A stretch of 64,000 bases of DNA, from positions 62,001 to 126,000 of the forward strand of contig NZ_KQ948023.1 of assembly GCF_001513965.1 (NCBI RefSeq). Direction: 5' to 3'. The notes under the pieces are model-generated. The model saw only the letters and a list, made by a program, of their open reading frames with translations. It searched no databases and was not told the DNA's origin. This document shows positions 1 to 64,000 of the stretch, piece by piece. The position numbers were made by a program, and so were the translations under genes. This stretch comes from Streptomyces cellostaticus (lineage in GTDB: Bacteria; Actinomycetota; Actinomycetes; Streptomycetales; Streptomycetaceae). The stretch's first letter is position 1; every line of letters begins with the position of its first letter.

Positions 1-125
1 ATGAGCGAGCGGAGCGAGCACGCAGCGGCAGGCCGCACCCCGGTCTCCGGCGCGCTCCCGACCGGAGGGTGGGCAGTGTGGCTCGACACGACCGGCTGTA
101 CCCGGAACCGACGGGCGAGGTGCGC

Positions 126-1685
126 ATGAGTCTGTCACTGCGCTTCGCCGCCGGATCGCACAAAGGCATGATCCGGGAAGGCAACGAGGACTCCGGTTAC
201 GCCGGTCCGCGCCTGCTCGCCATCGCCGACGGCATGGGCGGCCAGGCGGCCGGCGAGGTCGCCTCCTCCGAGGTCATCTCCACCCTGGTCACGCTCGACG
301 ACGACGTGCCCGGCTCCGACATCCTCACCTCCCTCGGCACCGCCGTGCAGCGCGCCAACGACCAGCTGCGCGCGATGGTGGAAGAGGACCCGCAGCTGGA
401 GGGCATGGGCACCACCCTCACCGCCCTGCTGTGGACCGGCCAGCGGCTCGGTCTCGTGCACGTCGGCGACTCGCGCGCCTATCTGCTCCGTGACGGCGTG
501 CTCACGCAGATCACCCAGGACCACACCTGGGTGCAGCGGCTCGTCGACGAGGGCCGGATCACCGAGGAAGAGGCCACCACCCACCCGCAGCGCTCCCTGC
601 TGATGCGCGCCCTCGGCAGCGGCGACCACGTCGAGCCCGACCTGTCCATCCGCGAGGTGCGGGCTGGCGACCGCTATCTGATCTGCTCCGACGGTCTGTC
701 CGCCGTCGTCTCCCACCAGACGATCGAGGAGACCCTCGCCAGCTACCAGGGCCCGCAGGAGACCGTGCAGGAGCTGATCCAGCTCGCGCTGCGCGGCGGC
801 GGCCCCGACAACATCACGGTGATCGTCGCCGACGTCCTCGACCTGGACACCGGTGACACCCTCGCCGCACAGCTGTCCGACACCCCGGTCGTGGTCGGCG
901 CCGTCGCCGAGAACCAGCACCATCTGCACGACAACGGCATCATGCAGACCCCGGCCGGCCGCGCCTCCCACCTCGGCCGCCAGGGCCACCGGGCCGGCGG
1001 CGGCGAGTTCGGCCCGCCCGGCTCCGGCGACACCACCGGCTACGTCCCCGCCGGCAGCTTCGGCGACTACACCGACGACGACTTCGTCAAGCCGCGCAAG
1101 AACCGCGCGTGGCTGAAGAGATCGCTGTACGGCGGCCTCGCCCTGGCGGTGATCGGCGGCGGCCTGTACGGCGGTTACCGCTGGACGCAGACGCAGTACT
1201 ACGTCGGCGCCAGCGGCGAGCACGTCGCGCTGTACCGCGGCATCAGCCAGGACCTGGCCTGGGTGTCGCTGTCGAAGGTGGAGAAGGACCACCCCGAGAT
1301 CGAACTCAAGTACCTGCCGCCCTACCAGCAGAAGCAGGTCAAGAACACGATCGCCGCAGGTGGTCTGCAGCAGGCCCAGACGAAGATCGAGGCACTGGCC
1401 CTGCAGGCTTCGGCGTGCAGGAAGCAGGCGGAGCGCACGGCCGCCGAGAGCCAGAAGAACGCCAAGACGGGCCAGGGCGAGGCCGGAGGGACCACGGGAA
1501 CCACCCGCGCCTCCTTCACGTCCAAGGCATCACCGACGCCCAACCCGTCGGGCTCGGCGTCCTCTTCGACGTCCCCCTCGAAGCCGTCGAAGCCCTCGAC
1601 CCCGTCCACGACCGCCACGCCCCACCCCGGCCCGAGCCTCTCCGAGAATGAGCAGAAGGTCGTCGATCAGTGCGGCAAGCAGTAG
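126..1685 (+). CDS. pstP: PP2C-family Ser/Thr protein phosphatase PstP
   Basis: This is a membrane-anchored, metal-dependent phosphatase that reverses Ser/Thr phosphorylation by kinases such as PknB. The catalytic domain covers roughly residues 5-240, with the acidic PP2C motifs REGNED (17-22), DGMGG (35-39), VGDSR and the closing PDNITVIVAD. One transmembrane helix lies near residues 333-353, followed by an extracytoplasmic tail rich in Ser, Thr and Pro. I chose the ATG at 126 because the PP2C fold begins at once; an in-frame GTG at 69 would add 19 residues of no obvious value. It heads the run pstP-rodA-pbpA-pknB, the standard actinobacterial order, with 27 bp to rodA. FHA-domain genes would be expected just outside the window. 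Confidence 0.95.
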   Translation: MSLSLRFAAGSHKGMIREGNEDSGYAGPRLLAIADGMGGQAAGEVASSEVISTLVTLDDDVPGSDILTSLGTAVQRANDQLRAMVEEDPQLEGMGTTLTALLWTGQRLGLVHVGDSRAYLLRDGVLTQITQDHTWVQRLVDEGRITEEEATTHPQRSLLMRALGSGDHVEPDLSIREVRAGDRYLICSDGLSAVVSHQTIEETLASYQGPQETVQELIQLALRGGGPDNITVIVADVLDLDTGDTLAAQLSDTPVVVGAVAENQHHLHDNGIMQTPAGRASHLGRQGHRAGGGEFGPPGSGDTTGYVPAGSFGDYTDDDFVKPRKNRAWLKRSLYGGLALAVIGGGLYGGYRWTQTQYYVGASGEHVALYRGISQDLAWVSLSKVEKDHPEIELKYLPPYQQKQVKNTIAAGGLQQAQTKIEALALQASACRKQAERTAAESQKNAKTGQGEAGGTTGTTRASFTSKASPTPNPSGSASSSTSPSKPSKPSTPSTTATPHPGPSLSENEQKVVDQCGKQ

Positions 1686-1712
1686 GCAAGCCGTGAGAGG
1701 CCCTGTCACACG

Positions 1713-3161
1713 ATGAGCAGTACTACGAATTCGACGCACCACACGTCCACGATCGGCGCGATCGGCGCGCCGAGCCGCCGCAACACCGAGCTGGCCCTGC
1801 TGGTCTTCGCCGTGGTCATCCCGGTGTTCGCCTACGCCAACGTGGGCCTGGCCATCAACGACCAGGTGCCCGCGGGCCTGCTGAGCTACGGCCTGGGCCT
1901 CGGTCTGATGGCCGGCGTCGGCCATCTCGGCGTGCGGAAGTTCGCCCCGTACGCCGACCCGCTGCTGCTGCCGCTGGCCACCCTGCTCAACGGGCTCGGG
2001 CTCGTCATCATCTACCGCCTCGACCAGTCGAAGCTGCTCCAGTCGCTGCCCAACTTCGCCCCGGCCGCGCCCCGACAGCTGCTGTACACCGCGCTGGGCA
2101 TCGCCATGTTCGTCGCCGTGCTGATCTTCCTCAAGGACCACCGCGTCCTGCAGCGCTACACGTACATCTCCATGTTCGCCGCCCTGGTCCTGCTCCTGCT
2201 GCCGCTGGTGCCGGGCCTCGGCGCCGACGTTTTCGGCGCCAAGATCTGGATCCGGGTCCCCGGCCTGGGCACGCTCCAGCCCGGAGAGTTCGCGAAGATC
2301 GTCCTCGCCGTCTTCTTCGCCGGCTACCTGATGGTGAAGCGCGACGCACTCGCCCTCGCCAGCCGCCGCTTCATGGGCCTCTACCTGCCGCGCGGCCGCG
2401 ACCTCGGCCCCATTCTGGTCGTCTGGGCGATCTCGATCCTGATCCTGGTCTTCGAGACCGACCTCGGTACGTCGCTGCTGTTCTTCGGCATGTTCGTGAT
2501 CATGCTGTACGTCGCCACCGAGCGGACCAGCTGGATCGTCTTCGGTCTGCTGATGTCCGCGGTCGGCGCCGTCGGTGTGGCGAGCTTCGAGCCGCACATC
2601 CAGACCCGTGTGCAGGCCTGGCTCAACCCGATGCGCGAGTACAAGCTCAGCCGCCAGATCACCCACGACGGCATCCTCCACTCCGACCAGCTGCAGCAGG
2701 CCCTGTGGGCCTTCGGCTCCGGCGGCACCCTCGGCACCGGCCTCGGCCAGGGCCACTCGGACCTGATCAAGTTCGCCGCCAACTCCGACTTCGTCCTCGC
2801 CACCTTCGGCGAGGAGCTGGGCCTGGCAGGCGTCATGGCGATCCTGCTGATCTACGGCCTGATCGTGGAGCGCGGCGTGCGCACCGCCCTCGCCGCCCGC
2901 GACCCGTTCGGCAAGCTGCTCGCCATCGGACTGTCCGGCGCCTTCGCGCTGCAGGTGTTCGTCGTGGCCGGCGGTGTGATGGGCCTCATCCCGCTCACCG
3001 GTATGACGCTGCCGTTCGTCGCGTACGGCGGTTCTTCCGTGCTCGCCAACTGGGCGCTGATCGGCATCCTGATCCGCATCAGCGACACCGCCCGCCGCCC
3101 CGCGCCCACGCCCGCCAGCAACCCCGACGCCGAGATGACCCAGGTGGTCCGCCCGTCATGA
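1713..3161 (+). CDS. rodA: SEDS-family peptidoglycan glycosyltransferase RodA/FtsW
   Basis: This 482-aa polytopic membrane protein belongs to the SEDS family, which polymerises lipid II into glycan strands with a class B PBP partner. About ten hydrophobic segments are visible from residue 28 on. The conserved C-terminal block is present (GTGLGQGHSDLIKF followed by FVLATFGEELGL), as is the late PFVAYGGSS motif. Its stop overlaps the pbpA ATG as ATGA, so the two are probably translationally coupled, which fits a SEDS-PBP pair. Sequence alone does not settle RodA against FtsW; the operon context favours the RodA-like paralogue next to pbpA and pknB. Confidence 0.93.
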   Translation: MSSTTNSTHHTSTIGAIGAPSRRNTELALLVFAVVIPVFAYANVGLAINDQVPAGLLSYGLGLGLMAGVGHLGVRKFAPYADPLLLPLATLLNGLGLVIIYRLDQSKLLQSLPNFAPAAPRQLLYTALGIAMFVAVLIFLKDHRVLQRYTYISMFAALVLLLLPLVPGLGADVFGAKIWIRVPGLGTLQPGEFAKIVLAVFFAGYLMVKRDALALASRRFMGLYLPRGRDLGPILVVWAISILILVFETDLGTSLLFFGMFVIMLYVATERTSWIVFGLLMSAVGAVGVASFEPHIQTRVQAWLNPMREYKLSRQITHDGILHSDQLQQALWAFGSGGTLGTGLGQGHSDLIKFAANSDFVLATFGEELGLAGVMAILLIYGLIVERGVRTALAARDPFGKLLAIGLSGAFALQVFVVAGGVMGLIPLTGMTLPFVAYGGSSVLANWALIGILIRISDTARRPAPTPASNPDAEMTQVVRPS

Positions 3162-4636
3162 ACAAGCCCCTGCGCCGGATCGCGATCTTCTGCGGACTCC
3201 TCGTCCTGGCCCTGCTGATCCGTGACAACTGGCTCCAGTACGTCAAGGCCGACGAGCTGCGCACCCAGACGGAGAACCGCCGGGTCGCCATCGAGCGGTA
3301 CGCGAACCCGCGGGGCGACATCATCGTCGACGGCGAACCCATAACCGGGTCCGTCGTGGCCAAGAACGGCGACTTCAAGTACAAGCGCACCTACAAGAAC
3401 GGGCCCATGTGGGCACCGGTCACCGGCTACTCCTCGCAGGCCTTCGACGGCAGCCAGCTCGAGAAGATCAACGACGGCATCCTCACCGGCAACGACGACC
3501 GGCTCTTCTTCCGCAACACCCTCGACATGATCACGGGCAAGCAGAAGCAGGGCGGCAACGTCGTCACCACGCTCAACGCGGCCGCGCAGAAGGCGGCGTA
3601 CAACGGCCTCAAGGAAAGGGGCGGCAAGGGCGCCGTGGTCGCGCTCGAGCCGTCCACCGGCAAGATCCTCGCGCTGGCCTCCTACCCGTCGTACGACCCC
3701 TCGTCCTTCGCGGGCAACACCAACAAGGACGCCAAGGCCTGGAACAGCCTGCAGAAGAACAACAACCCCGCTGACCCGATGCAGAACCGGGCGCTGCGCG
3801 AGACCTACCCGCCGGGCTCCACCTTCAAGGTGGTCACCGCGGCGGCCGCGCTGGAGAACGGCAAGTACACCTCGGCCGACCAGCCGACCGACTCGCCGCT
3901 GCCGTGGACCATGCCGGGCACCACCACCCAGCTGAAGAACGAGGGCAGCATCCCCTGCAAGAACGCGACCATGCGGGTCGCGCTGCAGTACTCCTGCAAC
4001 ACCGTCTTCGGCAAGATCGGCTCCGACCTCGGCAACGACAAGATGCTGGCCGAGGCGAAGAAGTTCGGCTTCGCCGCCGAGCAGTTCACCCCGATCCGCT
4101 CCAACGCCTCGGTCTTCTCCTCCGGCATGAACCAGTCGCAGACCGCGCTGTCCTCCATCGGCCAGTACAACACCGCGGCCACCCCGCTGCAGATGGCCAT
4201 GGTCGCCTCGGCGGTCGCCAACGACGGCAAGCTGATGAAGCCGTACATGGTCAGCGAGCTGAGTACCCACAATCTGGACGTCATCGAGCAGACCAAGCCG
4301 CAGGAGCTGAGCCAGCCGCTCTCCACGCAGAACGCGCAGATCCTCCAGCAGATGATGGAGACGGTCGTCGAGAAGGGCACCGGCACCAACGCGCAGATCG
4401 GCGGCGGCGTCACGGTCGGCGGCAAGACCGGTACCGCCCAGCACGGTGTGGCGAACAGTGCGAACCCGTACGCGTGGTTCATCTCCTTCGCCAAGCTCAG
4501 CGACGGCAGCTCGCCGGTCGCCGTGGCCGTGGTGATCGAGGACGAGAGCGCGAACCGCGACGACATCTCCGGTGGCGGCCTGGCCGCGCCGATCGCGAAG
4601 GACGTCATGAAGGCGGTCATCGACGCCAAAAAGTGA
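3158..4636 (+). CDS. pbpA: Class B penicillin-binding protein PbpA (transpeptidase)
   Basis: This is a D,D-transpeptidase that crosslinks peptidoglycan outside the membrane. The 492-aa protein has one N-terminal signal-anchor helix (about residues 8-22), a short dimerisation region and a penicillin-binding domain. The active-site motifs are STFK with Ser221, SCN (279-281) and KTG (423-425). The ATG at 3158 overlaps the rodA stop by four bases. The length is near that of mycobacterial PbpA. PknB-type kinases phosphorylate PbpA in mycobacteria, so joint regulation with the downstream kinase is a reasonable inference. Confidence 0.94.
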   Translation: MNKPLRRIAIFCGLLVLALLIRDNWLQYVKADELRTQTENRRVAIERYANPRGDIIVDGEPITGSVVAKNGDFKYKRTYKNGPMWAPVTGYSSQAFDGSQLEKINDGILTGNDDRLFFRNTLDMITGKQKQGGNVVTTLNAAAQKAAYNGLKERGGKGAVVALEPSTGKILALASYPSYDPSSFAGNTNKDAKAWNSLQKNNNPADPMQNRALRETYPPGSTFKVVTAAAALENGKYTSADQPTDSPLPWTMPGTTTQLKNEGSIPCKNATMRVALQYSCNTVFGKIGSDLGNDKMLAEAKKFGFAAEQFTPIRSNASVFSSGMNQSQTALSSIGQYNTAATPLQMAMVASAVANDGKLMKPYMVSELSTHNLDVIEQTKPQELSQPLSTQNAQILQQMMETVVEKGTGTNAQIGGGVTVGGKTGTAQHGVANSANPYAWFISFAKLSDGSSPVAVAVVIEDESANRDDISGGGLAAPIAKDVMKAVIDAKK

Positions 4637-4805
4637 CCCTGCACACGTCCCCTTCACATCGCTGCACGTTGCGATACCGGTCCTGTATCGGGTTACGGGC
4701 TTGGCCAGGTCACACACAGCGAGCCGGGTACGGTAGGCCCGGACGGCAGCCTCCGGCCGCACGCACACGGCGGCCGGGACCGACGGAGAGGGCTGGTAGG
4801 TAGCT

Positions 4806-6803
4806 ATGGAAGAGCCGCGTCGCCTCGGCGGCCGGTACGAGCTGGGCCAGGTGCTCGGCCGTGGTGGCATGGCGGAGGTCTACCTCGCGCATGACACCCG
4901 GCTCGGCCGCACCGTGGCAGTGAAGACGCTGCGCGCGGACCTCGCGCGTGATCCGTCCTTCCAGGCCCGCTTCCGCCGGGAGGCCCAGTCGGCCGCCTCG
5001 CTCAACCATCCCGCGATCGTCGCTGTTTACGACACGGGCGAGGACTACATCGACGGGGTTTCGATCCCGTACATCGTCATGGAGTACGTAGACGGCTCCA
5101 CGCTCCGTGAACTGCTCCACTCCGGCCGCAAGCTCCTGCCCGAGCGCGCGATGGAGATGACCATCGGCATCCTCCAGGGCCTGGAGTACGCCCACCGCAG
5201 CGGCATCGTCCACCGTGACATCAAGCCGGCGAACGTCATGCTGACCCGCAACGGTCAGGTCAAGGTGATGGACTTCGGTATCGCCCGCGCGATGGGCGAC
5301 TCCGGCATGACCATGACCCAGACGGCCGCGGTGATCGGCACGGCCCAGTACCTGTCCCCGGAGCAGGCGAAGGGCGAGCAGGTCGACGCCCGCTCGGACC
5401 TGTATTCGACGGGCTGCCTCCTCTACGAGCTGCTGACGGTACGCCCGCCGTTCGTCGGCGACTCCCCCGTGGCGGTCGCTTACCAGCACGTGCGCGAGGA
5501 ACCGCAGGCGCCCAGCGTCTTCGACCCCGAGATCACCCCCGAAATGGACGCCATCGTCCTGAAGGCGCTGGTCAAGGACCCGAACTACCGCTACCAGTCG
5601 GCCGACGAGATGCGCGCCGACATCGAGGCCTGCCTCGACGGCCAGCCGGTCGCGGCGACGGCCGCGATGGGCACGGTGGGCTACGGCGGCTACCCCGACG
5701 ACCAGCCGACGACGGCGCTGCGTCCGGACGCCGGCGCGGGAGCGACGACCATGCTCCCGCCGATGAACCCGGACGACGGCGGCTACGGCTACGACGACCG
5801 CACCGACCGGCGCCGCCCGCAGAAGAAGAACACCACCTCCACGATCCTCCTCGTCGTCGCCGGCCTCCTGGTCCTGGTCGGCGCGATCCTGATCGGGAAG
5901 TGGGTGGTCAGCGCGAAGAACACGGACGGGACCATCTCGGCCCCGAACTTCGTCGGCAACAGCTACACCACCGCCCAGAAGATGGCCGAGAACTCGGACC
6001 TGAAACTGGCACAGCCCACGCGCAAGCCGTGCGCCGCCCAGCCCAAGGGCAACGTCTGCTCCCAGGACCCCAAGCCGGGCGCGGACGTCAAGAAGGGCGA
6101 CACGATCAACCTGGTGGTGTCGACCGGCGCGCCCAAGGTCGTGGTGCCGAGCGTCGTCGGCAAGAGCTTCGCCGACGCCGAGGCGACGCTCGGGAGCGAC
6201 AAATACCAGTTCGACGTCGTGAAAAAGGAAGAGGTGTCCCCAGAGCAGGCAGGCACCGTCCTGAAGCAGGACCCGGTGCTGGGCACGGAGGTCCAGAAGG
6301 GCTCCAAGATCACCCTCACGGTCGCCAAGGCCGAGGAGAAGGTCACGGTTCCCGGCGACCTCGTCGGCAAGTCCTGCGACGACGCGAAGGCCGAGCTGCA
6401 GAACCTGGGCCTGGCACCGAACTGCGCCGACACGCCGACCAACGACCCCAACCAGGACGGCAAGGTCATCTCGACCAACCCGGCAGCGGGCCAGCAGCTC
6501 TCCAAGAACACGCCCATCGTGATCAACGTCGGCAAGGCCCAGGGCCAGCAGCAGACGCAGGTGCCGAACATCCAGGGCCGCAAGCTCAAGGACGCCAAGG
6601 CCATGCTGCAGCAGGCCGGCCTGCAGGTCGGCAACATCACGGGCTCGCAGGACGACAACGCCATCGTCTTCTCGTCCAACCCGGGCCAGGGCAGCGCGGT
6701 CCAGACGGGCTCGCCGGTCGACCTGGTCACCATCGGCCAGGGCGGCAACGGGAACAACGGCGGCAACGACGGCGGCACCCTCTTCGGTGGCACCAACGGC
6801 TGA
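4806..6803 (+). CDS. pknB: PASTA-domain Ser/Thr protein kinase PknB
   Basis: This 665-aa receptor kinase senses cell-wall fragments and controls growth and division. The N-terminal kinase domain (about 11-275) has the glycine loop GRGGMAEVYLAHD, the ATP-anchoring Lys39 in AVKTL, the catalytic loop HRDIKPANVM near residue 136, DFG near 156 and the APE-like SPEQ. A linker leads to a transmembrane helix near 346-368 and then four extracellular PASTA repeats (about 378-650), ending in a Gly/Asn-rich tail. It follows pbpA after 169 bp, so it may also have its own promoter. The kinase and the phosphatase PstP bracket the two wall synthases. Confidence 0.96.
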   Translation: MEEPRRLGGRYELGQVLGRGGMAEVYLAHDTRLGRTVAVKTLRADLARDPSFQARFRREAQSAASLNHPAIVAVYDTGEDYIDGVSIPYIVMEYVDGSTLRELLHSGRKLLPERAMEMTIGILQGLEYAHRSGIVHRDIKPANVMLTRNGQVKVMDFGIARAMGDSGMTMTQTAAVIGTAQYLSPEQAKGEQVDARSDLYSTGCLLYELLTVRPPFVGDSPVAVAYQHVREEPQAPSVFDPEITPEMDAIVLKALVKDPNYRYQSADEMRADIEACLDGQPVAATAAMGTVGYGGYPDDQPTTALRPDAGAGATTMLPPMNPDDGGYGYDDRTDRRRPQKKNTTSTILLVVAGLLVLVGAILIGKWVVSAKNTDGTISAPNFVGNSYTTAQKMAENSDLKLAQPTRKPCAAQPKGNVCSQDPKPGADVKKGDTINLVVSTGAPKVVVPSVVGKSFADAEATLGSDKYQFDVVKKEEVSPEQAGTVLKQDPVLGTEVQKGSKITLTVAKAEEKVTVPGDLVGKSCDDAKAELQNLGLAPNCADTPTNDPNQDGKVISTNPAAGQQLSKNTPIVINVGKAQGQQQTQVPNIQGRKLKDAKAMLQQAGLQVGNITGSQDDNAIVFSSNPGQGSAVQTGSPVDLVTIGQGGNGNNGGNDGGTLFGGTNG

Positions 6804-6824
6804 CACTCGCCTCTACCAGCCCTG

Positions 6825-6848
6825 CCCGGCCCCCTTCCCGGGGCCGGG
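6825..6848 (+). terminator. Hairpin terminator after pknB
   Basis: A perfect 9-bp stem (CCCGGCCCC with GGGGCCGGG) and a 6-base loop lie 21 bp after the pknB stop. There is no long T-run, as is common in Streptomyces. Confidence 0.75.
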
Positions 6849-7541
6849 TTCCGCCTTATGGCCACCCTGACGGCCAGCGAAGCTGGTCGTCAGCTTGCCT
6901 TCCGTCATGCGACAGGGACAGCAGCGGATTAGGGATCTCCGCCGCAGCCTTTCTATCTCCCTCAAGCTGCGCCACCGAGAAGTCCTGACGCCGAAGAATA
7001 AGTTCGGCCAGGGCAAATAGGAAATGCGCAGCCCGTCCAATCCGCCAGTACACACTCCGATCATCAGCTTTGTCCGTCCAATCAAGCCCCCCTGGCGCAC
7101 GGGGCATGACTACCGCGATTCAGGCACGACTCGGTTCTGGACACTTCGCAGGCTGCCTCTGACCGGTCTAGATGTCGCCGCCATGCCAGCACCGTGACCG
7201 CCATCCACACCTTCCCCACCGAGCAGCATCCGGCTCCAAGCGACCGCACCGGTCTTGCCCGATGCCATCTCTCGAGGTCCTCCAACGTTTTGAGGTACCG
7301 GACTGAGATCTGCACCACTACTTGCCGCCGATCACTGCAGAGCAGAACAGCCACTGCATCAAGATTGAAACAAGCTCAACAAGACCATATCGGGCAAATA
7401 TCACATTTTAGGCATTCTTGAAGTTGGCGAGATCATGTCGCCCGCATAATCGATAAATCTTGACACGCTTTCGATCATTTATGACACTGAGCATCAGTTC
7501 CTAGAGGAACCGCGGGGAAGAGCCCTTGACCAGGGAGAAGA
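6849..7541. other. Low-GC gap of about 690 bp without a convincing gene
   Basis: This stretch is clearly poorer in GC than its surroundings, most strongly from about 7300. Short reading frames exist on the minus strand (6856-7107 and 7082-7354), but neither has a good ribosome site or a family I recognise. The 6856-7107 frame looks mildly protein-like and may be a relic. A TTGACA at 7460-7465 could be the -35 box for the secreted protein gene at 7542, although the -10 is unclear. The composition suggests foreign DNA. Confidence 0.5.
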
Positions 7542-7889
7542 ATGAATAAGAAGCTAGCCACCGCACTGCTCGCCAGCACATTCTCAAGCATATTGCTGGT
7601 TAGCGTCCCGAATTCTGCCTATGCTGCATCCCCGTCATGCACGCTGCCTGAGATGTGCACCTGGACAGGGAAGAACTACACGGGCCACAAGTATTCGTCG
7701 GGCCTGCTCAAGAATTTGTGCTATCTGAACAACAGGGTCCGTTCAACGAAGCACAACACCAACATAGAGGTGCGTTACTACCCCGACAAGAATTGCGCAT
7801 CCAAGAAATATTACGACTCATCTTGGGACTTCATCAACCTCGACGGCGAAACGGGTTGGGCAGTGTATAGCTACAAACGGATTTCCTGA
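7542..7889 (+). CDS. Small secreted cysteine-containing protein, peptidase inhibitor I36-like
   Basis: This encodes a 115-aa secreted protein. Residues 1-28 form a Sec signal peptide (Lys-Lys, hydrophobic core, then SAYA before AS). The mature part is short, with paired cysteines and the pattern C-x5-CTWTGKNYTG, which resembles the I36 family of Streptomyces metalloproteinase inhibitors and related small secreted proteins. The family call is tentative; no inhibitory role is proven. GGGAGAAG just upstream is a clear ribosome site. Codon use is unlike the neighbours, with many A/T-ending codons (AAT, TAT, TCA, ATA), pointing to acquisition by transfer. Confidence 0.8.
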   Translation: MNKKLATALLASTFSSILLVSVPNSAYAASPSCTLPEMCTWTGKNYTGHKYSSGLLKNLCYLNNRVRSTKHNTNIEVRYYPDKNCASKKYYDSSWDFINLDGETGWAVYSYKRIS

Positions 7890-7920
7890 TATTTAAGGAA
7901 GTTCGCAGGAACCATCAAAA

Positions 7921-7956
7921 TGGAAGCCCGGAGTCGTTGACAGCTCCGGGCTTCCA
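7921..7956. terminator. Strong hairpin terminator after the secreted protein gene
   Basis: A perfect 13-bp stem pairs 7921-7933 with 7944-7956 (TGGAAGCCCGGAG and its complement) and is followed by CTTT. It separates the secreted protein gene from the nuclease gene. Confidence 0.85.
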
Positions 7957-8099
7957 CTTTGTGGAACTTCGCGCGGTGGCTGTACTGCAGTGCCCCTGTC
8001 GATCGTGTCTTCGCATGTCACGAGTCGTTGACGGGTGGGGTGGGGTATCGAGCCTCTGCCCTGGCTGTACGGCCACGACACAAGCCGAAGGGGCAGAAC

Positions 8100-9149
8100 G
8101 TGATCAACGAATCGGCGCTGCTGGAATCGAAGACCCTGCGCGACAGCGTGCTGGAGCGGACTGACGTACTCGACAGAGTCAAGGCACTGTCGCTGCTGCC
8201 GGACGGGATGCATGTGACGACGGCGATGGTGGCGGCGTACTTCGGAGTCACCGTAGAGGCGATCCGGCAGCTCAAGGCACGGCACCGCGAAGAGCTCACC
8301 TGCAACGGCATGGTGACGCTCCAGGGCCGTGACCTCGCAGAATTTAAGCGTGACGTCTTGTCACGCTATCCGGGAAGTTATCCACAGCCTCGATCGAGCC
8401 TGACTCTCTACTCCCGTCGAGCCATCCTCAACGTCGCCATGCTCCTCCGCGACAGCGAGGTCGCACGCCAGGTACGCACGTACCTGCTCGACATGGAGCA
8501 CCTGGCACGGACCCAGCCCATGGAAAGTCCAGCGCAACCGGACGCCGTCTCCCTCGACGACCGCATCGACCAGCGCATCACCCACATCCTCGGCAAGACC
8601 GTCGTGCCGATGTTCAACGCCCTGATCGAAACCTCGGGCGAACACCGCAAGGAGCTGATCGCCCTGCGGGCGGGAGTCCAGCGCATCGAGCGCCGGCTCC
8701 ATCAGCACCACGCACGGCTGCAGAGGCTCGAAGGGACGCGAGACGACCGGCCCGCCATCGGGGTCATGGCCGCCATGGATGCCATGAACGGCCGCACGTT
8801 CGAGCAGCACATCGCCAAACTGCTGCGCCGCGACGGCTGCACCAACGTCGTCGTACAGGGCGGGCACGGAGACCGGGGCGTCGACATCATCGGGCTCACG
8901 GCCGACGGGCGGCGCCTCGTCGTCCAGTGCAAAAGGTTCGCGCCCTACCTCTCCATCACCAGCCCCGACGTCCAGAAGTTCGTCGGGGCGGCCAAGGTGC
9001 TGTACTCCGCGGACGTGGCGCTCTTCGTCGCGACGTGCCCCTTCACCCCTGAGGCCCTGCACATCGCCGCCGAGGGCGGGATCACCGCCGTACACCGTGG
9101 GGTGCTGGAGGAGTGGAGCGCAGGGGAACCGCTGAAGATCCTGGAGTAG
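8100..9149 (+). CDS. Mrr-type restriction endonuclease with N-terminal DNA-binding-like region
   Basis: This 349-aa protein has a C-terminal Mrr_cat-like nuclease domain (about 225-345). Motif GRTFEQHIAKLLRRDG is followed by GDRGVDII (catalytic Asp near 262) and the VQCKRF signature (QxK, about 275-278), the usual active site of type IV, modified-DNA-cutting Mrr enzymes. The N-terminal half holds a possible helix-turn-helix (AAYFGVTVEAIRQLKARH) and a segment near 100-140 like those in phage antirepressor-type proteins, then a probable coiled linker. I chose GTG 8100, with GAAGGGGC upstream, over a frame open to 7959, because the extra residues look non-coding. It sits alone between two terminators and has no methylase partner. 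Confidence 0.85.
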   Translation: MINESALLESKTLRDSVLERTDVLDRVKALSLLPDGMHVTTAMVAAYFGVTVEAIRQLKARHREELTCNGMVTLQGRDLAEFKRDVLSRYPGSYPQPRSSLTLYSRRAILNVAMLLRDSEVARQVRTYLLDMEHLARTQPMESPAQPDAVSLDDRIDQRITHILGKTVVPMFNALIETSGEHRKELIALRAGVQRIERRLHQHHARLQRLEGTRDDRPAIGVMAAMDAMNGRTFEQHIAKLLRRDGCTNVVVQGGHGDRGVDIIGLTADGRRLVVQCKRFAPYLSITSPDVQKFVGAAKVLYSADVALFVATCPFTPEALHIAAEGGITAVHRGVLEEWSAGEPLKILE

Positions 9150-9166
9150 GTACGGCCTGACGCAAA

Positions 9167-9207
9167 AAGGCCCGAAGCCGCAAGAGCAAGTTGCGGCTTC
9201 GGGCCTT
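9167..9207. terminator. Bidirectional terminator between the Mrr gene and the sortase operon
   Basis: A perfect 17-bp stem pairs 9167-9183 with 9191-9207, with A-runs on one flank. It lies between converging genes. Confidence 0.9.
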
Positions 9208-9245
9208 CGCCATGCTAGGTGGCTGAGCTCCCGCAAAGAGCTCAG

Positions 9246-9998
9246 TCACCGCAGCTCCTTCGGCAGAGTCCGCTTGCTGTCCACCTTCTCCACGCGGACC
9301 AGCTCGCCCCACACCACGTACCGGTACTCGCTCGTGTAGACCGGCGTGCACGTCGTCAGCGTGATGTAGTGGCCCGGCTCCTTCTTGCCGGACTCCTTGG
9401 GGACCGACGTCAGCACCTTGACGTTGTACTTCGAGGTCTCGGGGAGGATCGAGTACACCTTGTAGACGTACCAGTCGTCCCTCGTCTCGAAGACGATCGG
9501 GTCGCCCATCTTCAGCTTGTCGATGTTGTGGAACTTCGCGCCGTGGCCGTCGCGGTGGGCGGCGAGGGCGAAGTTGCCGTCCTTGCCCGTTATGGGGAGG
9601 GCCGCCTTGACCGGGTCCGTGTAGTAGCCGGCCACGCCGTCGTTCAGGACATCGGTGCCCGTGCCCTTCTCGACCAGGACCTCGCCGTTCTTCATCGCCG
9701 GGACGTGCAGGAAGCCGATGCCGTCCTTGGTGTCCAGCGCGCCGGGACCCGCGTCGGCGGCGTGGGCCCAGTGCTCGCGGACCTTGTCGGCTTCCTTGTT
9801 CGCCTTGCGGTCCGCTATCACGTTCGTCCACCACAGGGAGTAGACGACGAACAGGGCGAGCAACAGGCCCACCGTGATCAGGAGTTCACCGAAGACGCTG
9901 ACCGCCATGGCGATCCGGCCGGGGCGCCGGCGGTGCGGGCCGGGCCCGGCGCCGGACGTGTCCGTGTGCTCTTCGGTGTCGTCGGCGGTCGCTGCCAC
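9246..9998 (-). CDS. Class E sortase (third in operon order)
   Basis: This cysteine transpeptidase anchors secreted proteins to the cell wall. The 250-aa protein has a single N-terminal anchor helix (about 33-55) and an extracellular sortase fold. The catalytic residues are visible: His148 in AAHRDG, Cys217 in TLTTCTP and Arg226 in SEYRYVVW. It is the last gene of a leftward operon and begins 13 bp after the paralogous sortase at 10012-11109. Together these resemble the SrtE1/SrtE2 pair of S. coelicolor, which recognises LAxTG-type signals. Which paralogue is which cannot be told from sequence alone. Confidence 0.93.
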   Translation of the reverse strand: MAATADDTEEHTDTSGAGPGPHRRRPGRIAMAVSVFGELLITVGLLLALFVVYSLWWTNVIADRKANKEADKVREHWAHAADAGPGALDTKDGIGFLHVPAMKNGEVLVEKGTGTDVLNDGVAGYYTDPVKAALPITGKDGNFALAAHRDGHGAKFHNIDKLKMGDPIVFETRDDWYVYKVYSILPETSKYNVKVLTSVPKESGKKEPGHYITLTTCTPVYTSEYRYVVWGELVRVEKVDSKRTLPKELR

Positions 9999-10011
9999 TG
10001 TTTCTTAGCCC

Positions 10012-11109
10012 CTACTCGATGAGCGCGTCCGGTTTGCCCTTGCTGCGCGGGCGATCCTCGACCATCTTGCCCCAGACGATCAACCGGTACTTGCTGGTGA
10101 ACTCCGGCGTACAGGTGGTGAGGGTGATGTAGCGGCCCGGCTCGGTGAAACCGGAGCCCCTGGGGATCGGGTTGAGCACACCGGTGTTGGACGGCGGGGT
10201 CACCGGCAGCGTCGAGGTCACCTTGTACACGAAGTACGTGTCCTGTGTCTCGACCACGACCGCGTCGCCGGGCTTGAGCTTGTTGATGTACCGGAACGGC
10301 TCACCGTGCGTGTTGCGGTGCGCGGCCAGTCCGAAGTTGCCCGTCCTGGCACTCGGCATCGCCGTCTTCAGCGCGCCCTCGCCGTAGTGCCCGACCATGC
10401 CCTTGTCGAGCACCTGCTTGTTGCTGACGCCCTCCGCGATCGGCGCCACCACGTCCAGCGTGGGGATGTGCAGGATGGCGAAGCCCTGCCCCGGCTCGAA
10501 CACCCCCGGCGCCCGCTTGCCGCTCGCCCAGTCGTCCTGCAGCTGATGTGTCTCGCTGCCCGCCTGCGCATGCGCGCGGACGTTCGTCCACCACAGCTGG
10601 TAGGTGACGAACAGCAGCATCAGCACGCCGGTGGTGATGAACACCTCACCGATCGCCCGGCTCGCGATGACGCCCGGGCCCGGCTTGCGCAGCCGCGCCT
10701 GACGCCGGGCCTCGACACGGGAGAGCGGCCGCCGCGGCTCGGACGCCGGCGAGGTGTCCGGCGGACCCGCCGGCTCCCGCCCGCCGCCATGGCGTCCGCC
10801 GCGCCGCTTGGCGGCCTTTCTGCGGGCCGCACGGCCGCCCGGTGTGGCTCCAGGTGAGGAAGACGCCGAAGTGGCTCCAGAGGCGCGTATGGGCTCCCTC
10901 TGGGGGCCCAGCGGCGGATCGGGGACCCGCAGCGCCATCGTCTCCTCGTCCGCCGACGGCAGCAGCGTGGTCGCTTGCTCGTCCGTCGGCGGGACCGTGG
11001 GCATGTGCGCCGTGGGAGCTTCGCCCGCGCTCGCGTACGGCGCAGGGCCGTAGGACTCGTACGGTCTCTCGCCGTACAAGTCCTTGCGCTCGGGGCGCAG
11101 CGCGGTCAC
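10012..11109 (-). CDS. Class E sortase with long cytoplasmic N-terminus (second in operon order)
   Basis: This 365-aa class E sortase has a roughly 155-residue N-terminal region rich in Arg, Pro and Gly ahead of its membrane helix. The catalytic residues are His264 (AAHRNTHG), Cys333 (TLTTCTP) and Arg342 (SKYRLIVW). I chose the GTG at 11109 because it overlaps the stop of the trpG/pabA gene (GTGA), a coupling that recurs in this operon; the frame is open further upstream. The long basic N-terminus is cytoplasmic by the positive-inside rule and may be a regulatory or interaction segment. Confidence 0.92.
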   Translation of the reverse strand: MTALRPERKDLYGERPYESYGPAPYASAGEAPTAHMPTVPPTDEQATTLLPSADEETMALRVPDPPLGPQREPIRASGATSASSSPGATPGGRAARRKAAKRRGGRHGGGREPAGPPDTSPASEPRRPLSRVEARRQARLRKPGPGVIASRAIGEVFITTGVLMLLFVTYQLWWTNVRAHAQAGSETHQLQDDWASGKRAPGVFEPGQGFAILHIPTLDVVAPIAEGVSNKQVLDKGMVGHYGEGALKTAMPSARTGNFGLAAHRNTHGEPFRYINKLKPGDAVVVETQDTYFVYKVTSTLPVTPPSNTGVLNPIPRGSGFTEPGRYITLTTCTPEFTSKYRLIVWGKMVEDRPRSKGKPDALIE

Positions 11110-11744
11110 GCCGTGGCCCTGCCCACCACCGGGGCGAGCCCCGCCGACCTCGCCACGGCACCCTGGTCGCCGCACTCCACCAGCCAGTTGGCCAGCATCC
11201 GGTGCCCGTGCTCGGTCAGCACCGACTCGGGATGGAACTGCACGCCCTCGACCGGGAGTTCACGGTGGCGCAGGCCCATGATGATGCCGTCGTGCGTGCG
11301 GGCCGTGACCTCCAGCTCCGGCGGGACGGTGGCCGGCTCGGCGGCCAGCGAGTGGTAGCGGGTCGCCGTGAAGGGAGAAGGCAGCCCGGCGAAGACACCC
11401 TTGCCCTCGTGCTCCACCAGGGAGGTCTTGCCGTGCAGCAGTTCGGGCGCCCGGTCGACCACACCGCCGTACGCCACCTGCATCGACTGCATGCCGAGGC
11501 AGACCCCGAAGACCGGCACTCCGGTCGAGGCGCAGTGCCGGACCATGTCCACGCACACGCCCGCCTCCTCCGGCGTACCCGGGCCGGGCGAGAGCAGCAC
11601 GCCGTCGAAGCCGTCCTGGGCGTGCGCCGTCGACACCTCGTCGTTGCGCAGCACCTCGCACTCGGCACCCAGCTGGTACAGGTACTGGACGAGGTTGAAG
11701 ACGAAGCTGTCGTAGTTGTCGACGACGAGAATCCGCGCACTCAC
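11106..11744 (-). CDS. Glutamine amidotransferase subunit (PabA/TrpG type)
   Basis: This is the class I glutaminase subunit that supplies ammonia for anthranilate or 4-amino-4-deoxychorismate synthesis. The 212-aa protein has the triad Cys82 in GVCLGMQ, His171 and Glu173 in QFHPES, and starts with the family-typical ILVVDNYDSFV. GTG 11744 overlaps the stop of the upstream small membrane gene, and its own stop overlaps the next sortase start. No synthase component I is nearby. Placement inside a sortase operon is conserved in Streptomyces and unexplained. I infer a PabA role, possibly dual use, since sequence does not separate the two. Confidence 0.93.
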   Translation of the reverse strand: MSARILVVDNYDSFVFNLVQYLYQLGAECEVLRNDEVSTAHAQDGFDGVLLSPGPGTPEEAGVCVDMVRHCASTGVPVFGVCLGMQSMQVAYGGVVDRAPELLHGKTSLVEHEGKGVFAGLPSPFTATRYHSLAAEPATVPPELEVTARTHDGIIMGLRHRELPVEGVQFHPESVLTEHGHRMLANWLVECGDQGAVARSAGLAPVVGRATA

Positions 11745-11902
11745 TGGTTGTCCACCGTCACATCGTTGAAGGGCAGCAGCGGCTCGGCCCACGGGAAGAC
11801 GTACTGGAACAGGACGTAGACCACGGCCAGGATCAGTAGGAGTGAGAGGAGCGCCCTCACCCACGCGTTCCCCGGCAGATGCCGCCAGATCCAGCCGTAC
11901 AT
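11741..11902 (-). CDS. Small single-pass membrane protein in the sortase operon
   Basis: This is a 53-aa protein with a membrane helix near residues 16-36 (ALLSLLLILAVVYVLFQYVF) and a short acidic C-terminus. The ATG at 11902 is preferred over a longer frame to 11950 because it precedes the aromatic N-terminus YGWIWRHLPG. Its stop is coupled to the GTG of the glutaminase gene. I know similar short proteins from this locus in other Streptomyces but no function. Its position among sortases suggests a membrane accessory role, which is inference. Confidence 0.75.
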   Translation of the reverse strand: MYGWIWRHLPGNAWVRALLSLLLILAVVYVLFQYVFPWAEPLLPFNDVTVDNQ

Positions 11903-11954
11903 GCCGTTCCTTCCGTATCCCCACGGCACCTGACTCACGCCGTACCGCACCAGA

Positions 11955-12644
11955 CTAGCGGCGCAGAGCCTTCGGTTCGCCTGCCTCCACAGGCTGTGTG
12001 GAGTCCAGGTGCGCCCAGACGATCAGCCGGTGACTGTGCCCCCATTCGGGATCGCACGTGGTCAGCGTCAGATACCGGCCCGGACGTGTGTATCCCGACG
12101 TACGTGGCACAGGGTCGATCACCTCAACGTCGGTCGGAACGGTTTTGTAGGGCCCTTTGTCGATCCGATACGTGAACCAGGTGGTTCCGTCGGTGAGCAC
12201 CACCGCATCGCCCGGCCGCAGCCGCGGGAAGTCCTTGAAGGGATCGCCGTAGGTGCGCCGGTGGCCGGCGACCGCGAAGTTGCCCTCCTGGCCGAGGCGG
12301 GCCGTCCCGGCGTAGTGGGCGAGGCCCTTCTTCAGCACGTCCGTGCCGGTGCCCTCCAGCACCGGCTTGTTCCACGTGAAACCGAGCCGCGGGATGTACA
12401 TGATCGCGAAGGCCTTGCCGTAGTGGTACGCGGCCGGCTTCGGCGCGCCCGCCGAGGCCCCGGTGCTCCCTGCCGTGGCCCCTGCGCTGCCCTTCGACCA
12501 CTGCTCGTGCAGCTGGTCGATCTGGTCGCTCATGACGCTGTCGGCCTGCACGCCCGTCCAGAACAGCACGTAGACGACGAAGAGCACGATCAGGGTGCCG
12601 ACGGTGATGCACAGTTCGCTGACGGTCCTGACGATCACGCGCAC
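11955..12644 (-). CDS. Class E sortase (first in operon order)
   Basis: This third class E sortase is 229 aa long, with an N-terminal anchor at about residues 8-30, an Ala/Gly/Ser/Thr-rich spacer and the sortase domain. His128 (AVAGHRRTYG), Cys197 (TLTTCDP) and Arg206 (HSHRLIVW) form the active site. The Cys-proximal residues differ from the two downstream paralogues (CDPEWGHSH against CTPxxTSxY), so substrate choice may differ. The GTG at 12644 has an AGGAG site upstream. It follows the DUF881 gene by about 21 bp. Confidence 0.92.
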   Translation of the reverse strand: MRVIVRTVSELCITVGTLIVLFVVYVLFWTGVQADSVMSDQIDQLHEQWSKGSAGATAGSTGASAGAPKPAAYHYGKAFAIMYIPRLGFTWNKPVLEGTGTDVLKKGLAHYAGTARLGQEGNFAVAGHRRTYGDPFKDFPRLRPGDAVVLTDGTTWFTYRIDKGPYKTVPTDVEVIDPVPRTSGYTRPGRYLTLTTCDPEWGHSHRLIVWAHLDSTQPVEAGEPKALRR

Positions 12645-12665
12645 CGGCGGCTCCTGACGGGGGAC

Positions 12666-13454
12666 CTACTCCACTGGCTTCGCGTAGTGCAGATCCACTG
12701 TGCCCGAGTAGCCCGGCAGAGTCACCGTCCCGTCCTCGGTGACTTTCCAGCCGAGGCCGTAGACGTTGACGTACACCATGTAGGTCTGGATCGCCTTGCT
12801 CGCGGCGAGCGCCTGCTGGAGCCTGCCCGGGTCCCCGACCGCGGTGATCTTGTACGGCGGTGAGTAGACGCGGCCCTGGAGGATCAGGGTGTTGCCGACG
12901 CAGCGGACGGCGCTGGTGGAGATCAGCCGCTGGTCCATGACCTTGATGCCCTGGGCGCCGCCCTGCCACAGGGCGTTCACCACGGCCTGCAGGTCCTGCT
13001 GGTGGATGACCAGGTAGTCGGGCTGCGGCTCCGGGTAGCCGGGGAGCTTGGCGGTGGCGTTCGGCGGGGCGTCGTTGAGCGTGACGGTGATCGCCCTGCC
13101 CGTGAGCTTCTGGGTGCCGGCGCTCTCCTCCAGCCCGGTGAGCCTCTTGTCCTGGGCCTTGGTGCGGCCGTCGTCGCTCTCCGCGAGCGACTCCACGCTG
13201 TCGCGCAGGGCCGCGCTGGACTCGTCCAGCTCCTTGTTCTTGCGGCTGCGCTCCTGGATCAGGTCGGACAGCTTCAGCAGGGAGGAGTCCTTGCGGATGT
13301 CGGTGCCCTTGGCCGTGTTGAAGCTGGTGAAGAAGATGAGACCCGCCAGCGCGAAGACGGCCGCCGTGAGAATGCGCACCGGACGGAGGCGGGGGCCACG
13401 CGCGGGGCCGGGACCCGTTGATCCCGTCCCGGGGGAGTCGGCAGAATTGCTCAA
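12666..13454 (-). CDS. DUF881 family membrane-anchored protein
   Basis: This 262-aa protein has a transmembrane anchor (about 28-46), a coiled-coil-like stretch rich in Lys, Glu and Ser (about 55-110) and a C-terminal DUF881 domain (about 115-260). DUF881 proteins often sit next to crgA, sbp and cell-division genes in actinobacteria and their role is unclear. The start appears to be TTG at 13454 with AAGGAGAT upstream, spaced a little widely. It is the first gene of the leftward sortase operon and is divergent from crgA, so both promoters should lie in the 140 bp between them. Confidence 0.88.
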
Positions 13455-13594
13455 CGTACCCTTATCTCCTTCGGCGCCGCGGAAGCACTACGCTAACGGA
13501 CGCCCGGGGGAGAGCTAAGTGTCCCCTTGTACGCTGCCCCGGACCGACCCAGTTACCTGCGCGGCCACGCAGCGCATCGACAGGAGAGACCCTC

Positions 13595-13849
13595 GTGCCG
13601 AAGTCACGTATCCGCAAGAAGGCCGACTACACGCCGCCGCCCGCGAAGCAGGCGCAGGCCATCAAGCTGACCAACCGCGCCTGGGTCGCACCCGTCATGC
13701 TGGCCATGTTCCTCATCGGCCTGGCGTGGATCGTGGTCTTCTACGTGACCGACGGGTCGCTGCCGATCGACAGCCTGGACAACTGGAACATCGTGGTCGG
13801 CTTCGGCTTCATCGCCGCCGGGTTCGGTGTCTCCACGCAGTGGAAGTAG
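13595..13849 (+). CDS. crgA: Cell division protein CrgA
   Basis: This 84-aa protein has two membrane helices (about 29-51 and 64-82) and the family start [14 protein letters not shown]. In Streptomyces CrgA coordinates growth and septation in aerial hyphae and antagonises FtsZ ring formation; in mycobacteria it is part of the divisome. The GTG at 13595 has CAGGAGAG upstream. It lies divergent from the DUF881-sortase operon and next to a cluster of DnaA boxes. Confidence 0.95.
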
Positions 13850-13885
13850 CGCGGGCCCGGGCAGCTCTGCCCAGGGCTGTTCGCT

Positions 13886-14099
13886 GAGTTATCCACAGCC
13901 TTGACGCCCTGTCCACACCCCCCTGGGGAAAAGACTACGATCTGTGGATAACTCATCGGCCGTTGACGCCGGTGTGACTGCCCTACCGGGCCCATACACT
14001 CGTTCGCCCCCTGTCCGACCTGCGGAAATACATCCGAGCGACAGGGGGCACAGCTGTTCCCGCACAGCGTGCACAAGATCCGGCACACGCTGTGGACAA
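13886..14099. promoter_or_regulatory. Cluster of DnaA boxes between crgA and the rhomboid gene
   Basis: TTATCCACA at 13889-13897 and its inverted copy TGTGGATAA at 13943-13951 are perfect DnaA boxes set in a 13-bp inverted repeat. TGTGGACAA at 14091-14099 is the Streptomyces consensus in inverse orientation, and CTGTCCACA at 13909-13917 is one base off. The cluster fills the intergenic space downstream of crgA and downstream of the rhomboid gene. It may titrate or reload DnaA, which is inference. Confidence 0.65.
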
Positions 14100-14109
14100 C
14101 GGTTCGGTA

Positions 14110-15000
14110 TCAGGTGAGCTGAGCGGTCCTGACCAGCGTCAGGACCACCACCACGACCAGGACGAGCGCACAGGTGCCGTACTGGATCAGCGTCCGCTTC
14201 TCGCGCGGGGCGTGGACCATGGCATAGCCGGTGACGACACCGGCGACAAGACCGCCGACGTGGGCTTCCCAGGCGATGTTCATCCCCGGGCTGAAGGTGA
14301 TGATCAGGTTGATCACCAGCAGGGCGATGATCGGCCGCATGTCGTAGTTGAGCCGGCGCATGAGCACGGCGGTGGCGCCGAAGAGCCCGAAGATCGCTCC
14401 GGAGGCGCCCAGCGAGGGCTGGTTGGGCGCGGCGATCAGGTAGGTGAACGCGCTGCCGGCCAGGCCCGAGACGAAGTACAGGGCGAGATAGCGGGCGCGG
14501 CCGAGGGCGGCTTCCAGGGGGCCGCCGATCCACCACAGGCTGAGCATGTTGAACGCGATGTGGGCGTAGCCGCCGTGCAGGAACATCGCGGTCAGCAGGC
14601 GGTAGTACTGGCCCTCGGCGATGCCCTGCACGCCCGGGAGGAAGTAGGTGTAGGCCTGGCCGATGAGCTCGAAGCGGTTGGTGAAGCGGTCGCCCACGGA
14701 CAGCTGCAGCAGGAAGACCGCCAGGTTGATCCCGATGAGGATCTTGGTGAACAGCCGGGGGTCCGCCGCCACCGTGCCGCCCGCGACGGTACGCGGCCGG
14801 GACGCGGCCGGGGGGTGGCCCGTGCCGGAGCCGCCGCGCACGCACTCGGGGCACTGGAAGCCGACCGAGGCGCTGACCATGCACTCGGGGCAGATGGGGC
14901 GCTCGCAGCGGGTGCAGCGCACGCCCGTCTCGCGGTCCGGGTGCCGGTAGCACACGGGCAGGCTTTGGGCGTCCTGCGCGCTGCCTGCGGCCTGTTCCAT
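14110..15000 (-). CDS. Rhomboid family intramembrane serine protease with zinc-finger N-terminus
   Basis: This is a 296-aa protein. Residues 17-55 hold a B-box-like zinc module (Cys17, His20, Cys29, Cys32, Cys37, Cys40, Cys50, Cys53). The rest is a rhomboid fold of about six or seven membrane helices, with Ser200 in GASGAIFGL and His247 in WEAHVGG as the catalytic dyad. Rhomboids cleave membrane proteins within the bilayer; the substrate here is unknown. It follows the cyclophilin gene on the same strand with a hairpin between them. The zinc module plus rhomboid layout is common in Streptomyces. Confidence 0.93.
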   Translation of the reverse strand: MEQAAGSAQDAQSLPVCYRHPDRETGVRCTRCERPICPECMVSASVGFQCPECVRGGSGTGHPPAASRPRTVAGGTVAADPRLFTKILIGINLAVFLLQLSVGDRFTNRFELIGQAYTYFLPGVQGIAEGQYYRLLTAMFLHGGYAHIAFNMLSLWWIGGPLEAALGRARYLALYFVSGLAGSAFTYLIAAPNQPSLGASGAIFGLFGATAVLMRRLNYDMRPIIALLVINLIITFSPGMNIAWEAHVGGLVAGVVTGYAMVHAPREKRTLIQYGTCALVLVVVVVLTLVRTAQLT

Positions 15001-15043
15001 GAGATCCCCTTGCTGGTCGTGGGCTGTCCCCCCGGCAATACCC

Positions 15044-15075
15044 CGCCCCGCTCTTCCTTACGGACGAGCGGGGCG
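15044..15075. terminator. Hairpin between the cyclophilin and rhomboid genes
   Basis: A 10-bp stem pairs 15044-15053 (CGCCCCGCTC) with 15066-15075, with a T-run only on the plus side. It may attenuate read-through from the cyclophilin gene. Confidence 0.5.
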
Positions 15076-15113
15076 TTTGGTTCCCTGGGGAGGATTCCGG
15101 AGCGCGGGGGGAC

Positions 15114-15647
15114 TCAGCCCTGGCGCTTGTCGACGACGACCGTCTCGATGACGACGTCGTTGACCGGACGGTGGTTCGGGAGGGTGATGGGCTCGGCGGC
15201 GATGGAGTCCACGACCTTCCGGCCGGCCGGGTCGGTGACCTCGCCGAAGATGGTGTGCTTGCGGTTCAGGTGAGGGGTGGGGCTGACCGTGATGAAGAAC
15301 TGGGAGCCGTTGGTGCCCGGGCCCGCGTTGGCCATGGCGAGCAGATAGGGCCGGTCGAAGCGCAGGTCCGGGTGGAACTCGTCCTCGAACTCGTAGCCGG
15401 GGCCGCCGAGGCCGTTGCCCAGCGGGTCGCCGCCCTGGATCATGAAGCCGCTGATGACCCGGTGGAAGATCGTGCCGTCGAAGAGCTTGTCCTTGCTCAC
15501 CACGCCGGTACCCGGGTTCGTCCACTCACGCTCCCCCTGCGCGAGTTCGACGAAGTTTCTGACCGTCTTGGGCGCGTGGTTCGGGAACAGCCGGACCTCG
15601 ATGTCGCCGTGGTTGGTCTTCAGGGTGGCGTAGAGCTGCTCGGCCAC
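15114..15647 (-). CDS. Cytoplasmic cyclophilin-type peptidyl-prolyl cis-trans isomerase
   Basis: This 177-aa protein catalyses proline isomerisation during protein folding. The cyclophilin core is complete: FHRVISGFMIQGGDP holds the catalytic Arg and the GSQFFIT block forms the proline pocket. There is no signal peptide, so it acts in the cytoplasm. The GTG at 15647 starts the family-typical AEQLYATLKTNHGDI. It is probably single-domain and constitutive. Confidence 0.95.
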   Translation of the reverse strand: MAEQLYATLKTNHGDIEVRLFPNHAPKTVRNFVELAQGEREWTNPGTGVVSKDKLFDGTIFHRVISGFMIQGGDPLGNGLGGPGYEFEDEFHPDLRFDRPYLLAMANAGPGTNGSQFFITVSPTPHLNRKHTIFGEVTDPAGRKVVDSIAAEPITLPNHRPVNDVVIETVVVDKRQG

Positions 15648-15887
15648 GATCCGCCTTCCGTTGTCCTCGTGTGCCCCCAGATCCTCGCACGGCCGGGGGC
15701 GGGCGGCGCCCGACGGGAGTGAGTTCCTCCGTGAGGGAGCGCACGGCGGCGATTCGTGGGAGTGTCGTCAGGAAGCTCCCGTTGCACCCATATGCCCGCC
15801 CTCGCATGCCACGCAGGCTGTTGGCAGGCATGATCCGTAAAAGGGTGGAAAGTCGAATTACCGTACGCCACCGAGGAGGAGGAACCA

Positions 15888-16589
15888 GTGACCCGCATCG
15901 ACAGCGTGCGCGCCGCGACCGGCTCGGCGAAGGACAGCGTGCTGCACGCCGCGGAAGTGGTGGCGCCCTACGCCGACACGGCCAAGGAGCGTGCCGCGTA
16001 TTACGCGCAGGAGGCACGCGTACGGCTGGCGCCCGTGGTGTCGCAGGCCGCTGAGCAGGCCCGCGAGCAGTACGACGCCCGGCTCGCCCCGCGTCTGGAG
16101 CAGGCCCTTGCGCATGTGCCGCCGAAGGTGGACCTGGCCGCGCACGAGGCTGCCGTCCGTACCCGCAAGGCGGCCCGGCAGGCCGCCGAGTATTCGCGTC
16201 CGAGGATCGAGCAGGCGGTGGCCGCGGCCGCTCCGGTGGCGGACGAGGCCGCCGTGCGCAGTGCCGCCGCGCTGGCCGCGCTGCGCGGTCATGTCACGGC
16301 GCAGGAGATCCAGAAGCTGGCCCGCAAGAACGAGCGGCGGTCCCGGGCCGGCCGCGCCGTGAAGGTGCTGGCGCTGCTGGGCCTGGTGGCGGGCGGTGCC
16401 TTCGTGGCCTGGAAGTGGTGGGACAAGCAGGCCAACCCGGACTGGCTGGTGGAGCCGCCCGCCGCGACGGAGGTGCCCGAGTCCGGCCGGTTGAGTGCGG
16501 TGGACGGCAGCGGTACCTCGGCGCTGGATCCGGAGGTCCAGGCGAAGCAGGCCGAGGAGGATGCCGCCGACCGCGACGAGCAGGAGTGA
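15888..16589 (+). CDS. DUF5324 family protein with one membrane helix
   Basis: This 233-aa, Ala- and Glu-rich protein has a long helical N-terminal region (about 1-155) of heptad-like character, a transmembrane helix near 160-180 (KVLALLGLVAGGAFVAWKWW) and an acidic tail. I recognise it as the Streptomyces DUF5324 type; no function is known. The GTG at 15888 follows a strong GAGGAGGA site. It stands alone between the cyclophilin gene on the other strand and a parS site. Confidence 0.87.
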   Translation: MTRIDSVRAATGSAKDSVLHAAEVVAPYADTAKERAAYYAQEARVRLAPVVSQAAEQAREQYDARLAPRLEQALAHVPPKVDLAAHEAAVRTRKAARQAAEYSRPRIEQAVAAAAPVADEAAVRSAAALAALRGHVTAQEIQKLARKNERRSRAGRAVKVLALLGLVAGGAFVAWKWWDKQANPDWLVEPPAATEVPESGRLSAVDGSGTSALDPEVQAKQAEEDAADRDEQE

Positions 16590-16660
16590 GGCGGCCGCGT
16601 CCGTACGACGCCCGACCGAGCCGTGTGCAGGGCGAGGTGACCAGCGCCCGGCCCACGGCT

Positions 16661-16676
16661 CGTTTCACGTGAAACG
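16661..16676. promoter_or_regulatory. parS site (ParB binding)
   Basis: CGTTTCACGTGAAACG is a perfect palindrome containing the parS core GTTTCACGTGAAAC. It lies 41 kb from parAB, within the origin-proximal parS cluster expected in Streptomyces. Confidence 0.92.
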
Positions 16677-16772
16677 ACGAAGCCGAGCACCCTCCCCCGG
16701 CTTGTCGAGCGACGCTTCCGGCGGCCGGCCGGGCAACAGCCGAAGCCCGAACTGCCGTGCAGCACACCAGAG

Positions 16773-16926
16773 ATGGCCGACTGTCCGGATCCCGACGGCC
16801 GTCTCGTCCTCAAGGACGACCCGTTCTTCGACACTGTGATCGACCAGGGCAAGATCGTGCTGCTGGGCGGCCCCGGGCTGGGCGCCCGCCCGTGCACCGA
16901 CAGCGAGCAGCCCTGGGAGGAATCAC
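16773..16926 (+). other. Possible short relic or unrecognised coding stretch
   Basis: From the ATG at 16773 the frame shows strong Streptomyces codon bias for about 50 codons, up to the ribosome site of the next gene. It then runs on in a shadow frame through the dehydrogenase without a stop until 18023. Either a stop was lost by frameshift or this is the remnant of a gene. The parS site and about 100 bp of uninformative DNA lie before it. I recognise no family. Confidence 0.35.
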
Positions 16927-17886
16927 ATGCAATTCCGTTGTGCCGTACTGGACGACTTCCAGAACGTGGCGGCCACGTCCGCCGACTGGTCGGTCCTGGG
17001 CGACCGCGTGGAGGTCGTCTCCTTCACCGAGCACTTCGCCACCGAGGACGACCTCGCCGCCGCCCTCGCCGGGTTCGACTGCGTGGTCACCCTGCGCGAA
17101 CGGGTGCCGTTCCCGGCCTCCCTGCTGAACAGGCTGCCCCGCCTGAAGCTGCTGATCGCCTCCGGCATGCGCAACTCGGTGATCGACTACGCGGCGGCAA
17201 GGGCCAACGCCGTGACCGTGTGCGGGACCCAGAGCTCCTCCACCCCGCCGGTCGAGCTCACCTGGGCCCTGCTCCTCGGCCTCGCCCGCGGCATCGTCCA
17301 GGAGAACAACGCCCTGCGCGACGGCGGCCCCTGGCAGTCCACGGTCGGTGCCGACCTGCACGGCCGCACGCTCGGGCTGCTCGGCCTGGGCAGGATCGGC
17401 AGCCTGGTGGCCCGGGTCGGGCTCGCCTTCGGCATGGAGGTCACCGCCTGGAGCCAGAACCTCACCAAGGAGCGCGCCGACGAGATCGGCGTACGCCTGG
17501 CCCCCTCCAAGGAGGAGCTGCTCGCGAGCAGCGACGTCGTCTCCGTGCATCTCGCGCTGAGCGACCGCACCCGGGGCCTGGTCGGGGCCGCCGAACTCGC
17601 CCTGCTCAAGCCGACCGCGTACCTGGTCAACACCTCACGGGCCGCGATCATCGACCAGGACGCGCTGCTCGCCGCGCTGCACGAGGGCCGTATCGCCGGC
17701 GCCGGCGTCGACGTCCACGACGTCGAACCGCTGCCCGCCGACCACCCGATGCGTACCGCGCCGCGCCTGCTCGCCACTCCGCACCTGGGCTATGTGTCCC
17801 GCGCCAACTACGAGCGCTACTACGGCCAGGCCGTGGAGGACATCCAGGCCTACCTCGACGGCGCCCCGGTCCGCGTCCTCGGCTGA
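16927..17886 (+). CDS. D-2-hydroxyacid dehydrogenase family protein
   Basis: This 319-aa NAD(P)-dependent oxidoreductase belongs to the D-isomer-specific 2-hydroxyacid dehydrogenase family. The Rossmann motif GLLGLGRIG lies near 149-157. The catalytic Arg238 (SRAAIID), Glu267 (DVEPLP) and His286 (PHLGY) are all present. The substrate cannot be inferred; formate, glycerate and phosphoglycerate dehydrogenases share this layout, but no regulatory ACT domain is present. The ATG at 16927 has GGGAGGAA upstream. Confidence 0.92.
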   Translation: MQFRCAVLDDFQNVAATSADWSVLGDRVEVVSFTEHFATEDDLAAALAGFDCVVTLRERVPFPASLLNRLPRLKLLIASGMRNSVIDYAAARANAVTVCGTQSSSTPPVELTWALLLGLARGIVQENNALRDGGPWQSTVGADLHGRTLGLLGLGRIGSLVARVGLAFGMEVTAWSQNLTKERADEIGVRLAPSKEELLASSDVVSVHLALSDRTRGLVGAAELALLKPTAYLVNTSRAAIIDQDALLAALHEGRIAGAGVDVHDVEPLPADHPMRTAPRLLATPHLGYVSRANYERYYGQAVEDIQAYLDGAPVRVLG

Positions 17887-17915
17887 CCTGCGCAGCACGG
17901 GAAACCGGCACAAAA

Positions 17916-17954
17916 AGACCCCTCCAACCACGTTTCCGCAGGTCAGAGGGGTCT
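17916..17954. terminator. Terminator between the dehydrogenase gene and tRNA-Ala
   Basis: AGACCCCTC at 17916-17924 pairs with GAGGGGTCT at 17946-17954, with A residues on the left flank. It can serve both converging units. Confidence 0.75.
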
Positions 17955-17961
17955 GATGAAG

Positions 17962-18034
17962 TGGAGCCTAGGGGAGTCGAACCCCTGACATCCGCCATGC
18001 AAAGACGGCGCTCTACCAACTGAGCTAAGGCCCC
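17962..18034 (-). tRNA. tRNA-Ala (anticodon TGC)
   Basis: The minus strand reads as a complete cloverleaf starting GGGGCCTTAGCTCAG, with anticodon TGC inside CTTTGCATG, T-arm GGTTCGACTCC and acceptor end GGCTCCA. CCA is not encoded. The flanking 330-bp gap otherwise holds only the terminator and the promoter of the downstream regulator. Confidence 0.97.
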
Positions 18035-18217
18035 GGAAAGGGAGCGTCTGCCGGAGATCCAGCGTTCCGGCGGGCGCCGCAGACCAGAGTACCGGGTCAC
18101 CCCCCGTATCCCGCAAAAAGATTGGGGGTCCCCGCGGATGACCACTCTCCGTAAGATGCTCGACATGGTTCGCTACAGCGAACCGCGGTTTTTCAGGGGA
18201 AGCGATGGGGAGACGCA

Positions 18218-18766
18218 ATGGACGCCGCACAGCAGGAAGCCACCGCCAGAGCGCGGGAGCTCCAGCGGAACTGGTACGGGGAGCCGCTGGGGGCGCTCTT
18301 CCGTAAGCTCATCGAAGATCTCGGGCTCAACCAGGCCCGTCTCGCGGCGGTACTGGGCCTGTCGGCTCCGATGCTGTCGCAGCTGATGAGCGGCCAGCGG
18401 GCCAAGATCGGCAATCCTGCCGTGGTCCAGCGGGTGCAGCTGCTGCAGGAGCTGGCGGCACAGGTCGCGGACGGCAGCGTCAGCGCGGCCGAGGCCACCG
18501 ACCGCATGGAGGAGATCAAGAAGTCACAGGGGGGATCCGTGCTCAGCAACACCACACAGACGACGAGTAATTCGGGGGCGCCGACGGTCAAGCGCGTGGT
18601 GCGCGAGATCCAGTCGCTGCTGCGCTCGGTGGCCGCCGCCGGCGACATCATCGACGCCGCCGACACCCTCGCCCCGACCCATCCGGAGCTGGCAGAGTTC
18701 CTCCGGGTCTACGGCGCCGGCCGCACCTCCGACGCGGTCGCGCACTACCAGTCCCACCAGAACTGA
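18218..18766 (+). CDS. XRE-like helix-turn-helix DNA-binding protein
   Basis: This 182-aa protein has an HTH near residues 36-60 (LNQARLAAVLGLSAPMLSQL), a Gln/Ser/Thr-rich middle and an Ala-rich helical C-terminal domain. It is a likely transcription regulator with unknown targets. The ATG at 18218 lacks an ideal ribosome site; AGGGGAAGCGATGGGGAGA lies upstream. The next gene, a Ser/Thr kinase, is on the same strand 169 bp away, so the regulator may be a partner or substrate of the kinase, which is inference. Confidence 0.9.
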   Translation: MDAAQQEATARARELQRNWYGEPLGALFRKLIEDLGLNQARLAAVLGLSAPMLSQLMSGQRAKIGNPAVVQRVQLLQELAAQVADGSVSAAEATDRMEEIKKSQGGSVLSNTTQTTSNSGAPTVKRVVREIQSLLRSVAAAGDIIDAADTLAPTHPELAEFLRVYGAGRTSDAVAHYQSHQN

Positions 18767-18827
18767 CCCCAGGGCCCGGTTCACGGAGGGGGTCCGGGGG
18801 CCGGGCCGAGGGGGCAGCCCGTTTCAG

Positions 18828-18892
18828 GGCATGCGGGAGGGGCATGCGGGAGGGGTCGTATCGCTCGTCCGGGGGAAGCTCGTCCGGGGGAA
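18828..18892. repeat. Two short tandem duplications upstream of the kinase gene
   Basis: GGCATGCGGGAGG is repeated at 18828-18840 and 18841-18853, and GCTCGTCCGGGGGAA at 18863-18877 and 18878-18892. Both duplications lie in the leader of the kinase gene at 18936. Confidence 0.85.
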
Positions 18893-18935
18893 AGAGGGGG
18901 AAACGAGGGGCTAGGGGGAGGAGCGACGGACTGTC

Positions 18936-20432
18936 ATGGGTGAGGTCTTCGCCGGCCGGTACGAGCTGGCCGACCCGATCGGGCGTGGCGGCGTGGGTGC
19001 CGTATGGCGTGCCTGGGACCATCGTCGGCGGCGTTATGTGGCCGCCAAGGTGCTCCAGCAGCGCGACGCCCACGCGCTGTTGCGCTTCGTACGGGAACAG
19101 GCCCTGCGCATCGACCACCCCCATGTCCTCGCTCCGGCCAGCTGGGCCGCCGACGACGACCAGGTCCTGTTCACCATGGACCTGGTCGGGGGCGGCTCGC
19201 TGGTCCACCTCGTCGGCGACTACGGCCCGCTGCCGCCGGTGTTCGTGTGCACCCTGCTCGACCAGCTCCTGTCGGGGCTTGCTGCGGTGCACGCGGAAGG
19301 TGTCGTACACCGGGACATCAAGCCCGCCAACGTGCTGCTCGAAGCCACCGGCACCGGCCGGCCGCGGCTCAGGCTGTCCGACTTCGGCATCGCCATGCGG
19401 TTCGGCGAGCCCCGCCTGACGGAGACCAACCTCGTGGTGGGCACGCCCGGTTATCTGGCGCCCGAACAACTCCTGGGGTCCGAGCCGGACTTCCCGGCCG
19501 ACCTGTTCGCCGTGGGGCTGGTCGCCCTGTATCTGCTGGAGGGCGCCAAGCCCGACGCCAAGGCACTCGTGCAGTACTTCATGGAGCACGGAACGCCCGG
19601 CCCGCCCAAGGGCGTTCCCGAGCCGCTGTGGCAGGTGGTCGCCACCCTGCTCCAGCCCGATCCGGCGGCCCGGTTCCGTACGGCCACGGGAGCGCGCAAG
19701 GCACTCGCCTCGGCCGCGGAACTCCTGCCGGAGCCCGGCCCCGACGACGAGCTGATCGAGATCTTCGACCAACTCGGGCCGCTGCCGCCCGGGTTCGGGG
19801 CCGACGGCCCGCTCAGGCGCGCCTCCGGAGTACGGGAGGGACAGCCGGCCACGGGCACCCGCGAAGCCGGCGCAGACGGCACAGGGAGCACGGCGAGGCC
19901 GGCCTCCGCCGCCGTACCCCTCGATCCCCGCCTCGGCGACGGCGGGACGCAGCACTCCGTGCCGTCCTCCATGTCGGACACCGGAAGCTTCCATCTCCCG
20001 CCCCCGCAGCCGACCCCGAGCCCCCAGCCGTACGCCCCTTACCACCCGCACGAGGGAAGCGGTCAGGCACAGCACGGCGTGCATCCCGCCGAGCAGCCGC
20101 CCGCCCCCGCCACCGGGCCTGCCGCCTCCTCCCCGCACGCCCCCACGCATCCGCAGCCGTACACCGGCGGGCGTCCCGCACCGGCGGCCCCGCCGCTCCC
20201 GGTCCAGGTCCCGGAAGCGCGCGGCGATGCCTCCACCGCTTCGTACACCGCCCGTGACCAGCGGTTTCCCGCTCCGGCGCAGCCCGTCGAGCCGCGCCCC
20301 GCCCCCGGCCACGGCCGCCGGGCCCGCCGGGCGAGCCGCCGCCCGGGCCCGCCGGCGAAGGCGGCGATCCCGATCCTGCTCCTCGCGCTGGCCTGCTACG
20401 CCGTGGGCTTCTGGGCGCTGACCCGCGTCTGA
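18936..20432 (+). CDS. Membrane-anchored Ser/Thr protein kinase
   Basis: This 498-aa Hanks-type kinase has the glycine loop GRGGVGAVWRA near residue 17, Lys38 in AAKVL, HRDIKPANVL near 125, DFG near 150 and the LAPEQ motif. After the kinase domain (about 10-270) comes a Pro/Ala/His-rich linker of about 200 residues and a C-terminal transmembrane helix (about 472-493) with almost nothing beyond it. It therefore lacks PASTA or other extracellular sensor domains. The ATG at 18936 starts GEVFAGRYEL. It overlaps the opposing gene by 37 bp at its 3' end. Confidence 0.93.
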   Translation: MGEVFAGRYELADPIGRGGVGAVWRAWDHRRRRYVAAKVLQQRDAHALLRFVREQALRIDHPHVLAPASWAADDDQVLFTMDLVGGGSLVHLVGDYGPLPPVFVCTLLDQLLSGLAAVHAEGVVHRDIKPANVLLEATGTGRPRLRLSDFGIAMRFGEPRLTETNLVVGTPGYLAPEQLLGSEPDFPADLFAVGLVALYLLEGAKPDAKALVQYFMEHGTPGPPKGVPEPLWQVVATLLQPDPAARFRTATGARKALASAAELLPEPGPDDELIEIFDQLGPLPPGFGADGPLRRASGVREGQPATGTREAGADGTGSTARPASAAVPLDPRLGDGGTQHSVPSSMSDTGSFHLPPPQPTPSPQPYAPYHPHEGSGQAQHGVHPAEQPPAPATGPAASSPHAPTHPQPYTGGRPAPAAPPLPVQVPEARGDASTASYTARDQRFPAPAQPVEPRPAPGHGRRARRASRRPGPPAKAAIPILLLALACYAVGFWALTRV

Positions 20433-21751
20433 GCGCGCCGGGCCGCCACCGTCCATCCGCCCAGCACGAGCAGCAGTGCGGTCCCGGCGCCGATCCCGCC
20501 GACCGCGAGGGCCTCCATCGCGGTGTCACCGCCCCCACCGCTCCCGGTGACCGCCGCCTCCCGGTCCTGTTCCGTGACCGTGAAGACGCCGTCGGGCACG
20601 GGCCGCCCGGCGTACCCGGGCGCGCCGTGCGCCTGGCCGCCGACCCGCACCCGCAGTGTCACCGCGAACGGCCCGGTCCCGAACGTCCTGGCCAGCTGCT
20701 CGCTGAGGTGCATCACCAGGTAGTAGTCGCCGGCGAACCGCACCGCGCTCTGCCCGCTGAACACGGTGTACCGGTTGGCGTACTCCACGGGCGGCAGCGG
20801 GGCGAGGGCGGCGGACTTCTCGGTGCCGGTGTAGCCGAGGGAGGTGTCGTCGACGAATCCGCGGACGGGGTTGTAGAGCGACAGGTTCAGGGCGCCGCCG
20901 ACGTATCCCCGGCCCGTGGCGGAACTGCCGAGTTCGGCGACGGCGTGCACCCGGCGGCCCCAGTCGACCGGCACCTTGTAGAAGAGGGTCTGGCCGGGGG
21001 CCATGCCGGTCCGCCAGACCCCTTCGCCCAGCGGGCGGGCCGTGGCGAACCCGGCGCCGCCCGAGCGACGGCGGGGCTCTCCGGAAAGAGGCTCGGGGGA
21101 GGCGGAGTCCCAGGTCCCGGGCGCGGTGGTGGGCCCGGCCTCGGCCAGACGCGGTTCCGCGACGGGCGCGATCTCCAGGTCCCAGCCCTGCGCCGAGCCC
21201 GAGCCCGCCGTACCGGAGCCCGCCGAAGCCTCGGAGTCGACGCGCTCCACCAGGACGTAGTACGCCCCCGATCCCTGGCACTGCGTCCCGCCCGCCTCGC
21301 GCTTGCCGAGAGCGGTGACGGGGCGGGGGCTCAGTCCGGCGCCGAAGCGTGCGGAGGCGTAGCCGCAGGGGCTGCCGTGTGCGTCCCGGACCGAGACGCG
21401 GATGCCGTCGGTGGCGGAGACGGTGGCGTGGGCCGGGGGCACGGCGGTGACGGGGACGTAGGCCGTGGTGGTGGCCGCGAGGTCCAGGCGGTAGTAGAGC
21501 TTGCCGTTCCTCGGGAGGGAGCTCCGGTAGGTCCGGCCGGGCTCCAGCCGTGCGGCGCCGGTGGTGTCCGTCGTGCCCGTGACCTGCCGGGCGTCCGGCG
21601 CGAACGCGTACGTCCCGTCCTGGATGCCGGCCGCTGTCCCGCCCGGCAGGACGGCCAGGGCGCACAGTACGGCGGCCACGGCCGCGGCCCGGGCTCCGGC
21701 ACCGGCCGGCCGGCGGCCCCGCCACCACGTCGTACGCCCTCGCCCCCGCAC
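20396..21751 (-). CDS. Secreted protein with C-terminal membrane anchor, unknown function
   Basis: This 451-aa protein has an N-terminal signal peptide with an Arg-rich start and hydrophobic core (about 23-42), an extracellular region of about 350 residues with beta-rich-looking sequence, and a C-terminal transmembrane helix (about 413-435) followed by a basic tail. It is a type I membrane protein. There is no LPxTG or LAxTG motif before the helix, so it is not an obvious sortase substrate. I do not recognise a named domain. The GTG at 21751 is the furthest start in the frame. Its 3' end overlaps the kinase gene by 37 bp, tail to tail. Confidence 0.8.
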   Translation of the reverse strand: MRGRGRTTWWRGRRPAGAGARAAAVAAVLCALAVLPGGTAAGIQDGTYAFAPDARQVTGTTDTTGAARLEPGRTYRSSLPRNGKLYYRLDLAATTTAYVPVTAVPPAHATVSATDGIRVSVRDAHGSPCGYASARFGAGLSPRPVTALGKREAGGTQCQGSGAYYVLVERVDSEASAGSGTAGSGSAQGWDLEIAPVAEPRLAEAGPTTAPGTWDSASPEPLSGEPRRRSGGAGFATARPLGEGVWRTGMAPGQTLFYKVPVDWGRRVHAVAELGSSATGRGYVGGALNLSLYNPVRGFVDDTSLGYTGTEKSAALAPLPPVEYANRYTVFSGQSAVRFAGDYYLVMHLSEQLARTFGTGPFAVTLRVRVGGQAHGAPGYAGRPVPDGVFTVTEQDREAAVTGSGGGGDTAMEALAVGGIGAGTALLLVLGGWTVAARRAQTRVSAQKPTA

Positions 21752-21961
21752 GTGCCACCCCTCTGTCGCTGCGCACCCGGCCGTGGCTCATCCTGCCCCG
21801 AGCGCCCCTGCGCCATCCGTGGAATCCGTACGGCCGTCCGAAACGCCCCTCCGGCCCGTCCTCATCCCTCCGGTACCGGCCGGAGCGCGTACATCACCCG
21901 CCGGGAACCGGCAACACGACGCGGGGCCACGCAAGCGCCCCGGCCGTCCGGACAACACAAA

Positions 21962-21987
21962 ACCCCGACCGCAAGGGCGGTCGGGGT
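21962..21987 (-). terminator. Terminator downstream of the DLW-39 gene
   Basis: A perfect 11-bp stem (ACCCCGACCGC with GCGGTCGGGGT) has a 4-base loop. On the minus strand the hairpin is followed by TTTTG. The DNA from here to 21752 shows no gene. Confidence 0.85.
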
Positions 21988-22010
21988 CTGATCAGATTCT
22001 GGATCGGTAC

Positions 22011-22139
22011 TCACGAACCCGTGGGCACGGAGTCAGTCGCCTCCGTCCACAGGTCCTGCTCGGCGCGATCCGCCTGGATCTGGCGGTACACGAGGAGCCC
22101 GCCGATGGCGGCCAGTGCGACCAGGAGCAGCTTCTTCAC
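22011..22139 (-). CDS. DLW-39 family small membrane protein
   Basis: This 42-aa protein starts at GTG 22139 with KKLLLVALAAIGGLLVYRQ, then carries the DLW motif (residues 29-31) that names the family. It is a single-pass membrane peptide found next to tRNA and gyrase genes in many actinobacteria; its function is unknown. A frame open to 22196 adds 19 basic residues that look non-coding. In other Streptomyces this gene is near gyrA and DUF3566, here about 18 kb away. Confidence 0.85.
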   Translation of the reverse strand: MKKLLLVALAAIGGLLVYRQIQADRAEQDLWTEATDSVPTGS

Positions 22140-22489
22140 CGCGCGACCTCGTCTTTCCTTGACGTAAGGGGACCTCTGGCGCCCGACTATACACACCGAC
22201 CGATATCGATCGGTGACCTGCGTCGGGCCCCAACTCCGGCCTCCGGAAGCGCAATAGGCGAGGTCGGGAACCGTTCCGATCGGAGGGTGATCAGACCCCC
22301 ACGGACGGTGACTTTGCTCCCTCTTCGCTCACCCTCACCTGCCTTTGAGGGTTTTCCGACCTTCTTGCACCCATCCGAGTGGTGTTGATCTGAACATCGC
22401 CGCGCCACGGGCGTCGGTCCACCACTTCGCGACCCACATACACATCATGAGGAAAGTACGCAAATCGCCCAACCCGAAAGTGAGGGGAC
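22140..22489. other. Intergenic region between divergent small genes
   Basis: About 350 bp separate DLW-39 and the secreted protein gene. Both promoters must be here, but I see no clear -35/-10 pair. A small ATCG-centred hairpin lies near 22199-22213, and the sequence around 22290-22480 is AT-richer than average. Confidence 0.5.
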
Positions 22490-22825
22490 ATGACCCAGAA
22501 CAAGGTCATGAAGCTGTGGACCGCCATCGTCACCGCCTTCCTCGCGCTGTGCACGGCGCTCGGACTCGTCACCGCCACCCACGCGGCGGCCGCCACCCGG
22601 CCCGAGACCCCGAGCCAGAGCACCGCGCACCGCACGGCCCAGACGATCCCGGCGATGAACCACTGGGCCTGGTCCAATGCCACGGCCTTGCTGCCCCCCA
22701 CGATGAAACAGCGGATCCGGGCCGAGGCCCACGGAAAGTCCCCCAGCTGCCGGCACCGCCCCCTCGCCGAGACACCGGCCGAGCCGGATACGGCGGACCA
22801 GTCCACAGCCCCCCTCGACTGCTAG
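22490..22825 (+). CDS. Small secreted or membrane-anchored protein (DUF6344-like)
   Basis: This 111-aa protein has an N-terminal signal peptide or anchor (KLWTAIVTAFLALCTALGLV, about 8-27) ending in THAAAA. The mature part is polar and Pro/Thr-rich with two cysteines. It resembles short Streptomyces proteins I associate with DUF6344, without certainty. The ATG at 22490 has GTGAGGGGAC upstream. A strong terminator follows. No function can be given. Confidence 0.75.
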   Translation: MTQNKVMKLWTAIVTAFLALCTALGLVTATHAAAATRPETPSQSTAHRTAQTIPAMNHWAWSNATALLPPTMKQRIRAEAHGKSPSCRHRPLAETPAEPDTADQSTAPLDC

Positions 22826-22900
22826 CACGGCAGCAGGACGCAGGACCGCGGACGTTTCGACACCAAGGCGACTTGCGTACGCACCAGTCGACACGGACAA

Positions 22901-22930
22901 AGACCCCCGGCCGGACGCGGCCGGGGGTCT
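22901..22930 (+). terminator. Strong hairpin terminator
   Basis: A perfect 13-bp stem (AGACCCCCGGCCG with its complement at 22918-22930) and a 4-base loop follow the secreted protein gene by 75 bp. Confidence 0.85.
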
Positions 22931-23010
22931 CGCGCTGTCCGGGGGGAGCCTGCGCCCGCCGCATCCGTCCCGATTCGTCAGCTCCACACGGCGAGTCGTA
23001 GCCTGGACGG

Positions 23011-23658
23011 GTGCCCAAGGCCTACGAGGAGATCGCGGACGACGGGCAGCACGGGCGCGACACGTCCGTACGGCGTCCTCGCACCCGGGTGGTGCGCGAC
23101 AGCCGGCGCCACCAGTGGGAGAAGAACCGGGCCCTGCAGCCTTCGGACACGCGCGCCGGGACCGGCGCCACGGAGCACGACACCGGTCTGGCACCGGCCG
23201 ACCTCGTCTTCTTCGCGCGCTACCGCACGCTCGAGGCGCCCGGCGCGCTGGCCGAAGCCTTCGGCGTGCCCGAGGGCACGGCACTCCTGGAACGCAGCTA
23301 CCGCACCCGGTACGCGGCGGAGACGGCCCCCTTCAGCCTCGCGACCTCGTATCTCCTGCACGCCATGGTGGCGGCCAACCCCGCACTCCTGGACGAGTCC
23401 GAGGAGCCCTGGCCCGGCGGCACACCCCACCAGCTCTCCACCGTGGGCGTCGAGATCGACCGCATCGAGGAACGGTTCACCGCGCGCCCGCCGACCCCGC
23501 AGGAGGTGCGGGAGCTGGGGCTGCCGGCCGGGACGGCGGTGATCCTGCTCCGCAAGACGTCGTACGCCACCGACGGCCGGGTCGTGGACGTCTGTGACGT
23601 CGTGCTGCCCGGCGACCGTACGGAGTTGTTCTTCACCACGTGTCTGGAAAGGTGGTGA
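23011..23658 (+). CDS. UTRA-domain regulator lacking a recognisable GntR winged helix
   Basis: This 215-aa protein carries a UTRA ligand-binding domain (about 60-213), the effector module of GntR/HutC regulators; ERSYRTRYA, PPTPQEVRELGL and VILLRKTSYATDGRVVDV are typical. The N-terminal 50 residues are basic and polar but do not form the winged helix seen in full GntR proteins. It could be a truncated regulator, bind DNA through the basic tail or act only as a ligand sensor. The GTG at 23011 is the only good start. The glycosyltransferase gene follows within a few bases, so the two are probably co-transcribed. Confidence 0.85.
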   Translation: MPKAYEEIADDGQHGRDTSVRRPRTRVVRDSRRHQWEKNRALQPSDTRAGTGATEHDTGLAPADLVFFARYRTLEAPGALAEAFGVPEGTALLERSYRTRYAAETAPFSLATSYLLHAMVAANPALLDESEEPWPGGTPHQLSTVGVEIDRIEERFTARPPTPQEVRELGLPAGTAVILLRKTSYATDGRVVDVCDVVLPGDRTELFFTTCLERW

Positions 23659-23666
23659 ATGCTGCC

Positions 23667-24425
23667 GTGAGCCGGCGCGTCACCGTGATCACCGCTGTCC
23701 ATGCCCCGTCCGCCCGTTTCCTGCCGGAGGCCTACGCGTCCCTGTGCGGGCAGCGGCTTCCGGACGGCTGGGACTGGCAGTGGGTGATCCAGGAGGACGG
23801 CAGGACGGACGCGGTGCGCCCCTACGTCCCCGACGACGCGCGGGTGAGTTTCCGTCAGGGGCGGCCGGGCGGACCCGGCATCGCCCGCACGATCGCGCTG
23901 GCGCACGCCGACGGCGCGTACGTGAAGGTCCTGGACGCCGACGACCAGCTCCCGCCCGGCACGCTCGCCCGCGACCTGGCCGTGCTGGAGGCCGACCGCA
24001 CGCTCGGCTGGACGACGTCCCGGGTGCTGGATCTGCTGCCCGACGGCTCCACGGCCGGCTTTCCCGGCGACCCGGACGACGGCCCCGTCGAGCGCGGGGC
24101 CGTCCTGCGCTTCTGGAAGGAGAACGGGTACCGGGCCCAGGTCCACCCGGCCACGCTCTTCGTCCGCCGGGAGCTGCTGACGGCCCTGGGCGGCTGGATG
24201 GCTCTGCCGGCGTCCGAGGACACGGGTCTGCTGCTGGCGCTGAACGCGGTCAGCCGCGGGTGGTTCTGCGCGGAGGTCGGGCTTCTGTACCGCAAGTGGG
24301 ACGGGCAGGTGACGGGACAGGCCTCGCACGTCGATCCGGCGGAGCGGGAGGCACGCATGGCGGTCGCGGAGGCCAGGGCCCGGGCGCTGGCCGCACTCGA
24401 GTGGGCCTATCCCGCCGGGCACTGA
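23667..24425 (+). CDS. Glycosyltransferase family 2 protein
   Basis: This 252-aa GT-A-fold enzyme starts with VTVITAVHAPSARFLPEAYAS and has the metal-binding DAD near 89-91 (VLDADDQLPPG) and a late acidic segment (SEDTGLLLALNAVSRG). It transfers a sugar from a nucleotide donor to an unknown acceptor. The GTG at 23667 is preferred because GGAAAGGTGG sits 11 bp upstream; an in-frame GTG at 23640 would overlap the preceding gene. No signal peptide or membrane helix is present. Linked to the UTRA gene. Confidence 0.88.
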   Translation: MSRRVTVITAVHAPSARFLPEAYASLCGQRLPDGWDWQWVIQEDGRTDAVRPYVPDDARVSFRQGRPGGPGIARTIALAHADGAYVKVLDADDQLPPGTLARDLAVLEADRTLGWTTSRVLDLLPDGSTAGFPGDPDDGPVERGAVLRFWKENGYRAQVHPATLFVRRELLTALGGWMALPASEDTGLLLALNAVSRGWFCAEVGLLYRKWDGQVTGQASHVDPAEREARMAVAEARARALAALEWAYPAGH

Positions 24426-24438
24426 GCTCACCCCGTGC

Positions 24439-24627
24439 TCATTCCGTGAGGACGACGGCCTGTGAGGGGCACTTCTCGGCCGCTTCCCGCACCTGTGGAT
24501 CGTCCCCGGCCCCCTCCTGTCCGGGCCGGACGACGCCGTATCCGTCCTCGAACGCGAACACGGACGGGGCCCGGTGCGCACACTCGGCCGAGCCGTAGCA
24601 CACGCCGCGGTCGACGGACACCTTCAT
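24439..24627 (-). CDS. 3Fe-4S ferredoxin (P450-type)
   Basis: This 62-aa ferredoxin has the pattern C10-x5-C16 ... C53-P that ligates a [3Fe-4S] cluster, as in SuaB/SubB-type electron donors to cytochrome P450s. No P450 or reductase gene is nearby. The ATG at 24627 has a GGAGGAC site. It converges with the glycosyltransferase gene, leaving only 13 bp between the stops. Confidence 0.92.
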   Translation of the reverse strand: MKVSVDRGVCYGSAECAHRAPSVFAFEDGYGVVRPGQEGAGDDPQVREAAEKCPSQAVVLTE

Positions 24628-24709
24628 ACGTCCTCCAGTCGTCGGTGACTTCCAGGACGTGACTGCCCGGCGAACCGCCCGCTGAACCGGCCGGGCCCTG
24701 TGCGGTGCG

Positions 24710-25189
24710 CTAGCGGGCCTGGCTCTCGCCGCCTGCCGCCGAGAGCCAGTGGGCGACGCGGCGGACCGTGGGCTCGTCGAGCCCCTCGACCAGGGCGCGC
24801 ACCGCCTCCTCGTCCTCGGGGGAGAGGTCGTACAGACCTGCCTTGCTCAGACCGGCCATGAGCACCTGGTGCCGGCGGTCCGACATGCGTTCCGCGAGCC
24901 TGACCGGCTCCTCGGGGCGCTGCGGGGACGGCTGCGCAGAGGGGGCGGCCGCCTTGCCGGCCGGGGTGTCGAACCGCTGCCAGGTGCCGTCCCGCGGGCC
25001 CCACAGAGCGACCGTCACCTCGTCGCCCCGCGCCCGTACCGTCTGGGCCATGTCTCCTACGGCGTACAGCACGGGGGCCCGGTCGGGGGACTCCGCGCCC
25101 ACCCGCCAGGAGGCCTGCGCCGGCTGGTAGAACATCGCGACCCAGCGGGGCACACCGGGCGGTTGCGGGCATTGGGGACGCTTCACCAT
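24710..25189 (-). CDS. Hypothetical protein
   Basis: This 159-aa protein of unknown function starts with a Pro/Trp-rich segment (KRPQCPQPPGVPRWVAMFYQP). A beta-like middle follows, then a helical acidic C-terminus (SPEDEEAVRALVEGLDEPTVRRVAHWL) that looks like a small helical domain. I chose ATG 25189, with GGGTGAG upstream; the frame is open to 25318, but that part is unlike coding sequence. No membrane helix or signal is seen. Confidence 0.75.
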   Translation of the reverse strand: MVKRPQCPQPPGVPRWVAMFYQPAQASWRVGAESPDRAPVLYAVGDMAQTVRARGDEVTVALWGPRDGTWQRFDTPAGKAAAPSAQPSPQRPEEPVRLAERMSDRRHQVLMAGLSKAGLYDLSPEDEEAVRALVEGLDEPTVRRVAHWLSAAGGESQAR

Positions 25190-25336
25190 GACACTCACCC
25201 CTTCGGGAACGACCGGGGAGCAGACCATATCTGACGTACCGTCAGCTTTCCAGGCGGCCGGTACCCCTGGCCTCTTCATGGCCGGCGTGGCACCCTGCCC
25301 GCGCCCGGCCCCGGACACCCCGCAGGGAGACCGAAG

Positions 25337-25858
25337 ATGAGCGGACTCGAAGAGGCAGTGGCAGGCCCGTCAACAGCGGTGGCAGCGGCTCTGCGGAAGA
25401 TCCACGCCGACCGTGCGCGCAGTGCGTACGACCGCGCCGCCGCCACCTGCCGGCATGCCGGAGTCGGCCAGGACGACGCCCAGCTCGTGCCGACCAGTCC
25501 CGTCGGCAGGGCCGCGGGCGCGCTGCGCCTGTCGGCCGGGTCCATCGCCGCGCTGGCCTCCAGCGCGCCCGATCCCGCGGCGGACGCGCGCTGCGCCCGC
25601 AACGCCGCCGCGGCGGCTGCTCTGGCGGCCCAGGTGGCCGCGGCGCGGGACGCCGGATCCGAAACCGCCGCCCCGGACTCTGCCGCCGCCTCGGCCCTGC
25701 GGGCCGCTCTGGCCGCTTCCCAGGCCGCCGCGACCGCCGCGGGCGGGACGGCACTGGGCAGGGACGGGTCGTTGAACGCCTGTGCCGACGAGGCCGAGCG
25801 ACGCGCCGTCGCTGCGGCGCGCGCGGCAGGGTGGGTCTCCGAGGACCGCGAGGCGTAG
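25337..25858 (+). CDS. Alanine-rich hypothetical protein
   Basis: This is a 173-aa protein, more than one third Ala, almost certainly all-helical, with no hydrophobic stretch long enough for a membrane helix. The ATG at 25337 has GGAGACCGAAG upstream and codon bias is normal. I recognise no family. A strong hairpin follows directly. Confidence 0.6.
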   Translation: MSGLEEAVAGPSTAVAAALRKIHADRARSAYDRAAATCRHAGVGQDDAQLVPTSPVGRAAGALRLSAGSIAALASSAPDPAADARCARNAAAAAALAAQVAAARDAGSETAAPDSAAASALRAALAASQAAATAAGGTALGRDGSLNACADEAERRAVAAARAAGWVSEDREA

Positions 25859-25868
25859 GGGTCACCGG

Positions 25869-25916
25869 CCCGTCCGGTACCGGTCCCTCCCCTCGTGGGG
25901 ACCGGTACCGGACGGG
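25869..25916 (+). terminator. Very strong hairpin terminator
   Basis: A 19-bp stem pairs 25869-25887 with 25898-25916 around a 10-base loop, just after the Ala-rich gene. The next 315 bp up to 26231 hold no gene; only the leader of the WD40 gene can be placed there, and no clear promoter elements are seen. Confidence 0.85.
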
Positions 25917-26231
25917 GCAGGTGGTCTCGATCCGTGCCGTGTCGGCAGATCGGCACGGATTCTGCGACGGCTCCGACGCCTGCGATGTCTCTGACGTCTT
26001 CGGCGGAAGTTGTCCGAGAACCTTCGACGCCACCTGCTGCTCTTCGCGCACTGAGCCGGTGGCTTGCCCGGACGGCATGTGAGGGGCTCGCCCCCCGACG
26101 TGATCCTGCCACCTGTGGCCCCGGACGAGGAGATTCCCGTCTCCGGTCCGGGGCTTATCCGCAGGTCAGCCGTATAGGGTGAGTTTTCCGGTCCGGACGT
26201 CCAGATACGGGGGGAAGTTAGGGGTGGGACC

Positions 26232-29200
26232 TTGGGTTCCGACTCAGGGGCACGCACAGCTTTCGCCGAGCGCCTCGCGCTGCTGTACAAGGAGGCCGGA
26301 AATCCTCCCCTGAAGAGCGTGTCCGAGGCGGTCGTACGACTGCAACGGGTGGACGAGCGCGGCAGGCCCGTGCGGGTGTCCGCCCAGCGCATCAGCGACT
26401 GGCGACGTGCCAAGAACGTGCCGGCCCAGTTCGCCGCCCTCGCGGCCGTCCTGCAGATCCTGATCCCCGAGGCGCGCCGTTCGCGGCCGGTTCCGGTCTC
26501 CGGCGGCCTGTACGACCTCGTGCAGTGGCAGCGTCTGTGGGAGCGTGCGCTGGCCGATCCGGCCGGCGACCGCCCGGCGGTGCCCGCGCAGGAGGACGAC
26601 CGGCAGCCGCCGGCCCAGGCCCCGCCCGTCGCCGGCGGTGTGTGCCCGTACCGGGGGCTGGCTCCGTACCGCGAGGAGGACGCCCGGTGGTTCTTCGGCC
26701 GGGAGCGGAGCACGGATGCCCTGGTCACCCAGTTGCGCGCCGCGGAGAAGACGGGCGGGCTGATCATGCTGGTCGGCGCCTCGGGCGCGGGCAAGTCGTC
26801 GCTGCTCAACGCCGGCCTGGTGCCCGCGGTGCAGGACGGTGCACTCGGGGACGGGAACAGCCGGCCGAGCGCCGTGCTCCAGCTGGTGCCGGGCGTCGAT
26901 CCGCTCGGCGAGCTGACCCGCCGTATCCCGGAACTCGCCTCGCTCGCCGCCGACGCGCGGGGCGCCGAGGAGGAGGCGGCGCAGAACCCGGCGGCGCCGG
27001 GGGCCGACGCCGCGCACTTCGCCCACGGCGTGCGGGAGGCCGTTGCGGCATGGGCGCTGCGGGAGGCTTCCCCGGACGAGCGCCCGGCCGGGCAACCGCC
27101 CCGCGAGGAGGCCGCGGACACCGGCCTCGCGGGCATCGGGGCACCGTCGGCCACCGATCCGGCCGCCGTCCCCTCCCCGACCGCCCGGCCGGTCCTCATC
27201 GTGGACCAGTTCGAGGAGACCTTCACCCTCTGCGCCGACGAGGCGGACCGGCGCACCTTCCTCCAGTTCCTGCACGCGGCCTGCACGCCGCCCGCAGACG
27301 GGGGCGGTCCCGCCCCGGTGCTGGTGGTCCTCGGCATCCGCGCCGACTTCTACGAGCAGTGCCTGCGCTATCCCGAGCTGGCCGACGCGCTGCAGCACCG
27401 GCACATGGTGCTCGGGCCGCTGACCACGGCGGAGCTGCGCGAGGCGGTGACCGGCCCCGCCAAGGCCGTGGGCCTGGAGCTGGAACCGGGGCTTGCCGAG
27501 CTGATCGTGCGGGAGGTGAGCGCAGACGGCCCGCGCGGGACGCATGACGCCGGAGTGCTGCCGCTCCTCTCCCACGCCCTGCTCGCCACCTGGCAGCGCC
27601 GGAAGGCGGGCCGGCTGACCCTGGCGGGCTACCGCGCGGCGGGCGGCATCCAGGGCGCGGTGGCGGCGACCGCCGAGCGCGCCTGGTCCAGCCTCGACCC
27701 CGCCGCCCGCGCGGCCGCCCGGCTGCTCCTGCTGCGCCTGGTCCGGCTGGGCGAGGACACCCAGACCACGCGCCGGCGGGGCACCCGGCGCCAGCTGGCG
27801 CAGGAGTCGGCGGACCCCGGCAAGACCGAGGAGTCCTTGGAAGCCCTGGTGCGCGCCCGTCTGGTGACCCTCGACGCGGAGACCGTGGAGATCACCCACG
27901 AGGCGCTGCTGCACGCCTGGCCCCGGCTGCGCCACTGGATCGACGACAACCGCAACGACCATCTGCTGCGCCAGCGGCTGGAGGAGGACGGCCGGGCCTG
28001 GGAGGCCTCGGACCGGGACAGCTCGCTCCTGTACCGCGGCTCCCGCCTCGAACAGGCCCGCGGCTGGGCGAAGTCGGCGGGGGACATCTATCTGACCCGC
28101 AGTGCGGTGCAGTTCCTGGCCGCCTCGGTCCGGCTGCGCAAGCGCACGGTCCTGATCAGCCGCGCCGCGGTGACGGCTCTGGTCGTGCTCGCCGTACTGG
28201 CCGCCGGTTCGGCCGTGATCGCATGGCAGCAGCGGGACGACGCCGTGTTCGAACAGGTGCTCGCGGAGGCGGACCGGGCCCAGCACACGGATCCGTCACT
28301 GGCCGCCCAGCTCGACCTGGTGGCCCACGATCTGCGCCCGCACGACCAGGGGGCGTACAGCCGTCTGATCTCGATCGTCAACGCGCCGCTGGCCACCCCG
28401 CTGCTCGGCCACACCGGCGCCGTCTACCTCACGTCCTTCAGCCCCGACGGCAAGACCCTGGCCACGGCCAGCTACGACCGGACCGTCCGGCTGTGGAACG
28501 TGGCCGACCGCAGCCACCCGAGACCGCTGGGCAAGCCCCTCACCGGCCACACGAGCTGGGTGAGCAGCGCGGTCTTCAGCCCGGACGGACACACCCTGGC
28601 CAGCGCCGGCGACGACGGCACGATCCGGCTGTGGGACGTGACCGACCCCGCGCACCCCTCCCGGCTCGGCTCGCCGCTGACCGGCCACAAGGGCACGATC
28701 TACCTGGTCGCCTTCAGCCCGGACGGGCGCACGCTGGCCTCCGCGAGCGAGGACCGCACCGTGCGCCTGTGGGACGTGGCCGACCCGCACAGGCCCAAGC
28801 CGCTCGGCGTGCTGGGCGGCCACACCGCCGCGGTGCGCTGCGTCGCGTTCAGCCCCGACGGGCGCACCCTCGCGGCCGGCAGCGACGACGACACCATCCG
28901 GCTGTGGAACACCGCCGACCCGCGCCACCCCGAGCCCCTGCGCACGGTGCTGACCGGCCACACGGACATCGTGCACTCGGTGGCCTTCAGCCCCGACGGG
29001 CGCACCCTCGCCAGCGGCAGCGCGGACGACACCATCCGCCTGTGGAACACCGCCGACCCGGCGCACGCGGCCTCGATCGGCTCGCCGCTGACCGGACACA
29101 CCGGCCCGGTCTGGTCCGTGGCCTTCAGCCCCGACGGCGGCCGGCTCGCAGCCGCCAGCGCGGACAGCACGGCCAGCCTGTGGAACGTCGCCGATCCCCT

Positions 29201-30374
29201 GTCCCCCTCCCAGGTCGGCGAGCCGCTGGTGGGCAGCAGCGGCGAGATGTTCGCCCTGGGGTTCAGCCCCGACGGGCGCACCCTCGCCACCGGCAGCGGT
29301 GACAGCAAGGTCCGTCTGTGGTCGGTCCCGACGTCGGACATGATCGGCCGCAGCGGAGCGTTCCGGCCGGACGGCAAGGTGCTCGCCACGGCCGCGCGCG
29401 ACGGCAGGGTCCGGCTGTGGAACGTGGCGGCGCCCGAACGGCCCGTGGCGCTGGGCAAGCCGTTCATGGGCACGGACGGCGGCCACCGTTCGATGATGTT
29501 CTCCCCCGACGGCCGTACCCTCGCCGTGCTGAACGGGACAGGGACGCTGTACCTGTGGAACGTCACCGTCCCGTCCCGTCCCGTCCCCGCCGGGCCCCCC
29601 GTCGCCCTGCGCACCCGCTTCGCGGGCTTCCACACGCTGGCGTACAGCCCGGACGGCCACACCATGGCCACCGCCTACCAGGACCGCACCATCCAGCTGT
29701 GGAACGTCACCGACCCCTCCCGTGCCGTCCCGCTCGGCAAGCCGCTCACCGGGCACCGGGGCTACGTCAACGCCCTGGTCTTCAGCCGGGACGGGCACAC
29801 CCTGGCCAGCGGCAGCGCGGACCGCACCATCCGGCTGTGGAACGTGACCGACCCCCGCCACGTCACCCTGCGCGAGCAGCCGCTCACCGGGCACTCCGGC
29901 CCCGTCAACGCCCTCGCCTACAGCCCCGACGGCCGCACCCTGGCCAGCGGCAGCGACGACGACACCGTACGGCTCTGGAACGTCACCGACCCCCGGGCGA
30001 CGACCGCGCTCGGCGCCCCCCTGACCGGCCACACCGAGGCGGTCACCTCGCTGACCTTCACCACGGACGGCCAGGCCCTGGCCAGCGGCGGGGACGACAC
30101 CACGGTCCGGCTCTGGAACGTCACCCACCCTTCGTCGGCCAAACCCATCGGCCAGTCGATGAGCCCCTACGCCAAGACGGGCAACTTCCTGTCCTTCAGC
30201 CCCAACAGCCGTGTGCTCGGGGTGTCGAGCGGCGCGGACACGGTCCGGCTGTGGCGTCTGAACGCCGACGAGGCCATCCGGCACATCTGCGCGGTCACCA
30301 ACGGCGTACTGACCCCGCAGAAGTGGCACGAGTACCTGACCCGCCTGTCGTACGACCCCCCGTGCCCCCGCTGA
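26232..30374 (+). CDS. HTH-nSTAND NTPase with two WD40 propellers
   Basis: This is a 1380-aa signalling ATPase. Residues 8-78 resemble a helix-turn-helix region (RVSAQRISDWRRAKNVPAQF). The nSTAND module begins near 137 (CPYRGLAPYREEDARWFFGR), with Walker A G182-S189 and Walker B ending at Asp325 (VLIVDQFEE). A transmembrane helix lies near 638-664. Fourteen WD40 units (about 724-1345) suggest two seven-bladed propellers. STAND proteins act as switches that oligomerise when a sensor domain binds its trigger; the trigger here is unknown. The start seems to be TTG at 26232, preceded by GGGGTGGGACC. It is monocistronic and ends at an intrinsic terminator. Confidence 0.92.
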   Translation: MGSDSGARTAFAERLALLYKEAGNPPLKSVSEAVVRLQRVDERGRPVRVSAQRISDWRRAKNVPAQFAALAAVLQILIPEARRSRPVPVSGGLYDLVQWQRLWERALADPAGDRPAVPAQEDDRQPPAQAPPVAGGVCPYRGLAPYREEDARWFFGRERSTDALVTQLRAAEKTGGLIMLVGASGAGKSSLLNAGLVPAVQDGALGDGNSRPSAVLQLVPGVDPLGELTRRIPELASLAADARGAEEEAAQNPAAPGADAAHFAHGVREAVAAWALREASPDERPAGQPPREEAADTGLAGIGAPSATDPAAVPSPTARPVLIVDQFEETFTLCADEADRRTFLQFLHAACTPPADGGGPAPVLVVLGIRADFYEQCLRYPELADALQHRHMVLGPLTTAELREAVTGPAKAVGLELEPGLAELIVREVSADGPRGTHDAGVLPLLSHALLATWQRRKAGRLTLAGYRAAGGIQGAVAATAERAWSSLDPAARAAARLLLLRLVRLGEDTQTTRRRGTRRQLAQESADPGKTEESLEALVRARLVTLDAETVEITHEALLHAWPRLRHWIDDNRNDHLLRQRLEEDGRAWEASDRDSSLLYRGSRLEQARGWAKSAGDIYLTRSAVQFLAASVRLRKRTVLISRAAVTALVVLAVLAAGSAVIAWQQRDDAVFEQVLAEADRAQHTDPSLAAQLDLVAHDLRPHDQGAYSRLISIVNAPLATPLLGHTGAVYLTSFSPDGKTLATASYDRTVRLWNVADRSHPRPLGKPLTGHTSWVSSAVFSPDGHTLASAGDDGTIRLWDVTDPAHPSRLGSPLTGHKGTIYLVAFSPDGRTLASASEDRTVRLWDVADPHRPKPLGVLGGHTAAVRCVAFSPDGRTLAAGSDDDTIRLWNTADPRHPEPLRTVLTGHTDIVHSVAFSPDGRTLASGSADDTIRLWNTADPAHAASIGSPLTGHTGPVWSVAFSPDGGRLAAASADSTASLWNVADPLSPSQVGEPLVGSSGEMFALGFSPDGRTLATGSGDSKVRLWSVPTSDMIGRSGAFRPDGKVLATAARDGRVRLWNVAAPERPVALGKPFMGTDGGHRSMMFSPDGRTLAVLNGTGTLYLWNVTVPSRPVPAGPPVALRTRFAGFHTLAYSPDGHTMATAYQDRTIQLWNVTDPSRAVPLGKPLTGHRGYVNALVFSRDGHTLASGSADRTIRLWNVTDPRHVTLREQPLTGHSGPVNALAYSPDGRTLASGSDDDTVRLWNVTDPRATTALGAPLTGHTEAVTSLTFTTDGQALASGGDDTTVRLWNVTHPSSAKPIGQSMSPYAKTGNFLSFSPNSRVLGVSSGADTVRLWRLNADEAIRHICAVTNGVLTPQKWHEYLTRLSYDPPCPR
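28404..30268 (+). repeat. Fourteen WD40-encoding repeats inside the nSTAND gene
   Basis: Units of about 130-140 bp each encode GH-x(n)-FSPDG-x-TLAS-x-DxTIRLWN. Repeats 4, 5, 11 and 12 are the most alike. Repeats 7 to 10 and 14 lack the GH dipeptide or diverge. Confidence 0.85.
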
Positions 30375-30455
30375 CCGATCAAGATCAGCCAACTACCCAG
30401 CCGGACTGTGCTGTTGCCTCCCCCAGACCCCACAACCTTGTTACCCTTGGCCATA

Positions 30456-30501
30456 GCCCGATCGCTGGTGCATCCCCCGTCGCCAGCGGTCGGGCCTTTT
30501 T
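30456..30501 (+). terminator. Intrinsic terminator of the nSTAND-WD40 gene
   Basis: A 13-bp stem (30456-30468 with 30483-30495, one G-T pair) is followed directly by CTTTTTT, an unusually classical terminator for this genome. Confidence 0.9.
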
Positions 30502-30557
30502 TCGTGTCGTGAAGCGGAATCCCTGCATGCGTTCGCACCCGGACACATGCACGCAAA

Positions 30558-30586
30558 AGACCCCCGGTCCAAGTGGGCCGAGGGTC
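30558..30586 (-). terminator. Original terminator of tRNA-Ile, displaced by the AICE
   Basis: AGACCCCCGGTCC pairs imperfectly with GGGCCGAGGGTCT. It lies 9 bp outside the left att repeat, where the tRNA-Ile terminator would be before integration. On the minus strand it is followed by TTTTG. Confidence 0.65.
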
Positions 30587-30594
30587 TTCGTTCT

Positions 30595-30638
30595 GTGGGG
30601 CTAACAGGATTTGAACCTGTGGCCTCATCCTTATCAGG
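30595..30638. repeat. attL: 44-bp direct repeat, tRNA-Ile 3' half
   Basis: This 44-bp sequence is identical to 40478-40521. It covers the anticodon-loop-to-acceptor half of tRNA-Ile and was the chromosomal 3' end before integration. It is not a functional tRNA by itself. Confidence 0.95.
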
Positions 30639-30724
30639 TCGATCACGGCCCTCCGAGGACTGGAGGAATCCGAGCCTCACGACGGTCTATCGACCGCTGG
30701 GGGCCGCGCTCGTCCGGTCTTGTT

Positions 30725-30754
30725 CGCCGCTGTTGGTGTCAGCGGCTGGTGTCA
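30725..30754. promoter_or_regulatory. Left arm-type repeat, probable integrase/excisionase sites
   Basis: CGCCGCTGTTGGTGTCA at 30725-30741 is identical to 40409-40425 at the other end. A second CTGGTGTCA follows at 30746-30754, giving two TGGTGTCA units 13 bp apart, the same spacing as on the right. Tyrosine integrases bind such arm sites; that role is inferred. Confidence 0.75.
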
Positions 30755-31009
30755 GACATCAACGACGGGCTTGACACGCGGCCGTGGGAGGTACGTCGCG
30801 ATCATCTGCACAGCAATCAGAACGATCACTGCGACCACCAGCCACGTAGCCTGGCGCAGAACACCGGTCATCGTGTCGCCGTTGATCACGCAGGCCAGCA
30901 CGACGGCCATAGCGATCACGGGTTCCTTGCCACTGTCAGTGGCTCGTGCGAGAGTACGAAACAGGTGGTGGTCCGGCAGCGGAGCGCCACCGAGAGCCGG
31001 GAAGGGCAT
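30752..31009 (-). CDS. Small membrane protein at the left end of the AICE
   Basis: This 85-aa protein starts with PFPALGGAPLPDHHLFRTLARATDS and has two hydrophobic stretches (about 31-43 and 54-72) before a short basic tail. The ATG at 31009 is preceded by an excellent GGAGG site. Its stop codon lies within the left arm repeat. I associate similar proteins with other Streptomyces integrative elements but know no function. Confidence 0.75.
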   Translation of the reverse strand: MPFPALGGAPLPDHHLFRTLARATDSGKEPVIAMAVVLACVINGDTMTGVLRQATWLVVAVIVLIAVQMIATYLPRPRVKPVVDV

Positions 31010-31200
31010 AAGTCCTCCAGGGTCGAAGTTGGGGCGCGCCTGATTTCCTTCGCCAAGGGTGGGCGCGCCCTTCCTGTTACCTGGACAAGCTACGGCACGG
31101 CACTGACAGATGTGACGCCCGCAGAGTGCAGCAACTCGACCTGGGCTTTTGTCAGTTGGGATCGCTCTGTGGAAGCCCCTGTGGAGACTGGTCCATTTTC

Positions 31201-31286
31201 TGTGGACAGGGGGGTGTCTACGCAGCGTGAGCCATCCACACCCCCCTGCACGTTGCGTGACTAGTTTCCACAAGGCCTGTGGATAA
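31201..31286. promoter_or_regulatory. Inverted repeat and DnaA-box-like sites in the AICE
   Basis: CAGGGGGGTGT (31207-31217) pairs with 31238-31248. TGTGGATAA at 31278-31286 is a perfect DnaA box; TGTGGACAG at 31201-31209 and TTTCCACAA at 31265-31273 are near matches. This could be part of an origin or host-factor site for the element. Confidence 0.5.
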
Positions 31287-31338
31287 CTCTGCGTAGTGAC
31301 TTGGAACACACCCCTTCCTGCACCCACCACCCTCCCCA

Positions 31339-31490
31339 GCTCCCATCCCGTCCGCCGTCGACCCACACACCGTGGAGCGGACGTGGTTCAGGGGCGTCAA
31401 GGTGGAGCGCGCCACTGTACGAACGACCTTGACGCCCCTGGGCCGCGTCTGCTCGGCTCTGCCTGGGTCGACGGTGGACGGGATGGGAGC
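31339..31490. repeat. 152-bp imperfect palindrome in non-coding AICE DNA
   Basis: Outer arms of 27 bp (31339-31365 with 31464-31490, one mismatch) and inner perfect 15-bp arms (31389-31403 with 31426-31440) share the same centre near 31414.5. The segment between the arms is partly palindromic too. The whole 31010-31782 stretch has no convincing gene; apparent frames on both strands here mirror each other because of the palindrome. From 31640 to 31740 it is a very GC-rich patch of GAGCG/GCAGCG motifs. Candidate roles are replication origin, transfer site (clt) or structured RNA. Confidence 0.8.
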
Positions 31491-31782
31491 CCCCGCGCAC
31501 GCCACAATGGACCCGCGGGCGGAAACGGCGCCCCCTCCTCCCGGTGCCGGCCGATCCCCCGCCGGAGGCATGGTCTTGACCGTGGTCGCGCTGTGCGGTG
31601 ATCGACTCATGGCCTCCGGCCCTATCCACAGTGGGCGCGCGTCGGCGCAGCGTGCGCGGAGCGGGCCGGAGGCAGGAGCGCAGCGCGCAGCGGAGCCGGG
31701 AAGCGCGCCCGGCGGAGCGGAGCGCAGCCGGGGCTTGATGAGGTAGAGAAACCTGTAACAGGTCCCGGGTCCCGGTCGAAAA

Positions 31783-31887
31783 TCACTTGCCGAGTAGCGG
31801 TGTCAGCTCACGGTCGTCACGCATTCGGATGTGCGGCGCCTCGTCGCGCGAAGCGTCCGTGATGCGCGCCGCGTAGGCCTCGCTCAT
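31783..31887 (-). CDS. 34-aa small protein in the AICE
   Basis: The ATG at 31887 has the strong ribosome site GAAGGAGGAG. The peptide (SEAYAARITDASRDEAPHIR...) is charged and without hydrophobic segment. It lies 43 bp downstream of the YdcF-like gene, in the same operon. A longer frame from 32013 is possible but would overlap that gene. Confidence 0.5.
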   Translation of the reverse strand: MSEAYAARITDASRDEAPHIRMRDDRELTPLLGK

Positions 31888-31930
31888 CGCCGCTCCTCCT
31901 TCATACCGGCTGAGCCATGCAACAGCGTCA

Positions 31931-32596
31931 TCAGGCAGAGTGCTGGTCCGTGGCGAGAAGTCGGCTGGTGAAACCCTCGCGGCATAGCCGCTCGTACGCC
32001 TCCAACACGTCATCCGGTACGGGCTGGCTGATCATGTACCCCTGCTCCGGGTAGATCAGGAGTCGCTGAAGTGCCCCCACCAGCATGTCAATGACCAACC
32101 GGGCGTCCTGGATGGAGTCCGCGTACTCCTCCAACGTCATCGGAGTGGACGCGCTGACGATCTCGACTTCGGGCCACAGCTTGCGCGCCGTGGCGTAGGC
32201 GCGCTTCTCCTCGTACGGCTTGCTGATGAGGAGCACGGAGGAGACCTCCACTCCGGCCGCCTCAAGCACGGCTCTGGAAAGGCGGATGTTCTCGCCGGTA
32301 TTGCGGGCGTTGGGTTCTACGAGTACGGCTGAGCTGGGAACACCGAGTTCGAGAGCTCGTTCGCGGTAGTGGACAGCTTCACCGCGAGGCATGCGTTCCC
32401 GCGTCGTAGGGCTGGTGGCTCCCGTGAACACAAGCAGGGGAGCCATGCCGCGCTTGTACAGGTCGACGGCCGTATCGGCCACACCCAGGTCATGGCTACC
32501 CAACCCGATCGCGACTGAGCACGGCCGCAAGGCATGGCCCATCTGATGGTAGTCCCACAGTCGCCGTGCGTCGGTCCATGCCTGAGTGGAGATCAT
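31931..32596 (-). CDS. YdcF/DUF218-family protein
   Basis: This 221-aa protein has the DUF218 (YdcF/ElyC/SanA) core: an early AIGLGSHD loop, FTGATSPTTRERMPRGEA, VEPNARNTGENI with the signature Asn and Glu, and LLISKPYEEKRAYA. The membrane helix common in cellular YdcF proteins is missing, so it is probably cytoplasmic. YdcF-like proteins recur in AICEs beside the GntR regulator, with no proven role. Its ATG overlaps the GntR stop by one base (TAATG), so they are coupled. Confidence 0.9.
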   Translation of the reverse strand: MISTQAWTDARRLWDYHQMGHALRPCSVAIGLGSHDLGVADTAVDLYKRGMAPLLVFTGATSPTTRERMPRGEAVHYRERALELGVPSSAVLVEPNARNTGENIRLSRAVLEAAGVEVSSVLLISKPYEEKRAYATARKLWPEVEIVSASTPMTLEEYADSIQDARLVIDMLVGALQRLLIYPEQGYMISQPVPDDVLEAYERLCREGFTSRLLATDQHSA

Positions 32597-33387
32597 TACT
32601 GCCCCTTCTCGCCCTTCGCCGAGTCCGGCACCTTGAAGTCGTATTCCCAGGCGAAGCGCGAAGCCGCGTGCACACCAATGGCGAACTCCACCACTGTGCC
32701 AGAGGCCGTGTACGTCGTCCGGTGCAGCTCGACAACAGGTTCGCCCGGCGGCAACTGCAAGAGCTTCACTTCGTCGGCCGTGGCCGCCCTGGCGAAGATC
32801 TCCTCTTTCATGTGGTCGATCTCGTATCCCGCGTCGTACAGCACGCGGAATCCGCCGCCGCGACCGGCGGGCCCCGGCGTCGGGTCCACCAGTCGTGTGC
32901 CCTCGACGTGTTCGGGCCGGTAGTAGCTGGTGAGGGTGTGGGTCGGCTGATCGCCTTCCTTAACCAGCCGCGCTCGTGCGTACACCTCCGCCCCCTCGTG
33001 CAGACCGTGCGCAGCGGCGACCGCGGGCGGGGCTTCCACGCGGCTGACGGTCTGGGTCTGCTCGTTGCGGCGATAGCTGCGACCAGAGGCCACGCGGTCC
33101 GCGATGAAGGCGACCTCGTCGCCATCGCGCCACTTGGCCTTGTCGTACCTGCCGATGCCGAGCCGCTTCAGCGGAACTCGTTGCCGTACGACGGTGCCGT
33201 GCCCGCGGGACGAGGTCACCAGGCCCTCGGCCTCAAGAGCCTTGTATGCCTGGTGGACGGTGGACTTGGAGCCCTCGCCTGCCGCAACAAGCTCCCTGAT
33301 CTGCGGAAGCTGCTGGCCAGGCGCATACTCACCCCTCTTGATCTGCTCAGCCAGCTTGTCGGCCAGCTCCCGCCACTTCGGCGTCAT
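32596..33387 (-). CDS. GntR/HutC-family transcription regulator (KorSA-like)
   Basis: This 263-aa protein has an N-terminal winged helix (about 1-75; PGQQLPQIRELVAAGEGSKSTVHQAYKALEAEG) and a C-terminal UTRA domain (about 95-255). In pSAM2 the homologue KorSA represses transfer genes. The ATG at 33387 has GAGGAG upstream; the frame is open far upstream but the winged helix begins here. Three palindromic operators lie between it and the divergent transfer operon, so it probably represses both directions. Confidence 0.93.
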   Translation of the reverse strand: MTPKWRELADKLAEQIKRGEYAPGQQLPQIRELVAAGEGSKSTVHQAYKALEAEGLVTSSRGHGTVVRQRVPLKRLGIGRYDKAKWRDGDEVAFIADRVASGRSYRRNEQTQTVSRVEAPPAVAAAHGLHEGAEVYARARLVKEGDQPTHTLTSYYRPEHVEGTRLVDPTPGPAGRGGGFRVLYDAGYEIDHMKEEIFARAATADEVKLLQLPPGEPVVELHRTTYTASGTVVEFAIGVHAASRFAWEYDFKVPDSAKGEKGQ

Positions 33388-33420
33388 CTCACGACTCCTC
33401 TCGATGAGACAAGTCAAGCA

Positions 33421-33493
33421 CAGTCCCAGGACTGTTGACAGTCCCAGGACTGCGTGCCACAGTCTCCTTAAGCCGCTCGCAGTCCTAGGACAG
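33421..33493. promoter_or_regulatory. Three palindromic operators of the AICE regulator
   Basis: CAGTCCCAGGACTG occurs at 33421-33434 and 33439-33452, exactly 18 bp apart. CAGTCCTAGGACAG at 33480-33493 is a third, slightly diverged copy. Each has AGTCC/GGACT half-sites. They sit in the divergent promoter region of the GntR gene. Confidence 0.85.
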
Positions 33494-33549
33494 CGAGTCT
33501 GGAGGGCCTTCTTTGGGCTGCTCCAAAGCATCGACTCAAGGAGTGCTTC

Positions 33550-33879
33550 ATGCCGTCCTTCAAGATCGACACGTCGACCGCCGTGGTGTTCGTCGCGACC
33601 ACGCCGGAACCGAAGATGGTCAACAAGAAGACCGGTGAGCGGGCCGTGGACCGGGAGACCAACGCGAGCCTCTCGACCGTGGGCCTGCTGGTCTCGGACG
33701 AGGGAGAGGGCAACCTCTACCAGGTGACCGTGCCGGAGACCGGCCTTCCCGAGGGGCTTCAGCCGGGTATGCCGGTCAAGGTCATCGGCCTGAAGGCGCG
33801 TGACTGGGAGAACGAGTTCAACGGCCAGAAGCGGCACGGGATCTCGTTCCGCGCGGTCGCGATCACCCCGGCGGCCTGA
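33550..33879 (+). CDS. SCO3933-family element regulatory protein
   Basis: This 109-aa beta-rich-looking protein starts with PSFKIDTSTAVVFVATTPEPK and is the conserved first gene of the transfer operon in many Streptomyces AICEs. The family name includes regulatory, but no mechanism is established to my knowledge. The ATG at 33550 has CAAGGAGTG upstream. Only two bases separate its stop from the TraSA gene. Confidence 0.88.
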   Translation: MPSFKIDTSTAVVFVATTPEPKMVNKKTGERAVDRETNASLSTVGLLVSDEGEGNLYQVTVPETGLPEGLQPGMPVKVIGLKARDWENEFNGQKRHGISFRAVAITPAA

Positions 33880-33881
33880 CC

Positions 33882-35222
33882 ATGACCGACCTGACGATGT
33901 GGCTGGAGGCTACGGGCGCCCTGGCGGGTGGCGGTGGTCTCGGCTATGCGAAGGTGCGCGCGCCGCGTGTGTACTGGTCCCTGGTCGGGATGCCGATTAC
34001 CTGGGGCCGCTTCACCCTCTCGTACCGCTCCACGATGGATGTGTGCGGGCTGACGGTGCACCCGTCGGGCCTGCGGGCGTTCTTCACCCGCAGCGTCGCT
34101 CGTCGTGAGGTTCAGCCGGTTCCGCCGAAGATCCGCCGGGTGCGCGGCACGTCGACCGGGCTGCGGGTGACCCTGCGGCTTCCCGCTGGCCTGGAGCCCG
34201 CCGACGTGATCGCCTCCTCGGAGCGGCTCCGGCACGCCTGGGGTGTCCACTCGGTGACTGTGGTCGAGACGAAGCCCGGTTTCGTCGAACTGCGGATGAC
34301 CGGCTATGACGTGCTGCGCCGGGTGAAGATGCCCCGCAAGGCCCGCCCGCACGACATGGCCGTTCCGGTCGCAGTGCGGGAAGACGGGACCGCGTTCGAG
34401 CGGGACTACCGCAAGGCACCGATGGCACTCACCCTGGGCGCCAACCACTCCGGCAAGTCCATGTATCAGCGCAACCTGATCAAGGGACTGGCGCAACTGC
34501 CGGTGGCCCTGGTCGGCGTCGACTGCAAGCGCGGGGTGGAACAGTCCGCCTTCGCGCCCCGCCTGTCGGCGCTGGTCACCAACCCCGACGATGCCGCCTC
34601 ACTGCTGGGCGTCCTGGTCGCGGAGATGGAAGACCGCTTCGACCTGCTGAGCCGAAACGGCGTCTCCGACCTGTGGGAACTCCCCTCAGAGCTGCGCCCG
34701 GTGCCGGTGGTCGTCTTGGTCGACGAGGTGGCGGAACTGTTCCTGATCTCCTCCAAGAAGGATGAGGAGCGCCGGGAACGGATCGTCACCGCGTTGATCC
34801 GGCTGGCGCAGATGGCCCGTGCCATCGGCATCTACCTGGAGATCTGCGGGCAGCGCTTCGGTTCCGACCTGGGCAAGGGCGCCACCATGCTCCGCGCTCA
34901 GCTCACCGGCCGCGTGGTGCACCGCGTCAACGACAAGCAGACCGCCGAGATGGGTCTCGCCGACGTGGCCCCGGACGCTGTCCCGGCGGCGAGCCTGATC
35001 CCGATGAACCGGCCCGGAACCGCTGTCGCGGCGGACTCCTCCGGCGGCTGGTCGAAGATCCGTACCCCGAACACCTCGCGCGATGAAGTCGTGGCGGTCT
35101 GCCGGGAGTTCGCCCACCTGGTCCCGGAGCTGCCGTTCCTCGACCCGTTCCGCCCCTACGTTCCCGCCCCCGTGCCGGCGGCCGGTCCGTCGCTGGTCAA
35201 GCCCCGGCCCGTCACCGAATAA
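33882..35222 (+). CDS. traSA: FtsK/SpoIIIE-family DNA translocase TraSA
   Basis: This 446-aa protein is the septal DNA pump that moves double-stranded element DNA between mycelia. There is a Walker A GANHSGKS (186-193) and Walker B VVLVDEVAEL near 276-285. An N-terminal membrane helix is not obvious apart from a short hydrophobic stretch near the start. The gene is compact relative to plasmid TraB proteins (about 750 aa) and like AICE TraSA. It follows the SCO3933-type gene within two bases, so they are one operon. Confidence 0.93.
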   Translation: MTDLTMWLEATGALAGGGGLGYAKVRAPRVYWSLVGMPITWGRFTLSYRSTMDVCGLTVHPSGLRAFFTRSVARREVQPVPPKIRRVRGTSTGLRVTLRLPAGLEPADVIASSERLRHAWGVHSVTVVETKPGFVELRMTGYDVLRRVKMPRKARPHDMAVPVAVREDGTAFERDYRKAPMALTLGANHSGKSMYQRNLIKGLAQLPVALVGVDCKRGVEQSAFAPRLSALVTNPDDAASLLGVLVAEMEDRFDLLSRNGVSDLWELPSELRPVPVVVLVDEVAELFLISSKKDEERRERIVTALIRLAQMARAIGIYLEICGQRFGSDLGKGATMLRAQLTGRVVHRVNDKQTAEMGLADVAPDAVPAASLIPMNRPGTAVAADSSGGWSKIRTPNTSRDEVVAVCREFAHLVPELPFLDPFRPYVPAPVPAAGPSLVKPRPVTE

Positions 35223-35304
35223 CACCCGCTCCACCCCGGACGGCGCGACCGCATCGCGCCAGGTCCCTACCCGAGCCATGCCCGAACGCAGGGAGGTACG
35301 CCCC

Positions 35305-35562
35305 ATGTCCGCCTCGATGTCCTTCCACCCGGAGCCCTCCACCTGGGTCCACGTTCACGACTACGGCACCGTCCACCCGCCCATCCTGGCCCTCGACGGA
35401 GACGGCTACCACCTGACTATCTCGGTCTTCGAGAGCCGCTCGCCCGCCGACCACAAGGCGTTCGCCGAGAGCTTCGCCCAGACGGTGACCGGCTACCTCG
35501 CGGCCGTGGACCGCTGGGCCGCCGCGCAGACCGCCGACACCGCGACCACGCAGGACGCGTGA
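35305..35562 (+). CDS. Hypothetical AICE protein
   Basis: This 85-aa acidic protein starts with SASMSFHPEPSTWVHVHDYG. It has no signal peptide or membrane helix. The ATG at 35305 follows GGGAGGT. Its stop overlaps the next gene's GTG. It appears to belong to the transfer operon; function unknown. Confidence 0.75.
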   Translation: MSASMSFHPEPSTWVHVHDYGTVHPPILALDGDGYHLTISVFESRSPADHKAFAESFAQTVTGYLAAVDRWAAAQTADTATTQDA

Positions 35563-35750
35563 TCGCCGTGGCCGCACGGAAGACCCCCGCCCCGGTGACC
35601 GCCGACCCGGAGCCCGCGAAGTGCCCGACGTGCCACGGATCCGGGGAGGTCTCCCGCACCGTCCGCGTCGGACGCAAGCGCCGCACCGTCGGCCAGCAGA
35701 CCGGCTTGTGCCTGGCCTGCCTCGGGTCCGGCGAAGCCCCCACCGACTGA
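35559..35750 (+). CDS. Small zinc-ribbon-like protein
   Basis: This 63-aa protein has two Cys pairs (CPTCHGSGE and CLACLGSGE), a DnaJ-type CxxCxGxG layout that probably binds one zinc. GTG 35559 overlaps the upstream stop as GTGA. Function unknown; such knuckles mediate DNA or protein contacts. Confidence 0.75.
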   Translation: MIAVAARKTPAPVTADPEPAKCPTCHGSGEVSRTVRVGRKRRTVGQQTGLCLACLGSGEAPTD

Positions 35751-35827
35751 ATCCCGCCGGGGCTGGGCGGCCGGACACCGTTCCCCGCCCGCCCCTGGCC
35801 CGACTCCCCTGAAGGGAGGTGCCCCGC

Positions 35828-36493
35828 ATGTCCCGACCGATCCGCCCGGATGCCGTACTCGTGCAGGCCGTCATCGCTGGCGCGCTGTCCTTCGCCCACC
35901 TGCACGACTTGGCCGAAGCGGCCGGACAGACCGGCTGGAAGGCATGGGCCTACCCGGTCTCGGTCGACCTGCTGTTGGTCGCTGCCTGGCGTCGGCTGCG
36001 CACGGCCCGCCGTGATCGCTCCGCGTGGACCTGGTTCGTGATCGCCTTGTTCGCCTCGCTCGGCGCAAACATCGCGACCGCCGGACTCCTCGACTTGGCC
36101 CACGTGCCCGCCTGGCTGTGCATCCTCGTCGCTGGCTGGCCCGCGCTGGCCTTCCTCGGCGGAACCCTCCTGGTCCACTCGCCCGCCGAACCGCCCGCTC
36201 CTGCACAGGCTGTGGACGAACCGGCGGCGCCGGAAGTCGAGATGCACCGCACCGACGAACCCGCCCCCGACCCGGCCCCCGTCGCGACCGTGACGGAGCT
36301 GGCTCCCGCCCGGCCCCAGCCCGCGCCCGGTGCCCCCGCTGTTCCGGTCGCGCTGCTCGACCACGCCCGGAAGATCGCTGATGCCCACCGTGCCTCCACG
36401 GGCTCCCCAATGCCTGCTGACGCCCTGTCCGCCCGGCTTCAACTGCCCGCCTCGATGGCCGACGCCATCGCCGCCGACCTCCAACTCACCTGA
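35828..36493 (+). CDS. DUF2637 domain membrane protein (spread-type)
   Basis: This 221-aa protein has three or four transmembrane helices in its first half (about 10-30, 42-55, 69-90, 94-114) and a Pro/Ala-rich cytoplasmic tail ending in a small helical domain. DUF2637 proteins are frequent in Streptomyces plasmids and AICEs and are thought to aid intramycelial spread. ATG 35828 is chosen over GTG 35819 because GGGAGG sits at proper distance. Confidence 0.87.
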   Translation: MSRPIRPDAVLVQAVIAGALSFAHLHDLAEAAGQTGWKAWAYPVSVDLLLVAAWRRLRTARRDRSAWTWFVIALFASLGANIATAGLLDLAHVPAWLCILVAGWPALAFLGGTLLVHSPAEPPAPAQAVDEPAAPEVEMHRTDEPAPDPAPVATVTELAPARPQPAPGAPAVPVALLDHARKIADAHRASTGSPMPADALSARLQLPASMADAIAADLQLT

Positions 36494-36513
36494 CCAGGAA
36501 GGAGAGACCGCCC

Positions 36514-36702
36514 GTGACTGCCTACCGCCGCTTCCGCAACGTGATCCGCATCGGCCCCGTGCAGGTCGCCACGTCCTACGACGGCCGTGGCCGCGACAAG
36601 CACACCGCCGCCTGCACCGCCCCCGGCTGCGGCTTCGCCGCCGACTACGACACCCGCGCCGGTGCCGAACTCGCCGCCCGCACCCACCGCTGCAAGGCAT
36701 GA
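36514..36702 (+). CDS. Mobile element transfer protein, small zinc-finger type
   Basis: This 62-aa protein reads FRNVIRIGPVQVATSY, then Cys34, Cys39, His58 and Cys60 as a putative C2HC zinc site. I recognise the pattern from small AICE proteins annotated as mobile element transfer proteins. GTG 36514 has GAAGGAGAG upstream. It lies within the spd-like gene run. Confidence 0.83.
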   Translation: MTAYRRFRNVIRIGPVQVATSYDGRGRDKHTAACTAPGCGFAADYDTRAGAELAARTHRCKA

Positions 36703-36716
36703 GAGGAGATCGCGCC

Positions 36717-36872
36717 ATGGACGTACCGCTCTGGCTCGCCCTGCTCGTCGTCGGATGGCTCGGCGTCAAGCTCGCCCGCCCGCCGTGGTGGCTGGTCGCC
36801 GTGCTCCTGATCGGTGGCTACCTCGTCGCCGGAAGCTTCCTCGCCCCCGCCCTCGGCACCGTCCTCAAGTAG
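36717..36872 (+). CDS. Small two-helix membrane protein (Spd-like)
   Basis: This 51-aa peptide is almost entirely hydrophobic, with helices near 4-20 and 27-47 split by KLARPPWW. The ATG at 36717 follows GAGAGGAG. Small membrane peptides of this kind are part of spread (spd) operons in Streptomyces plasmids. Confidence 0.8.
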   Translation: MDVPLWLALLVVGWLGVKLARPPWWLVAVLLIGGYLVAGSFLAPALGTVLK

Positions 36873-36886
36873 AAGGGAACCACCTC

Positions 36887-37198
36887 GTGTTCACGCCGAA
36901 GTACCCGCCTCAGGACACCGCACCGCGCGCCACGGCCACCGCCCCGACCGCCTACACCCCGGCGCCCGTCCAGCCGTCGGCCCCGGCGCCGGTCCCGGTC
37001 GCCCCGGTCTCGAACCGGCCCACCGTCCAGCTCACCCCCGGTAGCGCTCTCGCCCTCGCCGCTGGCGGCGGCGCCGTGGTCCTCGTCGTCGGCGCGGTCC
37101 TGGTCTCGCTGCTGCTCGCGGTCGCCATCACCGGCGTCTCCGTCGCCGTGGTCGCGGTCGTCCTGCGCCTGCTCATCAAGGACCTGCACAAGCCCTGA
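36887..37198 (+). CDS. SpdB-like spread membrane protein
   Basis: This 103-aa protein has a Pro/Ala/Thr-rich first half and a hydrophobic second half with two helices (about 48-72 and 74-95) ending in LRLLIKDLHKP. GTG 36887 follows AGAAGGGAA. By layout it is an SpdB-type protein aiding intramycelial plasmid spread. A hairpin follows. Confidence 0.8.
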   Translation: MFTPKYPPQDTAPRATATAPTAYTPAPVQPSAPAPVPVAPVSNRPTVQLTPGSALALAAGGGAVVLVVGAVLVSLLLAVAITGVSVAVVAVVLRLLIKDLHKP

Positions 37199-37204
37199 AC
37201 GGCC

Positions 37205-37241
37205 CCGGGGCGGCTCTCTCGCCAAAGATCCGCCGCCCCGG
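37205..37241 (+). terminator. Possible terminator between spd-like and replication genes
   Basis: CCGGGGCGGC at 37205-37214 pairs with 37232-37241. The stem is 10 bp with a 17-base loop and no T-run, so attenuation is as likely as full termination. Confidence 0.5.
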
Positions 37242-37286
37242 CGCCTGCACACCTTCCAGACCCATCGGACCCGAAAGGGAAGCCCC

Positions 37287-37472
37287 ATGATGCCCCAGCA
37301 CGCCCAGAACACGCGCGTCTGCCGCGACTGCGACGGCTTCGCCACCGCCGCCATCACCACCGGCACCCGCCACGCCGACGGCACCCGCGCCACCCTCCGC
37401 GTCACCTGCCCGACCTGCAAGGGCACCGGCCACACCGCCCCCGCCTCCACGCTCGCCCGCGCCGGGCGGTGA
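37287..37472 (+). CDS. Small zinc-ribbon-like protein
   Basis: This 61-aa protein has CRDCDGF and CPTCKGTGH, again a DnaJ-like pair of CxxC knuckles. ATG 37287 follows GAAAGGGAAG. Its stop overlaps the next GTG. It is similar in style to the gene at 35559 but not a close copy. Confidence 0.75.
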   Translation: MMPQHAQNTRVCRDCDGFATAAITTGTRHADGTRATLRVTCPTCKGTGHTAPASTLARAGR

Positions 37473-37666
37473 CCGCCATGGCTGACCTCACCCCGACCCC
37501 GGACCGCCCTGGCCTGCACGTCAGCAAGCCGTCCCCGTCCGCCCCCGCCACCGCGTCGGCCGTCTGCCACTGCGGCGCCCGCGCCACCGCCACGGGTGAC
37601 GCCCAGGTCAAGGCGCTGGTCGACGGCTGGGACGCCAACCACGGCCGCGCACACGGAAGGAAGTAA
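37469..37666 (+). CDS. Hypothetical small AICE protein
   Basis: This 65-aa protein has a single CHCGAR knuckle in its middle and a helical C-terminus (DAQVKALVDGWDANHGRAHG). It starts at GTG 37469, overlapping the previous stop, or at ATG 37478. It stops 4 bp before the replication initiator gene, so it is probably co-expressed. Confidence 0.72.
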   Translation: MTAMADLTPTPDRPGLHVSKPSPSAPATASAVCHCGARATATGDAQVKALVDGWDANHGRAHGRK

Positions 37667-37670
37667 CCGC

Positions 37671-39065
37671 GTGACCACCGCCGCCACCATGGCGGGCCTG
37701 GACCCGGCCACCCTCGCCGACGTGCTGAGGCTGGCCGGGTCTTCGGACCTCGACCGCATCCAAGACCAGATCCGCCGTACCGGCGGCTGCTCCGACCCGA
37801 TCCACCTGCAAGGCTCCACCGTCACCCGCGACGCTGCCACCGGCTACGTGCTGCACTCGTACTCGACCGACACCGAACCCGGCGGCCGACTCCGTATCGC
37901 TTGCGGCAACCGCCGTGCCTCGCGCTGCCCGTCCTGCGCCTGGACCTACGCGGGCGATACCTACCACCTGATGCGCGCCGGACTTGTCGGCGACCCGGCC
38001 AAGGGCACCCCGCACACCATCCGCGATCACCCCCGGGTCTTCGCCACGCTCACCGCGCCCTCGTTCGGCCCCGTCCACAACCGCCCCGGTAACCGGCCGT
38101 GCCGTTGCGGCGTCCGTCACGCTGAGGACGCGCCCGAACTCGGCACCCCGCTTGACCCCGCCTCGTACGACTATGCGGGCGCGGTGCTGTGGAACAACCA
38201 CGCCTCCGACCTGTGGCGCTACTTCACGATCTACCTGCGCCGCGAGATCGCCCGCCGGGCCGGACTCACGCAGAAGGAAGCCCGTGAACAGTCCCGCGTC
38301 TCCTTCGGCAAGGTCGCCGAGTATCAGAAGCGCGGGGCCGTGCACTTCCATGCCGTGATCCGCTTCGACGGTCCCGACGGGCCCGACAGCCTGCCGCCGG
38401 GCTGGGCCACCCTCGACGTTCTCACCGATTCGATCCGCGCTGCCGCTGCCCGCGTCGCTGTCGACGTACCGCCCGCGGGAGACGAGCCCGCTCGCACCCT
38501 GGGCTGGGGCACACAGCTCGATGTCCAGCCGATCGGCGCTTTCGGCCACGGTGAGGAGATCACTGAACAGGCCGTGGCTTCCTACGTCGCCAAGTACGCG
38601 ACCAAGGCCGCTGAGACGACCGGCACTGTTGACCGCCGCATCGGCAACAAAGAGGCCCTGGTTCTGCTCGGCGTGCCCGACCACCCCGCCCGGCTCATCG
38701 CCGCGTGCCTCGACCTGCACGCGCTCTACCCGGACCGCAAGCTTCGGGACTGGGCTCACATGCTCGGCTTCCGCGGCCACTTCTCCACCAAGTCCCGCCG
38801 CTACTCCACCACCCTCGGCGCTCTGCGCCAGGTCCGAGCCGACTACCGCGCCGCCCAGCAACGCACCGCCCTGGGCCTGCCCGAACCCGACGACGCCCCG
38901 GAGGCAACCACGCTCACCCTCGCCCACTGGACCTACGCCGGACACGGCCACACTCCCGGCGAATCCTGGCTCGCCGCCAACATCCGCCGCGAGATCCAGC
39001 ACAACCGCGAAACCGCCCGCGAGGAACTACCCGCCCTGCTCGACCTGGAAGGAGCCGCCGCATGA
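37671..39065 (+). CDS. repSA: Rolling-circle replication initiator RepSA
   Basis: This 464-aa protein carries the HUH nickase signature AVHFHAVIRF (His225, His227) and downstream YVAKYATK with the catalytic Tyr305 or Tyr309 region, as in RepSA of pSAM2 and related Streptomyces initiators. Two Cys-rich patches (CGNRRASRCPSC, CRCGVRH) may bind zinc. GTG 37671 is preceded by GGAAGGAAG. It should nick the excised circle at its double-strand origin, whose location is not evident. The stop overlaps the xis ATG. Confidence 0.93.
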   Translation: MTTAATMAGLDPATLADVLRLAGSSDLDRIQDQIRRTGGCSDPIHLQGSTVTRDAATGYVLHSYSTDTEPGGRLRIACGNRRASRCPSCAWTYAGDTYHLMRAGLVGDPAKGTPHTIRDHPRVFATLTAPSFGPVHNRPGNRPCRCGVRHAEDAPELGTPLDPASYDYAGAVLWNNHASDLWRYFTIYLRREIARRAGLTQKEAREQSRVSFGKVAEYQKRGAVHFHAVIRFDGPDGPDSLPPGWATLDVLTDSIRAAAARVAVDVPPAGDEPARTLGWGTQLDVQPIGAFGHGEEITEQAVASYVAKYATKAAETTGTVDRRIGNKEALVLLGVPDHPARLIAACLDLHALYPDRKLRDWAHMLGFRGHFSTKSRRYSTTLGALRQVRADYRAAQQRTALGLPEPDDAPEATTLTLAHWTYAGHGHTPGESWLAANIRREIQHNRETAREELPALLDLEGAAA

Positions 39066-39250
39066 CCACCGCCGCCCCCGAGCTGCTGACCGTGCCGGAG
39101 GTCATGGCGAGCCTCAAGGTCGGCCGGACCAAGGTCTACGACCTGATCCGCACTCACCGTCTGGTCTCGATCAAAGTCGACGGCTGCCGTCGCATCCCGG
39201 CTGACTCGGTCGGGGACTTCATCCGCGGGCAGATCGAGAGGGGGGCCTGA
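39062..39250 (+). CDS. xis: Excisionase (Xis), MerR-like helix-turn-helix
   Basis: This 62-aa protein is a single winged HTH (LLTVPEVMASLKVGRTKVYDLIRTHRL) of the excisionase/AlpA type. It directs integrase toward excision by bending the att arms. Its start overlaps repSA (ATGA) and its stop overlaps int (TGATG), so repSA, xis and int are translated together. Confidence 0.93.
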   Translation: MTTAAPELLTVPEVMASLKVGRTKVYDLIRTHRLVSIKVDGCRRIPADSVGDFIRGQIERGA

Positions 39251-40407
39251 TGACCAAGAGGCGCCCTAACGGCGGCGGCACGATCTCAAAGCGAGCGGAC
39301 GGCCGATACATGGGCCGCGCGTACGTCACCGACACGGACGGCAACCGCGTCCGCAAGACCGTGTACGGAGCCACCTGGGACGAAGCCAATGAGAAGCTCG
39401 GCAAGCTCCAGGACCAGGAACGCAACGGCGTCCCGGTGCCCGCGCGCTCCTGGACCCTTGGCGAGTGGCTGGCGTACTGGCTGGAGCACATCGTCGAGCC
39501 GGAGCGCGAGCACAACACGTACGTCAAGTACGAGTCCAAGGTGAGGCTGTACCTGCTGCCGCACCTCGGTAAGAAGCCGCTGGTCAAGCTCACCCCCGCC
39601 CTGATCCGTACGTTCATGGCGGCCCTGAAGCGCGACAAGGTCGGCTCGTCCACCCGCTTTGAGGTGCTCCGCGTCCTCCGAAACGCGCTCAACCGGGCCA
39701 TCCGAGAGGAGATCCTGACGCGCAACGTCGCGCTCCTGGTCGACATGCCCAAGGTCAGCAAGGACAAGGGCAAGGCGTGGAACGCCCGTGAGGCGATCAC
39801 GTTCCTTCGCGCGGCCCGCGCTCACCGCCTCTACGCGGCCTGCGTCCTCGTCCTGGTGCTCGGTCTGCGGCGCAGTGAGCTTCTGGGCCTGCGCTGGCAA
39901 GACATCGACTTCGAGGCTCGACAGTTCACCCCGGTCAAGCAGGTGCAGCGGGTCAAGGGCGTCGGCCTGGTCCTCAAGGACCTCAAGACCGAGTCGTCAC
40001 AGGCGGTGCTCCCCCTGCCGGAGTTCTGTGCTCGCGTCCTGGAAGAGCGCCGGGAGCTGCAAGAGCTGGAACGGAAGATCGCGGGTGAGCACTGGTCGCA
40101 GGATCCGGACCATGACCTGATCTTCTCCTCGGAGCATGGCGGCATGATCGACCCGGTGGGTTTCTCCCGCACCTTCGATCGGCTCGTCAAGCGGGCTGGC
40201 GTCCGTCGCATCACGGTCCGGCTCGCCCGGCACACCTGCGGGACCCTGCTCGCCTTCCTGAAGGTGCACCCCAAGGTGGCTCAGGCGATCCTCCGGCACA
40301 GTCAGATCAGCATGACCATGGACGTGTACACGCACGTCGTCGGCGACAGTGAGCGTGAAGCGGTCGGCATGCTCGCGGAGCTGCTGGAAGATCCGCTCAT
40401 CGGCTGA
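39250..40407 (+). CDS. int: Tyrosine-type site-specific integrase
   Basis: This 385-aa recombinase integrates the element at tRNA-Ile. An N-terminal arm-binding region (about 1-60) precedes a SAM-like core-binding domain (about 65-150) and the catalytic domain, with Arg207 (GLRRSELLGLRW), Arg327 (RLARHTCGTLLAF), His350 and Tyr360 (MTMDVYTHV). The box II motif usually written HxxR reads RLAR, with Arg324 in place of His. The gene ends 69 bp from the tRNA, as expected for an integrase next to its att site. Confidence 0.95.
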   Translation: MTKRRPNGGGTISKRADGRYMGRAYVTDTDGNRVRKTVYGATWDEANEKLGKLQDQERNGVPVPARSWTLGEWLAYWLEHIVEPEREHNTYVKYESKVRLYLLPHLGKKPLVKLTPALIRTFMAALKRDKVGSSTRFEVLRVLRNALNRAIREEILTRNVALLVDMPKVSKDKGKAWNAREAITFLRAARAHRLYAACVLVLVLGLRRSELLGLRWQDIDFEARQFTPVKQVQRVKGVGLVLKDLKTESSQAVLPLPEFCARVLEERRELQELERKIAGEHWSQDPDHDLIFSSEHGGMIDPVGFSRTFDRLVKRAGVRRITVRLARHTCGTLLAFLKVHPKVAQAILRHSQISMTMDVYTHVVGDSEREAVGMLAELLEDPLIG

Positions 40408-40408
40408 C

Positions 40409-40438
40409 CGCCGCTGTTGGTGTCAATCACTGGTGTCA
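40409..40438. promoter_or_regulatory. Right arm-type repeat, probable integrase/excisionase sites
   Basis: CGCCGCTGTTGGTGTCA (40409-40425) and CTGGTGTCA (40430-40438) repeat the left-end arrangement with the same 13-bp spacing. They fall between the int stop and the terminator. Confidence 0.75.
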
Positions 40439-40472
40439 AAAGACCCCCGGACCAATGATCCGGGGGTCTTTT
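40438..40472. terminator. Element-borne terminator serving tRNA-Ile and int
   Basis: A perfect 14-bp stem pairs 40438-40451 (AAAAGACCCCCGGA) with 40459-40472, and gives T-runs in both directions. It restores a terminator to tRNA-Ile after integration and ends int transcription. Confidence 0.9.
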
Positions 40473-40475
40473 CGC

Positions 40476-40552
40476 TGGTGGGGCTAACAGGATTTGAACC
40501 TGTGGCCTCATCCTTATCAGGGATGCGCTCTAACCAACTGAGCTATAGCCCC
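40476..40552 (-). tRNA. tRNA-Ile (anticodon GAT)
   Basis: On the minus strand the gene starts GGGGCTATAGCTCAG, has anticodon GAT in CTGATAAG, T-arm GGTTCAAATCC and acceptor TAGCCCCA, with CCA encoded. The AICE begins inside its anticodon loop region and rebuilds the 3' half exactly. Confidence 0.97.
40478..40521. repeat. attR: 44-bp direct repeat within tRNA-Ile
   Basis: This 44-bp copy is identical to 30595-30638. It forms the 3' half of the intact tRNA-Ile gene, so integration keeps the tRNA functional. Confidence 0.95.
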
Positions 40553-40664
40553 GCCGCGCTCTTGCGGGGTGTGTCCCGCGCGCTGACTCCTGAAGATTAG
40601 CGCACGAGGGGGGCAGTCCCAAAATCGGTTGTCGGGGACCGTCAGCGCACGGCGGCAGGTGAGG

Positions 40665-41393
40665 TCACTCGTCCTCGGCCAGCGTCAGCTCGATGCCGCC
40701 CACGAAGCCCGCGGACAGGTTGTAGATGAACGCGCCGAGGGTCGCGAGCGCCGTCGCGAGGACCACGTCGATCACCGCGATGATCGTCGTGAAGGTCAGG
40801 ACGTGCGGGAGGGAGAGGAAGGCCTGGAGGTCGAAGCCGTTCGCCTCGTTGGAGCCGGTCGCCTCCGAGATGGTGCCGCCGACCGTCGAGAACACGCCCA
40901 TCGCGTCCATGACCATCCACAGCACCGCCGAGGCGACGACCGTGCAGATGCCGAGCGCGATGGAGAGCAGGAAGCTGACCTTCATGACCGACCACGGGTC
41001 GGCCTTGGCCACGCGCAGCCGGGCCTTGCGGGTGCGCGGCGCGGTCTTCGCGCCGGTGCGCGGCCGGCGTACGGCACCGTCCGGGGCCTGCGCCGGATAG
41101 GCCTGCGGCGGGTGGTAGGGCGCGGCGGTCTCGGGGCGCCGCTCGCCGGGCAGCGGGGATGCCTGCTGCCCCTCGGCCGGGCCGGGCTGGGTCTGCGGGC
41201 CGCGGGTGTCCGTCACAGTTCCCCCCTGGGGTCCGTGCGTATCGGGCGAGGGTGAGCCGTCCGTGCCTGCGTCGATCTTGCGCAGCTGGGTCGTGTGCGG
41301 GTCCGCCGCACGCGCGGCGGAGCCACGGCCGCCGCCGTCCGTTTCCGTACCCGTGGAGGTACCGGCCGATCCGGCGCCCGTGGCTCCGCTCAC
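40665..41393 (-). CDS. DUF3566 membrane protein
   Basis: This 242-aa protein has a long disordered Gly/Pro/Thr-rich N-terminal region (about 1-125) and a DUF3566 domain with two transmembrane helices (about 140-165 and 200-230), ending in an acidic tail. DUF3566 genes follow gyrA across actinobacteria; the function is unknown. GTG 41393 has GAGGAG upstream and lies 19 bp from the gyrA stop, so they are likely one operon. Confidence 0.92.
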   Translation of the reverse strand: MSGATGAGSAGTSTGTETDGGGRGSAARAADPHTTQLRKIDAGTDGSPSPDTHGPQGGTVTDTRGPQTQPGPAEGQQASPLPGERRPETAAPYHPPQAYPAQAPDGAVRRPRTGAKTAPRTRKARLRVAKADPWSVMKVSFLLSIALGICTVVASAVLWMVMDAMGVFSTVGGTISEATGSNEANGFDLQAFLSLPHVLTFTTIIAVIDVVLATALATLGAFIYNLSAGFVGGIELTLAEDE

Positions 41394-41412
41394 GATGACT
41401 CACTCCTCGTGC

Positions 41413-44010
<2,598 letters not shown>

Positions 44011-44052
44011 TGCTGGTGAAGATCCTTCCTGGTGCGGTCAGCTGAGACCGAC

Positions 44053-46480
<2,428 letters not shown>

Positions 46481-47026
46481 TCACCCATAGGTATCGCCGG
46501 GGCCCGTGCTCCCCGGGGCGCGCAGGGGGCCGTAGCGGCGGGCGGGGCCGCCGGGGCCGTTGACCTTGATCAGCCGGACCGTGCCGTGCCCGAGGTCCTC
46601 GTTGAGGCGGGCGACCAGGGTCGGGGCGAGCAGGCGCAGCTGGGTCGCCCACGCCGTCGAATCGCACTGCACCGACAGCACGCGCTCGTCCTCGTCGTAC
46701 CTCTGCGGCACGCAGTGCTTGGCCAGGTCCTCGCCGACGATCTCCGGCCAGCGGCCCATGACGCCGCCCACCGCGGCCGGAGTCTCCCAGCCGCGCTCGT
46801 TGATCAGCCGGTTGATCGCGGCGCCGAGCGCCATCGGGTCGCGTCCGTCGGCCCGCGCGCCGGAGCGCAGACCGCCGCCGCGCCGCGCCTGCTTCTTCTG
46901 CCGCGCCGCGTCCCCACGCGCGCGTGCCTGCTCCTTCGCGGCGCGCAACGCCACGCGCGCGAGGTCGACACCGGAGGGTTCCGGAGACTTCCCGGGGTTC
47001 TTCGGGGTGGGTTCGTCGGTGCTCAT
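46481..47026 (-). CDS. DUF721 (DciA-like) protein
   Basis: This 181-aa protein has an N-terminal basic, Lys/Arg/Ala-rich region and a DUF721 domain (about 65-165; [43 protein letters not shown]). DUF721 includes DciA, the ancestral helicase loader, so a role in replication initiation is plausible given the dnaA locus. ATG 47026 overlaps the recF stop by four bases. Confidence 0.93.
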
Positions 47027-48144
47027 ACGCGCTCCACCGTCCCGTCGGCCACCGTATACCGGGCGCCGACCAGCACCTGCGGTACGTCGTCGTCCACAGC
47101 GGCGGTGACCAGCACCTGCTCGCCGGGCGCGACCAGCTCGGCCAGCCGCTCACGGCGGCGGGCGTCCAGTTCCGCGAAGACGTCGTCCAGGATCAGCACC
47201 GGCTCGTTGCCCTCCGCGCGCAGCAGGTCGTACGAGGCCAGGCGCAGCGCGAGGGCGTAGGACCAGGACTCGCCGTGGGAGGCGTATCCCTTGGCGGGCA
47301 GCTGACCGAGTTTGAGAACCAGATCGTCCCGGTGAGGGCCTATGAGGGTGACGCCCCGCTCGATCTCCTGCTTGCGCGCCTCCGCCAGGGCGGCCATCAG
47401 CTGGGCGTAGAGGTCCTCGCGCGTGTGCGCCTCGCCGGGCGCGGACGGCTTGTACTCCAGCGCGAGGGGACCGCCGCCGGGCGCCAGCTGCTCGTACGCC
47501 TTGTCGGCCAGCGGCTGGAGCGCGGCGATCAGGTCCAGGCGCCGGGCGAGCAGCTCGGCGCCCGCGTGCGCGAGGTGCTGGTCCCACACGTCGAGCGTGG
47601 ACAGGTCCATGGAGCGCCCGCCGTGCCTGCGGGCGAGGGCGGCGGACTTCAGGAGCGTGTTGCGCTGCTTGAGCACCCGCTCGTAGTCGGACCGCACGCC
47701 CGCCATGCGTGGGGAACGCGCGGTGATCAACTCGTCCAGGAACCGGCGCCGCTCACCGGGATCCCCCTTGACCAGCGCGAGATCCTCCGGCGCGAACAGC
47801 ACCGTCCGTACGATCCCCAGCACGTCCCTCGGTCTGACCTGCGAGGAGCGGTTGATGCGGGCACGGTTGGCCTTGCCGGGGTTCAGCTCCAGCTCCACCA
47901 GCTGCTGCCGCTCGCCCTGCCTGACCTGCGCCCGGATGACGGCCCGCTCGGCGCCCATACGGACCAGGGGGGCGTCGGAGGCGACGCGGTGGCTGCCGAG
48001 GGTGGAGAGATAGCCGACCGCCTCGACCAGGTTGGTCTTGCCCTGGCCGTTGGGGCCGACGAAGGCGGTGACGCCCGGGTCGAGCGGGACCTCGACCCGG
48101 ACGTACGAGCGGAAGTCGGCCAGCGAAAGATGCGTGACGTGCAT
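47023..48144 (-). CDS. recF: DNA replication and repair protein RecF
   Basis: This 373-aa SMC-like ATPase loads RecA at gaps with RecO and RecR. Walker [10 protein letters not shown] (Lys36) and Walker [12 protein letters not shown] are clear. It is coupled to DUF721 downstream and follows gnd by 52 bp. Confidence 0.97.
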
Positions 48145-48196
48145 GGTCGTTCGCCGACCTCCCCCAGGGTTGTGGATCGCGGGGCGACCCTGTGGA

Positions 48197-49072
48197 TTAC
48201 TTCTTCTCTACGGCGTGGCCGCCGAACTGGTTGCGCAGCGCGGCGATCATCTTCATCTGCGGCGAGTCCTCCTGGCGGGAGGCGAACCGCGCGAACAGCG
48301 ACGCGGTGATCGCGGGCAGCGGCACCGCGTGGTCGATGGCGGCTTCCACAGTCCAGCGTCCCTCACCGGAGTCCTGTGCATAACCGCGCAGCTGGTGGAG
48401 GTGCTCGTCCTCGTCGAGGGCGTTCACCGCGAGGTCCAGCAGCCAGGAGCGGATGACCGTGCCCTCCTGCCAGGAGCGGAAGACCTCGCGGACGTTCTCC
48501 ACGGAGTCGACCTTCTCCAGCAGCTCCCAGCCCTCGGCATAAGCCTGCATCATCGCGTACTCGATGCCGTTGTGGACCATCTTCGCGAAGTGGCCCGCGC
48601 CGACCTTGCCGGCGTGCACCGAGCCGAAGTCGCCCTCCGGCTTGAGCGCGTCGAAGACCGGCTGCACCTTGGCGACGTTCTCGGCGTCGCCGCCGTACAT
48701 CAGCGCGTACCCGTTCTCCAGGCCCCAGACGCCGCCGGAGACACCGCAGTCCACGAAGCCAATGCCCTTGGCGGCCAGCTCCTCGGCGTGCTTCTCGTCG
48801 TCCGTCCAGCGGGAGTTGCCGCCGTCCACGACCACGTCGCCGGGCTCCAGCAGCTCGGCGAGCTGGTCGATCGTGGTCTGGGTGGGCTCGCCGGCCGGGA
48901 CCATCACCCAGACCACGCGCGGACCGCTGAGCTTGCCCACAAGCTCTTCCAGGCTGTGGACATCCGCGAGGTCGGCGTTGCGGTCGTATCCGAGGACGGT
49001 GTGGCCCGCGCGGCGGATCCGCTCGCGCATGTTGCCGCCCATCTTGCCGAGGCCGACGAGACCGAGCTCCAT
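48197..49072 (-). CDS. gnd: 6-phosphogluconate dehydrogenase (short, GndA-like)
   Basis: This 291-aa protein decarboxylates 6-phosphogluconate to ribulose 5-phosphate with NAD(P). The Rossmann motif [12 protein letters not shown] opens the protein. The substrate motif [10 protein letters not shown], the [12 protein letters not shown] loop and [13 protein letters not shown] are present. It is shorter than the 470-aa E. coli type and matches the YqeC class, often NAD-preferring. This gene is between dnaN and recF in all Streptomyces I know; the reason is unclear. Confidence 0.95.
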
Positions 49073-49225
49073 CAGTTGTGTTCCTTAGGTTGCTGTGTGG
49101 CGTGTGGGGCACCTGCGTACCCGGGTCCGAGCCTAGTCCCGGCCCCTCACGCACAGCTGTGGGCATACGCGCTCATACGTATGCCCTCACCTGGGAGTTT
49201 GTCCTGTGGATACCGGCGGCTGAGC

Positions 49226-50356
49226 TCAGCCGCTCAACCGCACCGGCATGATCAGGTACTTGTACGCGTCGTCGGCCTCGGCGTCCAGCGCCGGCTTGCC
49301 GCTGAGCAGCGCGGGCTTGGTGGACGTCGTGAACGACAGCTGGGCCACCGGGGAGTCGATGGCGCTCAGGCCGTCCAGCAGGAACGTCGGGTTGAAGGCG
49401 ATCGAGATGTCGTCGCCCTCCAGCTGGGCGTCGACCCTTTCCACAGCCTGTGCATCATCGCTGGAGCCGGCTTCCAGGATCAGCACGCCCTGCTCGAAGC
49501 TCAGCCGCACCGGGGTGTTGCGCTCGGCGACCAGGGCCACGCGCTTGACGGCCTCCACGAAGGGGGCGGTCTCGATCACGGCGACGGAGTTGAACTCCGT
49601 CGGGAACAGCGTGCGGTACTTCGGCAGGTCGCCCTCGAGCAGACGGGTCGTCGTACGACGCCCGGCGCCCTCGAAGCCGATCAGGCCCTCGCCCGCGCCG
49701 GAGCCGGAGAGCGCCAGCATGACGCTGTCGCCCGCGCCGAGCGACTTGGCGGTGTCCAGCAGCGTCTTGGCCGGGACCAGGGCGACCGCGGAGGCGTCCG
49801 GGTTCTCCGGCTTCCACAGGAACTCGCGGACCGCGAAGCGGTAGCGGTCGGTGGAGGCCAGGGTGACCGTGTCGCCCTCGATCTCGATGCGCACACCCGT
49901 GAGGACGGGCAGCGTGTCGTCACGGCCGGCGGCGATGGCCACCTGGGACACGGCGGCGGCGAAGACCTCGCCGGGGACGGTGCCCGTGGCGTTCGGCATC
50001 TGGGGCAGCGCCGGGTACTCCTCCACAGGCAGGGTGTGGAGTGTGAATCGCGAGGAGCCGCAGACCACGGTCGCCCGTACACCGTCTGTGGAAATCTCCA
50101 CCGGGCGGTTGGGGAGAGCGCGGGAGATGTCGGCGAGCAGGCGGCCGGAGACGAGGACCGTGCCCTCCTCCTCGACCTCGGCCTCGACGCTCACCTTCGC
50201 GGAAACCTCGTAGTCGAAGCTCGACAGGCTCAGCTGGCCGTCCTCGGCCTTCAGCAGGAGGCCGGCGAGGACAGGCGCCGGCGGACGGGCCGGGAGGCTG
50301 CGTGCTGCCCACGCCACTGCCTCCGCGAGTACGTCGCGTTCCACCCGGATCTTCAC
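49226..50356 (-). CDS. dnaN: DNA polymerase III beta subunit (sliding clamp)
   Basis: This 376-aa protein forms the dimeric ring that tethers DNA polymerase III. Three clamp domains are evident by length, and the C-terminus ends YKYLIMPVRLSG, as is typical. ATG 50356 has GGAGGCGG upstream. It forms the left border of oriC. Confidence 0.98.
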   Translation of the reverse strand: MKIRVERDVLAEAVAWAARSLPARPPAPVLAGLLLKAEDGQLSLSSFDYEVSAKVSVEAEVEEEGTVLVSGRLLADISRALPNRPVEISTDGVRATVVCGSSRFTLHTLPVEEYPALPQMPNATGTVPGEVFAAAVSQVAIAAGRDDTLPVLTGVRIEIEGDTVTLASTDRYRFAVREFLWKPENPDASAVALVPAKTLLDTAKSLGAGDSVMLALSGSGAGEGLIGFEGAGRRTTTRLLEGDLPKYRTLFPTEFNSVAVIETAPFVEAVKRVALVAERNTPVRLSFEQGVLILEAGSSDDAQAVERVDAQLEGDDISIAFNPTFLLDGLSAIDSPVAQLSFTTSTKPALLSGKPALDAEADDAYKYLIMPVRLSG

Positions 50357-50516
50357 CGTAAGCCGCCTCCTGCTGTTGCTACTGAGTCCTCCGACTCGGT
50401 GTCACCGCCCACTGCGGAGGGAAGGACACCGGGGACCAGTCTGACGCACCGCACTGACAGTAGGTGCCTGTCGGGGTCAAGTCGCTCCGAGGGGCAGCCG
50501 GGCTCGAGAGCGCGAG

Positions 50517-51089
50517 TTGTGCACAGGCCCCGCTTCGAAACGGATTCCCAGCTCTCTCTAGTTGGGAGTAGTAGTAGGGCCTGTGGATACCGTGGATAAC
50601 TACGTTTTCCCAGCTCAGAGCAGGAATTTTGTCCACTGGCCCTGTGGGTGGAGGCGGTGGACAACCAGGGGTATCTGTGGAGAACAGAAAGTTCTGCACA
50701 CACCGCCCACAGACCGAGGGCAGTTCTCCCCAGCTGCGTCCCCAGGTTTACCCACGTTTCCCACACCCCAATCCGGCACCTTCGTGTGACGGCTTTCACT
50801 CGATGCGGTGAGCGGGTGCGTCGCGTTGCCGAACAGTGGACAGCCATGTGGAGAAGCCGGGAATCATTGGGGACAACCGGCCCCAGCCTGTGGGCTGCCG
50901 GTGGACAACTCCGTGCACAGCCTGTGGATCTCCGCTTCGTCCACAGCCTGTGGAGATCGTTCGTCCACGATTCCACAGGCAGCTGAGCTGGGCGGACGGC
51001 TCTTACCCAGGCTCCCTGTGGACACGGTTCGGGACAACTCCGCAGTCCCCAGGATGTGGACGGAAGAAAGTCACCGAATCTGTGGAGAG
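50517..51089. promoter_or_regulatory. oriC: Chromosomal origin of replication oriC
   Basis: The roughly 1-kb dnaN-dnaA intergenic region has about 19 boxes resembling the Streptomyces DnaA box TTGTCCACA, in two groups. The left group runs from 50517 to 50683 (for example 50582, 50591, 50629, 50656, 50675). The right group runs from 50835 to 51089 (for example 50847, 50900, 50923, 50937, 50949, 51017, 51055, 51081). Most carry one or two mismatches and both orientations occur, matching the known organisation of Streptomyces oriC. The 150-bp spacer has few boxes. The flank to 51300 has none that I can see. Confidence 0.96.
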
Positions 51090-51303
51090 TGGCCGTAACC
51101 AGGCACTTAATCGAACAGCGAGTGGCCGGGAGGGGCGGCGCGGACTACGGGGCCGACCCTCCCCAGTGCTTGCGAACCACGCCTCGGGGGCCCGCAGACG
51201 TACGCATCCGGGCCCGCTGACGCACGCTGTCGGCTCCGCTGAGCCTCGACCCACAGCGCCCCGGGGACTCACGTCCCGGCTCTCGGCCGGCCGTCCCTGC
51301 GCA

Positions 51304-51339
51304 GAAAAAGGGCGCCCCGGGATACCCCCGAGACGCCCT
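51304..51339 (-). terminator. Intrinsic terminator of dnaA
   Basis: On the minus strand AGGGCGTCTCGGGGG folds back on CCCGGGGCGCCCT, followed by TTTTTC. It begins 22 bp after the dnaA stop. Confidence 0.85.
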
Positions 51340-51361
51340 CAGCGCTGTCGCGCGGCCGGTG

Positions 51362-53290
51362 TCAGCCGTTCTTGATGCGGTTCGTCAGCTCGGTCACCTG
51401 GTTGTAGATCGAGCGCCGCTCGGCCATCAGCGCGCGGATCTTGCGGTCGGCGTGCATGACGGTCGTGTGGTCGCGGCCGCCGAACTGCGCGCCGATCTTC
51501 GGCAGCGACAGATCGGTCAGCTCCCGGCACAGGTACATCGCGATCTGCCGGGCGGTGACCAGCGCGCGCCCGCGCGAGGTGCCGCACAGGTCCTCCACCG
51601 TCAGCCCGAAGTAGTCGGCGGTGGCGGCCATGATGGCCGGCGCGGTGATCTCCGGGGCGCTGTCCTCGCCGCCCGGGATCAGGTCCTTGAGGACGATCTC
51701 GGTCAGGCCGAGGTCCACCGGCTGCCGGTTGAGCGAGGCGAAGGCGGTCACCCGGATCAGCGCACCCTCCAGCTCACGGATGTTCCGCGAGATGCGGGAG
51801 GCGATGAACTCCAGTACCTCCGGCGGGGCGTTGAGCTGCTCCTGCACCGCCTTCTTGCGCAGGATCGCGATGCGGGTCTCCAGCTCGGGCGGCTGGACGT
51901 CGGTGATCAGACCCCACTCGAAACGGTTCCGCAGCCGGTCCTCCAGCGTGACCAGCTGCTTGGGCGGCCGGTCGCTGGAGAGCACGATCTGCTTGTTGGC
52001 GTTGTGGAGCGTGTTGAAGGTGTGGAAGAACTCCTCCTGCGTCGACTCCTTGTCCGCGAGGAACTGGATGTCGTCGACGAGCAGGATGTCCATCTCGCGG
52101 TAGCGCTTGCGGAAGCTGTCGCCCTTGCCGTCGCGGATGGAGTTGATGAACTCGTTGGTGAACTCCTCCGAGCTGACGTACCGCACGCGCGTGCCCGGGT
52201 AGAGGCTGCGCGCGTAGTGCCCGATCGCGTGCAGCAGATGCGTCTTGCCGAGCCCCGACTCCCCGTAGATGAACAGGGGGTTGTACGCCTTCGCCGGTGC
52301 CTCGGCGACGGCCACCGCGGCCGCGTGCGCGAACCGGTTGGAGGCGCCGATGACGAACGTGTCGAAGAGGTACTTCGGGTTCAGCCGTGCGGTCGGCTCA
52401 CCGGAGCCGCTCGCCGACGCGGGCTGCGCGGCCAGCGGACCGCTCCCTGGGGCCGACGGCAGGTCCGGGCGGCCGGGGCCGCCACGGTGCACCGGGCCGA
52501 CGCCGGAGGGCGGCTCGGGCAGCTCACGGCGGACGGGGTCGCGCTGGTCGTACTCGGTCCGGGACGGGTCGTACTCGGAGCGGGGGGGGTCGTAGTCCGG
52601 GCGCGGTGCGTCGTACTCGGGGCGCTGCTGGTCGTAGGGCGGGCGCTCCCTGCCCTGCGGGCGGTAGTCCTGGGCCGGCGAGCCGTAGGCGTCCTGCCCG
52701 GAGGAGCCGTAGGAGTCCTGCGACGGCGAGGCGTACGGGTCGCGCTCGGGGAAGCCGAGGCGCGGCTGCTGCCAGCCGTACTCGTCCTGGGTGGGCCGCG
52801 GCCAGGCGCCGGGCTCGGGGCGCTGGTACTCGGACGGATACGCAGGGCGGGCGGTCGGGAGCTGATCTGCGCGGGAGGACGGTTCGCCGCCCGGGTGCTG
52901 GTCGCCGGCGCGGCGCCGGCCGTAGCCCTCGTACGGTCCGGAGGGCAGCTCCGGCTCCTCGTAACGCGGCTGCGGCTGCTGCGCGGGCGGCGCCGAGGGA
53001 GCCGACGGCTCGCCCGCGGAGTCGTCCACGGTGATCGCGATGCGGATGGGGCGGCCGCACTCGCGGCTCAGGGTCTCGCTGACGATCGGCGCGAGACGGC
53101 CCTCCAGTACGCCTTTCGCGAATTCGTTCGGTACGGCGAGCAGAGCGGTGTCCGCGACCAGCGCGAGCGGCTGGCAGCGCCGGATCCAGTGCTCGTCCTT
53201 CACCTCGACACCCTGTCCGCGGCCCTCACCGAGGAGCTGCTCCAGTACTCGTGGCCACACTGCGGCAAGATCGGCAGGTACGTCAGCCAC
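51362..53290 (-). CDS. dnaA: Chromosomal replication initiator DnaA
   Basis: This 642-aa protein opens oriC. Domain I spans about 1-95. Domain II is a long, low-complexity linker (about 95-300) rich in Pro, Asp, Tyr, Arg and Gln, with repeated PxYDxP-like units, giving the large size typical of Streptomyces DnaA. The AAA+ domain has Walker [12 protein letters not shown] near 350 and Walker [11 protein letters not shown] near 403. The C-terminal HTH contains the signature [19 protein letters not shown]. It starts at ATG or GTG 53290, transcribed away from rpmH. Confidence 0.98.
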
Positions 53291-53444
53291 AGGGCACGCT
53301 CTCTCACAGGTCCCACGAACGTGTGGTTCGCGGACGGGTCGGGATGGAATCCGGGTGGGTGGCGGGGGATCCCGCTCGCTGGGGACAAAGGAACGAATCG
53401 GAGTTCAGCCACGGTAGTCAGCGCGGCGGGTGCGGTTCAAGTTG

Positions 53445-53465
53445 TTGTCCCCAGCCTGTGGATAG
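53445..53465. promoter_or_regulatory. Pair of DnaA boxes in the dnaA-rpmH promoter region
   Basis: TTGTCCCCA (53445-53453) and TGTGGATAG (53457-53465) face each other and each has one mismatch to a DnaA box. They lie about 155 bp upstream of dnaA, where autoregulatory boxes are known in Streptomyces. The rest of the 393-bp gap (53291-53683) holds the divergent dnaA and rpmH promoters, which I cannot place exactly. Confidence 0.7.
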
Positions 53466-53683
53466 TGTCTCTCATCGGCCCTCGGTTTGACCGGATGGCG
53501 CAGCCCCGCGTACCGTAACCAGGTCGAGTTGTCGATGGCTGCTGCCGCCTGCCTCCGATGGGCACAGGTCACTTCGGGTGATCGGGAAGCGGTGCACTCG
53601 GGCGTGACGCGAGCTACTCGTGGGCGCACGGTGACAGCCAGGACGGCACCCCGCCACTACCGATACCTTTCTGGAGCCCCCGA

Positions 53684-53821
53684 GTGAGCAAGCGCACCTT
53701 CCAGCCGAACAACCGTCGTCGCGCGAAGACCCACGGCTTCCGGCTGCGTATGCGCACCCGTGCCGGCCGCGCGATTCTCGCGTCCCGCCGTGGCAAGGGT
53801 CGCGCCCGCCTGTCCGCCTGA
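53684..53821 (+). CDS. rpmH: 50S ribosomal protein L34
   Basis: This 45-aa, very basic protein ([20 protein letters not shown]) is L34 of the large ribosomal subunit. GTG 53684 has TCTGGAG upstream. It opens the conserved rightward operon rpmH-rnpA-yidD-yidC-khpB. Confidence 0.98.
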
Positions 53822-53842
53822 TCCCGATCAGGTCATGCCATC

Positions 53843-54214
53843 GTGCTGCCTACCGAGAACCGGCTGAGGCGGCGCGAGGACTTCGCGACCGCGGTACGAC
53901 GGGGTCGTCGGGCAGGCCGCCCGACCCTCGTCGTCCACCTTCGTAGCGGTGCCACGGACCCGCACGCGCCTGGGGAGAGCGCTCCCCCGACGCGTGCGGG
54001 TTTCGTCGTGAGCAAGGCCGTGGGTGGAGCAGTCGTGCGAAACAAAGTGAAGCGCAGACTGCGCCATCTGATGCGTGACCGAGTCGCCCTGTTTCCGCCC
54101 GGTAGCCTGGTAGTCGTACGAGCGCTGCCCGGATCGGGCGACGCAGACCACACTCAGCTGGCCCGAGACCTGGATGCCGCTCTTGAACGGCTGCTGGGAG
54201 GGGGCGCGCGATGA
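53843..54214 (+). CDS. rnpA: Ribonuclease P protein component
   Basis: This 123-aa protein assists the RNase P RNA in trimming tRNA 5' leaders. The RNR-box equivalent [13 protein letters not shown] is present. It starts at GTG 53843, 21 bp after rpmH. Its stop overlaps yidD. Confidence 0.97.
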
Positions 54215-54576
54215 AGTACCCGCTGCTGGCTCTGATCAAGCTGTACCAGTGGACGATCAGTCCCTTGCTGGGGCCGGTGTGCAAGTACTACCCGTCGTGC
54301 TCCCACTACGGCTACACGGCCATCGACCGGCATGGTGCGATCAAGGGCACGGCACTCACCGCCTGGCGCATCCTCCGGTGCAATCCGTGGTCGCTCGGCG
54401 ATGTGGACCATGTTCCGCCGCGCAAGCGTCCGCGGTGGCACGAAATGCTGCGCAACGCTTGGCGCGCACGCAAGGGCGGGCCCTCCGCCGCTGAGCCGGC
54501 CATCGAAGAGAAGCCTCATCCCGAGCTTCCTCCGAGCCCGGCCGCAGAGACCTCGTCCCATGCCCAAGGAGCATGA
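54211..54576 (+). CDS. yidD: Membrane protein insertion efficiency factor YidD
   Basis: This 121-aa protein has the YidD core ([20 protein letters not shown], then [17 protein letters not shown]) and an amphipathic N-terminus that associates with the membrane. The C-terminal 40 residues are a Pro/Glu-rich extension. ATG 54211 overlaps the rnpA stop. Confidence 0.95.
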
Positions 54577-54579
54577 TTA

Positions 54580-55848
54580 GTGGACACGATTGCCAGCCTC
54601 TTCAGCTTCATCACAACACCTGTCTCCTGGGTCATCGTCCAGTTCCACACGGTGTACGGCGCCATCTTCGGCCCTGACACCGGATGGGCCTGGGGCCTGT
54701 CCATCGTGTCCTTGGTGATCCTGATCCGTATCTGCCTGATCCCGCTCTTCGTGAAGCAGATCAAGGCGACCCGGGCCATGCAGACGCTCCAGCCCGAGAT
54801 GAAGAAGATCCAGGAGCGCTACAAGAACGACAAACAGCGTCAGTCCGAAGAGATGATGAAGCTGTACAAGGAGTCGGGTACCAACCCGCTCTCCTCGTGC
54901 CTTCCCATCCTGGCGCAGTCCCCGTTCTTCTTCGCCCTGTACCACGTGCTCAACGCCATCGCGTCGGGCAAGACCATCGGCGTCATCAACGAGCAGCTGC
55001 TCGCCAGTGCCCGTCAGGCGCACATCTTCGGGGCCCCGCTCGCCGCGAAGTTCAAGGACAGCGCCGACACGATCCACGCGCTGAACGCCTCGGTCACCGA
55101 CGTGCGCGTCGTGACGGTGGTCATGATCGTCATGATGTCGGCGTCGCAGTTCTACACGCAGCGCCAGCTGATGACGAAGAACGTCGACACCACGGTGAAG
55201 ACGCCGTTCATGCAGCAGCAGAAGATGCTGATGTACGTCTTCCCGGTCATGTTCGCCGTCTTCGGCATCAACTTCCCGGTCGGTGTCCTCATCTACTGGC
55301 TGACCACCAACGTGTGGACCATGGGCCAGCAGATGTACGTCATCCACAACAACCCGACTCCGGGTTCCAAGGCCCAGGCCGCCTACCTGGAGCGCCTGAC
55401 CAAGCACGTCACTCACCACGGCAAGGTCCGTCGCCGGGGCGAGAAGGCCATCGTCAAGGCGATCGTCTCCAAGGGCCGCGACCGCAACGAGTTCGAGCGC
55501 AAGTTCATCAACGCCCTGAACAAGTCGGGTCTCGCCGCTCAGGCCGACGGCACCGTGGCGAAGGGCGAGGCCCAGGCCGTCGTGCAGGCCGAGGACGGTA
55601 CGACCACTGCCACCGCCGCCGCGCGGCGCCAGCAGCCCAAGCGTCAGAGCAAGGCCCAGCGCCAGTCCGGGCCCAAGCAGGCGGGCGACGACGACACCAC
55701 CTCACTGGAGAAGTCCGACGAGCCGCAGGACGCCAGGCCCGCCGCTGCCAAGCAGCCCGAGAAGCCCGGCTCCGGCACCCGCAGCAAGGCCCAGTCCGGC
55801 CAGCGCAAGAGCGGCCCGCAGCGGCCCAAGTCCCCGTCCAAGAAGTAA
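54580..55848 (+). CDS. yidC: Membrane protein insertase YidC/OxaA
   Basis: This 422-aa insertase has five to six hydrophobic segments: an N-terminal one (about 8-24), 36-56, a hairpin region ([20 protein letters not shown]), 107-120, 175-190 and 215-250. The cytoplasmic C-terminal tail of about 150 residues is rich in Lys, Gln, Ala and Ser. GTG 54580 starts [16 protein letters not shown]. There is no large periplasmic domain, as expected for Gram-positive YidC. Confidence 0.97.
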
Positions 55849-55863
55849 GAAGGAGCCCATCCC

Positions 55864-56376
55864 GTGACGGAAGGCACCACCTCCGCCGCTGCCGAGGGTG
55901 CAGACACCCTCACCCGCCTGGAGCAGGAGGGTGAGATCGCGGCGGACTACCTGGAGGGTCTGCTCGACATCGCCGACCTCGACGGCGACATCGACATGGA
56001 CGTCGAGGCCGACCGCGCCTCCGTGTCGATCATCAGCGACATCGGCGGCCGCGACCTGCAGAAGCTGGTCGGCCGGGACGGCGAGGTGCTGGAGGCACTC
56101 CAGGAGCTGACGCGCCTGGCCGTCCACCGGGAGACCGGGGACCGCAGCCGGCTGATGCTGGACATCGCGGGCTACCGGGCCAAGAAGCGTGCCGAGCTGT
56201 CCGAGCTGGGCGCCAAGGCCGCCGCCGAGGTCAAGAACACCGGTGAGGCCGTGAAGCTCAATCCGATGACCCCCTTCGAGCGCAAGGTCGTGCACGACGC
56301 GGTCAAGGCCGCCGGACTGCGCAGCGAGTCCGAGGGCGAGGAGCCGCAGCGGTTCGTCGTCGTGCTTCCGGCCTGA
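55864..56376 (+). CDS. khpB: RNA-binding protein Jag/KhpB (KH and R3H domains)
   Basis: This 170-aa protein has a KH domain (about 50-110; ISDIGGRDLQKLVGRDGEVLEALQ) and an R3H domain (about 115-168; LNPMTPFERKVVHDAV). It lacks the extended Jag-N domain of Firmicutes. KhpB binds RNA with KhpA and influences growth. GTG 55864 lies 15 bp after yidC. Confidence 0.95.
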   Translation: MTEGTTSAAAEGADTLTRLEQEGEIAADYLEGLLDIADLDGDIDMDVEADRASVSIISDIGGRDLQKLVGRDGEVLEALQELTRLAVHRETGDRSRLMLDIAGYRAKKRAELSELGAKAAAEVKNTGEAVKLNPMTPFERKVVHDAVKAAGLRSESEGEEPQRFVVVLPA

Positions 56377-56393
56377 TCGCCCCTACGTTTCAC

Positions 56394-56421
56394 CGGCCCC
56401 GTCTGCCTGCAGACGGGGCCG
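56394..56421 (+). terminator. Hairpin terminator after khpB
   Basis: A perfect 11-bp stem (CGGCCCCGTCT with its complement) and 6-base loop, 17 bp after khpB, ends the rpmH operon or modulates read-through to rsmG. Confidence 0.8.
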
Positions 56422-56491
56422 AACTTTGTCAGCCTGGTAGTTCTGGTGGCCGGTGCGCTAAGCACCGGCGCTGTACGGAAGGACGGTCCCC

Positions 56492-57208
56492 GTGACGGAG
56501 GCAGCGGAGCTTCCCCCCGCGCCCGAGCAGGCGCGGGAAGTGTTTGGTGATCGCTTCGACGATGCGGTCCGCTATGCGGAACTGCTCGCCGAGGCGGGCG
56601 TGCAGCGTGGCCTGATCGGTCCGCGCGAAGTGCCCCGCCTGTGGGAGCGGCACCTGCTGAACTGCGCGGTGCTCTCGGAGGCGGTCCCCGAGGGAGTGAC
56701 CGTGTGCGACGTCGGCTCCGGTGCCGGCCTGCCGGGCATTCCGCTGGCCCTGGTCCGGGAGGACCTGACCATCACTCTGCTGGAGCCGCTGCTGCGGCGC
56801 ACCACTTTCCTGACCGAGGTCGTCGAGCTGCTCGGCCTGGACCACGTCACCGTGGTGCGCGGCCGGGCCGAGGAGGTCATGGGCACGCTGCCGCCCGTCC
56901 ACGTGGTGACCGCCCGTGCAGTGGCCCCGCTGGACCGCCTGGCCGCCTGGGGCATTCCCCTGCTGCGCCCGTACGGCGAGATGCTCGCGCTCAAGGGAGA
57001 CACGGCCGAAGAGGAGCTGAAGGCGGCGGCCACCGCGCTCACCAAGCTCGGCGCGGTGTCGACGTCCATCCTGCATGTGGGAGAAGGCGTGGTGGATCCC
57101 CTGTCCACGGTTGTACGCGTCGAGGTGGGGGAGAGCCCGGGCGGTGTGCGGTTCGCGGCCAAGCGGGCCAAGGCAGCCCGGACGGGACGGGCTCGCCGTC
57201 GCCGCTGA
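56492..57208 (+). CDS. rsmG: 16S rRNA m7G527 methyltransferase RsmG (GidB)
   Basis: This 238-aa methyltransferase modifies G527 (E. coli numbering) of 16S rRNA; loss gives low-level streptomycin resistance in Streptomyces. The SAM motif [15 protein letters not shown] is clear, with [12 protein letters not shown] and [10 protein letters not shown] after it. GTG 56492 has AAGGACGG upstream. Confidence 0.96.
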
Positions 57209-57230
57209 TCGAAGAAGAGCATGAAACGCC

Positions 57231-57262
57231 AGAGGCGCTCTCCCTGTGGGGAGAGCGCCTCT
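57231..57262. terminator. Bidirectional terminator between rsmG and a secreted protein gene
   Basis: A perfect 13-bp stem pairs 57231-57243 with 57250-57262 between the converging genes. Confidence 0.85.
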
Positions 57263-57294
57263 GTGCTGTGACTCCGTGCCTACGCGGTCGTCGC

Positions 57295-57642
57295 TTACGG
57301 GGTCTTCGTGAAGCAGACGTCCGGACGCAGGGAGATGGAGCGGCACACCTTCTTGATCGTCACGGTGCCGCCGTGACCGCTGTACGCGGTGGTGCCGCTT
57401 CCCTTCTTGTTCCACAGGGTGAAGATCTCGCTTCCGTGGCCCGCCCGGGTGTACTGCACGTACACCGCGTTGTTGTCGTCAGCGAGGTCCTTGACGGCGG
57501 CTACGCCGTGGTCGCTGCTGACACGGTAACCGTGCCCCCAGATCACCTTGATGTCCTGGTCGGCAAAGGCGGGCGTGGCCGTGGCCAGAACGCCGACACC
57601 CAGCGCCGCTGCTATGAAACGGCCAATGGTCTTCGAAGTCAT
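57295..57642 (-). CDS. Small secreted protein, unknown function
   Basis: This 115-aa protein has a clear Sec signal peptide (residues 1-27, cut after TPAFA). The mature part has two Cys (CRSISLRPDVC) that could form a disulfide and a mainly polar, beta-like sequence. Similar small exported proteins are common in Streptomyces. ATG 57642 has GGAAGCAACACC upstream. It lies oddly between rsmG and parA, genes that are usually adjacent, so it may be an insertion. Confidence 0.8.
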   Translation of the reverse strand: MTSKTIGRFIAAALGVGVLATATPAFADQDIKVIWGHGYRVSSDHGVAAVKDLADDNNAVYVQYTRAGHGSEIFTLWNKKGSGTTAYSGHGGTVTIKKVCRSISLRPDVCFTKTP

Positions 57643-58029
57643 GGTGTTGCTTCCTGCGTTGGTCGAATCGGTCGGCCGAGCGGATGCGCTCGGTGCACCG
57701 GCGAAGGAAGTGAGATGTGCCGTTAGTCATGCGGCACAAGATCCCCCGCCCCGTATGTTTTTGATCTTAACAAGACGCAATCTTGAACTTTGAGAGGGGT
57801 GGTAAAGAGACGCGCGGCGGAGTGTCGCTCACATAAGGGACAAATTGTTGTCATCGTGTTTCACGTGAAACGTCGCTCACTGCTCCACGGCATCATCAGT
57901 CGCGGTCGCGCTGCGGCCGAACCGCGCGACCGGAAGCCTCTCGGTTCACTCGGAGAGGTAGCGGAGTTGTCCACAGAGGTGGATTTCTCCACAGAACACC
58001 AGGCCTCACTGGTTCACGACCCCGAAGAC
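57643..58029. other. Region upstream of parA, carrying a parS site
   Basis: This 387-bp gap contains the parA promoter, the parS at 57857-57872 and an AT-rich stretch (57735-57800, with TTTTTGATCTTAAC). The parA frame is open through it but with atypical codons. Confidence 0.6.
57857..57872. promoter_or_regulatory. parS site upstream of parA
   Basis: TGTTTCACGTGAAACG contains the full parS core; only the outermost base deviates from the 16-bp palindrome. Confidence 0.95.
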
Positions 58030-59103
58030 ATGGGAGGCTCTGTTCATTGCGAGCCTGAAGTCGAGGAGAGTGAATCCTTGCGGTCCAACGCCAACATCGC
58101 GGGACCGATGACCGATCCGGTCCCCGGTCCCCGTACCGAGTCGACGGGGGCGGATGTTTCACGTGAAACACCGCCTCCGATGGACGACACTCCCATCGGT
58201 CGTGCTGCCCAACTGGCGGTGGAGGCTCTGGGTCGCGCAGGCGAGGGGCTGCCGCGACCGGAGCAGACCCGAGTCATCGTGGTCGCCAACCAGAAGGGCG
58301 GCGTGGGCAAGACGACCACGACCGTCAACCTTGCCGCTTCGCTGGCTCTGCATGGTGGCCGCGTTCTCGTGATCGACCTGGATCCGCAGGGCAATGCGTC
58401 CACGGCGCTGGGGATTGACCATCACGCCGAAGTTCCTTCCATCTACGACGTGTTGGTGGAGAGCAGGCCTCTCGCCGAGGTCGTCCAGCCTGTCCCGGAT
58501 GTCGAAGGCCTCTTCTGTGCCCCCGCCACCATCGATCTCGCCGGTGCGGAGATCGAGTTGGTGTCTCTCGTGGCCCGGGAGAGCCGGCTCCAGCGGGCCA
58601 TCCAGGCGTACGAGCAGCCGTTGGACTACATCCTCATCGACTGCCCGCCGTCGCTGGGTCTGTTGACGGTCAACGCGCTCGTCGCGGGCCAGGAGGTGCT
58701 CATCCCCATCCAGTGCGAGTACTACGCGCTTGAGGGTCTGGGCCAGCTGCTCCGTAACGTCGACCTGGTGCGGGGACACCTCAACCCCACGCTGCATGTG
58801 TCGACCATCCTGCTCACCATGTACGACGGCCGGACGCGTCTCGCTTCCCAGGTCGCGGAAGAGGTGCGCACCCACTTCGGCGACGAGGTGCTGCGGACGA
58901 GCATTCCCCGCTCGGTCCGTATCTCCGAGGCGCCGAGCTATGGGCAGACGGTGCTGACTTACGATCCTGGATCGAGCGGTGCCCTCTCCTATCTTGAGGC
59001 GGCCCGAGAAATTGCGCTGAAGGGCATCGGCATCAGCTACGACGCGAGTCAGGCCCACATCGGCGCCCAGAACGACCCGAGCATGGTGGAGGGGATCCAG
59101 TGA
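58030..59103 (+). CDS. parA: Chromosome partitioning ATPase ParA
   Basis: This Walker-type ATPase moves or anchors ParB-origin complexes; in Streptomyces it also links the origins to the hyphal tip. From ATG 58030 it is 357 aa with deviant Walker A KGGVGKTT (from Lys86 on), [12 protein letters not shown] and [12 protein letters not shown]. The start is uncertain. TTG 58078 has the best ribosome site (GAGGAGAG) and would give 341 aa; ATG 58108 would give 331. I kept ATG 58030 because it matches the form I recall from relatives. The parB start overlaps its stop by four bases. Confidence 0.95.
58155..58170. promoter_or_regulatory. parS site inside the parA coding region
   Basis: TGTTTCACGTGAAACA is the perfect 16-bp parS. 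In the parA frame it encodes VSRET. Confidence 0.95.
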
Positions 59104-60200
59104 GCGAGCGACGGAGGGGGCTGGGGCGTGGCCTCGGCGCACTGATCCCTGCTGCCCCGACCGAGAAGAACCCGGTCCCGGCCGCGATGGGCAGTGGAGC
59201 GTCCACGTCCCCGGCAGCGGTACCCGTGCTGACGACTGACCGCGGGGTGGCCGCGGCGAAGGTGGCCACGCTGCCGCCTGTTTCACATGAAACCGAGGAG
59301 CCTGCGACCGCCCCTGTGGCAGAGGTGCCCGCGCCTCCGATGGGCGCCCACTTCGCCGAGCTTCCCCTCGACTCCATCACGCCGAACCCGCGCCAGCCGC
59401 GTGAGGTCTTCGACGAGGACGCCCTCCAGGAGCTGATCACCTCCATCAGGGAGGTCGGTCTCCTCCAGCCCGTCGTCGTACGGCAGCTGGGTCCCGCCCG
59501 GTACGAGCTGATCATGGGCGAGCGTCGCTGGCGCGCCTGCCGTGAGGCCGGCCTCGAAGCCATCCCGGCGATCGTCCGGGCCACGGACGACGAGAAGCTC
59601 CTCCTGGACGCCCTCCTGGAGAACCTGCACCGCGCGCAGCTGAACCCGCTGGAAGAGGCGGCTGCCTACGACCAGCTCCTCAAGGACTTCAACTGCACAC
59701 ACGACCAGCTGGCCGACCGGATCGGGCGCTCTCGTCCCCAGGTCTCCAACACGCTGCGGCTGCTGAGGCTCTCGCCGGCTGTCCAGAAGCGGGTGGCCGC
59801 CGGTGTCCTGTCTGCCGGTCACGCCCGGGCGCTGCTGTCCATCGAGGACTCGGAGGAGCAGGACCGGCTGGCCCACCGCATCGTGGCCGAGGGCCTCTCG
59901 GTACGGGCTGTCGAAGAGATCGTGACCCTGATGGGGTCGCGGCCCCAGGCGCCCCAGCGCTCCAAGGGCCCGCGGGCCGGTGCCCTGGTCTCTCCGGCAC
60001 TGACCGATCTGGCGACTCGTCTGTCGGATCGCTTCGAGACCCGGGTGAAAGTCGACCTGGGGCAGAAGAAGGGAAAGATCACCGTCGAGTTCGCCTCCGT
60101 GGAGGACCTTGAGCGGATCCTCGGTACTCTCGCTCCGGGCGAGGGGCCGATCCTGCAGAAGGTTCTCCAGGAGGGCGAGTCCGAGCAGGACGACGACTGA
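59100..60200 (+). CDS. parB: Chromosome partitioning protein ParB (CTPase)
   Basis: This 366-aa protein loads at parS and slides along DNA as a CTP-dependent clamp. It has the [12 protein letters not shown] start that contacts ParA, the CTP-binding GERRWRA motif near 140, [14 protein letters not shown] and the HTH ([23 protein letters not shown]), then a C-terminal dimerisation domain. An Ala/Pro-rich N-terminal linker (about 20-80) is long. GTG 59100 is coupled to parA. Confidence 0.97.
59279..59294. promoter_or_regulatory. Degenerate parS inside parB
   Basis: TGTTTCACATGAAACC differs from the 16-bp parS palindrome at two positions, one in the central CG. ParB binding is likely weak or absent. 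Confidence 0.5.
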
Positions 60201-60231
60201 TCCTCGGGCGATCCCGCCAAGGGGCGTAAGG

Positions 60232-60272
60232 GAGCGGATCGTGCCCGGTGTGCACCGGATCGCGGTCCGCTC
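60232..60272 (+). terminator. Terminator after parB
   Basis: GAGCGGA (60232-60238) pairs with TCCGCTC (60266-60272), with a nested CCGGTG/CACCGG hairpin and TTTGCTTT after it. Confidence 0.75.
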
Positions 60273-60370
60273 TTTGCTTTGAGGCGGTATCGAGGGAATC
60301 GCATCGTGGATACGATGCCAAAGGGTATGGCGCATCCACCTGGCAGATCTCTGAGTGGGGAGACAGGGCC

Positions 60371-60628
60371 ATGCGATCGATGAGCCGCACCGGACTGGTG
60401 AGCGCGGGACTGGGCCTCGGAGCGGTCGGCGGATTCGTCGGCAGCCTCCTCAGGGAACGGAGCGCTCTGGCAGCCGCTCGCGTTGCTGCGGGCGAAGGAA
60501 GCGAGGAACAGCCTTCATGGGGCGTCGGCTCGTACCGCTCACGCTGGACAACCTTCAGGACCTTCCCAAGCGCTGTCGCTCGTGTGTCTTCTGGGAGCTG
60601 GACCCCGTCAGCGGCGAGGCCGCGGTAA
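60371..60628 (+). CDS. Small glycine-rich membrane protein, overlapping the next gene
   Basis: The frame from ATG 60371 encodes 85 aa, with a Gly-rich hydrophobic helix (about 8-26, GLVSAGLGLGAVGGFVGSLL). The first 50 codons carry normal Streptomyces bias; the last 37 overlap the GNAT gene and look like shadow sequence. It may be a real small protein with a long overlap or a frameshifted one. Confidence 0.45.
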   Translation: MRSMSRTGLVSAGLGLGAVGGFVGSLLRERSALAAARVAAGEGSEEQPSWGVGSYRSRWTTFRTFPSAVARVSSGSWTPSAARPR

Positions 60629-61134
60629 GGGCGGGTACCTCCGCGTTGGAGAAGGAGTCGTGGATCTCCGCCGTCCTGCTGGACTGGGGATCATGCGGCC
60701 GGGTTGTCTACGTCGATGATGTGCCGGTGGGCTTTGTGGTCTATGCGCCGCCGGCCTATGTCCCCCGCTCGACGGCATTTCCCACAAGTCCGGTCTCACC
60801 GGATGCCGTCCAGCTCATGACGTCCTTCATCATGCCCGGCTATCAGGGGCAGGGGCTGGGCCGGGTGATGGTCCAGGCAGTCGCCAAGGATCTGCTGCGC
60901 AGGGGCTTCAGGGCGATCGAGGCATTCGGTGACGCCCGGTGGAAGGAGCCCGCCTGTCTGCTGCCTGCCGACCATCTGCTGGCCGTGGGCTTCAAGACGG
61001 TCCGGCAGCACCCCACGCATCCCCGCCTGCGGCTGGAACTGCGCTCGACGCTGTCGTGGAAGGAAGACGTGGAGCTGGCCCTCGACCGGCTGCTGGGGGC
61101 CGTTCAGAAGGAGCCGGCGCTCAGGCCGCTCTAG
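60517..61134 (+). CDS. GNAT-family N-acetyltransferase
   Basis: This 205-aa protein starts GRRLVPLTLDNLQDLPKRCRSCVFWELDP and has an acetyl-CoA loop (PGYQGQGLGRVMVQAVAKDL, about 110-130). The substrate is unknown. Genes of this type follow parB in other Streptomyces. ATG 60517 is preceded by GGAAGCGAGGAA. It converges with trxA. Confidence 0.9.
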   Translation: MGRRLVPLTLDNLQDLPKRCRSCVFWELDPVSGEAAVRAGTSALEKESWISAVLLDWGSCGRVVYVDDVPVGFVVYAPPAYVPRSTAFPTSPVSPDAVQLMTSFIMPGYQGQGLGRVMVQAVAKDLLRRGFRAIEAFGDARWKEPACLLPADHLLAVGFKTVRQHPTHPRLRLELRSTLSWKEDVELALDRLLGAVQKEPALRPL

Positions 61135-61164
61135 AGGTCGGGGTCAGCTGAAAACCTCATGCAA

Positions 61165-61193
61165 ATGGGCCAACCCGGAGAGGGTTGGCCCAT
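61165..61193. terminator. Bidirectional terminator between the GNAT gene and trxA
   Basis: A perfect 12-bp stem (ATGGGCCAACCC with its complement at 61182-61193) and 5-base loop lie between the converging genes. Confidence 0.88.
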
Positions 61194-61196
61194 TCG

Positions 61197-61212
61197 TGTT
61201 TCACGTGAAACG
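61197..61212. promoter_or_regulatory. parS site abutting the trxA stop codon
   Basis: TGTTTCACGTGAAACG carries the full parS core and ends exactly one base before the trxA stop codon. Confidence 0.95.
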
Positions 61213-61542
61213 TCACTCAGCGATGAAGTCGGCAAGGTCGCGCTCGATCGCGGCCTTCGCCTTGGCGCCGACGATGGTCTTGGCCACCTCGCCGTTCTGG
61301 TAGACGTTCAGGGTCGGGATGGACATGACGCCGTACTTGGCGGCCGTACCCGGGTTCTCGTCGATGTTGAGCTTGACGATCTCGATCTTGTCACCGTGCT
61401 CCTTGGCGATGGCCTCGAGCGACGGAGCGATCTGGCGGCACGGGCCGCACCAGGCAGCCCAGAAGTCCACCAGGACGGGCTTGTCGCTCTTGAGGACGTC
61501 TTCCTCGAAGGAGGCATCGGTCACGTTCTTCAGGTCGGCCAC
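61213..61542 (-). CDS. trxA: Thioredoxin TrxA
   Basis: This 109-aa thioredoxin has the redox motif WCGPC (Cys32, Cys35) and cis-Pro in SIPTL. It reduces protein disulfides and is recycled by TrxB, whose gene is 54 bp upstream in the same operon. GTG 61542 starts ADLKNVTDASFEEDV. Confidence 0.98.
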   Translation of the reverse strand: MADLKNVTDASFEEDVLKSDKPVLVDFWAAWCGPCRQIAPSLEAIAKEHGDKIEIVKLNIDENPGTAAKYGVMSIPTLNVYQNGEVAKTIVGAKAKAAIERDLADFIAE

Positions 61543-61596
61543 GGCGGGGCTCCTAATTGAGTGGGCGGTGGGGCGGTGGGGCGAGGGAAGGGAAGG

Positions 61597-62562
61597 TCAG
61601 ACGACGGCGGTCTTCTCGGGCTCGGCCTCGTCCGCGAGGGCGGAGAGGAAGCGCTCGGCGTCGAGGGCGGCGGAGCATCCGGTGCCGGCCGCGGTGATCG
61701 CCTGTCGGTAGGTGTGGTCGACCACGTCACCGGCGGCGAAGACACCGGTCAGGTTGGTGCGGGTGGACGGAGCGGCGACCTTCAGGTAGCCCTCCTCGTC
61801 CAGGTCCAGCTGGCCCTTGAACAGCTCGGTGCGCGGGTCGTGGCCGATCGCGATGAACAGACCCGTCACGGCGAGGTCCGACAGCTCGCCGGTCTTGACG
61901 TTGCGCAGCTTCAGGCCGGAGAGCTTCTGCTCGCCCTGGACCTCGGCGACCTCGCTGTCCCAGACGAACTTGATCTTCGGGTCGCCGAAGGCACGCTCCT
62001 GCATCGCCTTGGAGGCGCGCAGGGTGTCACGGCGGTGGACGATCGTCACGGACTTGGCGAACCGGGAGAGGAAGGTGGCCTCCTCCATCGCAGTGTCGCC
62101 GCCGCCGATCACGGCGATGTCCTGGTCCTTGAAGAAGAAGCCGTCGCAGGTGGCGCACCAGGAGACACCGCGGCCGGAGAGGGCGTCCTCGTTCGGCAGG
62201 CCCAGCTTGCGGTGCTGCGAGCCGGTCGTGACGATGACGGCCTTCGCCCGGTGGACCGTGCCCGCGGTGTCGGTGACGGTCTTGATCTCACCGGCCAGGT
62301 CGACGGAGACGATGTCGTCCGGGACCAGCTCGGCGCCGAAGCGCTCGGCCTGAGCCCGCATGTTGTCCATCAGGTCGGGGCCCATGATGCCGTCGCGGAA
62401 GCCCGGGAAGTTCTCCACCTCGGTGGTGTTCATCAGGGCACCACCAGCGGTGACAGCACCCTCGAACACCAGGGGCTTCAGGGATGCGCGGGCGGTGTAG
62501 AGCGCCGCCGTGTAGCCTGCGGGCCCGGAGCCGATGATGATCACGTTACGGACGTCGCTCAC
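61597..62562 (-). CDS. trxB: Thioredoxin reductase TrxB
   Basis: This 321-aa NADPH-dependent flavoprotein has the FAD motif [10 protein letters not shown] (11-20), the disulfide WCATCDG (Cys136, Cys139) and the NADPH motif [10 protein letters not shown]. It is the first gene of trxBA. A SigR-type promoter lies upstream, so the operon is likely induced by thiol-oxidative stress, as in S. coelicolor. Confidence 0.98.
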
Positions 62563-62633
62563 GGCTTGATTCCTCGTCTCTGGTCAGTGTCAGTCGACCG
62601 GTGGGAGCCCCTTTCAGGACTCTCACCCCACCC

Positions 62634-62659
62634 AACGGATCCTACGGGGCGCGCATTCC
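62634..62659 (-). promoter_or_regulatory. SigR-type promoter of trxBA
   Basis: The minus strand reads GGAAT, then exactly 18 bases, then GTT, the published SigR consensus GGAAT-N18-GTT. It lies 72-97 bp upstream of the trxB start. Confidence 0.85.
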
Positions 62660-62732
62660 CGGTGTGTCTGGGCACACGGGGATCGCACACCGTACGGATT
62701 GCCGAAGGGATCGAGACGACGCCTCTACCGTC

Positions 62733-63665
62733 TCAGGGACGAGCGAGGGACTCCTTTATCAGCACCTTGCCCGGGGACGCGGGCTGCCGGCCGACGCAGG
62801 CCGCGTCGACGACATAGGCCGTGACCCGCGTGCTGTCGTCGCTGTCGGGAAGCACGACGAGATAGGCACTCTTCCCGGCGTACGTGCCTGTCTTGGCGCC
62901 GAGCACATCACCGCTACGGGCGATCGCTTTCCGGACGCAGTCGGGAACGGAGGGCTGGGTTTGGATCAGCGTGTTGGCGCTTGCAGTCGACCCCGGGGTG
63001 TTCTGCTCCGAGTCGACACCCGATCGCGGCCGATGAGGCTGCTCCGTGCCCTTCTTGGTGGAGAGCAGATCCTTCACCTGGTTCTGGACGCTGTCCCCGG
63101 AGAAGGCGCCGACGGACGGCGTCGGCCTGCCTTGAGCCGTCGTGTCGGGGCCCCCACTGCCGAGCGACTGCAGGACCAGAGACCCGGCTCCCAGTACGGC
63201 GGCGGTGAGAACGGCTCCCAGGACGACGGTCCTGCGGCGCCGTCCGCGGTCGCGCCCCTTCCGCCCTGGGCCCGTCGCCCCGTGAGGGCGCCCGACAGGG
63301 CGGTCCGCCGAAGGCGATGTTTCACGTGAAACACGACCGCCGGCGACCTGACTGTCTGGCTCTTCGGGCCCGGAAACCAGGACCGACGTGTCCGTGGCCT
63401 TGGGTTCGGTGGCGCTCAGCAGCGCCTCGGCGGCGATGGCCGCGTCGATGCGGCCCGCGACGTCCGCCGGCATGCGCGGCGGACCCGGCACGGTGCCCAG
63501 CAGCCCCCGGATCTCCTCCAGCGAGGCATGGACGTCCGTGCACAGCTCGCACCCTGCCAGGTGACGCCGTACCTCCGCGGTACGGTCCGGTGGGAGGAGG
63601 CCTTCGGTGAGGTCGGAGATCTCCGCGACGTCCGGGTGCCCGGCCGTGTCTGTCGTGGAAGTCAC
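62733..63665 (-). CDS. rsmA: Anti-sigma factor RsmA (for SigM)
   Basis: This 310-aa protein has an N-terminal anti-sigma domain with the HxxxCxxC signature (His35, Cys39, Cys42), a linker, a transmembrane helix (about 146-168) and an extracytoplasmic C-terminal domain. The S. coelicolor homologue has been reported to hold an iron-sulfur cluster. GTG 63665 overlaps the sigM stop. Residues 112-116 (VSRET) are encoded by a parS site. Confidence 0.93.
   Translation of the reverse strand: MTSTTDTAGHPDVAEISDLTEGLLPPDRTAEVRRHLAGCELCTDVHASLEEIRGLLGTVPGPPRMPADVAGRIDAAIAAEALLSATEPKATDTSVLVSGPEEPDSQVAGGRVSRETSPSADRPVGRPHGATGPGRKGRDRGRRRRTVVLGAVLTAAVLGAGSLVLQSLGSGGPDTTAQGRPTPSVGAFSGDSVQNQVKDLLSTKKGTEQPHRPRSGVDSEQNTPGSTASANTLIQTQPSVPDCVRKAIARSGDVLGAKTGTYAGKSAYLVVLPDSDDSTRVTAYVVDAACVGRQPASPGKVLIKESLARP
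63318..63333. promoter_or_regulatory. parS site inside rsmA
   Basis: TGTTTCACGTGAAACA is the perfect 16-bp parS palindrome and is translated as VSRET in rsmA. Confidence 0.95.
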
Positions 63666-64000
63666 GCTCGCCCACCTCCGCCCTTCACTACGGTTGAATC
63701 GCTCGGACCCGTGACTCGGGTATCTCCGTCCCGAGGCCCCGTTGCCGGTGGGACGGGTGGATCGGGCATCCGGTTCCGCTGCGGGCCAGGTTCTTTTTCG
63801 TCACTGGTGCTTCCGGGGCGTAGATGGGTGAGCAGCGGCAGGAGCCTGGCTCTGCCTCGGGCGCACCGGCTCTTCACCGTCCCCGTGGGCACGTCGAGGA
63901 TCCGAGCGGCCTCGGCCACGGGGTACCCCTGCATGTCCACGAGGACCAGCGCCGCGCGCTGCTCATGCGGGAGCGTGCCGAGCGCCTCGAGGAGCTGCCG
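63662..64000 (-). CDS. sigM: ECF sigma factor SigM (3' part, cut by the window edge)
   Basis: Only the C-terminal part is in the window. It shows sigma region 4 (LPHEQRAALVLVDMQGYPVAEAARIL, then PTGTVKSRCARGRARL), the HTH that reads the -35 box, followed by a Pro-rich tail of about 55 residues. The frame is open to the window edge. Its stop overlaps the rsmA start by four bases. By context it is the partner of RsmA. Confidence 0.93.
   Translation of the reverse strand, partial: RQLLEALGTLPHEQRAALVLVDMQGYPVAEAARILDVPTGTVKSRCARGRARLLPLLTHLRPGSTSDEKEPGPQRNRMPDPPVPPATGPRDGDTRVTGPSDSTVVKGGGGRA

Follow-up and report, generated by a model that had tools for sequence, protein, structure and literature searches.

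The single-strand origin (sso) of rolling-circle elements is an orientation-specific piece of DNA that promotes synthesis of the second strand (PMC4595007). One such second-strand synthesis site, sti, spans 0.2 kb downstream of rep (PMC11985553, PMC9761944) and is placed downstream of both rep and spdA in PMC4170104, which also describes accumulation of the single-stranded form of a plasmid without its sso and cites Suzuki 2004 for priming in pSN22 that is independent of RNA polymerase. ICEBs1 of Bacillus subtilis carries sso1, which is of the pTA1060/pBAA1-like type; this element is thought to move single-stranded DNA with its relaxase, whereas AICEs move duplex DNA via TraSA (PMC3218068, PMC4595007). 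The visible part of the table of other ICEs in PMC4595007 holds no Streptomyces entry, and the AICE survey PMC3218068 does not use the word "sso" in its main text. AICEs nevertheless replicate via single-stranded intermediates, and in the literature searched, which left most subscription papers outside, we met no description of the site at which their second strand starts; we therefore make no claim of priority. The origin of pSAM2 was reportedly studied in the 1990s.

Here we analyzed a window of 64,000 nucleotides of Streptomyces cellostaticus DNA (assembly GCF_001513965.1, contig NZ_KQ948023.1, positions 62,001-126,000 of the forward strand), and all coordinates below refer to this window unless another replicon is named. 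It harbors a pSAM2-type AICE of ~9.9 kb, bounded by 44-bp att repeats, which hosts a long palindrome, hereafter hairpin A. The features of the element are as follows.

30595-30638, att repeat of 44 bp at the end of the element far from the tRNA, identical to 40478-40521
31339-31490, plus strand (RepSA-sense), hairpin A, the palindrome under study, with ~65 pairs (repeat search, DNA and RNA folds, covariation)
31931-32596, minus strand, gene for a DUF218 protein (Pfam PF02698)
32596-33837, minus strand, gene for a GntR/UTRA regulator (Pfam PF00392 and PF07702)
33882-35222, plus strand, gene for TraSA, an FtsK/SpoIIIE-type transfer protein (Pfam PF01580)
37596-39065, plus strand, gene for RepSA, the rolling-circle initiator (Pfam PF20199, E 1.5e-152)
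39250-40407, plus strand, gene for a tyrosine integrase (Pfam PF00589)
40478-40521, att repeat within tRNA-Ile (40476-40552, minus strand)

Hairpin A lies ~700 bp inward from the tRNA-distal end of the AICE, so that in the excised circle it would come after rep, int and attP, in the same orientation as these; there it would precede the GntR gene, on the opposite strand, and tra. None of the large ORFs of the element that were scanned against Pfam overlaps the palindrome, and some short, unscanned ORFs do overlap it. Just outside the AICE, adjoining the att end, a gene at 26232-30374 encodes a protein of 1380 aa that combines an nSTAND1 NTPase with ten WD40 repeats.

A repeat search recovered two arms of 65 nt each (31339-31403 and 31426-31490), 83% complementary and separated by a 22-nt centre, in agreement with an earlier note on this DNA that had described a palindrome centred near 31414.5; the inner 15-nt arms, read directly from the sequence, are 31389-31403 and 31426-31440. 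Watson-Crick complementarity holds at 54 of the 65 arm positions, against 38 in the next best pair of 65-nt arms elsewhere in the 64-kb window (loops of 0-40 allowed) and at most 37 in 20 mononucleotide shuffles of a 6-kb stretch. Its folding energy is -73 kcal/mol for single-stranded DNA (z -10.8) and -135.7 for RNA (z -12.7), and in neither case was any of 200 dinucleotide shuffles as good. Its middle had been called only partly paired, and mismatches are indeed present there; pairing on the plus strand is nevertheless nearly continuous because most of these mismatches are G.T wobbles, and the RNA fold of that strand comprises 65 pairs, 58 of them Watson-Crick.

To characterize the evolution of the stem, we aligned 86 distinct hairpin copies, two identical rows having been removed beforehand (alignment A1), and 36 copies drawn from several families (alignment A3). 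In A1, 97.9% of the 5420 cells are paired, both sides have changed in 20 of the 65 pairs, and the covariation score reaches 0.116, compared with 0.014-0.030 when partners are slid. Changes on both sides affect 43 of the 64 pairs in A3, where the score is 0.443 against 0.048-0.075 with slid partners and none of 500 shuffles scored as high. The stem is rewritten from family to family, and the apical part around GGTGGAGCGC.CCAC.G.ACGAACGACC hardly varies. The earlier note had argued from the retention of the palindrome that it is under selection, which these compensatory stem changes confirm; drift of the arms without compensation, which it had named as the outcome that would speak against its reading, is not what the alignment of relatives revealed.

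As a G.T mismatch is an A.C mismatch viewed from the opposite strand, a palindrome that acts as duplex is expected to bear both equally, and counts of the two in stems offer a simple way to separate a single-strand signal from a duplex palindrome. Across 84 copies (rows L104 and L120, in which the left arm is unrelated or misaligned, excluded), the 57 pairs that are Watson-Crick in the majority hold 83 G.T versus 6 A.C on the RepSA-sense strand, with any G.T in 25 of these pairs and any A.C in 4. Thirty-seven representatives with less than 95% identity hold 53 G.T versus 4 A.C, whereas slid partners, which control for composition, gave G.T/A.C ratios between 0.75 and 2.25. In all 84 copies, the RepSA-sense strand is the better fold. 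A first strand count of 678 G.T versus 11 A.C was set aside as biased, its structure having come from a fold that allows G.U.

Sites picked by an exact loop match only, with stems unselected, numbered 72 (some of these loci being Streptomyces or recurring in other sets) and hold 154 G.T versus 27 A.C; the sense strand folds better in 66 of them, and at least 18 of the 24 positions beside the loop are Watson-Crick in 63. The bias is weaker at 21 loci outside Streptomyces (41 G.T versus 19 A.C), where the sense strand is the better one at 18. The large excess of G.T over A.C in the stems therefore indicates that a single strand is selected, and the working form is one single strand of RepSA polarity, either DNA or RNA.

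Two results extend the earlier note: the palindrome is strand-specific, and it is half of a conserved block of ~440 bp. Sequence identity drops sharply outside ~31322-31763, and hairpin A constitutes the left half of this interval, whose parts are listed below.

31322-31763, plus strand, conserved non-coding block of ~440 bp, comprising hairpin A and the right half (88-row alignment; blastn limits at 84 module-bearing loci)
31401-31428, plus strand, nearly fixed apical part of hairpin A (alignments A1 and A3; exact variant pattern in 71 loci)
31640-31763, plus strand, module B, GC-rich, common to pIJ101, pSN22, pJV1 and other plasmids (nhmmer)
31708-31732, plus strand, possible GC-rich stem-loop CCCGGC/GCCGGG directly 5' of the core (read by eye)
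31734-31759, plus strand, core motif CTTGATGAGGTAGAGAAACCTGTAAC, the end of module B (alignment, nhmmer, folds)

In the minimum-energy fold of the whole block, the bases of the possible stem-loop at 31708-31732 are paired otherwise; stems resembling it also precede the core in other RepSA loci. We rejected TATCCACA at 31623-31630 as a DnaA box, the motif not being strictly conserved in the alignment. Immediately upstream of the block, in variable DNA, the other strand carries TGTGGATAA at 31278-31286, which we take to be a perfect DnaA-box sequence.

Comparison with pIJ101-type plasmids revealed a module B match in pIJ101 itself (7373-7262, minus strand; nhmmer, E 1.2e-6) and weak matches in pJV1 (6719-6806, E 0.008) and pSN22 (314-396, E 0.013), with the core CTTGATGAGGTAGAGAAACCTGTAAC plain in all three. 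In each of these plasmids, module B shares the strand of rep and separates that gene from korA, which is on the other strand; tra lies beyond. By map order, this is where the sso of pIJ101-type plasmids is reported to be. Hairpin A gave no match in pIJ101 (L041) at E up to 1, and the search of pIJ101, pSN22, pJV1 and pSVH1 returned only a chance-level match in pSVH1 (18.3 bits, E 0.73).

The initiators of pSN22 and pJV1 are Rep_1-like but below the curated cut-off, in contrast to the RepSA of the S. cellostaticus AICE. Rep_1 was found above the cut-off in pSVH1 and L130 and below it also in L039, and RepSA was found in pMR2 as well as in the AICE of the window. Hairpin A occurs with RepSA, including that of pMR2, and with the Rep_1 of L039, a 9.9-kb plasmid of S. 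longwoodensis in which the hairpin shares the strand of rep and is located between that gene and korA; module B likewise occurs with both RepSA and Rep_1. The search also met 362 bases identical to pIJ101 (NZ_CP061946.1, 1-362) on a 5.2-kb plasmid labelled "Pseudomonas sp. SK2", which is probably a cloning vector.

Selection on a single strand suits RNA equally well, and the hairpin could act as a structured transcript, for example as a regulatory RNA or, as a terminator or stabiliser, at the 3' end of a rep-int message in the excised circle, where it would come after int in the same orientation. Conservation begins, however, ~17 nt ahead of the stem, and nothing conserved lies further upstream that could accommodate a promoter; searches of 31322-31763 with Rfam covariance models at E up to 1 matched no family (across the whole element, only the tRNA and two sub-threshold matches elsewhere). 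Module B, moreover, occupies the position of a known DNA origin. A transcript is the chief rival of the sso reading, although we regard it as improbable.

The core of module B raises the alternative that RepSA nicks at its CTTGAT, the hairpin being part of the double-strand origin (dso). CTTGAT resembles the nick sites of pC194/phiX174-type initiators, and a motif search found CTTGGGAT, CTTGGTA, CTTGATA and CCTAGGTAA all absent from the AICE of the window; neither motifs nor synonymous conservation located the RepSA nick site. The latter search, covering 55 genes, singled out two parts of repSA (38190-38225 and 38748-38820) whose synonymous sites are unusually conserved, and returned no nick motif; an origin within the gene is one possibility for these parts.

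In pJV1, by contrast, the reported nick site (PMC13346255) maps to 3391, inside the annotated rep start, while the core lies ~1.6 kb after rep, and module B is therefore not the dso of that plasmid. The core is found with both Rep_1 and RepSA initiators, and pMR2 and L039 carry hairpin A without the core CTTGATGAGGTAGAGAAACCTGTAAC. Near rep, pIJ101 and pSN22 carry a separate nick-like CTTGGGAAAG, which we take to be their dso. We consider a dso at the block unlikely.

We surveyed the genes around the block, taking 80 loci from the best-matching places of the Streptomyces genome search. The block is present in 84 of 86 loci; RepSA was found in 67, always downstream and on the same strand (67/67), and TraSA in 53 of the 84 block loci, likewise downstream on the same strand. 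Profile searches of 83 loci detected Rep together with FtsK in 52, Rep only in 15, neither in 15 and FtsK only in 1, which places Rep downstream of the block in 67 and leaves it absent nearby in 16. Rep exceeds 800 bits in 10 of the 15 Rep-only loci.

The loci that combine the block with a RepSA scoring above 800 bits and have no FtsK-type gene in between (L048, L057, L059, L067, L107, L109, L111, L113, L114 and L118) look like transfer-less AICE relatives; L113, for example, contains HAD, GntR, RepSA and integrase genes. A further set (L044, L063, L069, L077, L081, L082, L091, L092 and L093, and likewise L096, L099, L102 and L104) has no RepSA or FtsK within ~10 kb of the block, and these copies are possibly AICE remnants.

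The neighbourhood also bears on whether the block is clt, the locus recognised by TraSA for conjugative transfer. It is non-coding and palindromic, and several known clt loci have inverted repeats (PMC3583192), but known clt sequences differ between plasmids according to the same source, and the block is 84-88% identical where TraSA is only 42-43% identical (L088, L095, L098 and L122). A site read as duplex further predicts no excess of G.T over A.C, against the 83 versus 6 observed. Retention of the block in 15 of 83 loci that have Rep but no FtsK gene, though transfer in trans is possible, also argues against clt and counts in favour of the sso. We consider a clt function very unlikely.

Viewed from the initiator, RepSA was detected in 134 of 150 genomes. 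Hairpin A lies within 13 kb upstream of at least 38 of the 150 RepSA matches listed, on the same strand in 38 of 38; the count is a lower bound, contig ends, limits on listed matches and the E limit hiding some hairpins. Most RepSA elements, about three quarters, therefore do without hairpin A. Outside Streptomyces, RepSA was found in 11 of 21 loci and shares the strand of the hairpin in 10, L208 having it on the opposite strand. At the loop-scan loci, the hairpin strand is shared by 3 of 4 Rep matches and 7 of 7 FtsK matches, the RepSA of L244 being opposite.

A sample of 40 RepSA loci contained module B in 27, hairpin A in 2 and neither in 13, although this sample is unfair for hairpin A, already-fetched hairpin loci having been omitted and a known hairpin carrier (G110) included; the 38 of 150 above supersedes its figure for hairpin A and leaves the likelihood of an sso as it was. 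Module B, the commoner of the two parts, was always on the RepSA strand and lay beyond tra wherever tra was found. Upstream of module B in 25 loci without hairpin A, the sequence folds at z -3 or better in 15 (30 mononucleotide shuffles) and does not in 10. Since module B often occurs without hairpin A and with another folding sequence in its place, A seems interchangeable and looks like one of several possible 5' parts beside module B.

The earlier note had offered four candidate functions, of which the single-strand rolling-circle origin is best supported; dso and clt have become less likely. On the comparative evidence from sequence, the palindrome is probably the main structural half of the sso (minus origin) of the pSAM2-type AICE, and it would then mark where the second strand starts. 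This reading draws on the compensatory stems, the selection of one strand, the strand match with RepSA, the association with several Rep families and the sso-like map position. Origins of the phage G4 type are one-strand hairpins that are primed by primase independently of RNA polymerase, and hairpin A is like them by analogy.

Under the sso reading, RepSA would begin rolling-circle synthesis on the excised circle, and the displaced strand would fold at the block into the long hairpin with its fixed apical loop, followed by structure rich in GC and by the core CTTGATGAGGTAGAGAAACCTGTAAC. Recognition of the folded strand by a host priming enzyme would then start the complementary strand, restoring the single-stranded intermediate to the duplex that TraSA moves and the integrase uses. 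We infer that the RepSA-sense strand is the one displaced in the S. cellostaticus AICE; the working form would be DNA rather than RNA, and host priming would be the act performed at the block.

Several observations count against the sso: the many RepSA elements without hairpin A, the 13 of 40 sampled loci without both A and B, the 16 of 83 block loci without Rep nearby, the strand exceptions L208 and L244, the weaker bias outside Streptomyces, and the absence of A from pIJ101, pSN22 and pJV1. The chances seem about even that hairpin A represents an undescribed sso class, present in several actinobacterial orders and interchangeable with the origin of pIJ101 type. In this class the stem would be nearly free to change and the apical loop nearly fixed, and a host priming enzyme would read the hairpin on the strand displaced from AICEs and small plasmids. 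Being compact and portable, with a fixed loop, such a hairpin makes the second-strand step and its host enzyme directly testable.

The sequence is widespread. Part of a 622-base query (31139-31760) was matched in 329 of 392 Streptomyces genomes, and the hairpin model alone, at E 1e-12, in 78 of 150; the S. cellostaticus genome itself holds five hairpin copies. Across the class, the model matched 39 of 394 genomes, 18 of them outside Streptomyces, and 11 of 137 genera. In named genomes, the exact loop variant was found at 71 loci, with genera that include Asanoa, Actinoplanes, Nonomuraea, Actinomadura, Pseudonocardia, Geodermatophilus, Marmoricola and Pedococcus. One Nonomuraea locus (L222, NZ_LT559118.1) lies in a "plasmid" record of 11.85 Mb, evidently a chromosome; it has a copy of hairpin A, which RepSA follows at a distance of 7.8 kb in the same orientation.
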